Shown here in pieces: positions 1 through 40,590 of a stretch of 40,590 nt of DNA. The stretch comes from a bacterium (GTDB lineage Bacteria > Bdellovibrionota_C > UBA2361 > RFPC01): assembly GCA_009926305.1 (NCBI GenBank), contig RFPC01000017.1:1-40590 (forward strand). The letters run 5' to 3'. A program made the translations under genes and the position numbers. Numbering within the stretch: the first letter of the stretch is position 1; each line of letters opens with the position of its first letter. A model generated the notes under the pieces. The model was not told the origin of the DNA. It ran no database searches and worked only from the letters and a program-made list of their open reading frames with translations.

Positions 1-2
1 CT

Positions 3-1061
3 ACGATAGAGGCTCATGGAAGAGGGATGCAGGTATATGGCGTTAATGGCGGCCTGCGGGGATGTCTGAAAGATGGCGCTGATGCCTTCATGCCGCTGGA
101 GGTTGATGGCATTTCGAGAATATATAATCAAGGCGGCTCTCTACTTGGCACCTCTCGATTTAATCCCTTTTCTAAAAAAGAGAATGAAGAAAGGTTTGTT
201 GAGATATTGAAAAAACTTCATATCGAGGGGCTCGTTATGATTGGTGGGGAGGGCACGGCCACCCTTAGCCACATTATTCATCAAAAGATGCCCACTATGC
301 GCATCGCGCACGTTCCAAAAACTATTGATAATGATATTCCCCTTCCCGGTGGAAAAAGAACATTTGGATTCGAAACAGCACGTACCGTCGGAACCCAAAT
401 AGTAGACACGTTGATCGTCGATGCAAAAACCTGCAGGCGATGGTATCTTGTGGAAACTATGGGAAGACAAGCAGGCTTTCTGACCTTGGGAATTGGTTTA
501 GCGTCAGGCGCATCTCTTGCACTTATTCCAGAAGAGTATTCTCGCGGTGCGCACGAACCAGCAGAATTTGCCAAGAGAATTGTGTCTACCATAAAAGCAC
601 AAAATATGGCTGGGAAAAATTATGGGGTCATTCTTCTCGCGGAGGGACTCCTTGATTGTCTTAGACCGGAAAGCTCAGAGCTTTTGGATGAAGATCTCCG
701 AGACGAACTCGGTCGAATTACCTACTCAGAGATTGAACTAGGAGATGTGCTTCTTCCGCTTATCCGAAACCAGCTAGAGTCTGAAGGAATCACAGAAATT
801 GAAATTAAGCATAAGACCGTCGGATATGAACTAAGATGTGCGAGACCTATAGCAGCCGATATCGAATATGCACGTATTCTGGGGTATGGAGCTATACAGG
901 CTCTTTCTTCTCAGGAGGGTGCCTTCATGGTCACAAGAGAGTTTGAGAAGCTTTTTTTCGTTCCACTTGAACAGTTTGTCGCGAATGGAACAGTGAGAGG
1001 AAGAACCGTCGATCTCGAATCAGATTTCTACAAACTGGCATGTCGGTACATGGTTCGATAG
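3..1061 (+). CDS. pfkA: 6-phosphofructokinase, 5'-truncated by the window edge
   Basis: Phosphorylates fructose 6-phosphate to fructose 1,6-bisphosphate in cytoplasmic glycolysis. Numbering from the first internal ATG (27), I see the phosphate-donor motif GGEGT at 73-77, the substrate motif PKTIDND at 97-103 and MGRQAG at 145-150, all PFK signatures. The N-terminal GGDxPGxN loop is missing, and codons from base 3 continue PFK-like sequence, so the gene starts outside the window and the ATG at 27 is not the start. Glycine as the fourth residue of GGEGT (Asp in PPi-dependent enzymes) favours ATP as donor, although the Lys of PKTIDND occurs in both PPi enzymes and some ATP enzymes. Glu in place of the usual Asp in GGDG is unusual but, as far as I recall, known in actinobacterial PFKs. 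Donor specificity is inferred. Confidence 0.93.
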   Translation, partial: TIEAHGRGMQVYGVNGGLRGCLKDGADAFMPLEVDGISRIYNQGGSLLGTSRFNPFSKKENEERFVEILKKLHIEGLVMIGGEGTATLSHIIHQKMPTMRIAHVPKTIDNDIPLPGGKRTFGFETARTVGTQIVDTLIVDAKTCRRWYLVETMGRQAGFLTLGIGLASGASLALIPEEYSRGAHEPAEFAKRIVSTIKAQNMAGKNYGVILLAEGLLDCLRPESSELLDEDLRDELGRITYSEIELGDVLLPLIRNQLESEGITEIEIKHKTVGYELRCARPIAADIEYARILGYGAIQALSSQEGAFMVTREFEKLFFVPLEQFVANGTVRGRTVDLESDFYKLACRYMVR

Positions 1062-1093
1062 CCCTACTTCATCACCATAAAAAGAGAAGCGCC

Positions 1094-1399
1094 TCACACA
1101 TCAGCTTTGAGAACAGGATGGCTCGCCACCTCTCTTTTCTTCTTGAAGGGTGTTGATTGAGAGACAGACTGACGAACAGTGTCTTGAGAGAGGGAAAATG
1201 AGTTCCGGAGTTCCGGTAAGCACTGTTCATTCGAACGAGTAGCAATCAAATCAGCGACATGCAGGCGTAAAACTCTTCGTAGTTGCTCTTGTCTCAAACG
1301 TTCGCTATCCCCTCCCCATCGTGGCAGGGTGTCGGACGAAGTCCTTAGAGGTCTGCGCTGCAACTTCCGAAGCTTATCTATCCAACCAAACACTTCCAT
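1094..1399 (-). CDS. Possible small hypothetical protein (101 aa)
   Basis: I do not recognise this protein. The ORF stays open to a TTG at 1438, but the ATG at 1399 is better placed, with GGAGAG seven bases upstream. The product would be basic and Arg/Leu-rich, with a helical-looking stretch around residues 20-50, and has no signal peptide or membrane segment. It lies antisense in the spacer after the phosphofructokinase gene and has no operon partner. Chance ORF is a real alternative; the ribosome binding site is the only positive evidence. Confidence 0.25.
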   Translation of the reverse strand: MEVFGWIDKLRKLQRRPLRTSSDTLPRWGGDSERLRQEQLRRVLRLHVADLIATRSNEQCLPELRNSFSLSQDTVRQSVSQSTPFKKKREVASHPVLKADV

Positions 1400-1622
1400 C
1401 ACTGAGCTCTCCAGACACTTCCAAATAACACACGACAAAGAGGAAACTCGGTGGCTTTCACTGAATACCAGACCCCTTTTTCGAAATGTTTGATGACAAG
1501 AGAGAGTGTGTCGGTTCCTATCATTTAGAATGCCTGAAGATCCCCATGAAGTTCCTTCAACAAATCAGCAAGTTACCAACATCCTCTTCTGTTCCCATCA
1601 CGGGCTCATATAAAACAACATT

Positions 1623-1675
1623 CTATTCAAATTGCCGAATATTAACTGATAGAAACCCATATTTGATTTGAATAG
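1623..1675. repeat. Perfect 10-bp inverted repeat before the lysozyme-like gene
   Basis: Arms CTATTCAAAT (1623-1632) and ATTTGAATAG (1666-1675) are exactly complementary and separated by 33 nt. The right arm ends 3 nt before the first possible ATG (1679) of the GH108 gene. As RNA it would put the translation start at the foot of a hairpin; as DNA it could bind a dimeric regulator. Both roles are inference. Confidence 0.5.
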
Positions 1676-1678
1676 GTA

Positions 1679-2308
1679 ATGATCATGCATATGAGTCTAC
1701 CTCGTTGTTTATCTCCCACTTCAAGGGACCAACAAGACGCTCTTCAAGTATTTCTCGATGCTCTTCACTTCACTCTCAAGTCGGAGGGGGGAATATCTTA
1801 CGACCCCAGAGACCCAGGAAATGCCGAAGGAAATGCGACTGCTTTTGGGATAACACAGAAAAGTTACGATGCCTGGAACAAAAAATGGGGACGTCCGATA
1901 CGCTCCGTAACCGCTATTCGTCCGTGTGAAATTCAGAATCTCTACTTCGAAGATTATTATCTCGCTAGCCATGCACATCGTTTTACAAAGGAAATTGCCA
2001 TCGCTCTTTTTGATACAGCCGTGCATACGGGACCTCGCAGAGCAATTCAATTACTTCAAGAGGTGCTCGGCATAGAGCCTGATGGAAGGGTAGGTCCGAT
2101 AACTCTCAAATTCATTAAGGATGCTTGTCCACATTCACTCCTCAATCGTTTTCTAAGAAAGAGGGAAGAGTTTTATAAAGCGCTCTGCCAAAGGAAACCA
2201 TCACTGTCAATTTTCTTAAAGGGCTGGCTCAGACGCGTTCATTTACTGAGAAATGAGGTGCTAGGGATAGGCGAAAGCCATTCTGACTACCCTCTATCTG
2301 ACCAATAA
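1679..2308 (+). CDS. GH108-family lysozyme-like protein (N-acetylmuramidase)
   Basis: Probably cleaves the glycan strands of peptidoglycan. The N-terminal half matches GH108: the EGG motif at 36-38, whose Glu36 is the expected catalytic acid, then a DPxDPG-type stretch and FGIT at 57-60. The C-terminal half (about 95-200) resembles the peptidoglycan-binding domain usually paired with GH108, including a DGRVGP-type turn. There is no signal peptide, as in phage endolysins and the related secretion-activator proteins, so export would need a holin or other route. Length of 209 aa is slightly above the family norm. ATGs at 1679, 1685 and 1691 are all possible starts and none has a strong Shine-Dalgarno. 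The gene is alone on its strand and its last 80 nt overlap the end of the convergent selD fusion. No other phage gene is nearby. Confidence 0.82.
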   Translation: MIMHMSLPRCLSPTSRDQQDALQVFLDALHFTLKSEGGISYDPRDPGNAEGNATAFGITQKSYDAWNKKWGRPIRSVTAIRPCEIQNLYFEDYYLASHAHRFTKEIAIALFDTAVHTGPRRAIQLLQEVLGIEPDGRVGPITLKFIKDACPHSLLNRFLRKREEFYKALCQRKPSLSIFLKGWLRRVHLLRNEVLGIGESHSDYPLSDQ

Positions 2309-4409
2309 CTCTTGCAAATGGAAAACCTGATTTTCTCATCTTATGAAGCGTTGCCTTTGTATTATCGGACGCAATACCAAAAAGAATTGGCCCTGTTGTT
2401 TGAGGATCAATTAGCCAAGGATAGCGACGAACTGCTTCAAGCGTTGTATGCTGGCTTAGGATACTCTGCAAATTCGATTGATATAACGAACTTCTTATCC
2501 CAATTTGGCAAAGTGTTCGGACCCCTGGATAGAGGGGAATATGATCGGGAAGCAGCGTTACATGTACTGGGAGTTTGGCAATTTTGTTGAGTAAATGCCC
2601 CAGCAAGCCAAAACCAGTAACGTCCGTAGCAAATAGGACTGATTTTTCTTGAAGAATAGGGAGAAGTTTCAACTGACTCTGCAAAAGCTCTTTCTTCATG
2701 AGCTCAAGAGTACAACCCGATCCGAAGCCTCTTGCATAACCTGCTAGTAACGTACCAAGACCGACTCTTCTACTGATGATGATGTCAAAGGACGCACCCA
2801 CGTCACAAAGCGCTTGCGGGACTTTCTCTCGTATAGCACTTACCTCAAAACCAGTAAGCTCAGAGTCTCCCACAGCACTATGCCCACCCACAATCAGACT
2901 TCCGTACTGCTGGGCAGCCAACCTACTCCCGGACATAAATTGCTCGAGCAATCTCTCCTCGACATCTTCAACCGCTCGTGGAAGCATTAACAGGGCATGC
3001 GCATTTTGAGGTTTAACCTTTTCTACGAGTAGGTCTGCCGCAGCATGATGGAATGCGAATTGTGCATTCGAGTAAGGATCCTTGGTAAAGGGTGTAAAAA
3101 AGTCTACACTCTGAACAAGCTCTTGATTCCCTTTCACTGATATCCGAGAAGAGTCTGAAAGCGGTGCTTGAAGATTTATGCATAATTGCTCTCTTCCGAC
3201 TTTTCCGCCACAACCCTTGCAATACATCTCTTCTGAACCCTTGCGACTGAAAACCGATCCGAACACCCCTCGGTTCATAATCGGTAAGCGATGGAATTGA
3301 CGTATAAATCGACCATCAATTATATCTTTTAACACTCGTGGCCATCGCCCTATAAAAGAGAGCGTTCCCCTCACAAAGAGAGCTTCCTCTTTGTCTGTCC
3401 CAATAATTTTCAAAAACCTTTTTTGAAGATAAATCGACTTCAGAGATTTTTTCCTGAGCTTCCTTCTCAGGTTCAGTACGAATGGTCTTGCTTGGCGAAC
3501 TGCAAAAATACCCGACTTGGGTCTTTCCATACCTCTTATGTCCGCGATATCACCCAAGGCGAATATATCTGGGTGAGACGCGCTTTGAAGCGTATTTTCA
3601 ACATCAAGAAATCCGCGGGGGGAAATAGCTAAACCACTACGGACTAGCCATTCCGGCAGAGATGCTCCTGCTGCTGAAATAACCTTACAACAGGAAAGAC
3701 TCTCGCCATCAGTGGATGTAATGATTCTATCTGTAATCTGTTTGACCTCGAAGTGAGTCCTCGTTTGAATACCTCTCATACGTAAGACATTCAACACGCT
3801 GGCCCGCGCACGCTGCGGCAACTCTCGTAAAAAACTATCACTTCGCTCTAGGCAAATAATTTGAGCTTTCCCTTCAAAACGCGTATCCAATGCTAGAGCT
3901 AACTCAATAGCAGCTACTCCACCTCCTATTATGGCTAACTGGAAAATCTGCCCCTTCTTCTCTTCCTCCATTACTGCAAGCCAGCGCATAAATTGCTGAA
4001 CAGGCTTAACACTACAAAGCGTCTCAGCATCGTGCCCTGCATTAAATACGGGTGAATGAACTCCAACATTCAAGCTGATGATGTCTCCACGTAATATTCT
4101 ACCAGAAGATAGCTCAACTTCTTTTTTATCAGGATTAATTCTGGAAACATCACCTTGTATAAACACAGCACCTGCCCAGTCAGCCAACCGTGGAACATCA
4201 ATATGAGCATCAGAGAACGGAATCCTTCTCGCGATAAGAGATGGCAACATTCCGCTGTAGGGCGCATAGCAAGAGTCTGAAACAATCGTAACCCTGACCG
4301 ACGGCAATGGCTTCATCCCCAACATTCGAAGAGCCAAACAATGAGCGTGACCCGCACCTACGAGCAGGAGATCTTTTTCCAAAAGAGCGTGATAAGCTTT
4401 CTTTATCAT
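2229..4409 (-). CDS. selD: NADH dehydrogenase-like / selenide, water dikinase (SelD) fusion
   Basis: Two enzymes in one 726-aa chain. Residues 1-380 are a two-dinucleotide-fold flavoprotein of the NDH-2 type: GAGHAH at 18-23 for FAD, GGG at 162-164 in the NAD(P)H fold, and FALGDIAD at 283-290, the second FAD contact. Residues 395-726 are SelD, which makes selenophosphate from selenide and ATP. The catalytic Cys and Lys sit in CKGCGGK (397-403), followed by a DFF/DPY segment (437-446), VGGH (507-510) and a C-terminal DPQT motif. The nucleophile is Cys, not Sec. This fusion is known in cyanobacteria and some proteobacteria; the flavoprotein may supply reduced selenium, but that is not established. 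GGTGA lies upstream of the ATG. No selA, selB or selU is in the window. It is downstream of the quinone genes on the same strand, with a 99-nt gap after the prenyltransferase. Confidence 0.93.
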   Translation of the reverse strand: MIKKAYHALLEKDLLLVGAGHAHCLALRMLGMKPLPSVRVTIVSDSCYAPYSGMLPSLIARRIPFSDAHIDVPRLADWAGAVFIQGDVSRINPDKKEVELSSGRILRGDIISLNVGVHSPVFNAGHDAETLCSVKPVQQFMRWLAVMEEEKKGQIFQLAIIGGGVAAIELALALDTRFEGKAQIICLERSDSFLRELPQRARASVLNVLRMRGIQTRTHFEVKQITDRIITSTDGESLSCCKVISAAGASLPEWLVRSGLAISPRGFLDVENTLQSASHPDIFALGDIADIRGMERPKSGIFAVRQARPFVLNLRRKLRKKSLKSIYLQKRFLKIIGTDKEEALFVRGTLSFIGRWPRVLKDIIDGRFIRQFHRLPIMNRGVFGSVFSRKGSEEMYCKGCGGKVGREQLCINLQAPLSDSSRISVKGNQELVQSVDFFTPFTKDPYSNAQFAFHHAAADLLVEKVKPQNAHALLMLPRAVEDVEERLLEQFMSGSRLAAQQYGSLIVGGHSAVGDSELTGFEVSAIREKVPQALCDVGASFDIIISRRVGLGTLLAGYARGFGSGCTLELMKKELLQSQLKLLPILQEKSVLFATDVTGFGLLGHLLNKIAKLPVHVTLLPDHIPLYPGVRTLCQIGIRSSLYQSNLQSILSQHTTLEAVRRYPWLIDPQTTGPILFGIASDNTKATLHKMRKSGFPFARVIGQIEGSQNGFRLSLAPHFSVNERV

Positions 4410-4508
4410 AATACTTCACCGTTGACGGCGTAGCATGCCGCCACCACGAGATAACGAGGTAAACGAGTGGCTTCAGCGGCACTCACGTATTAGCGTACAA
4501 TATACGTT

Positions 4509-5390
4509 CTAGGATAGCAGGCTCTCAACAAGAGTTGCGATTAAAAAAGTGATGCTTGCGAGACCATTCTGAGTGAAAAAGACATTATCCGCTCTATGTA
4601 ATGTTTTTTCATGAATAATCATATTTTGCCGAAGTAAAAAAACTCCAAACACACCCATCAAAATGTAGTATGGAGAGTGCAATTCAGCTGCCATTCCGAA
4701 AATAATGAGTAAGACCCAAGAAATTACATGAGCGATCCTAGCGATACGGAGAGCGGATCCTATTCCCATCGCAGAAGGAATCGAAAAAAGTCCGACAGAA
4801 CGATCAAACTGTGCATCTTGACAGGAATAAATAATATCAAATCCCGCCACCCAAAACAGCACGGCTGCCATCAAAACGAGTGGCTCGTATGTCAGGCTCC
4901 CTATCAGAGCAAACCAAACACCACCAGGAGCACATGCAAGTGCGAAGCCTAAGAAAAAGTGGCTGAATCTGCTAAACCGTTTAATCAATGAATACCCGCA
5001 GACAATGGCGAGTACGATCGGAGCAAGAATGAAACAATGGCTTCCGAGCTGCCAAGAGCCAAAAAGAAAGCCGATGCCAGCTAAGAACCAGAGCAGCAGA
5101 GCTTCATTTCTCTTGATCGCACCTGAGGGCAGCTCTCGATTCGAGGTTCTTGGATTAAGAGCATCCCATTTTTGATCTGCTATTCGATTAAAGGCCATTG
5201 CAGATGTTCGAGCTGCTATTACACACCATACAATCCATAAGATTTGCCCGATGGAGACATTCGTTGTCTTGGAACAAACCACCCCCATCCCCAAAGCAAA
5301 CGGCAAAGCGAACACCGTGTGCGAGAACTTTACAAAACTGCCCCATGTTTTTAGCCGCACGGGTAGGGCAGAGGAAAATGCTTCAGTCAT
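4509..5390 (-). CDS. UbiA-family polyprenyltransferase, probable menaquinone branch (MqnP-like)
   Basis: An integral membrane enzyme that attaches the polyprenyl tail to an aromatic quinone precursor. It has about eight to nine hydrophobic segments and both Asp-rich motifs: NRIADQKWD at 68-76, followed by NPRT and LPSG, and DIIYSCQDAQFD at 185-196, followed by GLFSIP. This is the UbiA-like subgroup common in futalosine-pathway bacteria, where the enzyme (MqnP) is thought to prenylate 1,4-dihydroxy-6-naphthoate; with mqnE nearby I prefer that over 4-hydroxybenzoate. Its ATG lies inside the ubiX stop region (8-nt overlap), so translation is probably coupled. Exact substrate is inferred from context. 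Confidence 0.9.
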   Translation of the reverse strand: MTEAFSSALPVRLKTWGSFVKFSHTVFALPFALGMGVVCSKTTNVSIGQILWIVWCVIAARTSAMAFNRIADQKWDALNPRTSNRELPSGAIKRNEALLLWFLAGIGFLFGSWQLGSHCFILAPIVLAIVCGYSLIKRFSRFSHFFLGFALACAPGGVWFALIGSLTYEPLVLMAAVLFWVAGFDIIYSCQDAQFDRSVGLFSIPSAMGIGSALRIARIAHVISWVLLIIFGMAAELHSPYYILMGVFGVFLLRQNMIIHEKTLHRADNVFFTQNGLASITFLIATLVESLLS

Positions 5391-6075
5391 GAGTTGATGG
5401 TAAAGAGACCAGATTCAAAGATTTACTACTGCTCAACGTACGCCGACCCCCAGAATCCTTGTCATCACCCTTATCTCGGCCCCACCGAGGAACGAGCTCT
5501 CGGTGCAGACCCATTTGATCGAGGATTTTCATCACCATCATATCCACGAGATCCTGGATACACTCCGGACGCTGATAGAACCCTGGCATCGCTGGAACGA
5601 TCCGGGTTTGCATCTTGGAGAGTCGCAACATATTTTCCAAGTGCAGTGAGGAAAGAGGCGTTTCCCTCGGAACGATTACCAAGCGCCTTCCTTCCTTCAG
5701 AACTACATCCGCTGCTCGATGAATCAGATTTTGACACAACCCATTTGCCACAGCTCCCAAGGTCCCCATCGAACAGGGAACTATAACCATGCCCTCCGTC
5801 AAGAAGGACCCTGAAGCGATTGCTGCACCAATATCTTTATTGTCATAAAAGAAGATCTGATCACTGGGTCTTCCAATCAGCGTTTCAGCAGAGAGCCGAG
5901 ATGACTTTAACTTTACATTCTGCTCTTCATGCAGAACCCTGAAAGCTGCTTCGGAAAAGACTACGTGCACCTCGTCACAACACTGCTCAAGATGATCAAT
6001 CAAGGTAAGGGCGTATGGCATCCCGCTGGCGCCAGTAATTCCCACAATCCAGTTCTTCTGAGGCGCTTCCTGCAC
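5383..6075 (-). CDS. ubiX: Flavin prenyltransferase UbiX (MqnM-like)
   Basis: Makes prenylated FMN, the cofactor of UbiD-type decarboxylases, from FMN and dimethylallyl phosphate. The GITGASG motif at 12-18, the SGSF segment, the VPCS motif and RETP before HLENM are all standard UbiX features. I place the start at GTG 6075: AAAGGAG lies a few bases upstream, and the product then begins like other UbiX proteins, whereas the ORF from 6144 adds 23 unrelated Arg-rich residues. The C-terminal 30 or so residues are an unusual charged and Ser-rich tail that runs into the ubiA start. In this setting it would serve the UbiD-like decarboxylase (MqnL) of the futalosine pathway; no ubiD is in the window. 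Confidence 0.93.
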   Translation of the reverse strand: MQEAPQKNWIVGITGASGMPYALTLIDHLEQCCDEVHVVFSEAAFRVLHEEQNVKLKSSRLSAETLIGRPSDQIFFYDNKDIGAAIASGSFLTEGMVIVPCSMGTLGAVANGLCQNLIHRAADVVLKEGRRLVIVPRETPLSSLHLENMLRLSKMQTRIVPAMPGFYQRPECIQDLVDMMVMKILDQMGLHRELVPRWGRDKGDDKDSGGRRTLSSSKSLNLVSLPSTHD

Positions 6076-6264
6076 GTTACTCTCCTTTGTATTCCGAGCT
6101 CTGTCGGGATCTCTACCGCGTGTTCTATTGTAACCTGCCAGCAATGCAAAGTCACTTCTTGTGGGTAGTCGATGATATCCACGATTCCCTAACGGAAATT
6201 TGTCGAAAAATCGTCCCCCCAGCTTGAGGAAACACCCCCTGAAACAAACCGATACTGAGAAAGT

Positions 6265-6978
6265 TCAACAAGATACGGCCTCTTTCTGGCCATGGTAAAT
6301 GTAGGCCACGCCACCTGTAAGCGACTGTGATGAGCAACGTTGAAAGTGCGCTCTTTCCAGCTCCGCAACAAACTCAGCCTCACAGGGGAAATGTCTACTT
6401 GTTCTCGGAAGATATTCATAGGCTGCCCTATTCCCAGTCAGCAAGCCTCCTAACAAGGGCATGACTTGGAAACTGTAGAAGGAAAAAAGAGCATTCCATA
6501 TTTTATTTTTAGGCTGACCAAATTCCATGATAAGGAGATGTCCCCCGGGCTTGAGCACCCGATACATTTCCTGTAATCCAAGCTGCAAATTTTCTATATT
6601 CCTCACTCCAAATGAGACCGTGAGAAGAGCAAAGGTTTCGTCTGAAAAAGGAAGGCACTGGGCATCAGCCTGAAGGAATAAACTCCTACTCCGCCTCTTC
6701 TTCCCTTGTTCTAACATAGGAAGACAGAAGTCAGCTCCGATACACATTGGAAAGCTATTTTCCAACTCAAAGAGCACATCGCCCGTACCACTACAAAGAT
6801 CGAGAACCGGCCCATCAACAGGGAACTGCCTCCACTGCTTCGCGAGTTTCTTTCTCCACCATTTGTGAATGCCAAGACTCAAGCAAGAATTAGCAACATC
6901 GTATCGAGTCGCTATCGAGCCAAACATATCCTGTACGTCCTGACCAACTACTTGTATTTTCACTTGCTCATTTCCCAT
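6265..6978 (-). CDS. ubiE: Demethylmenaquinone/ubiquinone C-methyltransferase (UbiE/MenG)
   Basis: SAM-dependent methyltransferase that adds the ring C-methyl group at the end of menaquinone (and in some bacteria ubiquinone) synthesis. A YDxxNxxLSxG motif is at 26-36, the SAM-binding DLCSGTGD at 60-67, an FGVRN segment typical of UbiE near 120-125, and RVLKPGG near 140-146. It has 237 aa, close to the family norm. The start lacks an obvious Shine-Dalgarno. It leads the minus-strand quinone genes, with ubiX beginning 189 nt after its stop, and is divergent from the TPR gene across a 321-nt spacer. Confidence 0.93.
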   Translation of the reverse strand: MGNEQVKIQVVGQDVQDMFGSIATRYDVANSCLSLGIHKWWRKKLAKQWRQFPVDGPVLDLCSGTGDVLFELENSFPMCIGADFCLPMLEQGKKRRSRSLFLQADAQCLPFSDETFALLTVSFGVRNIENLQLGLQEMYRVLKPGGHLLIMEFGQPKNKIWNALFSFYSFQVMPLLGGLLTGNRAAYEYLPRTSRHFPCEAEFVAELERAHFQRCSSQSLTGGVAYIYHGQKEAVSC

Positions 6979-7299
6979 GACATATATTGCAATTTCTCTA
7001 TTCCATATACCTTAAGCAACGATGTCAATAATTCACGGCCTTCTCATCCTCGTTTATATCCTTATTCCCCTGTTTGTACCCGAGGTCTTCATTCCCACAC
7101 CATCACCGTTACAGTATTCATATGGACAAAAGACTTTTGTTTTAGGTCTTTGCATACTGGTTTGCTCTTGAGTTCTGAAATCCGGCAAGCTACCCTTTCC
7201 CTGGACTTATCGAAAGAAAAGATTAGGTCTATAGCCACCTGAACATTCACGTCGTAGATAGATTTTACAAACGACAATACTTTATGCACGAGAGGAACG
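6979..7299. other. 321-nt divergent spacer between ubiE and the TPR gene
   Basis: Must contain the promoters for both directions, but I see no convincing -35/-10 pair or operator palindrome. ORFs crossing it (plus 6865-7242, minus 7089-7289) have poor starts and no recognisable content. Confidence 0.5.
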
Positions 7300-8262
7300 A
7301 TGCTCAGACACCAACGTAAAACGAATCATGCTCTGTCCCCTCAAATTCAGTATTCCCCAATAGCAATTCTTGAGACTGCCCAACCTCTAAGACGAACACC
7401 CCTGAAATTCAGCAACGTACGCATGCCGTGCCTATGGAAGCACTCAATCTTCGCTCCTGCTTTTTCTGTGTTCTGTAATGTTCTCTCCGTCTTTTTCGTC
7501 ATCACCATGCTTGGCATCACTCCAGTAGATTTTGCTCTCGCTGCTCCACAAACCGAGGACGTCAAAACTGACGTACCCAGTTCGCACATCTCGCAAAAGT
7601 CGGCTGAACTGAACGAGCGTGGAGCTGCGCTAGCGCAAGAAGCGAACTTTCAAGAAGCAGAAGAACTTCTTCGCCAAGCGGTCTCACTGGATTCTCAGAA
7701 TCTGTCGGCTATCTTTAACCTTGGCAGCGTCCTTATCCAAGTCGGCAAACTGAGGGAAGCGACTACTCTCTTGGAGAAGCATTCAAATCTTGCAAAGAAC
7801 GACGCGGGACTGTTCGCGAGACTAGGAGACGCCTACTTCACTCAAAAAGAGATAAAAAAAGCAAAGACGGCATACGAGCGTGCGCTCGAACTCGACAACT
7901 CACTCCCTAAAGTCCCTGCGCGCCTCGGGACTGTCTATTCCCTCGGTAACGATCTGACCAAGGCTATTGAGCTGTATTTAGTAGCGATAGAGCAGGAACC
8001 TGAAAATATTGAATACCTGTCAAATTTGGTCAATCTTTATCTTGCTACGAATCAACCCCAAAAAGCAGTCAGTAGCGCTAAAAGAGCTCTACAATTACAA
8101 CCATCGCCGCAACTCTATGTATCTCTCGGGTCTGCGTATGAACTTCAAAAGGAGTGGAAAAATTCACTTATTGCATTTCAGCGGGCAAAAGATCTTGGTG
8201 AATCAGGTTCTGACATCCAAGAAAAGATCGAGATTTTGAAAAAGAAAGTTGAAAGGACATGA
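7300..8262 (+). CDS. Exported tetratricopeptide-repeat protein
   Basis: A TPR scaffold protein, probably periplasmic; its specific partner is unknown. A hydrophobic export segment (about residues 48-72) ends in FALA before APQ, a good signal peptidase I site. From about residue 95 to 310 there are five or six 34-residue TPR units with the usual alanine, leucine and Pro pattern, for instance the unit ending LELDNSLP. The ATG at 7300 has GAGAGGA close upstream and gives a long 47-residue Arg-rich leader; the in-frame ATG at 7423 would give a conventional signal peptide but has no visible ribosome binding site. The gene is just upstream of mqnE on the same strand, so the two are likely cotranscribed. 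Confidence 0.85.
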   Translation: MLRHQRKTNHALSPQIQYSPIAILETAQPLRRTPLKFSNVRMPCLWKHSIFAPAFSVFCNVLSVFFVITMLGITPVDFALAAPQTEDVKTDVPSSHISQKSAELNERGAALAQEANFQEAEELLRQAVSLDSQNLSAIFNLGSVLIQVGKLREATTLLEKHSNLAKNDAGLFARLGDAYFTQKEIKKAKTAYERALELDNSLPKVPARLGTVYSLGNDLTKAIELYLVAIEQEPENIEYLSNLVNLYLATNQPQKAVSSAKRALQLQPSPQLYVSLGSAYELQKEWKNSLIAFQRAKDLGESGSDIQEKIEILKKKVERT

Positions 8263-8302
8263 AAACACGACTAACCATCAACTAATATCTTTGCGAGATA
8301 AA

Positions 8303-9421
8303 ATGCAATTTTCAGAAATACGTCGGAAAATACTTAATGATCAATTGCCCCTGAATGCTGAAGAAGGAGTATGGCTTTACTCATCTGCAACTCTTCTCCA
8401 GCTAGGCCAATTAGCAAACGAAATTCGAGAAAAATTACATGGAGATAGAACGTATTACAATTGGAATCTCCATCTAAACTCGACAAATGTATGTAAATCA
8501 GACTGTCTATTCTGTTCTTTTGCCAGACTAAAAACGGGAATGCCACAGGCATATACCATGGATCTTCACACTGCCAAGCGATGGATTACAGAACGGTATC
8601 GGCCGGGAATGACAGAGATTCACATTGTTAATGGAAATAATCCTGATCTTCCATTTGAATACTATTGTGAACTCCTAAAAATGATCAGAGCAGAATTTCC
8701 TAAACTGCATATTAAGGCGTTCACTGCCGTCGAAATTCACCATTTTCATGAACAATTCGGCTTATCCTACGAAAGTATAATACAGAGCCTTATCGCTGCC
8801 GGGCTTGGCTCTCTCCCAGGGGGAGGTGCTGAGATTTTTTCTGCGAGAGTACGAAAAAAGATCTGTCGCGACAAAGCATCTGCGGAACAGTGGCTAGAAG
8901 TTCATCGCACCGCTCATCGCCTCGGACTGCGGTCAAACTGTACGATGCTTTATGGGACAGTCGAACGGCCACAAGAGATTGTTGAGCACTTGATTCAGCT
9001 GCGAACACTTCAAGAAGAAACAGGAGGTTTTCAGACCTTCATTCCCCTTGCTTTTCATAATGAGGGAAACCGAATGGAACGTTTACCCGCTCCTACTGGT
9101 AGTGATGATCTCCGAATAATGGCCTTAAGTCGGATCCTTCTCAACAACATCCCGCATATTAAGGCTTACTGGGTTATGCTGGGTATTAAGACCGCACAAA
9201 TTGCCCAACACTTTGGAGCGAATGACTTTGATGGAACCGTAACGGAAGAAAAAATCTATCACATGGCAGGCTCAGACTCTCCTCAGAAACTCACCATAGA
9301 GGATATTCAGAGAATAATCGTTAGCACAAATCGGATTCCCATCGAACGAGACACCCTCTATCGAGAGGTTCAAGGGGAACAGGATTCTGGGACACAACTC
9401 GCTACGAGACATTGTGCCTAA
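8303..9421 (+). CDS. mqnE: Aminodeoxyfutalosine synthase (radical SAM) MqnE
   Basis: Catalyses the second step of futalosine menaquinone synthesis, joining enolpyruvylated benzoate to SAM-derived adenosine by radical chemistry. The radical-SAM cluster motif CKSDCLFC has Cys at 64, 68 and 71. AFTAVEIHHF and LPGGGAEIF are typical of MqnE; the paralogue MqnC differs there. The ATG at 8303 is chosen because the product then begins like other MqnE proteins; a TTG at 8249 would overlap the TPR stop by 14 nt and add 18 residues. No partner (mqnA, B, C, D) is in the window, so the pathway is scattered, but ubiA, ubiX and ubiE-type genes lie immediately across the divergent spacer. Confidence 0.94.
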   Translation: MQFSEIRRKILNDQLPLNAEEGVWLYSSATLLQLGQLANEIREKLHGDRTYYNWNLHLNSTNVCKSDCLFCSFARLKTGMPQAYTMDLHTAKRWITERYRPGMTEIHIVNGNNPDLPFEYYCELLKMIRAEFPKLHIKAFTAVEIHHFHEQFGLSYESIIQSLIAAGLGSLPGGGAEIFSARVRKKICRDKASAEQWLEVHRTAHRLGLRSNCTMLYGTVERPQEIVEHLIQLRTLQEETGGFQTFIPLAFHNEGNRMERLPAPTGSDDLRIMALSRILLNNIPHIKAYWVMLGIKTAQIAQHFGANDFDGTVTEEKIYHMAGSDSPQKLTIEDIQRIIVSTNRIPIERDTLYREVQGEQDSGTQLATRHCA

Positions 9422-9669
9422 ACTCGCTGTAACGGATAGAGGAGCCACAGAGGGTCTCGTAAGCTCTCAGATAGGGTTAGCTCGAAACACGTACATATAT
9501 GTATCTAGACAATAGAAACGACAACAGACAGTCTATACGATAGAGATAGTGGCGTGGAGAAGACAAATAGAATATTTTGTTCTCTGTGCTACTCATAAGT
9601 GCATCCAACTCAGGTTTCTCCGTGCGAAAAGCGACTGGAGAAAGGCTGAATAATCCATCAGGAGCAAAA

Positions 9670-11178
9670 GTGTCCGAAGACCTACTGAACAAAGTCGTAT
9701 CTCTTGCCAAAAGAAGAGGGTTTATATTTCAGAGTAGTGAGATTTATGGGGGACTAAAAAGTGCCTACGACTACGGCCCATTAGGAGTTGAGCTTAAGCG
9801 AAATATTTCGAACTGCTGGTGGGAGTCGATGGTTCATGCCCGAGAAGATGTTGTTGGGCTTGATGCTGCTATCTTCATGCATCCAAGGGTCTGGAAGGCA
9901 AGTGGTCACTTGGCGGAATTCTCTGACCCCTTAGTAGACTGCTTGAACTGCGGCGGTCGTTTCCGCGCTGACAAAGCTCCGACACTGCCTCCTGAATCTC
10001 CTGTAACTTTCCGAGCAGGCGGGAAGTCCGACGGCGATGAGCTTCAAGGAACGGTCAGTGACCGCGGATATATCTGTCCTCTCTGTAATTGTCCGAACCT
10101 TTCGGCCGAACGTCAATTCAATCTTATGTTTCGTACGTCTATTGGACCAGTAGATCCGCTAGATAAAGCAATAAAGAAAATTGTGCATGGACGAATGAAT
10201 GCCAAGGAGATTCGAAAGACGGTTGAAGAAGCCCTGCAACCATCAGCAATTTACCTGCGCCCAGAGACCGCCCAGGCAATATTTGTTCAATATCAGAATG
10301 TACAACAGAGCTTGGGAATGAAGATTCCATTTGGGATCGCACAAATAGGAAAAGCTTTTCGGAATGAGATTATCACTGAGAAGTTTATTTTTCGAACCTG
10401 TGAATTTGAGCAGATGGAGCTTGAGTTCTTCGTAGAACCTGGCACTGAAGGCGACTGGCTTGACTACTGGTCAAAAGCTCGCATGCAATGGTGGCAAACA
10501 TTTGCTAATTCAACTGAGAATTTTCGCCTGAGACCGCATGAAGCTGATGAGCTGGCTCATTATGCCTCAGCTTGCTATGACATCGAATATGCTTATCCGT
10601 GGGGCTGGGATGAGCTGGAAGGCATCGCATCACGAACAGACTATGACCTTCGAAAACACTCAGAAGAATCTGGCAGCAAGTTGCACTTCTTTGATCAGCA
10701 AAAAGAGGACCCTGAAACAGGTAAACCAGGATATCGGTATATCCCATATGTTATTGAGCCTTCTGCTGGTTTAACGAGAGGACTCCTCGTGTATCTCCTC
10801 GATGCGTATACGGAAGAAGGAGGCAAAGATGCCGATGGAAATGATAAGATTCGAAAGGTTCTGAAGCTTCACCCAAGGCTTGCACCGATCAAAGCCGCAA
10901 TTCTCCCTCTTGTAAAAAAGGAAGGGCTGCCAGAAAGAGCAGAGAAACTTTCGTTAGAGTTCTTTCAGTCGGGAATCAACGCACGCTTTGATGCCCAACA
11001 GTCTATTGGAAAACGATACGCAAAACACGATGAGATCGGCACACCCTTTTGCATCACTGTTGATCACCAAACACTAGAAGATGAGACAGTCACTATCCGA
11101 GATAGAGACTCGACCGAGCAACAGAGAATATCGGCGAGTCAAGCGGTACAGTTTGTTTTAGACGGCCTTAAGAAGTAA
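9670..11178 (+). CDS. glyS: Glycyl-tRNA synthetase, single-chain class II type
   Basis: Charges tRNA-Gly with glycine. The chain shows the GlyRS start (SLAKRRGF followed by SSEIYGG and YDYGPLG), a Cys-rich insertion with CLNC and CPLC pairs, motif 2 with FRNEI, EFEQMELEFF, a motif 3 region ending in GLTRG, and a C-terminal anticodon-binding domain. This is the alpha2 GlyQS form, not the alpha2beta2 form of E. coli. I place the start at GTG 9670 because AGGAG lies five bases upstream and the protein then aligns; the open frame back to a TTG at 9577 adds 31 unsupported residues. It is a single-gene unit with a 248-nt upstream spacer; I found no T-box or attenuator there. Confidence 0.95.
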   Translation: MSEDLLNKVVSLAKRRGFIFQSSEIYGGLKSAYDYGPLGVELKRNISNCWWESMVHAREDVVGLDAAIFMHPRVWKASGHLAEFSDPLVDCLNCGGRFRADKAPTLPPESPVTFRAGGKSDGDELQGTVSDRGYICPLCNCPNLSAERQFNLMFRTSIGPVDPLDKAIKKIVHGRMNAKEIRKTVEEALQPSAIYLRPETAQAIFVQYQNVQQSLGMKIPFGIAQIGKAFRNEIITEKFIFRTCEFEQMELEFFVEPGTEGDWLDYWSKARMQWWQTFANSTENFRLRPHEADELAHYASACYDIEYAYPWGWDELEGIASRTDYDLRKHSEESGSKLHFFDQQKEDPETGKPGYRYIPYVIEPSAGLTRGLLVYLLDAYTEEGGKDADGNDKIRKVLKLHPRLAPIKAAILPLVKKEGLPERAEKLSLEFFQSGINARFDAQQSIGKRYAKHDEIGTPFCITVDHQTLEDETVTIRDRDSTEQQRISASQAVQFVLDGLKK

Positions 11179-11235
11179 GCCCCCAAGAGGAGGATTCCTG
11201 TGTCCCTCACTCACTAATCTTCAGGCAACGCCGTA

Positions 11236-11271
11236 CTGTTACCTAAGAAGTACCTGTTACCTAAGAAGTAC
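11236..11271. repeat. Perfect 18-bp tandem duplication in the glyS-sppA spacer
   Basis: CTGTTACCTAAGAAGTAC occurs twice head-to-tail with no mismatch (11236-11253 and 11254-11271). It lies in the 222-nt spacer between the convergent glyS and sppA genes. No coding or terminator role is visible. Confidence 0.9.
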
Positions 11272-11400
11272 TCGGGCATGCTCACGAAAAGGAGACCCGA
11301 AAGAAACGAGTTGGTTATACGTACAAGAGTGGGAAAGACATTCATTCTTGCACGAGAACCAATATCTTAGGCCACAAAGAATGCTGACAACGCGGCCCTC

Positions 11401-12291
11401 TTATCGCAACTCGAGTCTGGGGGAAATACTATTTAGCAAGTCTGCGAAAACTCCTTCCCGAAAAAACTTCTTCAATTGAGAGAATTGATCTTTCTCATAA
11501 ATGAGATTTGGGATGGCTTCTTGATCAAGTGGCACTCCTGCCATTTCATAGATCTCTCGACTGGCATCATAGATTGTGCCATACCCATCAATCATCCCAT
11601 ACTCAAGGGCTTCCGAGCCAAGAATAATTCGCCCGTCTCCAATGGAATCGACGACATCCCGCTCAATTCCACGACCCGACACAACTGCATCCACGAACTC
11701 CTCTCTTACTTTATCAACTGATGCCTGCAAGAAATCCCTATCACTCTTGGTCATGGGGCGAAACGAATTCCCGACATCCTTGAGCTCGCCACTCTTGATG
11801 GTAATCATCTGAAAACCATACTGATCGGCAATTTTCGAGAAGTTGGGCAACTGTAAGATTACACCGATAGAACCTGTTAATGTCCCAGGTTGAGCCAAGA
11901 TTTTCTTAGCTCCTAATGCTGCATAGAGCCCTCCAGAAGCTGCAACGGAGCCCATTACTGCAATGGTTGGCTTGCGCTCTGCTAATGCTCTAACAGTTGA
12001 ATAAATGGCCTGCGATGGCCCAACAGCTCCGCCAGGTGAATTAATATCAAGAACGATTCCAAGGACATCATCATTGGCGCTATGTTTATAGAGTTCCTCG
12101 AGGATTTTCTTCGAATCGATTATCATCCCTTCAATTTCGACTACTGCAACTCCCTTCGCCGATTTTACCGGGGCTTTTACGGCTGAACCGGATATTGCGC
12201 CCACAAGTCCCGCTAAAAGAAATGGAATGCAAAATGCGAGGACTACTGCCCCTGTAATAAATTTGGCTAGCCAAGTTAAGTATCCCTTCAT
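11401..12291 (-). CDS. sppA: Signal peptide peptidase SppA, 36-kDa type
   Basis: Membrane-anchored serine protease that degrades cleaved signal peptides. From Met at 12291 the protein is 296 aa with one N-terminal membrane segment (about 8-33). SPGG follows in the ClpP-like fold. The nucleophile is Ser119 in VAASGG and the general base Lys171 in GELKDVG; their 52-residue spacing equals that in Bacillus SppA. The open frame back to 12477 is not used: the ATG at 12291 overlaps the stop of the preceding gene by one base (TAATG) and has AGGGAG upstream. It is the last gene of the minus-strand cluster that includes gmhA. Confidence 0.93.
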   Translation of the reverse strand: MKGYLTWLAKFITGAVVLAFCIPFLLAGLVGAISGSAVKAPVKSAKGVAVVEIEGMIIDSKKILEELYKHSANDDVLGIVLDINSPGGAVGPSQAIYSTVRALAERKPTIAVMGSVAASGGLYAALGAKKILAQPGTLTGSIGVILQLPNFSKIADQYGFQMITIKSGELKDVGNSFRPMTKSDRDFLQASVDKVREEFVDAVVSGRGIERDVVDSIGDGRIILGSEALEYGMIDGYGTIYDASREIYEMAGVPLDQEAIPNLIYEKDQFSQLKKFFREGVFADLLNSISPRLELR

Positions 12292-12725
12292 TACGAGAAT
12301 CTCCCTAAATAGGTTATGAGCAATATAGCAAGGAGCACCGCACTCGATACTCCATGGATTATTCCCAAGTGAGCACGCTTGAGAACCTCTCCCCGACCTA
12401 ATCGAGCCATCTGCTGCGATAAAAATACTGTTAATCCGAACAGAAGAACTACTAACGTCAGCTTGGTATGAAACCATCCTTGCTGAAAATATACGCTGCC
12501 TGCTCCCGATACAACATTGGCCACTCCTGTAACGAGCACGACAACCATACCTCCAAGGACAAAGCCCTTCCAGAGCGCCTTGACCGCCGCATACAGATCG
12601 CCCTGACCAAGAGACGAGCTCAGATTTTCATGGGTGGTGTAGACTCGCAAGACTCTACTGAGACAAACCAAGCCACCAACCCAAAAGACGATTCCTAAAA
12701 TATGAATGGAAAGGGATATCTGCAC
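12291..12725 (-). CDS. CopD/HemJ-like four-helix membrane protein
   Basis: A small integral membrane protein with four hydrophobic helices, a His in the first (SIHILGIVFWVGG) and a WFHTKL motif before the third. This matches the CopD/HemJ superfamily, whose members bind haem or copper or oxidise protoporphyrinogen IX. It lacks enough HemJ-specific sequence for me to name it hemJ. GTG at 12725 is preferred as start because GAGGTG lies six bases upstream; the frame extends back to a TTG at 12752. The stop shares one base with the sppA start, so the two are translationally coupled. Confidence 0.75.
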   Translation of the reverse strand: MQISLSIHILGIVFWVGGLVCLSRVLRVYTTHENLSSSLGQGDLYAAVKALWKGFVLGGMVVVLVTGVANVVSGAGSVYFQQGWFHTKLTLVVLLFGLTVFLSQQMARLGRGEVLKRAHLGIIHGVSSAVLLAILLITYLGRFS

Positions 12726-12748
12726 AGCATTCACCTCAAAAAAGAAAC

Positions 12749-12874
12749 TCAATAGAAAGCGAAGAGTAGAATAACAATAAATGGCTCATTTCCGCATTGA
12801 GAATTTACAGGAATCTCAAAAAATGGGGGCTTGTCCAACTCACCCAACGGCAACTTGGCATGATCAAAAGGCAT
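12749..12874 (-). CDS. Possible tiny ORF between gmhA and the CopD/HemJ-like gene (41 aa)
   Basis: An ATG at 12874 opens 41 codons that fill most of the space between gmhA and the membrane-protein gene. The predicted peptide begins MPFDHAKLPLGELDKPPFFE, contains one Cys, and ends in a hydrophobic stretch (FIVILLFAFY). Composition looks protein-like and the frame stays open upstream almost to the gmhA stop, but there is no good Shine-Dalgarno at normal distance (GAGGAG lies about 20 bases away). I do not recognise it. It may be a real small protein, a remnant of a larger gene, or chance. Confidence 0.3.
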   Translation of the reverse strand: MPFDHAKLPLGELDKPPFFEIPVNSQCGNEPFIVILLFAFY

Positions 12875-12909
12875 CTCAGGGTTGAAGACTGGCTCCTCAG
12901 CAAAGCAGC

Positions 12910-13473
12910 TTAGGCGCTAGGCCTTTCCAAAAACTCACAGAAGGCATGGATGAGAGTAATGTGCACTTCCTGAATTCGATCGGTCTCTTGCGAAGGCACG
13001 ACAAGTGCGTGCTTCACCATATTTACCAGTTCTCCACCATCCTTACCAAGTAGACCAATCGTCGGGGCATTGAGTGCATTAGCAACCTCTACCGCTTTAA
13101 TTACATTCCTAGATTTTCCCGAGGTTGAAATTGCAATGAGAACATCTTTTTCCCTTAAAAACGTCTTAGCCTCCCTTTCAAAAAGGGTGTCATACGCATA
13201 GTCATTCCCCCAACACGTCAAAGTCGCTCCATCCATAAAATGATGAGCCCGAATTCCAGGTCGCTCCCTCTTATAACGAGCTACGAGTTCTTCCCGAAAG
13301 TGCATTGCATCACATGCAGAACCACCGTTCCCACAGATATAAACCGTTCCACCACTCTCAACAGACACTTGAATTTCTTGGGCTGCCCGCTGCCAGGCCT
13401 GTAAGAATCCCTCATTCTCACCAAGTTGCTGCTTCAACCTTGCCGACTCTAAAAGAAAATCCTGAGCTATCAT
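12910..13473 (-). CDS. gmhA: Phosphoheptose isomerase (sedoheptulose 7-phosphate isomerase) GmhA
   Basis: Converts sedoheptulose 7-phosphate to heptose 7-phosphate for the LPS inner core, a marker of a Gram-negative envelope. SIS-domain motifs are clear: CGNGGSACDAMHF followed by REEL with the catalytic Glu, STSGKSRN for phosphate binding, GLLGKDGG, and a C-terminal HITLIHAFCE with the catalytic His. The ATG at 13473 has AGGAG seven bases upstream and gives 187 aa, about the usual length; the ORF back to 13674 overlaps the acyl-CoA dehydrogenase gene and is not used. It lies 13 nt after that gene. Confidence 0.94.
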   Translation of the reverse strand: MIAQDFLLESARLKQQLGENEGFLQAWQRAAQEIQVSVESGGTVYICGNGGSACDAMHFREELVARYKRERPGIRAHHFMDGATLTCWGNDYAYDTLFEREAKTFLREKDVLIAISTSGKSRNVIKAVEVANALNAPTIGLLGKDGGELVNMVKHALVVPSQETDRIQEVHITLIHAFCEFLERPSA

Positions 13474-13486
13474 TCTTATTCTCCTG

Positions 13487-14590
13487 TTAAGAACATCGTG
13501 TTTCCTGAGAAGAATGCTCCATAATGCTCGCCGCACTGCAGATTTCCTCTCGTTCTTCATGGGAAAGGCGATAAAGCGACTGGTACATGCAAGCTCGTCG
13601 AAGAAACAAATGTAACGGAAACTCCCAGGTAAATCCGATTCCTCCATGGAGTTGAATACACTTTTCGACGACAACCGGAATACGTTCTAGGGCTGCGGAA
13701 AGCGTTACCAGCGCAACGGACTCCCGTTGTCTATCCCCTCTGTCAAACATCTTTCCAAGAAAAAAGATAAGCGCTTCAAGCTCACGGACTTGAAGATACG
13801 TATTGGCTAGCGCATGACTAACCCCCTGAAAGCATCCTACAGGCACCCCAAACTGCCTTCTCTCACTCACGAAGTCTCGTGTCATTGAGAGAACTCTTTC
13901 TCCAATCCCCAGAAGCTCTGCTGCAACAAGAAATCGAATAATAGCTTTCCACTCTTGCCCCGATATATTCTTGCATGGAAGAGCTTTCTGCTTCGGAACC
14001 GAATACCTCCCTCTCGGAAGCATCCTCTCCAGCGACTTCGTCGGTGACAGATCACTCAAATCTGTACTCTCTCGGAAAAGATATACGCTGTCTTCAAGGC
14101 AACAGAGATATCCAATGCAATCTGAACGACGAACTACACCATTCATAATCCCATCTATAAAAAACGTATCTCCATCTTTTGAAACAGATAATTGTTGTTC
14201 GGAAGGGGGAATGATTGCCACAGTTTTTAGGCCGTTCCTGAGGGCATCAACAGATCCTTCGCCCAAAAAATCTAGTAGTGCCGTATTGTGGTCCTCGTTC
14301 GAAAGGAATGAGCAAAATAATGGGCCTGTTAGTAAACTCTCAACTAAAGACTCAGGGAGGAGATACTCTCCAGTTTGACGCTGCACATTGCCCAGAAGAG
14401 AAAATGGATTATCTTCTTTCGATAATTCTTGAAAGAACTCAAAAAATCCTATTTTCCGCATCTCTTCCCAAAGCGTGCTATCAGATGTGACCTCGTCCTC
14501 AAGTCGTGCATAGAGGTAGTCAGTAGTGATCTCTGATTTAAGAAATCTTTCTACCAGCTCAATCAGCTCAATGTGCTCTGGTTGCTCCAT
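13487..14590 (-). CDS. Divergent acyl-CoA dehydrogenase-family protein
   Basis: An FAD-dependent acyl-CoA dehydrogenase-like chain (367 aa). The C-terminal helical domain is well conserved: ERRQFGVPVG near 250, LAN, and QLHGGIGFTWEFPLHLFLRR near 325-345. The N-terminal and middle domains are degenerate, and I cannot find the usual FAD-contact motifs in the beta domain. This resembles one subunit of paired dehydrogenases (as in some FadE heterodimers), where one chain is partly non-catalytic. No partner gene is visible. It lies between a DUF59 gene and gmhA on the same strand. Substrate unknown; catalytic competence is doubtful. Confidence 0.8.
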   Translation of the reverse strand: MEQPEHIELIELVERFLKSEITTDYLYARLEDEVTSDSTLWEEMRKIGFFEFFQELSKEDNPFSLLGNVQRQTGEYLLPESLVESLLTGPLFCSFLSNEDHNTALLDFLGEGSVDALRNGLKTVAIIPPSEQQLSVSKDGDTFFIDGIMNGVVRRSDCIGYLCCLEDSVYLFRESTDLSDLSPTKSLERMLPRGRYSVPKQKALPCKNISGQEWKAIIRFLVAAELLGIGERVLSMTRDFVSERRQFGVPVGCFQGVSHALANTYLQVRELEALIFFLGKMFDRGDRQRESVALVTLSAALERIPVVVEKCIQLHGGIGFTWEFPLHLFLRRACMYQSLYRLSHEEREEICSAASIMEHSSQETRCS

Positions 14591-14626
14591 CTTTGATATC
14601 TGCCCCTTACCGTTCTTGATATTTCA

Positions 14627-14917
14627 CTAAACAAGACCCATGAGAGCTTTTACCTCCTCATTCGGCTTCCATGGAGGTTCAAAAACAACTCGCACTTCGA
14701 CCTCGTCGACCTCCTCAAGCTTACACACTTCAGAACGCACCTGCTCCACTAATGTTGGGCCTGATGGGCAAAGCGGTGTAGTAAAGGTCATATCAATCTC
14801 AACGGTTCGTTCATCAATTCGGATATCGTAAATCAGTCCTAGAAACCACAGATCCAAAAACAAATCTGGATCTTCGATCGTTTGTAAGACTGCTATGATC
14901 TCCTCTTCTGTAATCAC
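14627..14917 (-). CDS. MIP18/DUF59-family protein (PaaD/SufT-like)
   Basis: A 96-aa single-domain protein of the MIP18 (DUF59) family, which takes part in Fe-S cluster assembly or loading of oxygenases. It shows EDPDLFLDLWFLGLIYDI near the N-terminus, mTFTTPLCPSGP with the conserved CP pair in the middle, and FEPPWKP near the end, all family hallmarks. The start is a GTG at 14917 with AAAGGA upstream. It lies 95 nt after meaB and 36 nt before the acyl-CoA dehydrogenase gene, on the same strand. Which target it serves is unknown. Confidence 0.85.
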   Translation of the reverse strand: MITEEEIIAVLQTIEDPDLFLDLWFLGLIYDIRIDERTVEIDMTFTTPLCPSGPTLVEQVRSEVCKLEEVDEVEVRVVFEPPWKPNEEVKALMGLV

Positions 14918-15012
14918 AGAAATTTTCCTTTGCAGATAGCCTTTGACTTTAAGGAGTATGACAGCCCATGGGCAGGACAGGCAAGTCGTTTCAACCAGCT
15001 CTTCACCAGGCT

Positions 15013-15990
15013 TTAGCCTTTCTCCTTCTTACTTGATTGATCCCGATAAGTGGCATAGAGCCTCTCAAACGCTTCAGGAAAGGTTATTTCTCTTTTTACG
15101 AGCTGAATCGCAGAGTCTTTCAAAATATCCTGGCACGAGAGCTCAATCTCTTCTCGAATATCATCCAGAAACAACTGAAGTAGCCGCTGCTCCGTGAGAT
15201 CAGCGGCCCGACGCTGTCCCAGCTTGCTCGAATGAAGCCAACTCTTGTGCTCAGACATCGACTGTCTTGCAGCAGTTATTCCCTCACTTTTAGTGGCAAC
15301 CGTTCTAACAATCGGAGGAATCCAACCATCTGGCTGAACTTCAACAAGACTCAATAAGACATGCAGGTCTTTCTCGAGAATATCCGCACCAAACAGATCG
15401 CTTTTATTAATAATAAAGAGATCCGCTATCTCCAAGATTCCTGCCTTAAGTGACTGCACACTATCTCCCATCCCAGGGACCAATACTACGCAACACGTAT
15501 CAGCACTTCGAACGATATCGACCTCCGCCTGCCCTACACCAACCGTTTCAATGATAATTACGTCAAAAGGCGCACTTTGCAGAATCAATAAGGCATCATG
15601 GGTACCACGACTAATACCCCCAAGCGCTCCTCGAGTTGCCATACTTCGAACAAATACAGAATCCTTCGCTAAGGCAGAGACCATCCGTATTCTATCACCC
15701 AATACCGCACCACCAGAGAATGGACTCGAGGGATCAATCGCTATAACTGCTACCCGTTTTCCCTCAGACGCCCACTCATAGGCAAGCTGATCAACAAGGC
15801 TTGATTTCCCTGCCCCGGGGGAACCTGTAACCCCTATGACATGCGCACTTTTCTTACGATTTGGGAGTTTTGTTAAAAGGTGTCGAGCTCGTGGAACACG
15901 ATTCTCAGCAAGCGTTATAAAACGCGCGATCGCTCGAATATCGCCCTTGACCACCCCATCAATAAGTTCTTGATCTGAAAAAACTCCCAT
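15013..15990 (-). CDS. meaB: Methylmalonyl-CoA mutase-associated GTPase MeaB
   Basis: G-protein chaperone that gates cobalamin loading and protects methylmalonyl-CoA mutase. Walker A is GSPGAGKSS at 56-64; GGAVLGDRIRM, ETVGVGQ (switch and Walker B region) and NKSD for guanine recognition follow, and the C-terminal helical dimerisation arm is present. Length (325 aa) is normal. The mutase genes are not in the window. It heads a minus-strand run with the DUF59, acyl-CoA dehydrogenase and gmhA genes, so acyl-CoA metabolism may be a shared theme of the first three (inference). Confidence 0.94.
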   Translation of the reverse strand: MGVFSDQELIDGVVKGDIRAIARFITLAENRVPRARHLLTKLPNRKKSAHVIGVTGSPGAGKSSLVDQLAYEWASEGKRVAVIAIDPSSPFSGGAVLGDRIRMVSALAKDSVFVRSMATRGALGGISRGTHDALLILQSAPFDVIIIETVGVGQAEVDIVRSADTCCVVLVPGMGDSVQSLKAGILEIADLFIINKSDLFGADILEKDLHVLLSLVEVQPDGWIPPIVRTVATKSEGITAARQSMSEHKSWLHSSKLGQRRAADLTEQRLLQLFLDDIREEIELSCQDILKDSAIQLVKREITFPEAFERLYATYRDQSSKKEKG

Positions 15991-16160
15991 GCGTCTCTAT
16001 CCCCGCTGGTACACCAACAGCTGTATTATTAATCAATCGGGTCTAAGAAAAAATAATTGATTATGATGAAATCTAACGGATCTTCCGCCAAAAGACCACT
16101 ATCCGTAACATCCTAAATTTTGAGGAACTCAGAAAATTATCCTCATAGAATATAGAAATA

Positions 16161-16190
16161 CCGTGGAAGAGACCCCCATCTCTTCCACGG
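16161..16190 (-). terminator. Hairpin terminator after flgE
   Basis: A perfect 12-bp stem, CCGTGGAAGAGA (16161-16172) and its complement (16179-16190), with a 6-nt loop, lies 26 nt beyond the flgE stop. On the minus strand it is followed by a T-rich but interrupted tract (TATTTCTATATT), so intrinsic termination is likely though not textbook. It fits the 3' end of the flagellar operon. Confidence 0.75.
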
Positions 16191-16215
16191 CACCTGGGTG
16201 TGAGGTAAAAATTAT

Positions 16216-17532
16216 CTAAGCGAGCTGAATAATTTCATTCAGCAACTGATCAATTGATGTAATAATTCTCGAATTTGCTTGGAATCCCCTTTGTAGAGTG
16301 ATCAGTTTAACGAACTCTGTCGCAATATCAGTTGTTGATAGCTCTAAAGAACCTGATTGGATATTACCAAACGTTCCACTGCTAGGACTTCCTTGAATCG
16401 GCTCTCCTGAATCATTAGACTGTGCAAGGAGGTTACTACCTACTCTCTGAAGCCCCTCCTCATTCGCGAAGTTTGCTAAACCAATAGTTCCGATAACGGT
16501 ATTTTCACCATTATCAAGAAGCGCGAAGATTTCTCCATTCCCAGAGATACTTACAGAGGTAACCGCTCCTACCCCCTGCCCATTTTGGCTAATTGAGTTA
16601 ATATTCGAGTTTGCTGCAAACTGTGTGAATTGAGCAAAATCAAAAGCGATATCTCCAGTTGTAGTTGATCCATTATTCCACGGAATATTCGTAGCGTTAA
16701 TGGTACTCCCTGAGGCAATAGAGCCGTCTGCATTGAATGTCATTGCTGATGATCCAAGGAATCTCGGCTCTCCAGTCTCTAATGAAGTAAGCGGATCTAC
16801 ATCTTCACTATTAACGTAAGCAGCAGCCGTCCAAGAGTTAGCACTTGCCTGATTCTTGAAGAAAAATACGGTTACGGTATGCGCCTCTCCAAGAGAATCT
16901 ACCACATCAAGAGCTGTTTGAAACGCAGCCGCGTCAGACAGGTCAGCAAAAGTGAGAGTATTAGCGGTTCCATCCGTTCCTGCATTTGTTGCTTGGAGAC
17001 TTGGTGCCGTGCCAGTTAGGCGGCCTATGACTATAGCATCTGTACTTCCTGCATCAAGATTCCCAGAAATCGTTACTGCGGATGTAGTGGTTGCGCTCGA
17101 TGCAGCAGTGTTCAAATTGAGAGGGGCAAGTGCTCCCGTTCCATTAGAGGGGAACCCAAGCACTGAGTATCCATTTTGGTCGACAAGATTACCAGTCTCA
17201 TCTGTTCTGAAATTTCCAGCTCGGGTATAGAAGCGTTGTGGTCCATCAGCAACTACAAAAAAGCCATTGCCATCAATTGCGAGATCAAGTGGTCGACTCG
17301 TGAATTCGAGCGTCCCTTGGCTAAAATTACTGGTCACACCTGCAAGCTGAGAACCCGAACCTATAGTTCTTCCAGCAGTTTGACCTCCAGCAATCAGATC
17401 GTTGAACTCGGCACGACTTGCTTTGTAACCAATCGTACTCGAGTTGGAAATATTATCACCCACAGCTGCGATAGCTGAACCGTGACTTGAAATACCTGCG
17501 CGACCTGCGAATAGTCCGTTTACGATGCTCAC
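16216..17532 (-). CDS. flgE: Flagellar hook protein FlgE
   Basis: Structural subunit of the flagellar hook. The N-terminal rod/hook signature is clear (GLFAGRAGISSHG, then NISNSSTIGYKASRAEF), followed by FTSRPLDLAIDGNGFFVV near 75-95 and a variable Thr/Ser/Asn-rich middle forming the exposed domains. The conserved C-terminal D0 helix ends LITLQRGFQANSRIITSIDQ. It has 438 aa, normal for a hook protein. The start is GTG 17532 with AAAGGAG seven bases upstream. It is the last gene of the flagellar operon, 81 nt after flgD. Confidence 0.95.
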   Translation of the reverse strand: MSIVNGLFAGRAGISSHGSAIAAVGDNISNSSTIGYKASRAEFNDLIAGGQTAGRTIGSGSQLAGVTSNFSQGTLEFTSRPLDLAIDGNGFFVVADGPQRFYTRAGNFRTDETGNLVDQNGYSVLGFPSNGTGALAPLNLNTAASSATTTSAVTISGNLDAGSTDAIVIGRLTGTAPSLQATNAGTDGTANTLTFADLSDAAAFQTALDVVDSLGEAHTVTVFFFKNQASANSWTAAAYVNSEDVDPLTSLETGEPRFLGSSAMTFNADGSIASGSTINATNIPWNNGSTTTGDIAFDFAQFTQFAANSNINSISQNGQGVGAVTSVSISGNGEIFALLDNGENTVIGTIGLANFANEEGLQRVGSNLLAQSNDSGEPIQGSPSSGTFGNIQSGSLELSTTDIATEFVKLITLQRGFQANSRIITSIDQLLNEIIQLA

Positions 17533-17613
17533 GTGTAATCTCCTTTAACCTAACTAAACAACAAAATTTCTTCTCTAGCCCGTTTAGCTTTTGGGCTACT
17601 TAAAAACATAAAA

Positions 17614-18264
17614 CTACTTAGGAATCTGAACTCGAGATATCTCAGAAGTCAGAACCTCTCGATCTCCAACAAGAAGCGTAGGATTCGGACCTGGAATATA
17701 TCCATTCACAATACCAGCTACTGATACTTCAGGGGCAATCTCACCACCTCCAGACGAAACGGCCTTTACTCTTGCCTGATAATCGCCATTTGCCGCTGTT
17801 ACTTCATCGAGAGGAATTCTATGCGAACCGCTCGACAGAGGCCCAAAACTTAATACTTGCTGAACAATTCCAGCCGAATCAACCAGCTCAACCTGTACGT
17901 TTGATGCGTTATTACCGAGCTGGAATGCTATCTCTCCCGCATTCCCATTCGATACTGAGACGACATCTGAATCGAGCCATACCTCTTGGCCAAGATACGA
18001 TACAAGTGACCCAAAACTGTCACTTCCCTTATCTGACTCAAGTTTTTCATTAATGCCGATTAACTGCTCAACCTGGGTGAACTGTGCAAGCTGTACTGCA
18101 AATTCCTCATTTTGCATCGGATTTAGTGGGTCTTGGTTCTGAAGCTGTGTTACCAGAAGCTCAAGAAATTCGGTCTGATCGATAATCTCAGGATTATCTT
18201 TCTTACTGGCAGCTCCGCCTAGCGCATCACCTGCTACTTGTCCTAGTCCGTTTATTGTCGCCAT
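17614..18264 (-). CDS. flgD: Hook scaffold/capping protein FlgD
   Basis: Caps the growing hook and directs FlgE assembly. The N-terminal conserved block FLELLVTQLQNQDPLNPMQ near 33-51, followed by QLAQFTQVEQL, is diagnostic. The middle and C-terminal parts form the expected beta-rich domain with FLASH-type features (VELVDSAG, GDYQARV). 216 aa. AAGGA precedes the ATG. It sits 14 nt after fliK, so hook length control, cap and hook subunit are adjacent. Confidence 0.94.
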   Translation of the reverse strand: MATINGLGQVAGDALGGAASKKDNPEIIDQTEFLELLVTQLQNQDPLNPMQNEEFAVQLAQFTQVEQLIGINEKLESDKGSDSFGSLVSYLGQEVWLDSDVVSVSNGNAGEIAFQLGNNASNVQVELVDSAGIVQQVLSFGPLSSGSHRIPLDEVTAANGDYQARVKAVSSGGGEIAPEVSVAGIVNGYIPGPNPTLLVGDREVLTSEISRVQIPK

Positions 18265-18278
18265 TTTTCCTTTATTCC

Positions 18279-19952
18279 CTATGCTACCCAGTGGTCAGAA
18301 ATCTGTGAGCTCTTCTGCTCACCAACTACTGCAACAGAGTCGTGAGCAGAGAATCCATCTGTCTCCCCGCGCGATTCTCTCTCAAATTGTTCTTGCTGTT
18401 GTGAAAATGTATCGGCATTCGCATTTTGTTGGCTGCCGTCATCCTGAACAGAAACGTTTACATTATTTACATCAAGTCCAAGTCCCCGAAGAACTTGTTG
18501 AAGCTCTGCGCCCTTATCACGAAGTAAGGTGTTAACATGTGCATTATCAGCTGCTAAACGCGCATGTAAAACTCCATCTCGAATACTGACTTCCACTCTC
18601 ACACTTCCTAGAGATGGTGGATCAAGTCGCAACGAAATTGATTTTCCATCCCGTGATTTTGCTACATCTCGTAATGCTTCCTCTACTTTTTTTAAGGTTC
18701 TCAGCTCTTGCCCCTTTGATAATTCCTTCATGGACTCCTTATTTGCTGCTGCCTCTGACTTATCCGCTTTCAGATTGATTACAGAGCCATGTGCCTGGCC
18801 ATTAAGTGTTTGGCTATGCCCTTGCTGAGCACCTGAATTCGTAAAGCTAGACATCTGCTCAACTCCTCGTGAAACGCTAGCCTCAGATGGATTTGATAAA
18901 ATTCTTGACTGAACTAGAGACGAAAAAAGTTCACTCTGCGGCTTAAATGTAGGAGACAAGATAACTTGTTGAGCGCCGGCCTCTTCACCGTTCTTTCCCT
19001 GAAGGAGACCTTCTACAAGTTTTGCAAGCTGATCCTCTCCTCGAGGCTGCCCTTGTTGTACCTGTTGATTGAGTGCAGTCTGTTGAATAGCACTGGTGAC
19101 TTCCTTAACAACCTGAAGCTCCTCTCCGGTAACAGATTGAAATTCTGGTATCAGGGGCGTTCCTTGGGGGTTTTCACTTTGAGTTGGAGCACCACCTGAT
19201 GGTTCCCCTGTTATAACCTTTACACCTGGCTGAAAGCGGGATTCTACCAGTCCATCTTGCACCACAGCATTCTCTTGTACGGCAGCATTCTCTTGTACGG
19301 CAGGACTCTCATGAATTTTTGTTTGCGATGGCAAACCCTGTGATACAGGGAGTTGCGGCGTCTCATCTATGACGACCTCGTTCGATGTAGCAGCGGTGAG
19401 TTGAACTCCTACTGCCAGAATAGCTCCCTCTGTGTCTTCGCTCTTCTCTGAGGAAGCGGGGATTGGCGTCTCAATGAGGATCTCCTCGGAGGGCGCCTCG
19501 TGATTGGCGTCTTCTTTTGCTTCTGAATTATCCTGCTCTGCAACATCTACTGTCTCCGTCTTATCAACAGTCGATGCGTCTTGCTCGCACGATGTCCGAT
19601 TGCTGTTCTCTTGTGCTGAATTATCTGAATGCTTTACTGAGCTTTGAACGGATTCAGACTTGACTGCTGTGAACGTATTCACTTCTGATTGTTGCTGCTG
19701 AAATCTTGCGGACTCTTCTTCTTGAGCACTATTTTTTGAATTTGCTAACGTCGAAGTCTGATTTGCCAGTAAAGTGTTAAAATCTGTAGTCTTTTCTAGT
19801 TCTACCGAGATCTTATCAAGCAACTGAGAGAACTGTGCCATCAAGAGACCATCAGCTCCAGCTTGACCCAGTCTATTCGCCGATGGCGAAAGCTTTTCTG
19901 GAGGGGTGTTTTCAATCGCTATCCCCTGATTTTTCAAGATCGGACTCGGCAT
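18279..19952 (-). CDS. fliK: Flagellar hook-length control protein FliK
   Basis: Secreted ruler that stops hook growth and switches export specificity through FlhB. The N-terminal 400 residues are low-complexity and rich in Gln, Glu, Ser and Asn, as in other FliKs. The conserved C-terminal domain is near 440-520, with SLRLDPPSLGSVRVEV, DGVLHARLAADN, LRGLGLDVNNVNV. The ruler region contains a perfect 18-nt tandem duplication encoding repeated VQENA hexapeptides. AAAGGGA precedes the ATG. A 441-nt non-coding spacer separates it from the upstream motE-like gene, unlike the tight junctions elsewhere in the operon. Confidence 0.92.
   Translation of the reverse strand: MPSPILKNQGIAIENTPPEKLSPSANRLGQAGADGLLMAQFSQLLDKISVELEKTTDFNTLLANQTSTLANSKNSAQEEESARFQQQQSEVNTFTAVKSESVQSSVKHSDNSAQENSNRTSCEQDASTVDKTETVDVAEQDNSEAKEDANHEAPSEEILIETPIPASSEKSEDTEGAILAVGVQLTAATSNEVVIDETPQLPVSQGLPSQTKIHESPAVQENAAVQENAVVQDGLVESRFQPGVKVITGEPSGGAPTQSENPQGTPLIPEFQSVTGEELQVVKEVTSAIQQTALNQQVQQGQPRGEDQLAKLVEGLLQGKNGEEAGAQQVILSPTFKPQSELFSSLVQSRILSNPSEASVSRGVEQMSSFTNSGAQQGHSQTLNGQAHGSVINLKADKSEAAANKESMKELSKGQELRTLKKVEEALRDVAKSRDGKSISLRLDPPSLGSVRVEVSIRDGVLHARLAADNAHVNTLLRDKGAELQQVLRGLGLDVNNVNVSVQDDGSQQNANADTFSQQQEQFERESRGETDGFSAHDSVAVVGEQKSSQISDHWVA
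19265..19300. repeat. Perfect 18-bp tandem duplication inside fliK
   Basis: CAGCATTCTCTTGTACGG is repeated head-to-tail (19265-19282 and 19283-19300) within the low-complexity ruler part of fliK. It keeps frame and adds one VQENA-type hexapeptide, so it would lengthen the ruler by six residues. Confidence 0.9.
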
Positions 19953-20393
19953 AATTATCCCTTTCTAGACACCTGCATCTGCAGCTGGGAGATAGGGAGC
20001 AATCTGTACGCCAAAAAATGATAAACATAAACATATGTGATATTAGGTAGTTAAGAGAACATTGTCCGCTCAATTGGGGCAATTAATGCCTCATAGAGGT
20101 GAATTCACCGAGTACGTGGAGAAGTCTTCCTCTCCTTCCAGACCCTCATAGCGACATTTCGCATGCAAATGATATCGAGAAGACCATTTCATGATAGCGG
20201 CACCTACCAAAGAAAGAGAAAGAGAAAGAGAAAGAGAAAGAGAAAGAAGGATTCGTATTGCTACGTTCTTCTGCAACAGCATAAGCAGGTATTACATGCT
20301 TATAATTCCCTGACTGTAATCGCCCCGTTTGGATATCCACCAACGGCAATCAGCCTATAAACACCCGCTATCACCATCGCATGAAGTGGCAGC
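19953..20393. other. 441-nt spacer inside the flagellar operon
   Basis: Lies between the motE-like gene and fliK, where the rest of the operon has gaps of 0-15 nt over most junctions. It holds a hexanucleotide microsatellite (20211-20246) and no convincing gene. Minus-strand ORFs through it (20091-20282 and 20146-20349) are mainly Leu-Ser or Phe-Ser repeats read from the microsatellite. I found no sigma-54 or sigma-28 box that would drive fliK. Confidence 0.6.
20211..20246. repeat. Hexanucleotide microsatellite (AGAAAG)6
   Basis: Six uninterrupted copies of AGAAAG on the plus strand (CTTTCT on the coding strand of the flagellar operon), 36 nt, about 260 nt upstream of fliK. Such tracts change copy number by slippage; a six-base unit would shift spacing or RNA structure, not reading frame. 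Confidence 0.95.
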
Positions 20394-21230
20394 TTATTCG
20401 CCTCTGCTTAACATCCTTGTGATCGTCAAAGCTCGCTCAGCACTCATAAGTGATAAAATCTGTCCGATCCTTTTCTCTGGCATTCTTTCAAGCAGGCCCA
20501 GCGCAATAGAAACATCCAGCTGCTCTATTAATTGAGCCGACTCTTTTGGATCCATTGAACCATAAACATTTGATAGCTGTTCAAGCTGACCATTCCTTCT
20601 TTCGGCACTCTTTTCTCGAGATATCTTTAACTGATCAGTAAGCTCCCTCAATTCAGCCAGCCGTACAACAAATTCCTGCTCTTTAAGCGAAAGCTCTCTA
20701 GCCTGCTGTTCAATCTGCGACTCCTGCTCACGCAGCTCTACACGTCGAATATCAAGCTGCTTTAAAACCGAAAGTTCCTCTTCTGAGTACCTTGGCAATG
20801 CCGGGACAGAACTCAGCGCAACTTCTTGGTGCAGAGAGGCACGAGCTGTGCTTACATTAAAAACTCCGGCATACTCAAATGCAGCAAGAGAAATCTTCAT
20901 AAGAACGAAGAAGGCGACTAACGCCACTGCACTCTGAACTCCATTCGGCCTTGAATGATCGAATGCAAAGCGAGAGTTGTGACTGGCGCGGGAGTTATGT
21001 TGAGTTATGCTTTCTGCCGAGGACTCATCCGTAATAATTTTAGACCTCTCTCGTGTAGCATCCTCTCTTCTCATGCTCTCCCTGATTGCCTGAGCAATCT
21101 GTTTTGCAACTTGTGCGTCACCGCCGCCTTTTTGTCCCCCTTCTTTCATCCTGCCAATGGTTTTATGAAGGTCTCGGTAAAGCTCTGCAGCATCTTCTCG
21201 CGTCAGTTTTTTCTTTTTTGCATTCATCAT
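20394..21230 (-). CDS. MotE-like flagellar protein
   Basis: Resembles MotE, a periplasmic motor chaperone described in alphaproteobacteria (it assists MotC), and similar proteins encoded beside fliJ in many bacteria. It has a charged cytoplasmic N-terminus, one membrane segment (98-118), a coiled coil (about 150-215) and a C-terminal MgtE-N/FliG-M-like helical domain, seen as LSNVYGSMDPKESAQLIEQL near 218-237 and ending in MSAERALTITRML. 278 aa. The start (ATG ATG at 21230) overlaps the fliJ stop by 4 nt with GGAG just upstream. Function here is inferred from family and position. Confidence 0.8.
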   Translation of the reverse strand: MMNAKKKKLTREDAAELYRDLHKTIGRMKEGGQKGGGDAQVAKQIAQAIRESMRREDATRERSKIITDESSAESITQHNSRASHNSRFAFDHSRPNGVQSAVALVAFFVLMKISLAAFEYAGVFNVSTARASLHQEVALSSVPALPRYSEEELSVLKQLDIRRVELREQESQIEQQARELSLKEQEFVVRLAELRELTDQLKISREKSAERRNGQLEQLSNVYGSMDPKESAQLIEQLDVSIALGLLERMPEKRIGQILSLMSAERALTITRMLSRGE

Positions 21231-21667
21231 TTTTCTCCGAACTGCATATTCCCCTTCAAGGTGCCTATCTCATCAAGAAAACTTGCTTCCTCTTTCTCAT
21301 ATTTCTCCGTATATGCTGATAGCTTTTTCTCTTTTAGTCTTTTCAGCACTTCTTCTTCTTTTGCCGCCTCTCTGTATTGTATGAGAGCCTCTTGCTGATC
21401 CCTCCGCGCCACTAGTAAGTTTTCTTCATTTACAGCAAGCTCTCCTCTCAGCCGAGTGATATAGTTCCCGAGTAAGCTCATCAGCTCACCGCTGGTAACA
21501 GGCGACGTAATCTTCGCCTCACTTAGAGATTGCAGGATCTGTTCCTCTTTTTTCTCTAGATCGCTCACTGTCTGATTTTTCTCAAGCAGCGCCTTATGGA
21601 GTCCATCTTTCAGTAACTTTCGGTACTCTAGAACGCGCTGCAGTCTAAACTTGAATTTTTTCGGCAT
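21227..21667 (-). CDS. fliJ: Flagellar export chaperone/stalk protein FliJ
   Basis: Coiled-coil stalk of the flagellar type III export ATPase, linking the FliI ring to FlhA. A short 146-aa, almost wholly helical, Glu/Lys/Leu-rich protein with the N-terminal FRLQRVLEYRKLL motif that marks FliJ. It begins 6 nt after fliI and overlaps the motE-like start by 4 nt. Confidence 0.9.
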   Translation of the reverse strand: MPKKFKFRLQRVLEYRKLLKDGLHKALLEKNQTVSDLEKKEEQILQSLSEAKITSPVTSGELMSLLGNYITRLRGELAVNEENLLVARRDQQEALIQYREAAKEEEVLKRLKEKKLSAYTEKYEKEEASFLDEIGTLKGNMQFGEK

Positions 21668-21673
21668 GTTACA

Positions 21674-23056
21674 CTATCCATTTTCCTGAGCACTCTGTGA
21701 CTGCTCTGCCTGCGCTCGTTGATAGAGTTCATTGACCTTCTTATTCGCCTGTTCAACTACTGTTATAAGATTCTTACATGCATCTTCAAGTGACACCCTT
21801 TCGTCAGGCTTTTGGCGAAGAAAACTGTTCAGCATATCAATAGCACCAACCGCTCGGTCCACACGAGGATTCTGACCAGCCTTGTATGCTCCAATAGTGA
21901 TAAGGTCTTCTGTATCTTTATACGTAGCTAAAATATCTCGGGCCTCCGAAGCAATATCAACAAATTGAGATGGAACAATGTCATTCATTACTCGAGAGAT
22001 ACTCTGTAACACATCGATAGCTGGGAAATGCCCCTTGGATGCGAGATCTCGATTGAGCACGACATGTCCATCTAGAATTCCTCGTACAGCATCTGCGACG
22101 GGTTCATTCATATCGTCCCCTTCAACCAGCACCGTGTAGAGAGCAGTAATAGAGCCCTGACCTTCTGTCGTTCCAGCCCGCTCAAGCAACTTTGGCAGTA
22201 AAGAAAATACGGAAGGCGTATAACCTCTCGTACTAGGCGGCTCACCGATTGCCAGCCCAATCTCTCTCTGAGCCATCGCGAGTCGTGTAACAGAGTCAAG
22301 CATAAGAACTACCTTCTTCTCCTGATCACGGAAGTACTCAGCAAGAGCGGTTGCATACAAGGAGGCACGTATTCTCATCAAAGCTGATTCATTACCCGTT
22401 GCTACAACAACAACGGAACGCTTTAATCCCTCCTCGCCAAGGTCTCGCTCTATGAATTCTCGAACCTCTCTTCCCCGCTCACCAATAAGACCAATAACAT
22501 TCACCTCACTCTTAGAATGTTTCGCAATCATCCCAAGGAGCGTGGATTTTCCGACTCCAGAACCCGCCATGATGCCGGTCCTCTGCCCCTCTCCCATGGT
22601 AAGAAATCCGTTCATTGCCTTTACACCCAGGTCGAAAGGCTCCGATACCCGACGACGTGAGACCGGATTCGGAGGATCTCTTAGAATAGGGACTGCCTCA
22701 CCTCCAGGCACCAATGGCCTCCCATCGAGGGGTCGTCCCATTCCATCAATAACTCTCCCTAAAAGATGTGGTCCCACTGGAACGTGAGATTCAAGACCAG
22801 TGGAAGTAATGGTTGCGCCCGGAGCAAGACCTTGGGGCTCTGCATAAGGCATAATCAGTATGCGGTCTTTTTTGAAGCCAACCACTTGCGCCTGTATCAG
22901 ATGACTACCGGAGCGAATATCAACAGTAGAACCAACGGAAACAAAAGGCCCAGTGCCTTCAATAATTAAACCCCTTACATCAGTAACTGTTCCGCGCATT
23001 TCGCATGCACTGGTGAAGTCAAGCACCGATGAGGCTTTTTGAAATGCACTGCTCAT
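21674..23056 (-). CDS. fliI: Flagellum-specific export ATPase FliI
   Basis: ATPase of the flagellar type III export apparatus. Walker A is GSGVGKST at 165-172, GERGREVREF follows, Walker B is VVLMLDSVTRLAMAQREIG near 247-265, and then the FliI/SctN signature GEPPSTRGYTPSVFSLLP and the LVEGDDMNEP loop. 460 aa, full length. Overlaps fliH by 4 nt (ATGA), indicating translational coupling. Confidence 0.96.
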   Translation of the reverse strand: MSSAFQKASSVLDFTSACEMRGTVTDVRGLIIEGTGPFVSVGSTVDIRSGSHLIQAQVVGFKKDRILIMPYAEPQGLAPGATITSTGLESHVPVGPHLLGRVIDGMGRPLDGRPLVPGGEAVPILRDPPNPVSRRRVSEPFDLGVKAMNGFLTMGEGQRTGIMAGSGVGKSTLLGMIAKHSKSEVNVIGLIGERGREVREFIERDLGEEGLKRSVVVVATGNESALMRIRASLYATALAEYFRDQEKKVVLMLDSVTRLAMAQREIGLAIGEPPSTRGYTPSVFSLLPKLLERAGTTEGQGSITALYTVLVEGDDMNEPVADAVRGILDGHVVLNRDLASKGHFPAIDVLQSISRVMNDIVPSQFVDIASEARDILATYKDTEDLITIGAYKAGQNPRVDRAVGAIDMLNSFLRQKPDERVSLEDACKNLITVVEQANKKVNELYQRAQAEQSQSAQENG

Positions 23057-23853
23057 TTTACAACTCGCATCACTTGTTCAGCGATTCTCTGCCATGCCTC
23101 TTCTAATTGGTAATCAATTTCACCAGCACTTGTATCAACCACACAACCTGAACGAACGGTCTCATCTGACTCGAAATTCCACGACTGATCGGAATCATCG
23201 AGCATCTTCCTAACGCCAAAGATCTCGATAAACTCGAAGTCCTGGGGACTAACGCGAACACGCTCTATGAGCGCACTTCCAACTTTCGATAAAGCCTCAC
23301 GCACAATCTCAATAATATACTCAGGATTAATCTCAACTGCTTGTCCGACTAATTTCTTTGCAATCTCAAGAGAAAATTTGACAGCATCGCTCTCTAGCTC
23401 TTGTAGAGTCCGTTCCGACTGCTGTATCAGGTCCTTTAGGACTATTTCAATAGACTCATTTCTTTTGTTTTGAGCGATTACCTCTTCTTGCATCGCCTCC
23501 TCGCGACCATACTGCTTCCCTTCCTCAACGCCAGCTGCATGTGCCTCAGCTACTTTCTGCTCCATTACTGCCTTTAGGGAATCAATCTCATCACGCAGCT
23601 GCAATTCGACAGATTTCTCCTCTTCAACATATCCAGTAACACTATGTGCAAAGATTTTTTTCTGCTGATCGATCTGCCCTCCATAGTCGGCAAACATCGC
23701 ATCTGAGCGAGTCTCATCAGATTCAATAATGGCAATTTCAAGTGGCTCAAAGTGGGGATTCTCATCAATCTCGTCGATCATTTCCCACGACGAATCGACA
23801 TAAGGCGTTTCTTGATAGTCTGCTTGACGCTCGGGGTTTTGAGCTGTTGTCAT
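23053..23853 (-). CDS. fliH: Flagellar export protein FliH
   Basis: Peripheral stator and regulator of FliI. The acidic N-terminus is followed by a coiled coil with the GxxxG-type stretch (AAGVEEGKQYGREEA near 107-121) and a C-terminal domain with SLEIAKKLVGQAVEINPE and a VSPQDFE-type segment. 266 aa. AGAGGA lies seven bases before the ATG. It begins only 11 nt after fliF, the place where fliG normally lies. Confidence 0.92.
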   Translation of the reverse strand: MTTAQNPERQADYQETPYVDSSWEMIDEIDENPHFEPLEIAIIESDETRSDAMFADYGGQIDQQKKIFAHSVTGYVEEEKSVELQLRDEIDSLKAVMEQKVAEAHAAGVEEGKQYGREEAMQEEVIAQNKRNESIEIVLKDLIQQSERTLQELESDAVKFSLEIAKKLVGQAVEINPEYIIEIVREALSKVGSALIERVRVSPQDFEFIEIFGVRKMLDDSDQSWNFESDETVRSGCVVDTSAGEIDYQLEEAWQRIAEQVMRVVK

Positions 23854-23864
23854 TCTTATTCCTC

Positions 23865-25514
23865 TTAGATACGACCGTCATTTAACCAGTAGCGGATAAG
23901 AAGTGCCGCCTGATGTGGATTCTCTTTTACAATCCGAGAGTTCTCTGCCATAAGTTCCTCAAGCTGCTCAAGATCCACAGACTGATCAATCTCTGGCAAT
24001 TTACCTGCCTTGGAACGTTCAGCGTCAAGCTCTTGCTCAAGTTCTTTTAATCCGGTCGGTAATAAACGCTCAAGGTCAAGTTCTGCTTCTGTTGGAGTGA
24101 TTATAAACCGCACAAGTGGTCGTACGATGATGAAGAAGAAGAGAATAAGAAAGAGAACTGGCCCAGCACGAAAAATCGCATTAAATATCATGTCTTGGGT
24201 AGCTTTCGCATCCATTTGCTCGACGAAACTATCGCTCTGCGCATTAAAGGCTATGTTTTCAACCGTGATTGAATCGCCTCGAACGGAATCATACCCAACA
24301 GCGCTTTTAACGATATTCTCTATCTTCTCTAGCATCTGATTTGGAAGTGGTTGAAACGTTTTTGTTTCAGTTCCATCCTCTGCAACTACTGAGTCATATG
24401 TTCCATCCACAACTACAGCAACCGAAAGTCGAGTAAGCGTTCCTTGTGGTGATCGGGTTCGGGAGACAGCGCGTGATACCTCATAGTTTCGAACTTCCTC
24501 GTTTCGCGAGCTCGAGCTATCTCCTGGACCATCAAGAGTATTAGGCGATGGATTAGACATATTTGAGACAATCCCTGGAACACCTCCTCTCTGAGATGTG
24601 CCTGTCCCTTCATTCATTGTCCGCTCTGAACGAAGCACCTTCCCTCCTGGATCAAACGTCTCCTCTTCGCGCTCACTCTGAGTGAAGTCCATATCAGCTG
24701 TGACTCGCGCGATTGCTTTACCAGGGCCTAATACTGTTGAGAGAACTTGCTCAATTCGACTAACAAATCCTTTTTCTATCTCACGTTGATATGCAAGACG
24801 GGTTGCTTCCATCTGTAGCTGATCACCCGTCTCATCTTCTGGTGTAGTCAATAGAGAGCCATTCGCATCCAAAATGGTAACATTTTCTGGTAGCAGTCCT
24901 TCGACACTCCCCGCAACAAGATGAGCTATTCCTTTTATCTGCTGAGAGATCAGCTCGCTTCTGCCAGACAGACGTAGCATGACCGATGCTGTAGGCTGCT
25001 GCGACTTATTAGCGAATACACTTTTCTCTGGTTGAGCAATATGAACACGTGCGGCATGGACAGCGTCAAGCGATTCTATGGTTCTCTCTAGCTCTCCCTG
25101 AATTGCTCGCGTAAACTTCACTCTCTCCTGGAAACTTGTTGTACCAAGATTCGAAGCTTCAAATATCTCAAGTCCGACTTTGCCACCTTGTACTATCCCT
25201 TCACCGGCTAGAGTCATGCGCAGCTCATGTACCATTGAAGGCGGTGAGATAGTAATAATAGTACCACCACCTTCTACCTGATATTTTACTTTCAAATCTT
25301 TTAAGCGCTCTATCACAGACGCAGAATCTGCCGGCTCGAGATCAGAAAATAGTGTCACAAACTCAGGGCGGTTCGCCCATTTAGACACAAAAATAATTCC
25401 AGAAACAGAAGCAATAAGTAATACAGGAAAGAGTATTTTCTGCACTAGTGGCAGCTTCATATACCCTTCCGTTAACTGAGCAAGAATCGCACTTGGATCA
25501 AAACTTGAAGCCAC
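23865..25514 (-). CDS. fliF: Flagellar M-ring protein FliF
   Basis: Forms the MS ring in the inner membrane, base of the motor. One membrane segment at 26-44, ring-building domains (VKYQVEGGGTI, GKVGLEIFE, LERTIESLDAVHAARVHIAQP), a Ser/Gly-rich variable loop near 300-330, a second membrane segment near 440-465, and a cytoplasmic tail ending ENPHQAALLIRYWLNDG, the FliG-binding motif. 549 aa. Start GTG 25514 with GAGGGG upstream. The intact FliG-binding tail implies a FliG exists although none is encoded next to it. Confidence 0.95.
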   Translation of the reverse strand: MASSFDPSAILAQLTEGYMKLPLVQKILFPVLLIASVSGIIFVSKWANRPEFVTLFSDLEPADSASVIERLKDLKVKYQVEGGGTIITISPPSMVHELRMTLAGEGIVQGGKVGLEIFEASNLGTTSFQERVKFTRAIQGELERTIESLDAVHAARVHIAQPEKSVFANKSQQPTASVMLRLSGRSELISQQIKGIAHLVAGSVEGLLPENVTILDANGSLLTTPEDETGDQLQMEATRLAYQREIEKGFVSRIEQVLSTVLGPGKAIARVTADMDFTQSEREEETFDPGGKVLRSERTMNEGTGTSQRGGVPGIVSNMSNPSPNTLDGPGDSSSSRNEEVRNYEVSRAVSRTRSPQGTLTRLSVAVVVDGTYDSVVAEDGTETKTFQPLPNQMLEKIENIVKSAVGYDSVRGDSITVENIAFNAQSDSFVEQMDAKATQDMIFNAIFRAGPVLFLILFFFIIVRPLVRFIITPTEAELDLERLLPTGLKELEQELDAERSKAGKLPEIDQSVDLEQLEELMAENSRIVKENPHQAALLIRYWLNDGRI

Positions 25515-25542
25515 AAAAACCCCTCAAAAAAACTATTTAAAC

Positions 25543-25893
25543 CTATACCTGTGTTCGCATTACTTCTTCGTATGCGCGTGTAATTCTCATTCGAATATTG
25601 TTCATGAGCTTAAAGGCGATATCTGCTTTTTCGAGAGCAATCATTGCCTCATGGGTTTGCACACCCTTCCCGAGAACCATTCCTTCAATTTTATGATCAG
25701 CATCTTTCTGAAGTGAGTCTACTTCCTTCATGGCATCGGTGAGCATATTCGCAAAGCCATCTCGAGACTTGCCAGTCTTATCCGAACTCCCTGCCTTCTC
25801 AAAGCCTTCAGTAGCACCACCCTTTTGTGCCTGTTCATACGCTTTAATAGAGCGAAGTGCAAAGTTTGGTGATGATAAATTTTCAATCGCCAT
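25543..25893 (-). CDS. fliE: Hook-basal body complex protein FliE
   Basis: Adaptor joining the MS ring and export gate to the proximal rod. 116 aa with the FliE C-terminus: VLGKGVQTHEAMIALEKADI, then FKLMNNIRMRITRAYEEVMR. AAGGGA precedes the ATG. Lies between flgC and fliF with short gaps, the conserved flgBC-fliEF order. Confidence 0.93.
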   Translation of the reverse strand: MAIENLSSPNFALRSIKAYEQAQKGGATEGFEKAGSSDKTGKSRDGFANMLTDAMKEVDSLQKDADHKIEGMVLGKGVQTHEAMIALEKADIAFKLMNNIRMRITRAYEEVMRTQV

Positions 25894-25909
25894 CTATTAT
25901 CCCTTCTCT

Positions 25910-26326
25910 TTAAAACCTACCCGCAATACTTGCTCCACGCTCTTCAATCTGCTTCGTAGTTTGAATCGCGTTTGCAGCAGCTTCATAGGCGCGCGTTACA
26001 GACATAAGTTCTGTCATCTCGCTCACCACATTAATATTTGGATATGCAACAAACCCTTGCTCGTTAGCATCAGGATGCCCAGGCTTATAGACCATTTTGG
26101 GGCTCGACTCGTCCACGACTACCTTTTCCACCTTAGGCTTAGCGAGCGAGACATTATCAAGAGCATCACGAAACTCCTCGGCCACCTGTACAAGCATTCG
26201 CTTTTTGTAGGGACCACCCTCAGGGGTTCTTGTCGTTTCGGCATTCGCAATATTTGATGCCGTAATATTCACTCTTTGACGCGCTGCACTGAGAGCAGCT
26301 GAGAGGCTTTCAATTGCTTTGAACAT
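25910..26326 (-). CDS. flgC: Flagellar proximal rod protein FlgC
   Basis: Rod subunit. The N-terminal SALSAARQRVNITASNIANA motif, PYKKR, and C-terminal NVVSEMTELMSVTRAYEAAA are diagnostic. 138 aa. AAGGAG five bases before the ATG; 10 nt after flgB. Confidence 0.95.
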   Translation of the reverse strand: MFKAIESLSAALSAARQRVNITASNIANAETTRTPEGGPYKKRMLVQVAEEFRDALDNVSLAKPKVEKVVVDESSPKMVYKPGHPDANEQGFVAYPNINVVSEMTELMSVTRAYEAAANAIQTTKQIEERGASIAGRF

Positions 26327-26336
26327 ACGTGCTCCT

Positions 26337-26750
26337 TTATCTCATCGCTTGCTGTATCGCGAAGCGAAGCATTTGCATTTTCTTTCTTACTACCGAAGCC
26401 GCCGTCGAATACTTCCCAGCGTTATAGGACAACTTACCCATCTGGATATCGAGATCCACGTTATTGCCGTCTGCCTTGGTAGCACCAGTTAAATCTTGTA
26501 TGAGACGTGCTTGCCCTTGCGACGCAAGATCAAGATGCTTATCACTCGTTTTTTGAAGATGAGAAGGAGCAGCCTGCGGTTGAAATGCTCTGTTTAATTC
26601 TGCCTTAAAGTCGAGGTCAACTGCGGTATATTTTGGTGTCTCGACATTAGCGAGGTTGCTGGTAATGGCACTATTACGCTTGTGATAGAGGTTCAGTGCC
26701 TGCTCCAGTGCTGCTGTGTTTTTATCAAAAATAGACCCTATGATACTCAT
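26337..26750 (-). CDS. flgB: Flagellar proximal rod protein FlgB
   Basis: Rod subunit and first gene of the flagellar operon. N-terminal RNSAITSNLANVETPKYTAVDLDF and a C-terminal helix with AGKYSTAASVVRKKMQMLRFAI identify it. 137 aa. AGGGA lies seven bases before the ATG. A sigma-54-like box (26792-26807) lies just upstream. Confidence 0.94.
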   Translation of the reverse strand: MSIIGSIFDKNTAALEQALNLYHKRNSAITSNLANVETPKYTAVDLDFKAELNRAFQPQAAPSHLQKTSDKHLDLASQGQARLIQDLTGATKADGNNVDLDIQMGKLSYNAGKYSTAASVVRKKMQMLRFAIQQAMR

Positions 26751-26791
26751 GACGAATCCCTGACAGTGATTACAATGCTCCTGATACGATG

Positions 26792-26807
26792 TGCAAGGAC
26801 CGTGCTA
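26792..26807 (-). promoter_or_regulatory. Sigma-54-type promoter upstream of flgB
   Basis: On the minus strand the sequence reads TAGCACG-N4-TTGCA against the sigma-54 consensus TGGCACG-N4-TTGCW: one mismatch (A for G in the -24 GG) and correct spacing. Transcription would begin about 30 nt before the flgB ATG. Sigma-54 control of rod and hook genes is common in polarly flagellated proteobacteria. Confidence 0.65.
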
Positions 26808-26877
26808 GATTCGCGAATAACTTTTACATGAATAATATCAGGGTGTTATGACTGTATAATCGGCTTTTGTCGCCTCT

Positions 26878-26899
26878 GTTCGTCAAGGATTTGACGAAC
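26878..26899. promoter_or_regulatory. Palindrome at enhancer distance from the flgB promoter
   Basis: A perfect 9-bp dyad GTTCGTCAA / TTGACGAAC with a 4-nt centre (GGAT). It lies about 85 nt upstream of the sigma-54-like box, a typical place for a bacterial enhancer-binding protein site. On the plus strand it is followed by a short T run and looks like a terminator, but no plus-strand gene ends there, so an operator/enhancer role is preferred. Confidence 0.45.
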
Positions 26900-26956
26900 A
26901 ATTTTTTGCCAAATCTCTACAAACACAAGACACAAACAACTCACAGGCGGAGGATA

Positions 26957-27811
26957 CTACCCTGAATGAGCCACCATTTCTCGCAGGTGAGCCACTTCAA
27001 CTTTTGCAGTTTCTACTTCCTTTAAAGCTGGAGTCTCCAAGATCACTGGTATCTCAGAAATCTCTTCTCGAGCAAGGAATGCAGTCAAGGCATCTTCTCC
27101 TATAAGACCCTCTCCAAGATTCTCATGCCGATCTTTTCTACTACCGAGTTCCGTCTTGCTATCATTCAGGTGCACACACCAAACTCGGGAAAATGAATAA
27201 CATTCATCAATCTGCTGAAAGACCGAATCAAGCTCCCCTCTCCAATCGTAACCGCTAGCCCACATATGCTGGGTATCAAGCCCAAATCCGAGTCTTGAAT
27301 CATCTTGTACTAAATCCGAAATTTCCTTTAGCTCTTCAAGACGGTCTCCTATAATCTTTCCCGCTCCAGCTGCTACCTCTAAAATGAGTCGTGAGCGTTC
27401 ATCACTCTTTTCAAGAATTTCACTGATTGCTGATGCTACCCGCCTAAAACCTTGGGCTTCATCTGGCTCATCCTTTAAGCTTCCCACATGAACCACAACT
27501 CCATCACCATTCAATCGAGCATTTAAATCGAGATAGAACTTTAGCGAGTTCTTCGCTTTTTCAAGTTTCAGCGGGTCCGGCGTCGCTAAGTTAATCAGAT
27601 AAATCGCATGGAAAAATACTTTCTCAACCGGTGATGATTCACGAGCACGGAGAAAAGCATCCTCATAGCCAGCCGGATACGGCTTTAGATTCCAACGTTG
27701 TGGTGGTGATGGATGAATCTGAATAGCATTCACATCCAGTGTTTTTGCGTTGACGATCGCATTCTCTAATCCACCAGATACTGAAACATGTGCTCCAAAA
27801 TACCGAACCAT
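26957..27811 (-). CDS. nfo: Endonuclease IV (AP endonuclease)
   Basis: Cleaves DNA 5' to abasic sites in base excision repair, using a trinuclear zinc centre in a TIM barrel. GAHVSVSGG at the start, HAIYLINLA, LEVAAGAGK, DTQHMWASGYD, HLNDSK, GSRKDRHENLGEG and ILETP are all in order; the metal-ligand residues Glu, Asp, two His, Asp-x-His and Glu are present. DTQH replaces the usual DTCH and LEVA the usual LENT-type sequence, neither affecting a metal ligand. 284 aa, normal length. GGGAG precedes the start. It ends about 200 nt before flgB on the same strand but appears to be a separate unit. Confidence 0.94.
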   Translation of the reverse strand: MVRYFGAHVSVSGGLENAIVNAKTLDVNAIQIHPSPPQRWNLKPYPAGYEDAFLRARESSPVEKVFFHAIYLINLATPDPLKLEKAKNSLKFYLDLNARLNGDGVVVHVGSLKDEPDEAQGFRRVASAISEILEKSDERSRLILEVAAGAGKIIGDRLEELKEISDLVQDDSRLGFGLDTQHMWASGYDWRGELDSVFQQIDECYSFSRVWCVHLNDSKTELGSRKDRHENLGEGLIGEDALTAFLAREEISEIPVILETPALKEVETAKVEVAHLREMVAHSG

Positions 27812-28034
27812 CCCTCATCTCCCAAACAAATCTATGCCTGTATCTTCCCTTTAATCTCTTCCAGACAATTCTCTTCCGCAACAACGAACACCATAGTTTT
27901 TAAAAGCGCGGACATACACTCAACATTCTTCTAACATGCCCTCTCTAAAATGCCCAAAAAGTACCAGGCAACCCCTTTTCATTCGCACTGATGCAATGTA
28001 ATTTCAGGGGGTTGAGGCGAAAACATGTTCAGGG

Positions 28035-28063
28035 TTGAATTTAACATGAACTAAAACTACAAC
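28035..28063 (+). promoter_or_regulatory. Weak sigma-70-like promoter candidate for the ABC exporter operon
   Basis: TTGAAT (28035-28040) and TACAAC (28058-28063) with 17-nt spacing, each 4 of 6 to consensus. It would place the start about 110 nt before the ATP-binding gene, with the tandem duplications inside the leader. Chance match is quite possible. Confidence 0.22.
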
Positions 28064-28107
28064 AGAATTGTGGGAAGTCATGAGAAACCACCAGGCTGGT
28101 GAAAATC

Positions 28108-28136
28108 GATGAACTCGCAACCTGATGAACTCGCAA
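28108..28136. repeat. 13-bp direct repeat with period 16
   Basis: GATGAACTCGCAA at 28108-28120 and again at 28124-28136, separated by CCT. It lies directly before the next tandem duplication. Confidence 0.85.
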
Positions 28137-28140
28137 AGAT

Positions 28141-28172
28141 GACAAAGTCATAACAGGACAAAGTCATAACAG
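28141..28172. repeat. Perfect 16-bp tandem duplication before the ABC ATPase gene
   Basis: GACAAAGTCATAACAG twice without a gap (28141-28156, 28157-28172). The second copy runs into the ribosome binding site AGGGA (28171-28175), so copy number could influence translation of the downstream ATPase gene. Confidence 0.9.
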
Positions 28173-28181
28173 GGACACATT

Positions 28182-29114
28182 ATGATTACAGTAAATCATT
28201 TATCGAGGAATTACGGGAAGTTTGTAGCGGTACGCGATGTCTCATTTGAAATACCCAGAGGTGCTGTGGTGGGATTACTCGGACACAATGGTGCGGGGAA
28301 GACCACTATAATGAAAGTCTTAACTGGTTACCTTGAACCCACTGAAGGGAGCGCTTTTATAGATGGATTAGACATTACCTCTCAACGGCTGGATATCCAA
28401 AGAAAGATAGGCTACCTACCAGAAAATTCTCCCGTTTATCCCGAAATGTCGGTCATTGATTATCTCGAGTATGTAGCAGAGCTCAGAGATATTCCTCTTG
28501 AAGATAGAGTTCCTGCTCTACGAAATGCGATTCAACGAACTGGCCTGGAAGAGAAAGTAGCAGATAACGTGAACACGCTCTCTCGAGGATTTAAACAAAG
28601 GGTAGGAGTTGCTCAGGCCATATTACATGAACCAGAGATCCTTATTCTTGATGAACCCACTAATGGGCTTGATCCTTCGCAAATTGAAGAAATGCGACAA
28701 CTCATTCGAGATCTGAGTGAAAAAACAACCATCATTCTTTCCACACATATTCTGCAGGAGGTCAATGCCGTCTGCGACAGGGTATTAATCATATCCCAAG
28801 GTTCTGTAGTACTTGATTCACCCCTCGAAAATCTATCGGGTCGAAATCAGTTCCTACTGGAGACGGACTCACCTCTTCACTTCATAAAAGAAGCTCTCAA
28901 AAATATCAGCATTATAAGTGAGATACAGCAGGTCAGCACTCTGAATGGGCATGGCCCCACCCGAAATGAGTACCGTATTACCCTACAGGATGAAGAACCC
29001 ACCGTTTCTGCGGAGATTATACGAACCCTGATCGAAAAAGGCTCAAATCTATTTGCATTCCAGACAGAGTCAAAAAATCTAGAGTCAATTTTTAAAGAGG
29101 TATCCAGCGATTGA
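28182..29114 (+). CDS. ABC transporter ATP-binding protein, GldA-like
   Basis: ATPase subunit of an ABC-2 type exporter. Walker A GHNGAGKTT at 34-42, signature LSRGFKQRVG near 134-143, Walker B ILILDEPTNGLDP near 153-165 and switch His in STHIL. After the 220-residue ATPase core there is a C-terminal extension as in GldA and NosF-type proteins. 310 aa. Followed 70 nt later by a fused permease/auxiliary gene and then a DUF4340 gene on the same strand, an arrangement found widely outside gliding bacteria, so gliding motility should not be assumed. Substrate unknown. Confidence 0.9.
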   Translation: MITVNHLSRNYGKFVAVRDVSFEIPRGAVVGLLGHNGAGKTTIMKVLTGYLEPTEGSAFIDGLDITSQRLDIQRKIGYLPENSPVYPEMSVIDYLEYVAELRDIPLEDRVPALRNAIQRTGLEEKVADNVNTLSRGFKQRVGVAQAILHEPEILILDEPTNGLDPSQIEEMRQLIRDLSEKTTIILSTHILQEVNAVCDRVLIISQGSVVLDSPLENLSGRNQFLLETDSPLHFIKEALKNISIISEIQQVSTLNGHGPTRNEYRITLQDEEPTVSAEIIRTLIEKGSNLFAFQTESKNLESIFKEVSSD

Positions 29115-29184
29115 TGAGAGTACATGCTTCAATCAAAAGTATCTCTACTTCCAAAGATGCTAAAATAGAAAGGATAGGCGAGTA

Positions 29185-32064
29185 ATGAACAAGGTGATTC
29201 GCATTGCAAAAAAAGAATTAGGTAGCTACTTTTCTTCCCCCGTTGCCTTCATCTTCCTCGGTGTCTTTCTCGCAATTAATCTCTTCTCATTTTTCTGGGT
29301 ATCCCAATTTTTCGCTAGGAATATTTCTGATGTTCGCCCGCTATTCGAATGGATGCCGTTGCTACTGATTTTCCTCGTTTCCTCGCTTACCATGCGCATG
29401 TGGAGCGAAGAAAGGCGAGCGGGAACAGTTGAATTTCTTATGACGCTACCGGTCTCGACCTCACAACTCGTCTTCGGGAAAATGCTGGCCTGCCTATCGC
29501 TGATAGCAATATCTCTCCTCTTAACTCTTCCGATTCCCGTTACCGTATCTTTCCTTGGCGATTTGGACTGGGGACCAGTAGTAGGGGGCTATATTGCCAG
29601 TATATTCGTTGCTGGTTGCTATACCTCTATCGGCCTCTGTATCAGCGCGAGGAATGATAATCAGATTATTAGTCTCATCCTATCAGTATTGCTTTGCCTT
29701 GGATTATATCTTATCGGCTCACCCTTGCTTGTTTCATTCGTTGGCAATGACGGATTAGAGCTACTGCACGCGCTGGGAACTGGCTCGCGTTTTGAGTCTA
29801 TTACACGCGGCGTCCTCGATCTGAGAGACATCTTCTATTATGTAAGTCTGATGGGGATATTCACGAGTCTTAACGTCTTTTCACTCGAACAAATCCGCTG
29901 GGAGAATCAACCAAACATCTCTTCGTCAACCAAACTGTGGAGAAATCTGACGCTGCTAATCTGCCTAAACTTTTTTGTTGGTAATCTCTGGCTGGCATCC
30001 ATCCATTCAGTACGGATAGACCTCACCGAATCAAAGATGTACTCCATTTCTCAACCCTCAAGAAATTATTTAGAAAGTCTGACAGAGCCACTTCTTCTGA
30101 GAGGATATTTCAGCGAACGCACACATCCATTGCTGGCTCCCTTAGTCCCTCAATTAAAAGATCTCCTGCGAGAATATGAAATTGTGAGTAGAGGAAAGGT
30201 TCGCTCTGAATTCATCGATCCAAGAGAAAATCCACAATTGGAAGAAGAAGCGAGTGAAAAATATGGGATTAAACCAGTACCATTTCAAATATCCGACAAA
30301 TATGACGTTTCATTGGTAAATTCCTACTTTGATATATTAGTGCTGTATGGTGATAAATTTGAGGTGATAAATTTTCGAGAGCTGATCGATATTCGAGTTG
30401 CTGGAGAAGGAGATATTGAAGTCCGACTGAGAAATCCAGAATATGATATTACCCGTTCGATCAAGAAAACACTCTTTGGATTTCGTTCATTAGAAAACTT
30501 ATTCGAGAGCATCCCAAAACCGATCACGTTTGAAGGATACATCTCTCAAGCAGGACAGCTACCAGCAGAGCTCAAGGATCTCCGAGATAATCTTGTAGCC
30601 GCAGTGAATGAACTCAGTGAACTTGCTGCAGGCAAACTACAAGTGGAGATTAAAGATCCGGAAGAAGGTGGAGAGCCTTTTATGAAGGAGCTACAGGAGA
30701 AATATGGGCTCACTCCTCTACGAACATTGTTATCGAGCAAGCCATTCTACTTCTCTGCATTGTTGCGGATGGACGAGAAAATCATTGCTCTACCGATTCC
30801 TAATCCCGAAGATTTCTCTGCTGAATATGTCAAACGGGCCATAGAATCAGGGCTTAAACGTCTCGCGCCAGGTTTTGTCCGTTCCATCGGTGTGGTTACT
30901 CCGATGACACCAGATCCAAATCAATTCAGTCCGCAGGCAAGCAGCAAAGACTTTTTCTTACTCCAAGAACAACTCCAGCAGGAATATGATATTGAGTTGG
31001 TAGACGTGGAGTCGGGCACGATCGGAGAATCTGTGGACTTACTCCTTGTTCTTGCGCCTCATGATTTATCGAATAAGGCCCTCTTCGCTATTGACCAATT
31101 TCTCATGAAAGGAGGAACAGTTGCCCTAGCGAGCTCCCCATTTCATATCGCCAGAACTCAAACCGAACTCCGTGCCGAAGCGAAGAAATCGGGCCTTGAG
31201 GATTGGTTGAAATCTTATGGAATCTCTTTCAAGGATGCTCTGGTGCTCGATAATCAAAATGAAGGGTATCCAGTGCCGGTCCAGAGAGATGTAGGTGGAG
31301 GGTTTACTGTTCAAGAGATTCAAAAAGTACCCTATCCACTCTTTGTTGATGTTCGCGCTGCGGGGATGAACTCAGATTCGCTCATTACTTCAGGGCTTGG
31401 GCAAGTGACACTGAATTGGAGCTCCCCGATCGTCTTAGATGAGGAGAAGCTTGGGGACAAGAGCATCACTCGCATCCTTGAAAGCTCAGAAGATTCTTGG
31501 ACTGCCAAGCTCGATTCGGTTATTCCCGACCCTATAAAATACGGCCCCCAGGGATTCCCCTCTGGAAAAATACAACCAAGTCTTTTAGCAGCAAGTATTG
31601 AAGGACAATTTCAATCCTATTTTGTCGGCAAAGAGTCGCCCTTGCTCAAGGAAAGCGCTATTCCAACTCCTGATGCCGCGAAGACTGATGCTACTGTTGT
31701 ATCCGGAGTGATCGAAAAAAGTCCGAAGTCTGCCCGAATTATCATCTTCGGTTCTAACGAGTTCCTCACCGATCAAACTCTGCAGATTTCTCTTGGAGGA
31801 GGCACTTCTCGATACCTTAATTCGCTTCAGCTCTTACAAAATGCCGTTGATTGGTCATTGGAGGACCGTGGGCTACTTTCCATCAGAAGTCGAGGACACT
31901 TTTCTAGAACTCTCACACCAATGGAAAAAGATGCTCAGCGAAGATGGGAGTATGGAAATTATGTCACAGCCATCTTGTTGCTACTTCTCACATTCTTTGG
32001 ATATCGGAAACTGCGAGAGAAGACGAAACGAAGACAAAAGTCATTACTGGAACAACTTTCATAG
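29185..32064 (+). CDS. GldF-GldG-like fused ABC permease and auxiliary protein
   Basis: Two proteins in one 959-aa chain. Residues 1-240 are an ABC-2 permease with six membrane segments and the cytoplasmic MWSEERRAGTVEFLMTLP loop typical of GldF/NosY-type permeases. After a further membrane segment near 255-275, residues 275-925 form the GldG-like auxiliary domain (ABC_transp_aux type), starting DLTESKMYSISQPSRNYL, mostly extracytoplasmic. A last membrane segment near 930-945 and a basic tail close the protein. In gliding Bacteroidetes these are separate GldF and GldG. AGGA lies upstream of the ATG. It exports an unknown substrate with the preceding ATPase. Confidence 0.87.
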   Translation: MNKVIRIAKKELGSYFSSPVAFIFLGVFLAINLFSFFWVSQFFARNISDVRPLFEWMPLLLIFLVSSLTMRMWSEERRAGTVEFLMTLPVSTSQLVFGKMLACLSLIAISLLLTLPIPVTVSFLGDLDWGPVVGGYIASIFVAGCYTSIGLCISARNDNQIISLILSVLLCLGLYLIGSPLLVSFVGNDGLELLHALGTGSRFESITRGVLDLRDIFYYVSLMGIFTSLNVFSLEQIRWENQPNISSSTKLWRNLTLLICLNFFVGNLWLASIHSVRIDLTESKMYSISQPSRNYLESLTEPLLLRGYFSERTHPLLAPLVPQLKDLLREYEIVSRGKVRSEFIDPRENPQLEEEASEKYGIKPVPFQISDKYDVSLVNSYFDILVLYGDKFEVINFRELIDIRVAGEGDIEVRLRNPEYDITRSIKKTLFGFRSLENLFESIPKPITFEGYISQAGQLPAELKDLRDNLVAAVNELSELAAGKLQVEIKDPEEGGEPFMKELQEKYGLTPLRTLLSSKPFYFSALLRMDEKIIALPIPNPEDFSAEYVKRAIESGLKRLAPGFVRSIGVVTPMTPDPNQFSPQASSKDFFLLQEQLQQEYDIELVDVESGTIGESVDLLLVLAPHDLSNKALFAIDQFLMKGGTVALASSPFHIARTQTELRAEAKKSGLEDWLKSYGISFKDALVLDNQNEGYPVPVQRDVGGGFTVQEIQKVPYPLFVDVRAAGMNSDSLITSGLGQVTLNWSSPIVLDEEKLGDKSITRILESSEDSWTAKLDSVIPDPIKYGPQGFPSGKIQPSLLAASIEGQFQSYFVGKESPLLKESAIPTPDAAKTDATVVSGVIEKSPKSARIIIFGSNEFLTDQTLQISLGGGTSRYLNSLQLLQNAVDWSLEDRGLLSIRSRGHFSRTLTPMEKDAQRRWEYGNYVTAILLLLLTFFGYRKLREKTKRRQKSLLEQLS

Positions 32065-32074
32065 GAATCATGCA

Positions 32075-33067
32075 ATGAAAAGCCTTCTACTCCCCTTAAG
32101 CATTCTTCTTGCTGTACAACTGTTGTTAAGTGTTATTCTGTCTGCTTTTCAAACTGACATGAGCTCTTTCACACCCGAAGAAGACTTTATTGCGCTCTCA
32201 CTTGAGGATTTAGACGAAATCCTCATAACAGTACGAGAGGACAAGACACCTGAGCGCAGCCTTATCCTGAAAAAAGAGTCTGATATCTGGATTCTACCTG
32301 ATTACTATCGATTTCCAGTATCTGGTAAAAAACTGCGAATGTTACAGGAGCAACTCTTTCAGTTGAAAAAACCATATCCTGTCGGCTCCACCAAGCTAGC
32401 GGCTAATCAGTTTGAAGTGAGCGAGAAGACATTCCAAACTCGAGTAGAATTTAAACAAGATGGCAAGGTGGTAGAGACTCTCTATCTTGGCACCTCTCCC
32501 TCATTCAAGAAAGTTCATGCGAGAACACAGAGCGACGAAAGAACGTATGCCATTAGTTTTAGTAATTATGAGCTCAAAGCCAAAGATAACGCCTGGCTGA
32601 ATCGGGAATATCTCCACCTTCCACCGACAAAAATACAAAAAATAGAATTTCGAGATATTTCTCTTGAAAGAACTCAGGTTGACGCTGTCTGGCAGTTGGG
32701 CAACCTAAATCCCGACAAAGAAGAGTTGGATCTCGGGGCTGCGAACAGTCTGATCAACGATCTTACGAAAATCAATTTTCTCGATATTCTTGGCCAGGAA
32801 GTGAAGAAGGAATACAACCTCAGCAAACCAGCTCTATCGTATTCCATTTCACTGTTTAACGGCAGCAAAATTCAATATGAATATGGCAAGGTTAAGGGTG
32901 AGACTTATTACGTGCTACGAGTCAGTGATGAACCAAACCTGTTTAAGATTTCTGGATATCAGGTAGATAAAATAAAAGATGTATCAAGTTCTGCTTTGAT
33001 AGAAGAAAAGAACGAATCAATCGCGAAAGAAGCAGCTCATAAGGGAAATGCAGGTAAGGCGGAGTAA
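32075..33067 (+). CDS. DUF4340 domain-containing membrane-anchored protein
   Basis: Begins with a single hydrophobic anchor (residues 2-22) and continues as an extracytoplasmic DUF4340 repeat protein: a DIWILPDYYRFPVSGKKLR segment near 68-86, YLGTSPSFKKVHAR near 138-151, and WLNREYLHL typical of the family. DUF4340 genes very often follow GldA/GldF/GldG-type exporters, as here. I start it at ATG 32075, where AGGA lies about 10 bases upstream and a signal anchor results; the frame is open far upstream inside the preceding gene. 330 aa. Ends in a low-complexity Lys/Ala/Glu tail. Role in the exporter is unknown. Confidence 0.85.
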   Translation: MKSLLLPLSILLAVQLLLSVILSAFQTDMSSFTPEEDFIALSLEDLDEILITVREDKTPERSLILKKESDIWILPDYYRFPVSGKKLRMLQEQLFQLKKPYPVGSTKLAANQFEVSEKTFQTRVEFKQDGKVVETLYLGTSPSFKKVHARTQSDERTYAISFSNYELKAKDNAWLNREYLHLPPTKIQKIEFRDISLERTQVDAVWQLGNLNPDKEELDLGAANSLINDLTKINFLDILGQEVKKEYNLSKPALSYSISLFNGSKIQYEYGKVKGETYYVLRVSDEPNLFKISGYQVDKIKDVSSSALIEEKNESIAKEAAHKGNAGKAE

Positions 33068-33203
33068 ACTGCTTACTCCAAGCTCTACGTGCAGTCTGAC
33101 TACGCTACAGTTGAAGCTGCCCAGACAACTACCCGATTTTTATTAACATCCCGTTAGGCAACGATCCAGTACGGTAAGGGAGCCGAAAAGAAAAGTCTGG
33201 AAA

Positions 33204-33491
33204 CTAGGCGTCAGTCGAGCAGGTTCCGCAGCCACCACTCGGTCCCTTTCCATTACAAGCATTGGAAGATTCACTAGTCGGCGCCTTACTGTCATTCGAC
33301 GGAGAACTGGCTCCAGATGAAGTATAGTCTGTCTTATAGAAACCACTTCCTTTGAAGTGTATCGCTGTAGGAGTAATCTTTCTTACCACCTTCTGCCCAG
33401 TTGTCGGACATACAGATAGAATTTCATCACTTACTTTTTGAATTTTTTCAAACGTTGAGCCATCTTCACGCTCATACAAATATATAGGCAT
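33204..33491 (-). CDS. FmdB-family protein with a degenerate zinc ribbon
   Basis: A 95-aa protein related to the FmdB regulatory/zinc-ribbon family: it begins MPIYLYE, has FEKIQKVSDE, CPTTG, and the conserved FKGSGFYKTDY block (52-62). Normal members have two CxxC pairs; here the first pair is replaced by EREDGS and the second keeps only one Cys, so a canonical zinc site cannot form. A C-terminal tail rich in Ser, Gly and Cys (CNGKGPSGGCGTC) may compensate. The ATG at 33491 has AGGGAG upstream; the frame to 33524 adds 11 residues. Stands alone between convergent DUF4340 and the nuclease genes. Confidence 0.82.
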   Translation of the reverse strand: MPIYLYEREDGSTFEKIQKVSDEILSVCPTTGQKVVRKITPTAIHFKGSGFYKTDYTSSGASSPSNDSKAPTSESSNACNGKGPSGGCGTCSTDA

Positions 33492-33655
33492 CTCTGTTAA
33501 CTCCCTGAATCCCTGAAACTTCATTCTCTTGCAAACACGATAGCCCTCGTGATGTACCAGAGAAAAGAGGTCTCTGACCCGAAACTATACGCCTGTATCA
33601 AGGATTAGTCATCCCCGAAGCAAAATTCAAGGTCTCCTCATGCAACATCCAGAAT

Positions 33656-36600
33656 CTATGAGGAAATCAGCTCTCCCCGGTCTATGAAACAAACCGTCGT
33701 TCGCAGCTCTGTTACAACCTTAGGGAAAATTGCTAGCACAGCTCGGCGATAGAGGGCTAGCTGCTCAGAGAACTGATTTTCTAGCATGTTCGATTCGCTT
33801 GATACGTATCCGGTCTTAAACTCTAGAATCTCTGCAACTCCATCTTCATTCACCACCAGTCGGTCTATCACTCCACTGACGACGTACTGCTCACTGTTCA
33901 TTTCCTGCTCTATAAAGCTAAACGGAAGCTCACGATAAAGCTTCAGCTGTGACGGGTTAGCGCCATAACGGCTGGATTGGAAACAATGTGCAACTACTTC
34001 TGTTTGCAGAATCGATACAATCTCATCTGATAATGATTCCGTGGTTGGATCAATACCCGCTACACACGACATGAGTAGGTCTTTTAAGAAAGATGGCTGC
34101 TCTTCTCTATTCGGATACCAATCAATCTTTTCTATCAGCCGATGGATCAGAGTTCCTCGGAGCTGAGCACGTGAGTTCTTTCTTATCACCAAGTAATTGT
34201 TGCTTTGGGATGGTCTTTTCTTTTGCAAGAACTTCTTTCGGAGAGTTCCTTCCTGAGACTTTTGACGAACTACATATCGCACTGAATTCAGTTCCGAACT
34301 TTCCTCCTGTACGTGAATATGATTCGCCCACTGAGAATTCCCGTCTTCATAAGTAGACTCTCCTCCGTTGAGAAACTCTTTAATCAGGATATTCGCAGGC
34401 GTGAGCTTAACTCCTTTCCCCGTCTCTTGCGCATAGAGGTATAAAGCATATTTTGCCCGACTTAAAGCTACATAGAGAACCGAGAGCTCTTCGGTCAACT
34501 GATTCCGTATGACAGCATTATACATTTTCTCAATTCTGCCAAAGAGCTGTCTTTCCTCTTTCTTTACATACGGGAGGAGTTTTTCAATTTCGCCGGAAAG
34601 CCTTTCATACTTGAGGAAATCACGATCCTGCGCAGTATCCATTGCATAGGTCAACTCAGGCAAGAACACTGCATCAAATTCTAGACCCTTGGACTTGTGA
34701 ATAGTCATTACCCTCACAATTCCAGCACCCTCATCTTGTACCCGCTCCGCTCGTACATACCGTATAAAATCACCAATCTGCGAATATGATTTATTATCGT
34801 GCGCGAGAGCAAGTCTCATCAGCTGCTCACACCGAGTCACATCTCTAGGTGTAGAAATCTTAATGCATGCTGTGATTACGTCCTGTAACACTGAAGCGAG
34901 ACCTCTTTCGGCAATTTCAGCTGTCAAGGAATCGAGGCCACCATCGAAATCCCCATATCGGTTTACTAACCATTCTGCGATTGGAGTCTGTTGAATATGA
35001 TAGCGGCTCCGAGTATCGCCTCGATACATTACAATCTGAAGAAGATGTAAACACGCGACGACAATTACTGAATCAGTCAGAGCACTTCCACCTTCAGCAC
35101 TAACCTGCAATCCGAGAGATTCGCATGCTCGAACAAACGGCAGGATTTCTTTATTCTTTCTAACCAGAATGGCTATCTCTAAAGAACTGTTTTGCTGCAA
35201 GAGTTCGTTTACCCTATCAGCGATGTACTCTGAGGAAGACCCTGCTGATTCCTCTTCACCGATAGTCTCCAGTGAGATATATCCCGGAATATCATTGCGA
35301 GCTGCATGATGCGCGCTGTACGCACCAAGCCAGTCCTTAACCACACTACGATGCTCATCAAAAAGCGAACATTCTTCTAAATCGGTGAATAGCTTGTTAA
35401 GAAATGAAATAACTATCGGACTGGAGCGATAACTTTCCTTTAAATCTACGCTCCGCATATGGGGATAGCTCTCTTTTACCTCGCGAAAAAGAGTGGCTAC
35501 TCCACCACGCCATCCATAAATACCTTGTTTTGGATCTCCAACGATCAAAGCGCTTCGTTCATTATCCGGCGAAGATGCTATCTCATCGGTAAGTTTCGAG
35601 AGTACGTGCCACTCACTTCGGGTCGTATCCTGATATTCGTCAATGAGGACATGTGAAATGCGACGATCCAGCCGATAAGCGATATGGAGCATATCAAGAG
35701 AACTTACCGTATTCGCCAGTAATATTTTAATATCAGAAAAGCCATAGCAACGACTACGACTCTTTTCGGCTAATAGTGCAGCTTGGTAACTCTCAAGAAA
35801 GGAACCAACAAACCTACTATCCTTCAGCATATCCTCGGCCATCCTTTTAGATACGAAACTAAGAGCCTCTCGAAATGCTTCCTCCCAGTCTTTGCGGATC
35901 TCGGTTCCAGAAAATTCTGTTTTCCCCTCTAAAAGCGATTTCGCTAATCCACTCTTGATAAACTCACTCCAAGCTTCTTCCTTCAGGGCACTTTTACTTT
36001 TGGTCAACATTTTCTTCCAACGCAGGTCTGGAGCACCATTTAATCGTAGGACATCGGGTAACCTATCGAAGCTATCAACGATCTCTTTTACGTTGGTTGC
36101 TGAAGACGTAAAGAATTTTGGCTCAAGCTCGTCGAATGACCAATCCCATGCCTCGACAGGTACATGAAGTGAAAGATCGGTGAGGCGTGTAAGTTTTTGG
36201 AATATTCTATTAAATACACTTCGCGAAGCATCAGCAGTAGTAATGGTATAGAGCAATTCCCGCCTCTCTTCGGGTGTTTTTTTCTGCAGGACATCCTGCA
36301 AAACCATCTGCTCCAACTGCTGCATATGGTACTGCGAGGGAATATCCCACGTATCTGGAAGCTCAATCTCTGATGAAAATAATCGGGCAAATTTTTGTGC
36401 GAAACTATCGAGTGTTTCTATAGGCAAAGACGAAATCTGCTCTAAGAGCGTGGTGAGCAGCTCTCCAGCTTTCACAGAATCAAAGGTTGGCACTTCAATA
36501 AAAGAAGCTACTGATTGTGCGGCAGTTTCATCTTCTGCACACTCAATAAGAAGGGAAACTATTCTTTGAAATATTTCATCTGCAGCCTTTCGACTAAACG

Positions 36601-36724
36601 TTGTAGCAAGGATACCATCAGGCCGCGCTCCCCTTGCTAATAAAGAAACATATCTTCGGACGAGTTGATAGGTCTTACCCGATCCAGCACTCGCCTGAAA
36701 CATTATGAGAGGCTCAAAACTCAC
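33656..36724 (-). CDS. addA: AddA-like UvrD-type helicase/nuclease
   Basis: Helicase-nuclease subunit that processes double-strand DNA ends for recombination. UvrD motifs: I ASAGSGKT (11-18), II LIDEYQDTT (360-368), III GDPKQGIYGWRGG (397-409), V VMTIHKSKGLEFD and VI VLYVALSRAKYALY. A C-terminal PD-(D/E)xK nuclease follows: RGTLIHRLIEK, then VIDRL and ILEFKTG near 950-975 with the catalytic Asp, Glu and Lys. 1022 aa, somewhat short for AddA (about 1,200). It overlaps the addB-like gene upstream by 4 nt. RecB-like is an alternative name, but no recC or recD is present. Confidence 0.9.
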   Translation of the reverse strand: MSFEPLIMFQASAGSGKTYQLVRRYVSLLARGARPDGILATTFSRKAADEIFQRIVSLLIECAEDETAAQSVASFIEVPTFDSVKAGELLTTLLEQISSLPIETLDSFAQKFARLFSSEIELPDTWDIPSQYHMQQLEQMVLQDVLQKKTPEERRELLYTITTADASRSVFNRIFQKLTRLTDLSLHVPVEAWDWSFDELEPKFFTSSATNVKEIVDSFDRLPDVLRLNGAPDLRWKKMLTKSKSALKEEAWSEFIKSGLAKSLLEGKTEFSGTEIRKDWEEAFREALSFVSKRMAEDMLKDSRFVGSFLESYQAALLAEKSRSRCYGFSDIKILLANTVSSLDMLHIAYRLDRRISHVLIDEYQDTTRSEWHVLSKLTDEIASSPDNERSALIVGDPKQGIYGWRGGVATLFREVKESYPHMRSVDLKESYRSSPIVISFLNKLFTDLEECSLFDEHRSVVKDWLGAYSAHHAARNDIPGYISLETIGEEESAGSSSEYIADRVNELLQQNSSLEIAILVRKNKEILPFVRACESLGLQVSAEGGSALTDSVIVVACLHLLQIVMYRGDTRSRYHIQQTPIAEWLVNRYGDFDGGLDSLTAEIAERGLASVLQDVITACIKISTPRDVTRCEQLMRLALAHDNKSYSQIGDFIRYVRAERVQDEGAGIVRVMTIHKSKGLEFDAVFLPELTYAMDTAQDRDFLKYERLSGEIEKLLPYVKKEERQLFGRIEKMYNAVIRNQLTEELSVLYVALSRAKYALYLYAQETGKGVKLTPANILIKEFLNGGESTYEDGNSQWANHIHVQEESSELNSVRYVVRQKSQEGTLRKKFLQKKRPSQSNNYLVIRKNSRAQLRGTLIHRLIEKIDWYPNREEQPSFLKDLLMSCVAGIDPTTESLSDEIVSILQTEVVAHCFQSSRYGANPSQLKLYRELPFSFIEQEMNSEQYVVSGVIDRLVVNEDGVAEILEFKTGYVSSESNMLENQFSEQLALYRRAVLAIFPKVVTELRTTVCFIDRGELISS

Positions 36725-39489
36725 GATCCCTCCTCTCTGCCGTCGGAATATTCTAAAAGCGCTGAGTGCTGATCAGGCTCTATTAGCTCAGAGAAGTCAT
36801 CGAACCTACTTTCGAGAATATTCGGAGGCCAAAACTCGCCGCGAATTACATTCTGTGCTACCTGTTGAGCTGCCCCTTGGGCCTCTTTTAGCTGACTCTC
36901 TGACCAAGAGGCAATCAACACCGCACTTTTACTTACGTTAGCGGGTAAAACAAAATAGCCGAGCTCAATATCTCCCTTAAATTTTAAGGCTCGCATTGCA
37001 AACTCATACAATGGAAGCTGAAGATCGCACCATTCTTCGTCTATCTGATGTGTTTTCTCTGGAGCAAATGGATTCATGGAGGTCTTGTAGTCAAGTGCAA
37101 CCCACTTCTTGAGCTCAGGATGAAAGTCAATTCTGTCGATCTGGCCCCTAAGACCCATTGCTCCAGCGGATGTCTGGAGACCAACTTTCTTCTCATAGAA
37201 TGGAAGCTCAACATGAACAATTTGCCAGCCATCTCTCCTCCAGGCTGCTTGCACTCGCGCAAATCCAGTCAGCCTCTCCTCAAGCTGTAGGCACTGAACC
37301 TCAACAGCTGGTTTGATTGCTGAACCTAATGCTTTGTGCCGCACGCGCTCTAATTCGATGAGTAAAAAATCTAATATCTCCTCTTGATTGGAAGAATCCT
37401 TGACTGACGAGTTCCCAAAGTTAGCCACTATATTGTGAAACAGGGTGCCAAACTGCATAGCACTGAGCTCCTCCTGAATCGGATCAAATGCTCGCAATCT
37501 CAGGATATGCTTGAGATAAAATCGGAATGGGCATAGGAGATAGTCACGAAATGATGTGACGGACATCGCTTCGACTTCTCTTGTCTCGATCTGCATGAAG
37601 TTTTCTAAAAACCATCCAGCTGTGTCACCAAATCCCTCACCGTAACTCATCAATCTCGCGTGTTCAGGAACCTCGACTAATGACTTTTTCGCATTACACA
37701 GCTTCGTCTCCAATGCACCACCAAAAAAAAGACGCGACGGGCGATAGTAATCTCCATTGATACTCATTTTCGGAAATATGAAGGTTACTCGCTGCTTCGA
37801 GTGCTGCGCATGAAGAGCATATACATAGTCTCTAACAAATTGTCGCTCTTTCGTCTCCATTTTGAGCAAGCCCTGCAACGCTTCTGGAAGCCACGCTCCT
37901 TCTCGCTCGCCTGCCGGGAGTACTTTGTCATGACATCCCAAAACAAGAAGGTGCTCTGCATCATCAAAAAGCGTCTCCAACCAACCGACTAGCTCAATTT
38001 CCGAGTCGCGCGGCCCTTGAGCTGCAGGCTCTTGTCCAGCTCCAAGCCGAAGTGCTAAATCAGCAAGGTATGAGAAATATTCTTCTGGCCGCCGGACCAA
38101 GCGGAGTTGGCGCTCAAATTCAGATTCAAGCCCCATGAGAACCTCTGAAAAGACCCCTTGTTCTGCTATATGATGCTGTAAAGTTGCCATCACATGCTTT
38201 TCGAGGGTCTCTATAAAATATTGTGGTGACATCTCCTCACTAAATACTTCTAAAAACACATCGACATGTCTCAACTCGTCCATATCAGCTGATACATCAC
38301 CAGGGAATTGATTACTGTTAAGGGGGAAAATTCGTGAAAGACATCTTTCCGTTATAATACGCTCGAGATGCAAAAAAGACTCTGTCGTGTTCTCTTCTAA
38401 AAGAAGATACGCAGACCATTTAGATTTCAAAAGCGTCACGGCGGTCTGTGCCAAAGGGTTTTCAAGAAATAGAGATGCCGCTTTGAACCAGAGAGAGAGA
38501 GAACGATACTCCCCACCACACCTGGCAAATGTATGATGGGAAATATTATATGCTTCAAGGCTCTGTCGAACCAAGGGTTCATGTTGCTCATCAGCAAAAC
38601 TCACGGTGATATCCTGTGGATGAATCCCATTGCTGAGAGCCTCTTGTAATACGTCAACAGTTATGGCTGCTTCCGATTCGCAGTCTGCAACACTACGCAT
38701 AGCACCTTCTACGAGCCCCTCTTGCGCATGTACATCGGTCCAGTATTCTGGAATCAACGCGCCAGCCTCATTAACACCACCTGCATGTTGCTCTGGAAGT
38801 GGAATCAGGAGATGCGTTTCACAGGGGGCTCTCTGTAAAAATGTCTGATGGACTAGACTTAAGTCTAATGCTCCAATAATTACGAGTTTTTTCCCGTCTG
38901 ATGCAAAACTCTTCAAAAGCGCACTCTGTCGCTGAAGAGACCGCTCACGGAGCCCATAATCCAATATTTTCTGGGCAAATAGGTGCTCTAATGCAACAAG
39001 TTGTTCCCAGCGTTCTTCGTAAAATGTTAATTCAGCCATCCGCTGCTGGATGATCTCCGCTGCTCCGCTGAACGTATATCCAGCTTGTCCAAGTTTTTCC
39101 CATAAAGCTGTTAACTGTCGAGCTGCCGTTCGAATATCTTTTACGCCCGTGAGCCAGCCAAAATCTTGCTCCTCCCCTTCTAACAGCACTTCTTCCCAGA
39201 TAAACTCCACTTCTCGATTTGATAGGTAATGTCCTTTCTCACCGGCAATGTATTCTGGCAATAGACCGATCGATAAATACTCTGGGGGGACAAGAGCTGT
39301 TCCGTGTTCTGCTGCTCTCATAGTCAGAATTTCATTGAGTCGTCGACTTGCTCTCTTTCCCGGCAGTGCACACACGTAGTCCTGGAGCCAAAATGGATTT
39401 TCAGCATCTTCCGAGAGCCAAGAGGCTACGAGATGAAGAAAGTGTTGATTCCACCCTAAAAAGTGTCGCTTGATCAAGGCATCACTCAT
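36721..39489 (-). CDS. addB: AddB-like nuclease subunit
   Basis: Partner of AddA in end processing. The 922-aa chain has a UvrD-like but inactivated N-terminal region (LPGKRASRRLNE where a Walker A would be) and a C-terminal RecB-family nuclease: SVTSFRDYLLCPFRFYLKHI near 645-665, FGTLFHNIVANF near 690, and LRGQIDRIDFHPELKKWVAL followed by DYKTS, giving the Asp, Asp and Lys of the active site. The four Cys that form the iron-sulphur cluster in Bacillus AddB are not evident, as in proteobacterial AddB. Loss of the ATPase motif is normal for the family. No strong Shine-Dalgarno near the ATG. Confidence 0.87.
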   Translation of the reverse strand: MSDALIKRHFLGWNQHFLHLVASWLSEDAENPFWLQDYVCALPGKRASRRLNEILTMRAAEHGTALVPPEYLSIGLLPEYIAGEKGHYLSNREVEFIWEEVLLEGEEQDFGWLTGVKDIRTAARQLTALWEKLGQAGYTFSGAAEIIQQRMAELTFYEERWEQLVALEHLFAQKILDYGLRERSLQRQSALLKSFASDGKKLVIIGALDLSLVHQTFLQRAPCETHLLIPLPEQHAGGVNEAGALIPEYWTDVHAQEGLVEGAMRSVADCESEAAITVDVLQEALSNGIHPQDITVSFADEQHEPLVRQSLEAYNISHHTFARCGGEYRSLSLWFKAASLFLENPLAQTAVTLLKSKWSAYLLLEENTTESFLHLERIITERCLSRIFPLNSNQFPGDVSADMDELRHVDVFLEVFSEEMSPQYFIETLEKHVMATLQHHIAEQGVFSEVLMGLESEFERQLRLVRRPEEYFSYLADLALRLGAGQEPAAQGPRDSEIELVGWLETLFDDAEHLLVLGCHDKVLPAGEREGAWLPEALQGLLKMETKERQFVRDYVYALHAQHSKQRVTFIFPKMSINGDYYRPSRLFFGGALETKLCNAKKSLVEVPEHARLMSYGEGFGDTAGWFLENFMQIETREVEAMSVTSFRDYLLCPFRFYLKHILRLRAFDPIQEELSAMQFGTLFHNIVANFGNSSVKDSSNQEEILDFLLIELERVRHKALGSAIKPAVEVQCLQLEERLTGFARVQAAWRRDGWQIVHVELPFYEKKVGLQTSAGAMGLRGQIDRIDFHPELKKWVALDYKTSMNPFAPEKTHQIDEEWCDLQLPLYEFAMRALKFKGDIELGYFVLPANVSKSAVLIASWSESQLKEAQGAAQQVAQNVIRGEFWPPNILESRFDDFSELIEPDQHSALLEYSDGREEGS

Positions 39490-39535
39490 ATCGAATACTA
39501 CGCATCCTTTCTAGGATACACCTCTCTTCCGCCGC

Positions 39536-40090
39536 TCAAATCCATTTTATGTTACAGCCAATACTCGGCGACTGTTCAGAGGGCGGTGCATCACCTGCTA
39601 ATGCAGCGTCAATTGCAAAGCGAAGGTCACATCCAGTTACTTTTATATCATTTCCTGGACGACTAGCATCGAATTGTCCCCTGTAGAATAACGCTCTATT
39701 CTCATCATAGAGAAAAAAATCGGGAGTACACGCTGCATCAAAATCACGAGCCACCGCCTGCTTCTCATCATAGAGATATGGAAATGAATAATCGTATTTA
39801 GCTGCTCTTGCACTCATTTCTTCAGGCCCGTCCATTGGGTATTGGCTTGCATCATTTGAACTGATAGCGACCACTCCAAGAGACTTATTCTCGTACTCTC
39901 GTATCAGTGCTAAGAGAACGTCATGAATCGCGATGACAAATGGGCAATGATTACAAATAAACATCACCAATAATGCTTTTTGGTCACTAAAGTCGTCGAG
40001 CGACACCTGTTTTCCAGTACATACGTCTGGCAGTGAAAACAAAGGAGCGGGCGTTCCAAGTTCGACCATCGTAGATGGTGTTTTTACCAT
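39536..40090 (-). CDS. Thioredoxin-fold redoxin, AhpC/TSA-like
   Basis: A cytoplasmic peroxiredoxin/thioredoxin-like protein (184 aa). The active-site region is FICNHCPFV, a CxxC motif of the 'CNHCP' redoxin subgroup, followed by GVVAISSND and a CTPDFFLYD segment with a cis-Pro position. No signal peptide is present. I start it at ATG 40090, which has GAGGA five bases upstream; the GTG at 40102 overlaps that ribosome binding site. It ends PSIGCNIKW, a C-terminal motif typical of this subgroup. Substrate unknown. A perfect 8-bp inverted repeat (40106-40138) lies in its leader. Confidence 0.87.
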   Translation of the reverse strand: MVKTPSTMVELGTPAPLFSLPDVCTGKQVSLDDFSDQKALLVMFICNHCPFVIAIHDVLLALIREYENKSLGVVAISSNDASQYPMDGPEEMSARAAKYDYSFPYLYDEKQAVARDFDAACTPDFFLYDENRALFYRGQFDASRPGNDIKVTGCDLRFAIDAALAGDAPPSEQSPSIGCNIKWI

Positions 40091-40105
40091 ATCGTTCCTC
40101 ACAAG

Positions 40106-40138
40106 AGCTAATCGGTTTAACAGAGTGCAAGATTAGCT
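40106..40138. repeat. 8-bp inverted repeat in the redoxin leader
   Basis: AGCTAATC (40106-40113) and GATTAGCT (40131-40138), 17-nt loop, ending just upstream of the redoxin ribosome binding site. Possible operator or leader hairpin; short enough to be chance. Confidence 0.35.
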
Positions 40139-40199
40139 TGTTATCTGTATCTCCTACAAGATTTTTATCAAACGGAAGCCCTTCCATAGAAGGGTATCG

Positions 40200-40590
40200 C
40201 TACAGCGCATCACCCAAAAGAGAGAAATCAACTTTATCAGTTCTGAGGCGAGAGAGAAGCTGCACTCGTTCTAGATAGCTTTCAATGTCTTTGACCCCGA
40301 CACATAGCCGTTTCTCGAGGTATTTCACCATACGATCATTGAATCGCCATCCTCGCTGCGCTGACAGTGCTTGTAGAAGTAACGATAATTCACTCCTGTC
40401 AGGATTACCAATCAGGAACTCTGTTCCTGCAGCAAAGCGCGTCCCTAGGTGTTCATCAAATTCATAAAATGAGGAGTCCTCTGCTCGGAAGAAAATTATA
40501 AGACCACCATGTACCCTCAAATCTTCAATACATTTCACCATGGGACCCGAGTTCCCTCTCGAAAAATGAACCAGTAGCTGATCTGCATCA
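40200..40590 (-). CDS. DnaA-related AAA+ protein (Hda-like), 5' part beyond the window
   Basis: Only the C-terminal 130 or so residues are visible and the frame is open to the window edge, so the Met at 40541 is not the start. Residues read DADQLL (the Walker B neighbourhood), then a strand LIIFF, a DEHLGTRFAAGTEF stretch matching the sensor I/arginine-region pattern of DnaA, and a helical lid ending VGVKDIESYLERVQLL, where DnaA has its RELEGAL helix. It lacks a DnaA DNA-binding domain IV after that point, so it is Hda-like: in E. coli such a protein promotes DnaA-ATP hydrolysis to limit re-initiation. This function is inferred. A short hairpin (40179-40194) follows its stop. Confidence 0.78.
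   Translation of the reverse strand, partial: DADQLLVHFSRGNSGPMVKCIEDLRVHGGLIIFFRAEDSSFYEFDEHLGTRFAAGTEFLIGNPDRSELSLLLQALSAQRGWRFNDRMVKYLEKRLCVGVKDIESYLERVQLLSRLRTDKVDFSLLGDAL

Follow-up and report, generated by a model that had tools for sequence, protein, structure and literature searches.

Relocation of fliG and a stand-alone FliG C-domain paralogue with a common upstream element in an order of flagellated bacteria of the Bdellovibrionota_C

Our results demonstrate that the flagellar operon of a bacterium of the lineage Bdellovibrionota_C; UBA2361; RFPC01 lacks fliG, that the genome encodes FliG at another locus, and that the missing gene is a case of relocation and not of loss. The operon lies in contig RFPC01000017.1 (assembly GCA_009926305.1), of which positions 1 to 40,590 (the window) were analyzed. 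We are close to certain of a joint explanation, in which fliG was relocated to a site where it lies behind an upstream element of its own, FliG and the C-ring would be normal, a contig break hides the gene in this assembly, and a FliG_C paralogue, designated here mini-FliG, is carried behind the same element.

The operon is encoded on the minus strand and consists of probable flgB, its first gene (positions 26337 to 26750, 137 aa), a gene for a flgC-like rod protein (25910 to 26326, 138 aa; Pfam Flg_bbr_C, 1e-13; Flg_bb_rod, 3.9e-7), fliE (25543 to 25893, 116 aa; FliE, 8.5e-22), fliF (23865 to 25514, 549 aa, GTG start; YscJ_FliF, 5.2e-60; YscJ_FliF_C, 1.2e-45), fliH (23053 to 23853, 266 aa; FliH, 1.8e-18), fliI for the export ATPase (21674 to 23056, 460 aa; ATP-synt_ab, 2.4e-88; T3SS_ATPase_C, 3.3e-22), fliJ (21227 to 21667, 146 aa; FliJ, 1.3e-8), a gene for an MgtE_N protein, a fliK-like gene for hook-length control (18279 to 19952, 557 aa; Flg_hook, 7.2e-18), flgD (17614 to 18264, 216 aa; FlgD, 4.4e-22), and a gene for a flgE-type hook protein (16216 to 17532, 438 aa; NCBIfam TIGR03506, 4.5e-88). 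The identity of flgB is assigned by position because its Flg_bb_rod score (15.8 bits) is below the cut-off (20.7 bits). The fliF stop at 23865 and the fliH start at 23853 are separated by 11 nt (23854 to 23864, minus strand) in which fliG is absent, exactly as had been noted. Upstream of the flgB operon, a sigma-54-like site, TAGCACggtccTTGCA (26792 to 26807, minus strand), was picked out by eye as a candidate, from its likeness to the sigma-54 consensus; by eye, it differs from the element found upstream of fliG and mini-FliG.

The initial annotation expected a FliG elsewhere in the genome, to be sought with FliG domain profiles, and this proved correct. A genome-wide search identified FliG_N at C35:34-324 (73.9 bits, cut-off 25; 3.8e-20), in a 119-aa frame running off the contig start, and FliG_C at C50:106-426 (137 bits, cut-off 23.3; 7e-40), in a 152-aa frame starting at the contig edge. 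FliG_M gave no match above cut-off in this genome; its region corresponds to residues 126 to 193 of the FliG of G001, a genome of the same genus in which the 345-aa protein is intact, and coincides with the contig gap. The two fragments align to residues 13 to 125 (82.3% identity) and 194 to 345 (82.2%) of that one protein and therefore represent one gene whose middle 68 residues lie in the gap. A contig break thus cuts this distant fliG and hides it in the assembly. Judging from its relatives, the frame is probably intact. The FliG_C domain carries the charges K, R, E, D, and K at sites 264, 281, 288, 289, and 297 of the torque helix (Salmonella numbering). The gene is flanked by a nucleotidyltransferase gene beyond its N end and by hypothetical genes, rsgA, and ung beyond its C end. 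G001 and G004 have the same flanks; of the 20 fetched fliG loci (L092 to L111, some of them cut or split), 15 keep one or more of these neighbors. A weak FliG_C match on C46 (E value of 0.48) was dropped, as its frame reads as FtsZ.

A second fliG, in part cut, was observed in G007, G010, G020, and G021. In G028, of family f14, fliG is spread over two frames (L013:1471-2469, G028:C31), a frameshift or an assembly error, and fliG of G003 is likewise in two frames; damage or assembly error thus does occur at this gene. FliG_N had no match in 6 of the 24 order genomes having FliF (G005, G012, G015, G022, G024, and G027), and in three of these, G005, G012, and G015, mini-FliG was found but no other FliG. 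These three genomes, together with the lack of FliG_M in the genome under study, are what would speak for the alternatives named in the initial annotation, namely, that fliG was lost, that the structure does not rotate, or that an unrecognized protein replaces FliG. We consider this extremely unlikely, as FliG_N and FliG_C occur at two contig ends and match a single same-genus FliG at 82%. In G005, moreover, the usual fliG neighbor begins at base 46 of its contig; a gap is therefore likely and loss improbable, and G005 has probably not lost fliG.

The arrangement in the window is typical of the order. The profile search for FliG_C and FliF_C covered 57 genomes, this one included. FliF_C was found in 39 of them, and fliF loci were obtained for 30 of these, 19 from the order (this genome and 18 relatives) and 11 from the class outside the order. 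In all 19 readable order loci, that of the window included, fliH directly follows fliF at a distance of 2 to 31 nt, and the statement that fliG is almost always found in this gap fails here (0 of 19). Elsewhere in the class, 8 of 10 readable loci have fliG next to fliF; in the other two, from G028 and G030, fliH is next to fliF, so that family f14, to which both belong, has the same junction as the order. In the eleventh locus, the contig ends inside fliF. For G037 and G038, two class genomes without a fetched locus, the coordinates of the FliF and FliG matches fit adjacent genes. In all 18 order genomes that show both FliF_C and a FliG of usual type, the two are on separate contigs.

Because the usual place is kept in 8 of 10 class loci outside the order and fliG is elsewhere in the order, the gene has moved. 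We infer a single move, in which fliG would have left the flgBC-fliEFHIJ operon in the ancestor of the order for a separate locus near the nucleotidyltransferase gene and rsgA/ung. Compared with the canonical fliF-fliG-fliH order, the loci of this order have the same operon genes and the same FliF tail but differ in the separate position of fliG, behind an upstream element of its own. The FliF of the window ends with NPHQAALLIRYWLNDGRI, and the end (N/S)PxxAALLIRYW(L/I)N(D/E)G is found both in order genomes that lack an adjacent fliG and in class genomes that have one. The earlier remark that the tail retains its FliG-binding motif is thereby borne out. That the assembly lost fliG at the junction, a thought encouraged by the fragmented state of the genome (2,988,209 bases in 281 contigs, 95.86% complete), is already refuted by the relatives and by the fliG located elsewhere; the adjacency recurs in all 19 order loci, none of which has fliG at this position, and the gap is biological.

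The remainder of the motor is in place. A MotA-type protein, FliL, FliM, FliN, FliP, and FlhA are encoded on contig C3 of this genome, and among the 28 order genomes FliM was found in 26 and flagellin in 27. The presence of the MotA-type, FliL, FliM, and FliN genes leads us to expect an ordinary rotating flagellum, and the motor of this organism probably rotates. Full-length FliG would dock on the unchanged FliF tail and, together with FliM and FliN, would build a normal C-ring turned by MotA-type stators. Flagellin_N matches were numerous in several genomes (G004, 36; G003, 27; G017, 24; G007, 20; G002, 19; G006, 19; G010, 18; and G000, 10), and several flagellins of these genomes are in frames of more than 600 aa. 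G013 (91% complete) gave no FliF, FliG, FliM, or flagellin match and is probably a nonflagellate member of the order. G006 (95% complete, 20 contigs) has FliG, FliM, and 19 flagellin matches, yet no FliF_C match.

The protein encoded between fliJ and fliK (20394 to 21230, minus strand; 278 aa), of the E-ring type (FlgY/FlbB/MotE-like), carries an MgtE_N domain at its C end (26.5 bits, cut-off 25.9) and scores 31.5 bits with NCBIfam collar_FlbB, below the cut-off of 110. In the excerpted text of PMC13023049, the E-ring proteins FlgY, FlbB, and MotE are described as having an MgtE_N domain and a gene beside fliJ or fliK. The window protein is like them in both its C-end domain and its place, and this fit accounts for its resemblance to the FliG armadillo domain; it differs in being under the FlbB cut-off, and it is not a replacement for FliG. 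The earlier judgment that this protein cannot replace the torque-generating C-domain of FliG stands, no sign of substitution having been found.

The same genome encodes mini-FliG, in which FliG_C matches at C66:5217-5531 (9.3e-30). The 149-aa protein starts at the linker before ARM_C and contains the linker helix, ARM_C, and the torque-helix domain; neither FliG_N nor FliG_M, the FliF- and FliM-binding domains, was above cut-off. Its PF01706 score is 104.4 bits (cut-off 23.3), and this profile was above cut-off in all five mini-FliG proteins scanned. With the FliG equivalog TIGR00207, it scores 99.1 bits, below the cut-off of 226.7, and covers profile positions 198 to 327 only; this profile matches 18 of 18 mini-FliG proteins at an E value of ≤0.001 (best, 1.5e-32). 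Mini-FliG gives a gap-free alignment with solved FliG structures over their M-C linker and C domain. An AlphaFold model of a same-genus mini-FliG (mean pLDDT, 83) matches C-domains of FliG; normalized by target length, the TM-scores are 0.94 for 1qc7 and 0.92 for 8ucs, a stator-bound FliG.

A profile of 18 mini-FliG proteins was compared with 28 order genomes and 45 phylum genomes. The mini-FliG sets consist of 18 out of 20 fetched short copies, L089 and L090 being set aside because they are cut at a contig edge; L091 was also set aside because its protein is 622 aa. An intact stand-alone mini-FliG of about 150 aa is present in 18 of the 28 order genomes, from nine families, and divergent or edge-cut copies are present in three more (G006, G016, and G018). 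Seven order genomes had no match (G008, G009, G013, G022, G024, G025, and G027), only G013 among them being more than 90% complete, and none was found in 17 class genomes outside the order. Short matches in two genomes were rejected as mini-FliG: in G036 they are divided between two contigs, with one directly behind fliF, which fits a cut fliG, and in G028 the match belongs to the frame-broken fliG. The L091 protein (L091:1473-3341, G001:C5) has a third FliG_C domain at its C end (residues 525 to 609) and no other Pfam match at 0.01. In a sequence collection, two peptide patterns retrieved 61 loci that encode relatives of the mini-FliG query, a scan that could miss distant stand-alone copies since it relied on these patterns. 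Three of the loci, with frames of 147 to 162 aa, are stand-alone and uncut. All three belong to this order (JALEGQ010000033, JAUIBK010000005, and JAGRAO010000276, which carries the label Bdellovibrionales bacterium HKST-UBA20). As for the others, L154 is edge-cut, L172 and L171 are in frames of 244 and 652 aa, and 55 are in frames of 329 to 376 aa.

A tree built from 58 FliG_C sequences places the 18 mini-FliG proteins in a single clade (100/99) with a long stem (1.01), outside the FliG of the class; because the branches are long, the depth of the duplication is unsure. The torque-helix sites are retained to various extents: K264 in 17 of 18, R281 in 12, an acid at 288 in 11, an acid at 289 in all 18, and K or R at 297 in 13. 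None of the six mini-FliG proteins tested from genus g14 has kept R281. Genes for corA, sucCD, sdh, or mdh are near mini-FliG in 10 of 20 loci (corA in 7, sucC or sucD in 8), and no flagellar operon was seen around it in the loci read.

Upstream of both mini-FliG and the relocated fliG is an element, [GT]CATCTNAA, that was first spotted by eye and has the bipartite form TGCnCC - about 16 nt - KCATCTnAA. Strict matches precede 9 of 18 mini-FliG genes, 5 of 18 fliG genes, and 2 of 166 genes in a comparison set of further conserved genes from these loci, and loose matches precede 13, 9, and 3 of these, respectively. The fliG set comprised 17 of the loci L092 to L111 and the gene of this genome; it excluded L094, which is split, and L098 and L108, which are at a contig edge. 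L094 has no element site of 16 bits. Once the upstream regions were aligned on the element, the block TGCnCC emerged at -22 to -17 (G in 18 of 23, C in 15 of 23, and C in 20 of 23). A blind motif search of upstream DNA only, run separately on the mini-FliG and fliG sets, returned the same element from each. The mini-FliG motif exceeds the 99th background percentile in 13 of 18 fliG upstream regions (2 of 165 in the background; P = 6.5e-9), the fliG motif does so in 9 of 18 mini-FliG upstream regions (2 of 165; P = 2e-7), and with a background of 86 operon-first-like genes the counts are still 13 and 9 (P = 4.2e-8 and 1.1e-6), all of these P values being too small by an unknown factor because related genomes were treated as independent.

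Within 1.10 Mb of fetched loci (mostly from the order, partly overlapping), 25 of 38 sites of at least 16 bits precede fliG or mini-FliG; 22 of the 25 were in the training set, and three, before fliG of G014, G019, and G026, were outside it. Of the remaining 13 sites, eight come from loci that were fetched for matching the pattern. The element is probably not a general flagellar promoter, as it is rare or absent before flgB, motA, fliL, and fliM: the 99th percentile was exceeded in 2 of 9, 1 of 9, 0 of 10, and 0 of 10 cases, respectively, and the three matches were obtained with the mini-FliG motif alone and lack CATCTnAA. Thirty flagellin loci gave one match of at least 14 bits, located downstream of flagellin. 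G014, in contrast, has a 16.3-bit site 95 nt upstream of a motA-type gene, counted from the longest frame of that gene, and another, of 21.9 bits, that precedes a glycosyltransferase gene. The element is thus typical of fliG and mini-FliG, but its regulon may have further members. As a definition of a regulon, the genome-wide pattern was too loose and was abandoned, with 14 matches in this genome and 3 for the reversed control among the matches listed. In G017, the mini-FliG element (L083) recurs at G017:C275:29-58, at the end of a contig with a flagellin in a 618-aa frame, and this flagellin may therefore adjoin mini-FliG divergently.

Scans for sigma-28, -54, and -70 sites before the 18 mini-FliG genes were at chance level (P ≤ 0.10 in 5 of 54 tests, with 20 shuffles each). 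For the six mini-FliG genes of g14, the KCATCTnAA block is only 5 to 6 nt away from the start codon, a placement that would suit the -10 box of a leaderless transcript. The element may be a promoter, and both the relocated fliG and the stand-alone paralogue would then be under its control.

What mini-FliG does can be read in several ways. A part in the motor, as a component or a regulator, has about an even chance of being correct: a free module of ARM_C and torque helix would occupy stator or ring sites and lower or tune torque, as a clutch or a spare rotor face. Consistent with this are the FliG_C score above cut-off, the gap-free alignment to solved FliG, the match of the model to FliG C-domains including the stator-bound one, the torque charges that are largely kept (above all K264 and the acid at 289), the upstream element common with fliG, and the absence of mini-FliG from G013, itself without a match for FliF, FliG, FliM, or flagellin. 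Against it are the location outside flagellar operons in the loci read, with corA or tricarboxylic acid (TCA) cycle genes as neighbors in half of the 20, the loss of R281 in the g14 members, and the lack of a match in six FliF-bearing genomes (G008, G009, G022, G024, G025, and G027; 60 to 89% complete). More specifically, and tentatively, mini-FliG could be a dedicated stand-alone torque domain of FliG that is made under the control element of fliG and joins the motor as a further rotor face, in competition with FliG or as a supplement to it. It would thereby set torque or the engagement of stators, as a gear of the rotor turned soluble regulator.

It is rather unlikely that mini-FliG has left the flagellum for another process, for example, together with the neighboring CorA Mg2+ transporter. 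The corA and sucC or sucD neighbors (7 and 8 of 20 loci), a weak MgtE_N similarity, and the fast evolution seen in the stem branch would agree with such a role, but corA and TCA cycle genes were not seen in 10 of the 20 loci (several of them on short contigs), where the gene, and often the element, persists, and sequence and fold are those of FliG_C, with MgtE at E values of 0.9 and worse. A decaying relic of a fliG duplication would be shorter than FliG and on long branches, as mini-FliG is, but this is very improbable for a frame that is intact in 18 genomes from nine families and retains most torque charges and the upstream element. If mini-FliG does act at the motor, it would most likely compete with the C-domains of FliG, or add to them, either at the stator or within the ring that FliG forms.

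FliG1 and FliG2 of Borrelia burgdorferi are both full-length, whereas the extra protein of this order consists of the C domain and linker only. The likeness between the two cases lies in the presence of an additional FliG protein, B. burgdorferi having a second FliG protein according to PMC7225975. YcgR, which according to the excerpt of PMC12713396 affects motor speed via MotA and FliG, is a cyclic di-GMP effector and no FliG paralogue, and offers a functional analogy to mini-FliG only. Among the matches listed in a literature search of titles and abstract openings, there was no stand-alone FliG_C protein and no such move of fliG, and the excerpt of PMC9321776 contains nothing on the place of fliG.

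The missing fliG is in itself an ordinary change of gene order. It carries a caution, in that a contig break inside fliG can make a probably motile organism seem to be without its torque protein. The mini-FliG family matters more than the gap and is the part worth following. If it acts at the motor, mini-FliG would be a natural single-domain FliG and would make it possible to test whether free FliG C-domains compete for stators, and the common upstream element may provide a first handle on the control of fliG outside flagellar operons in this order.
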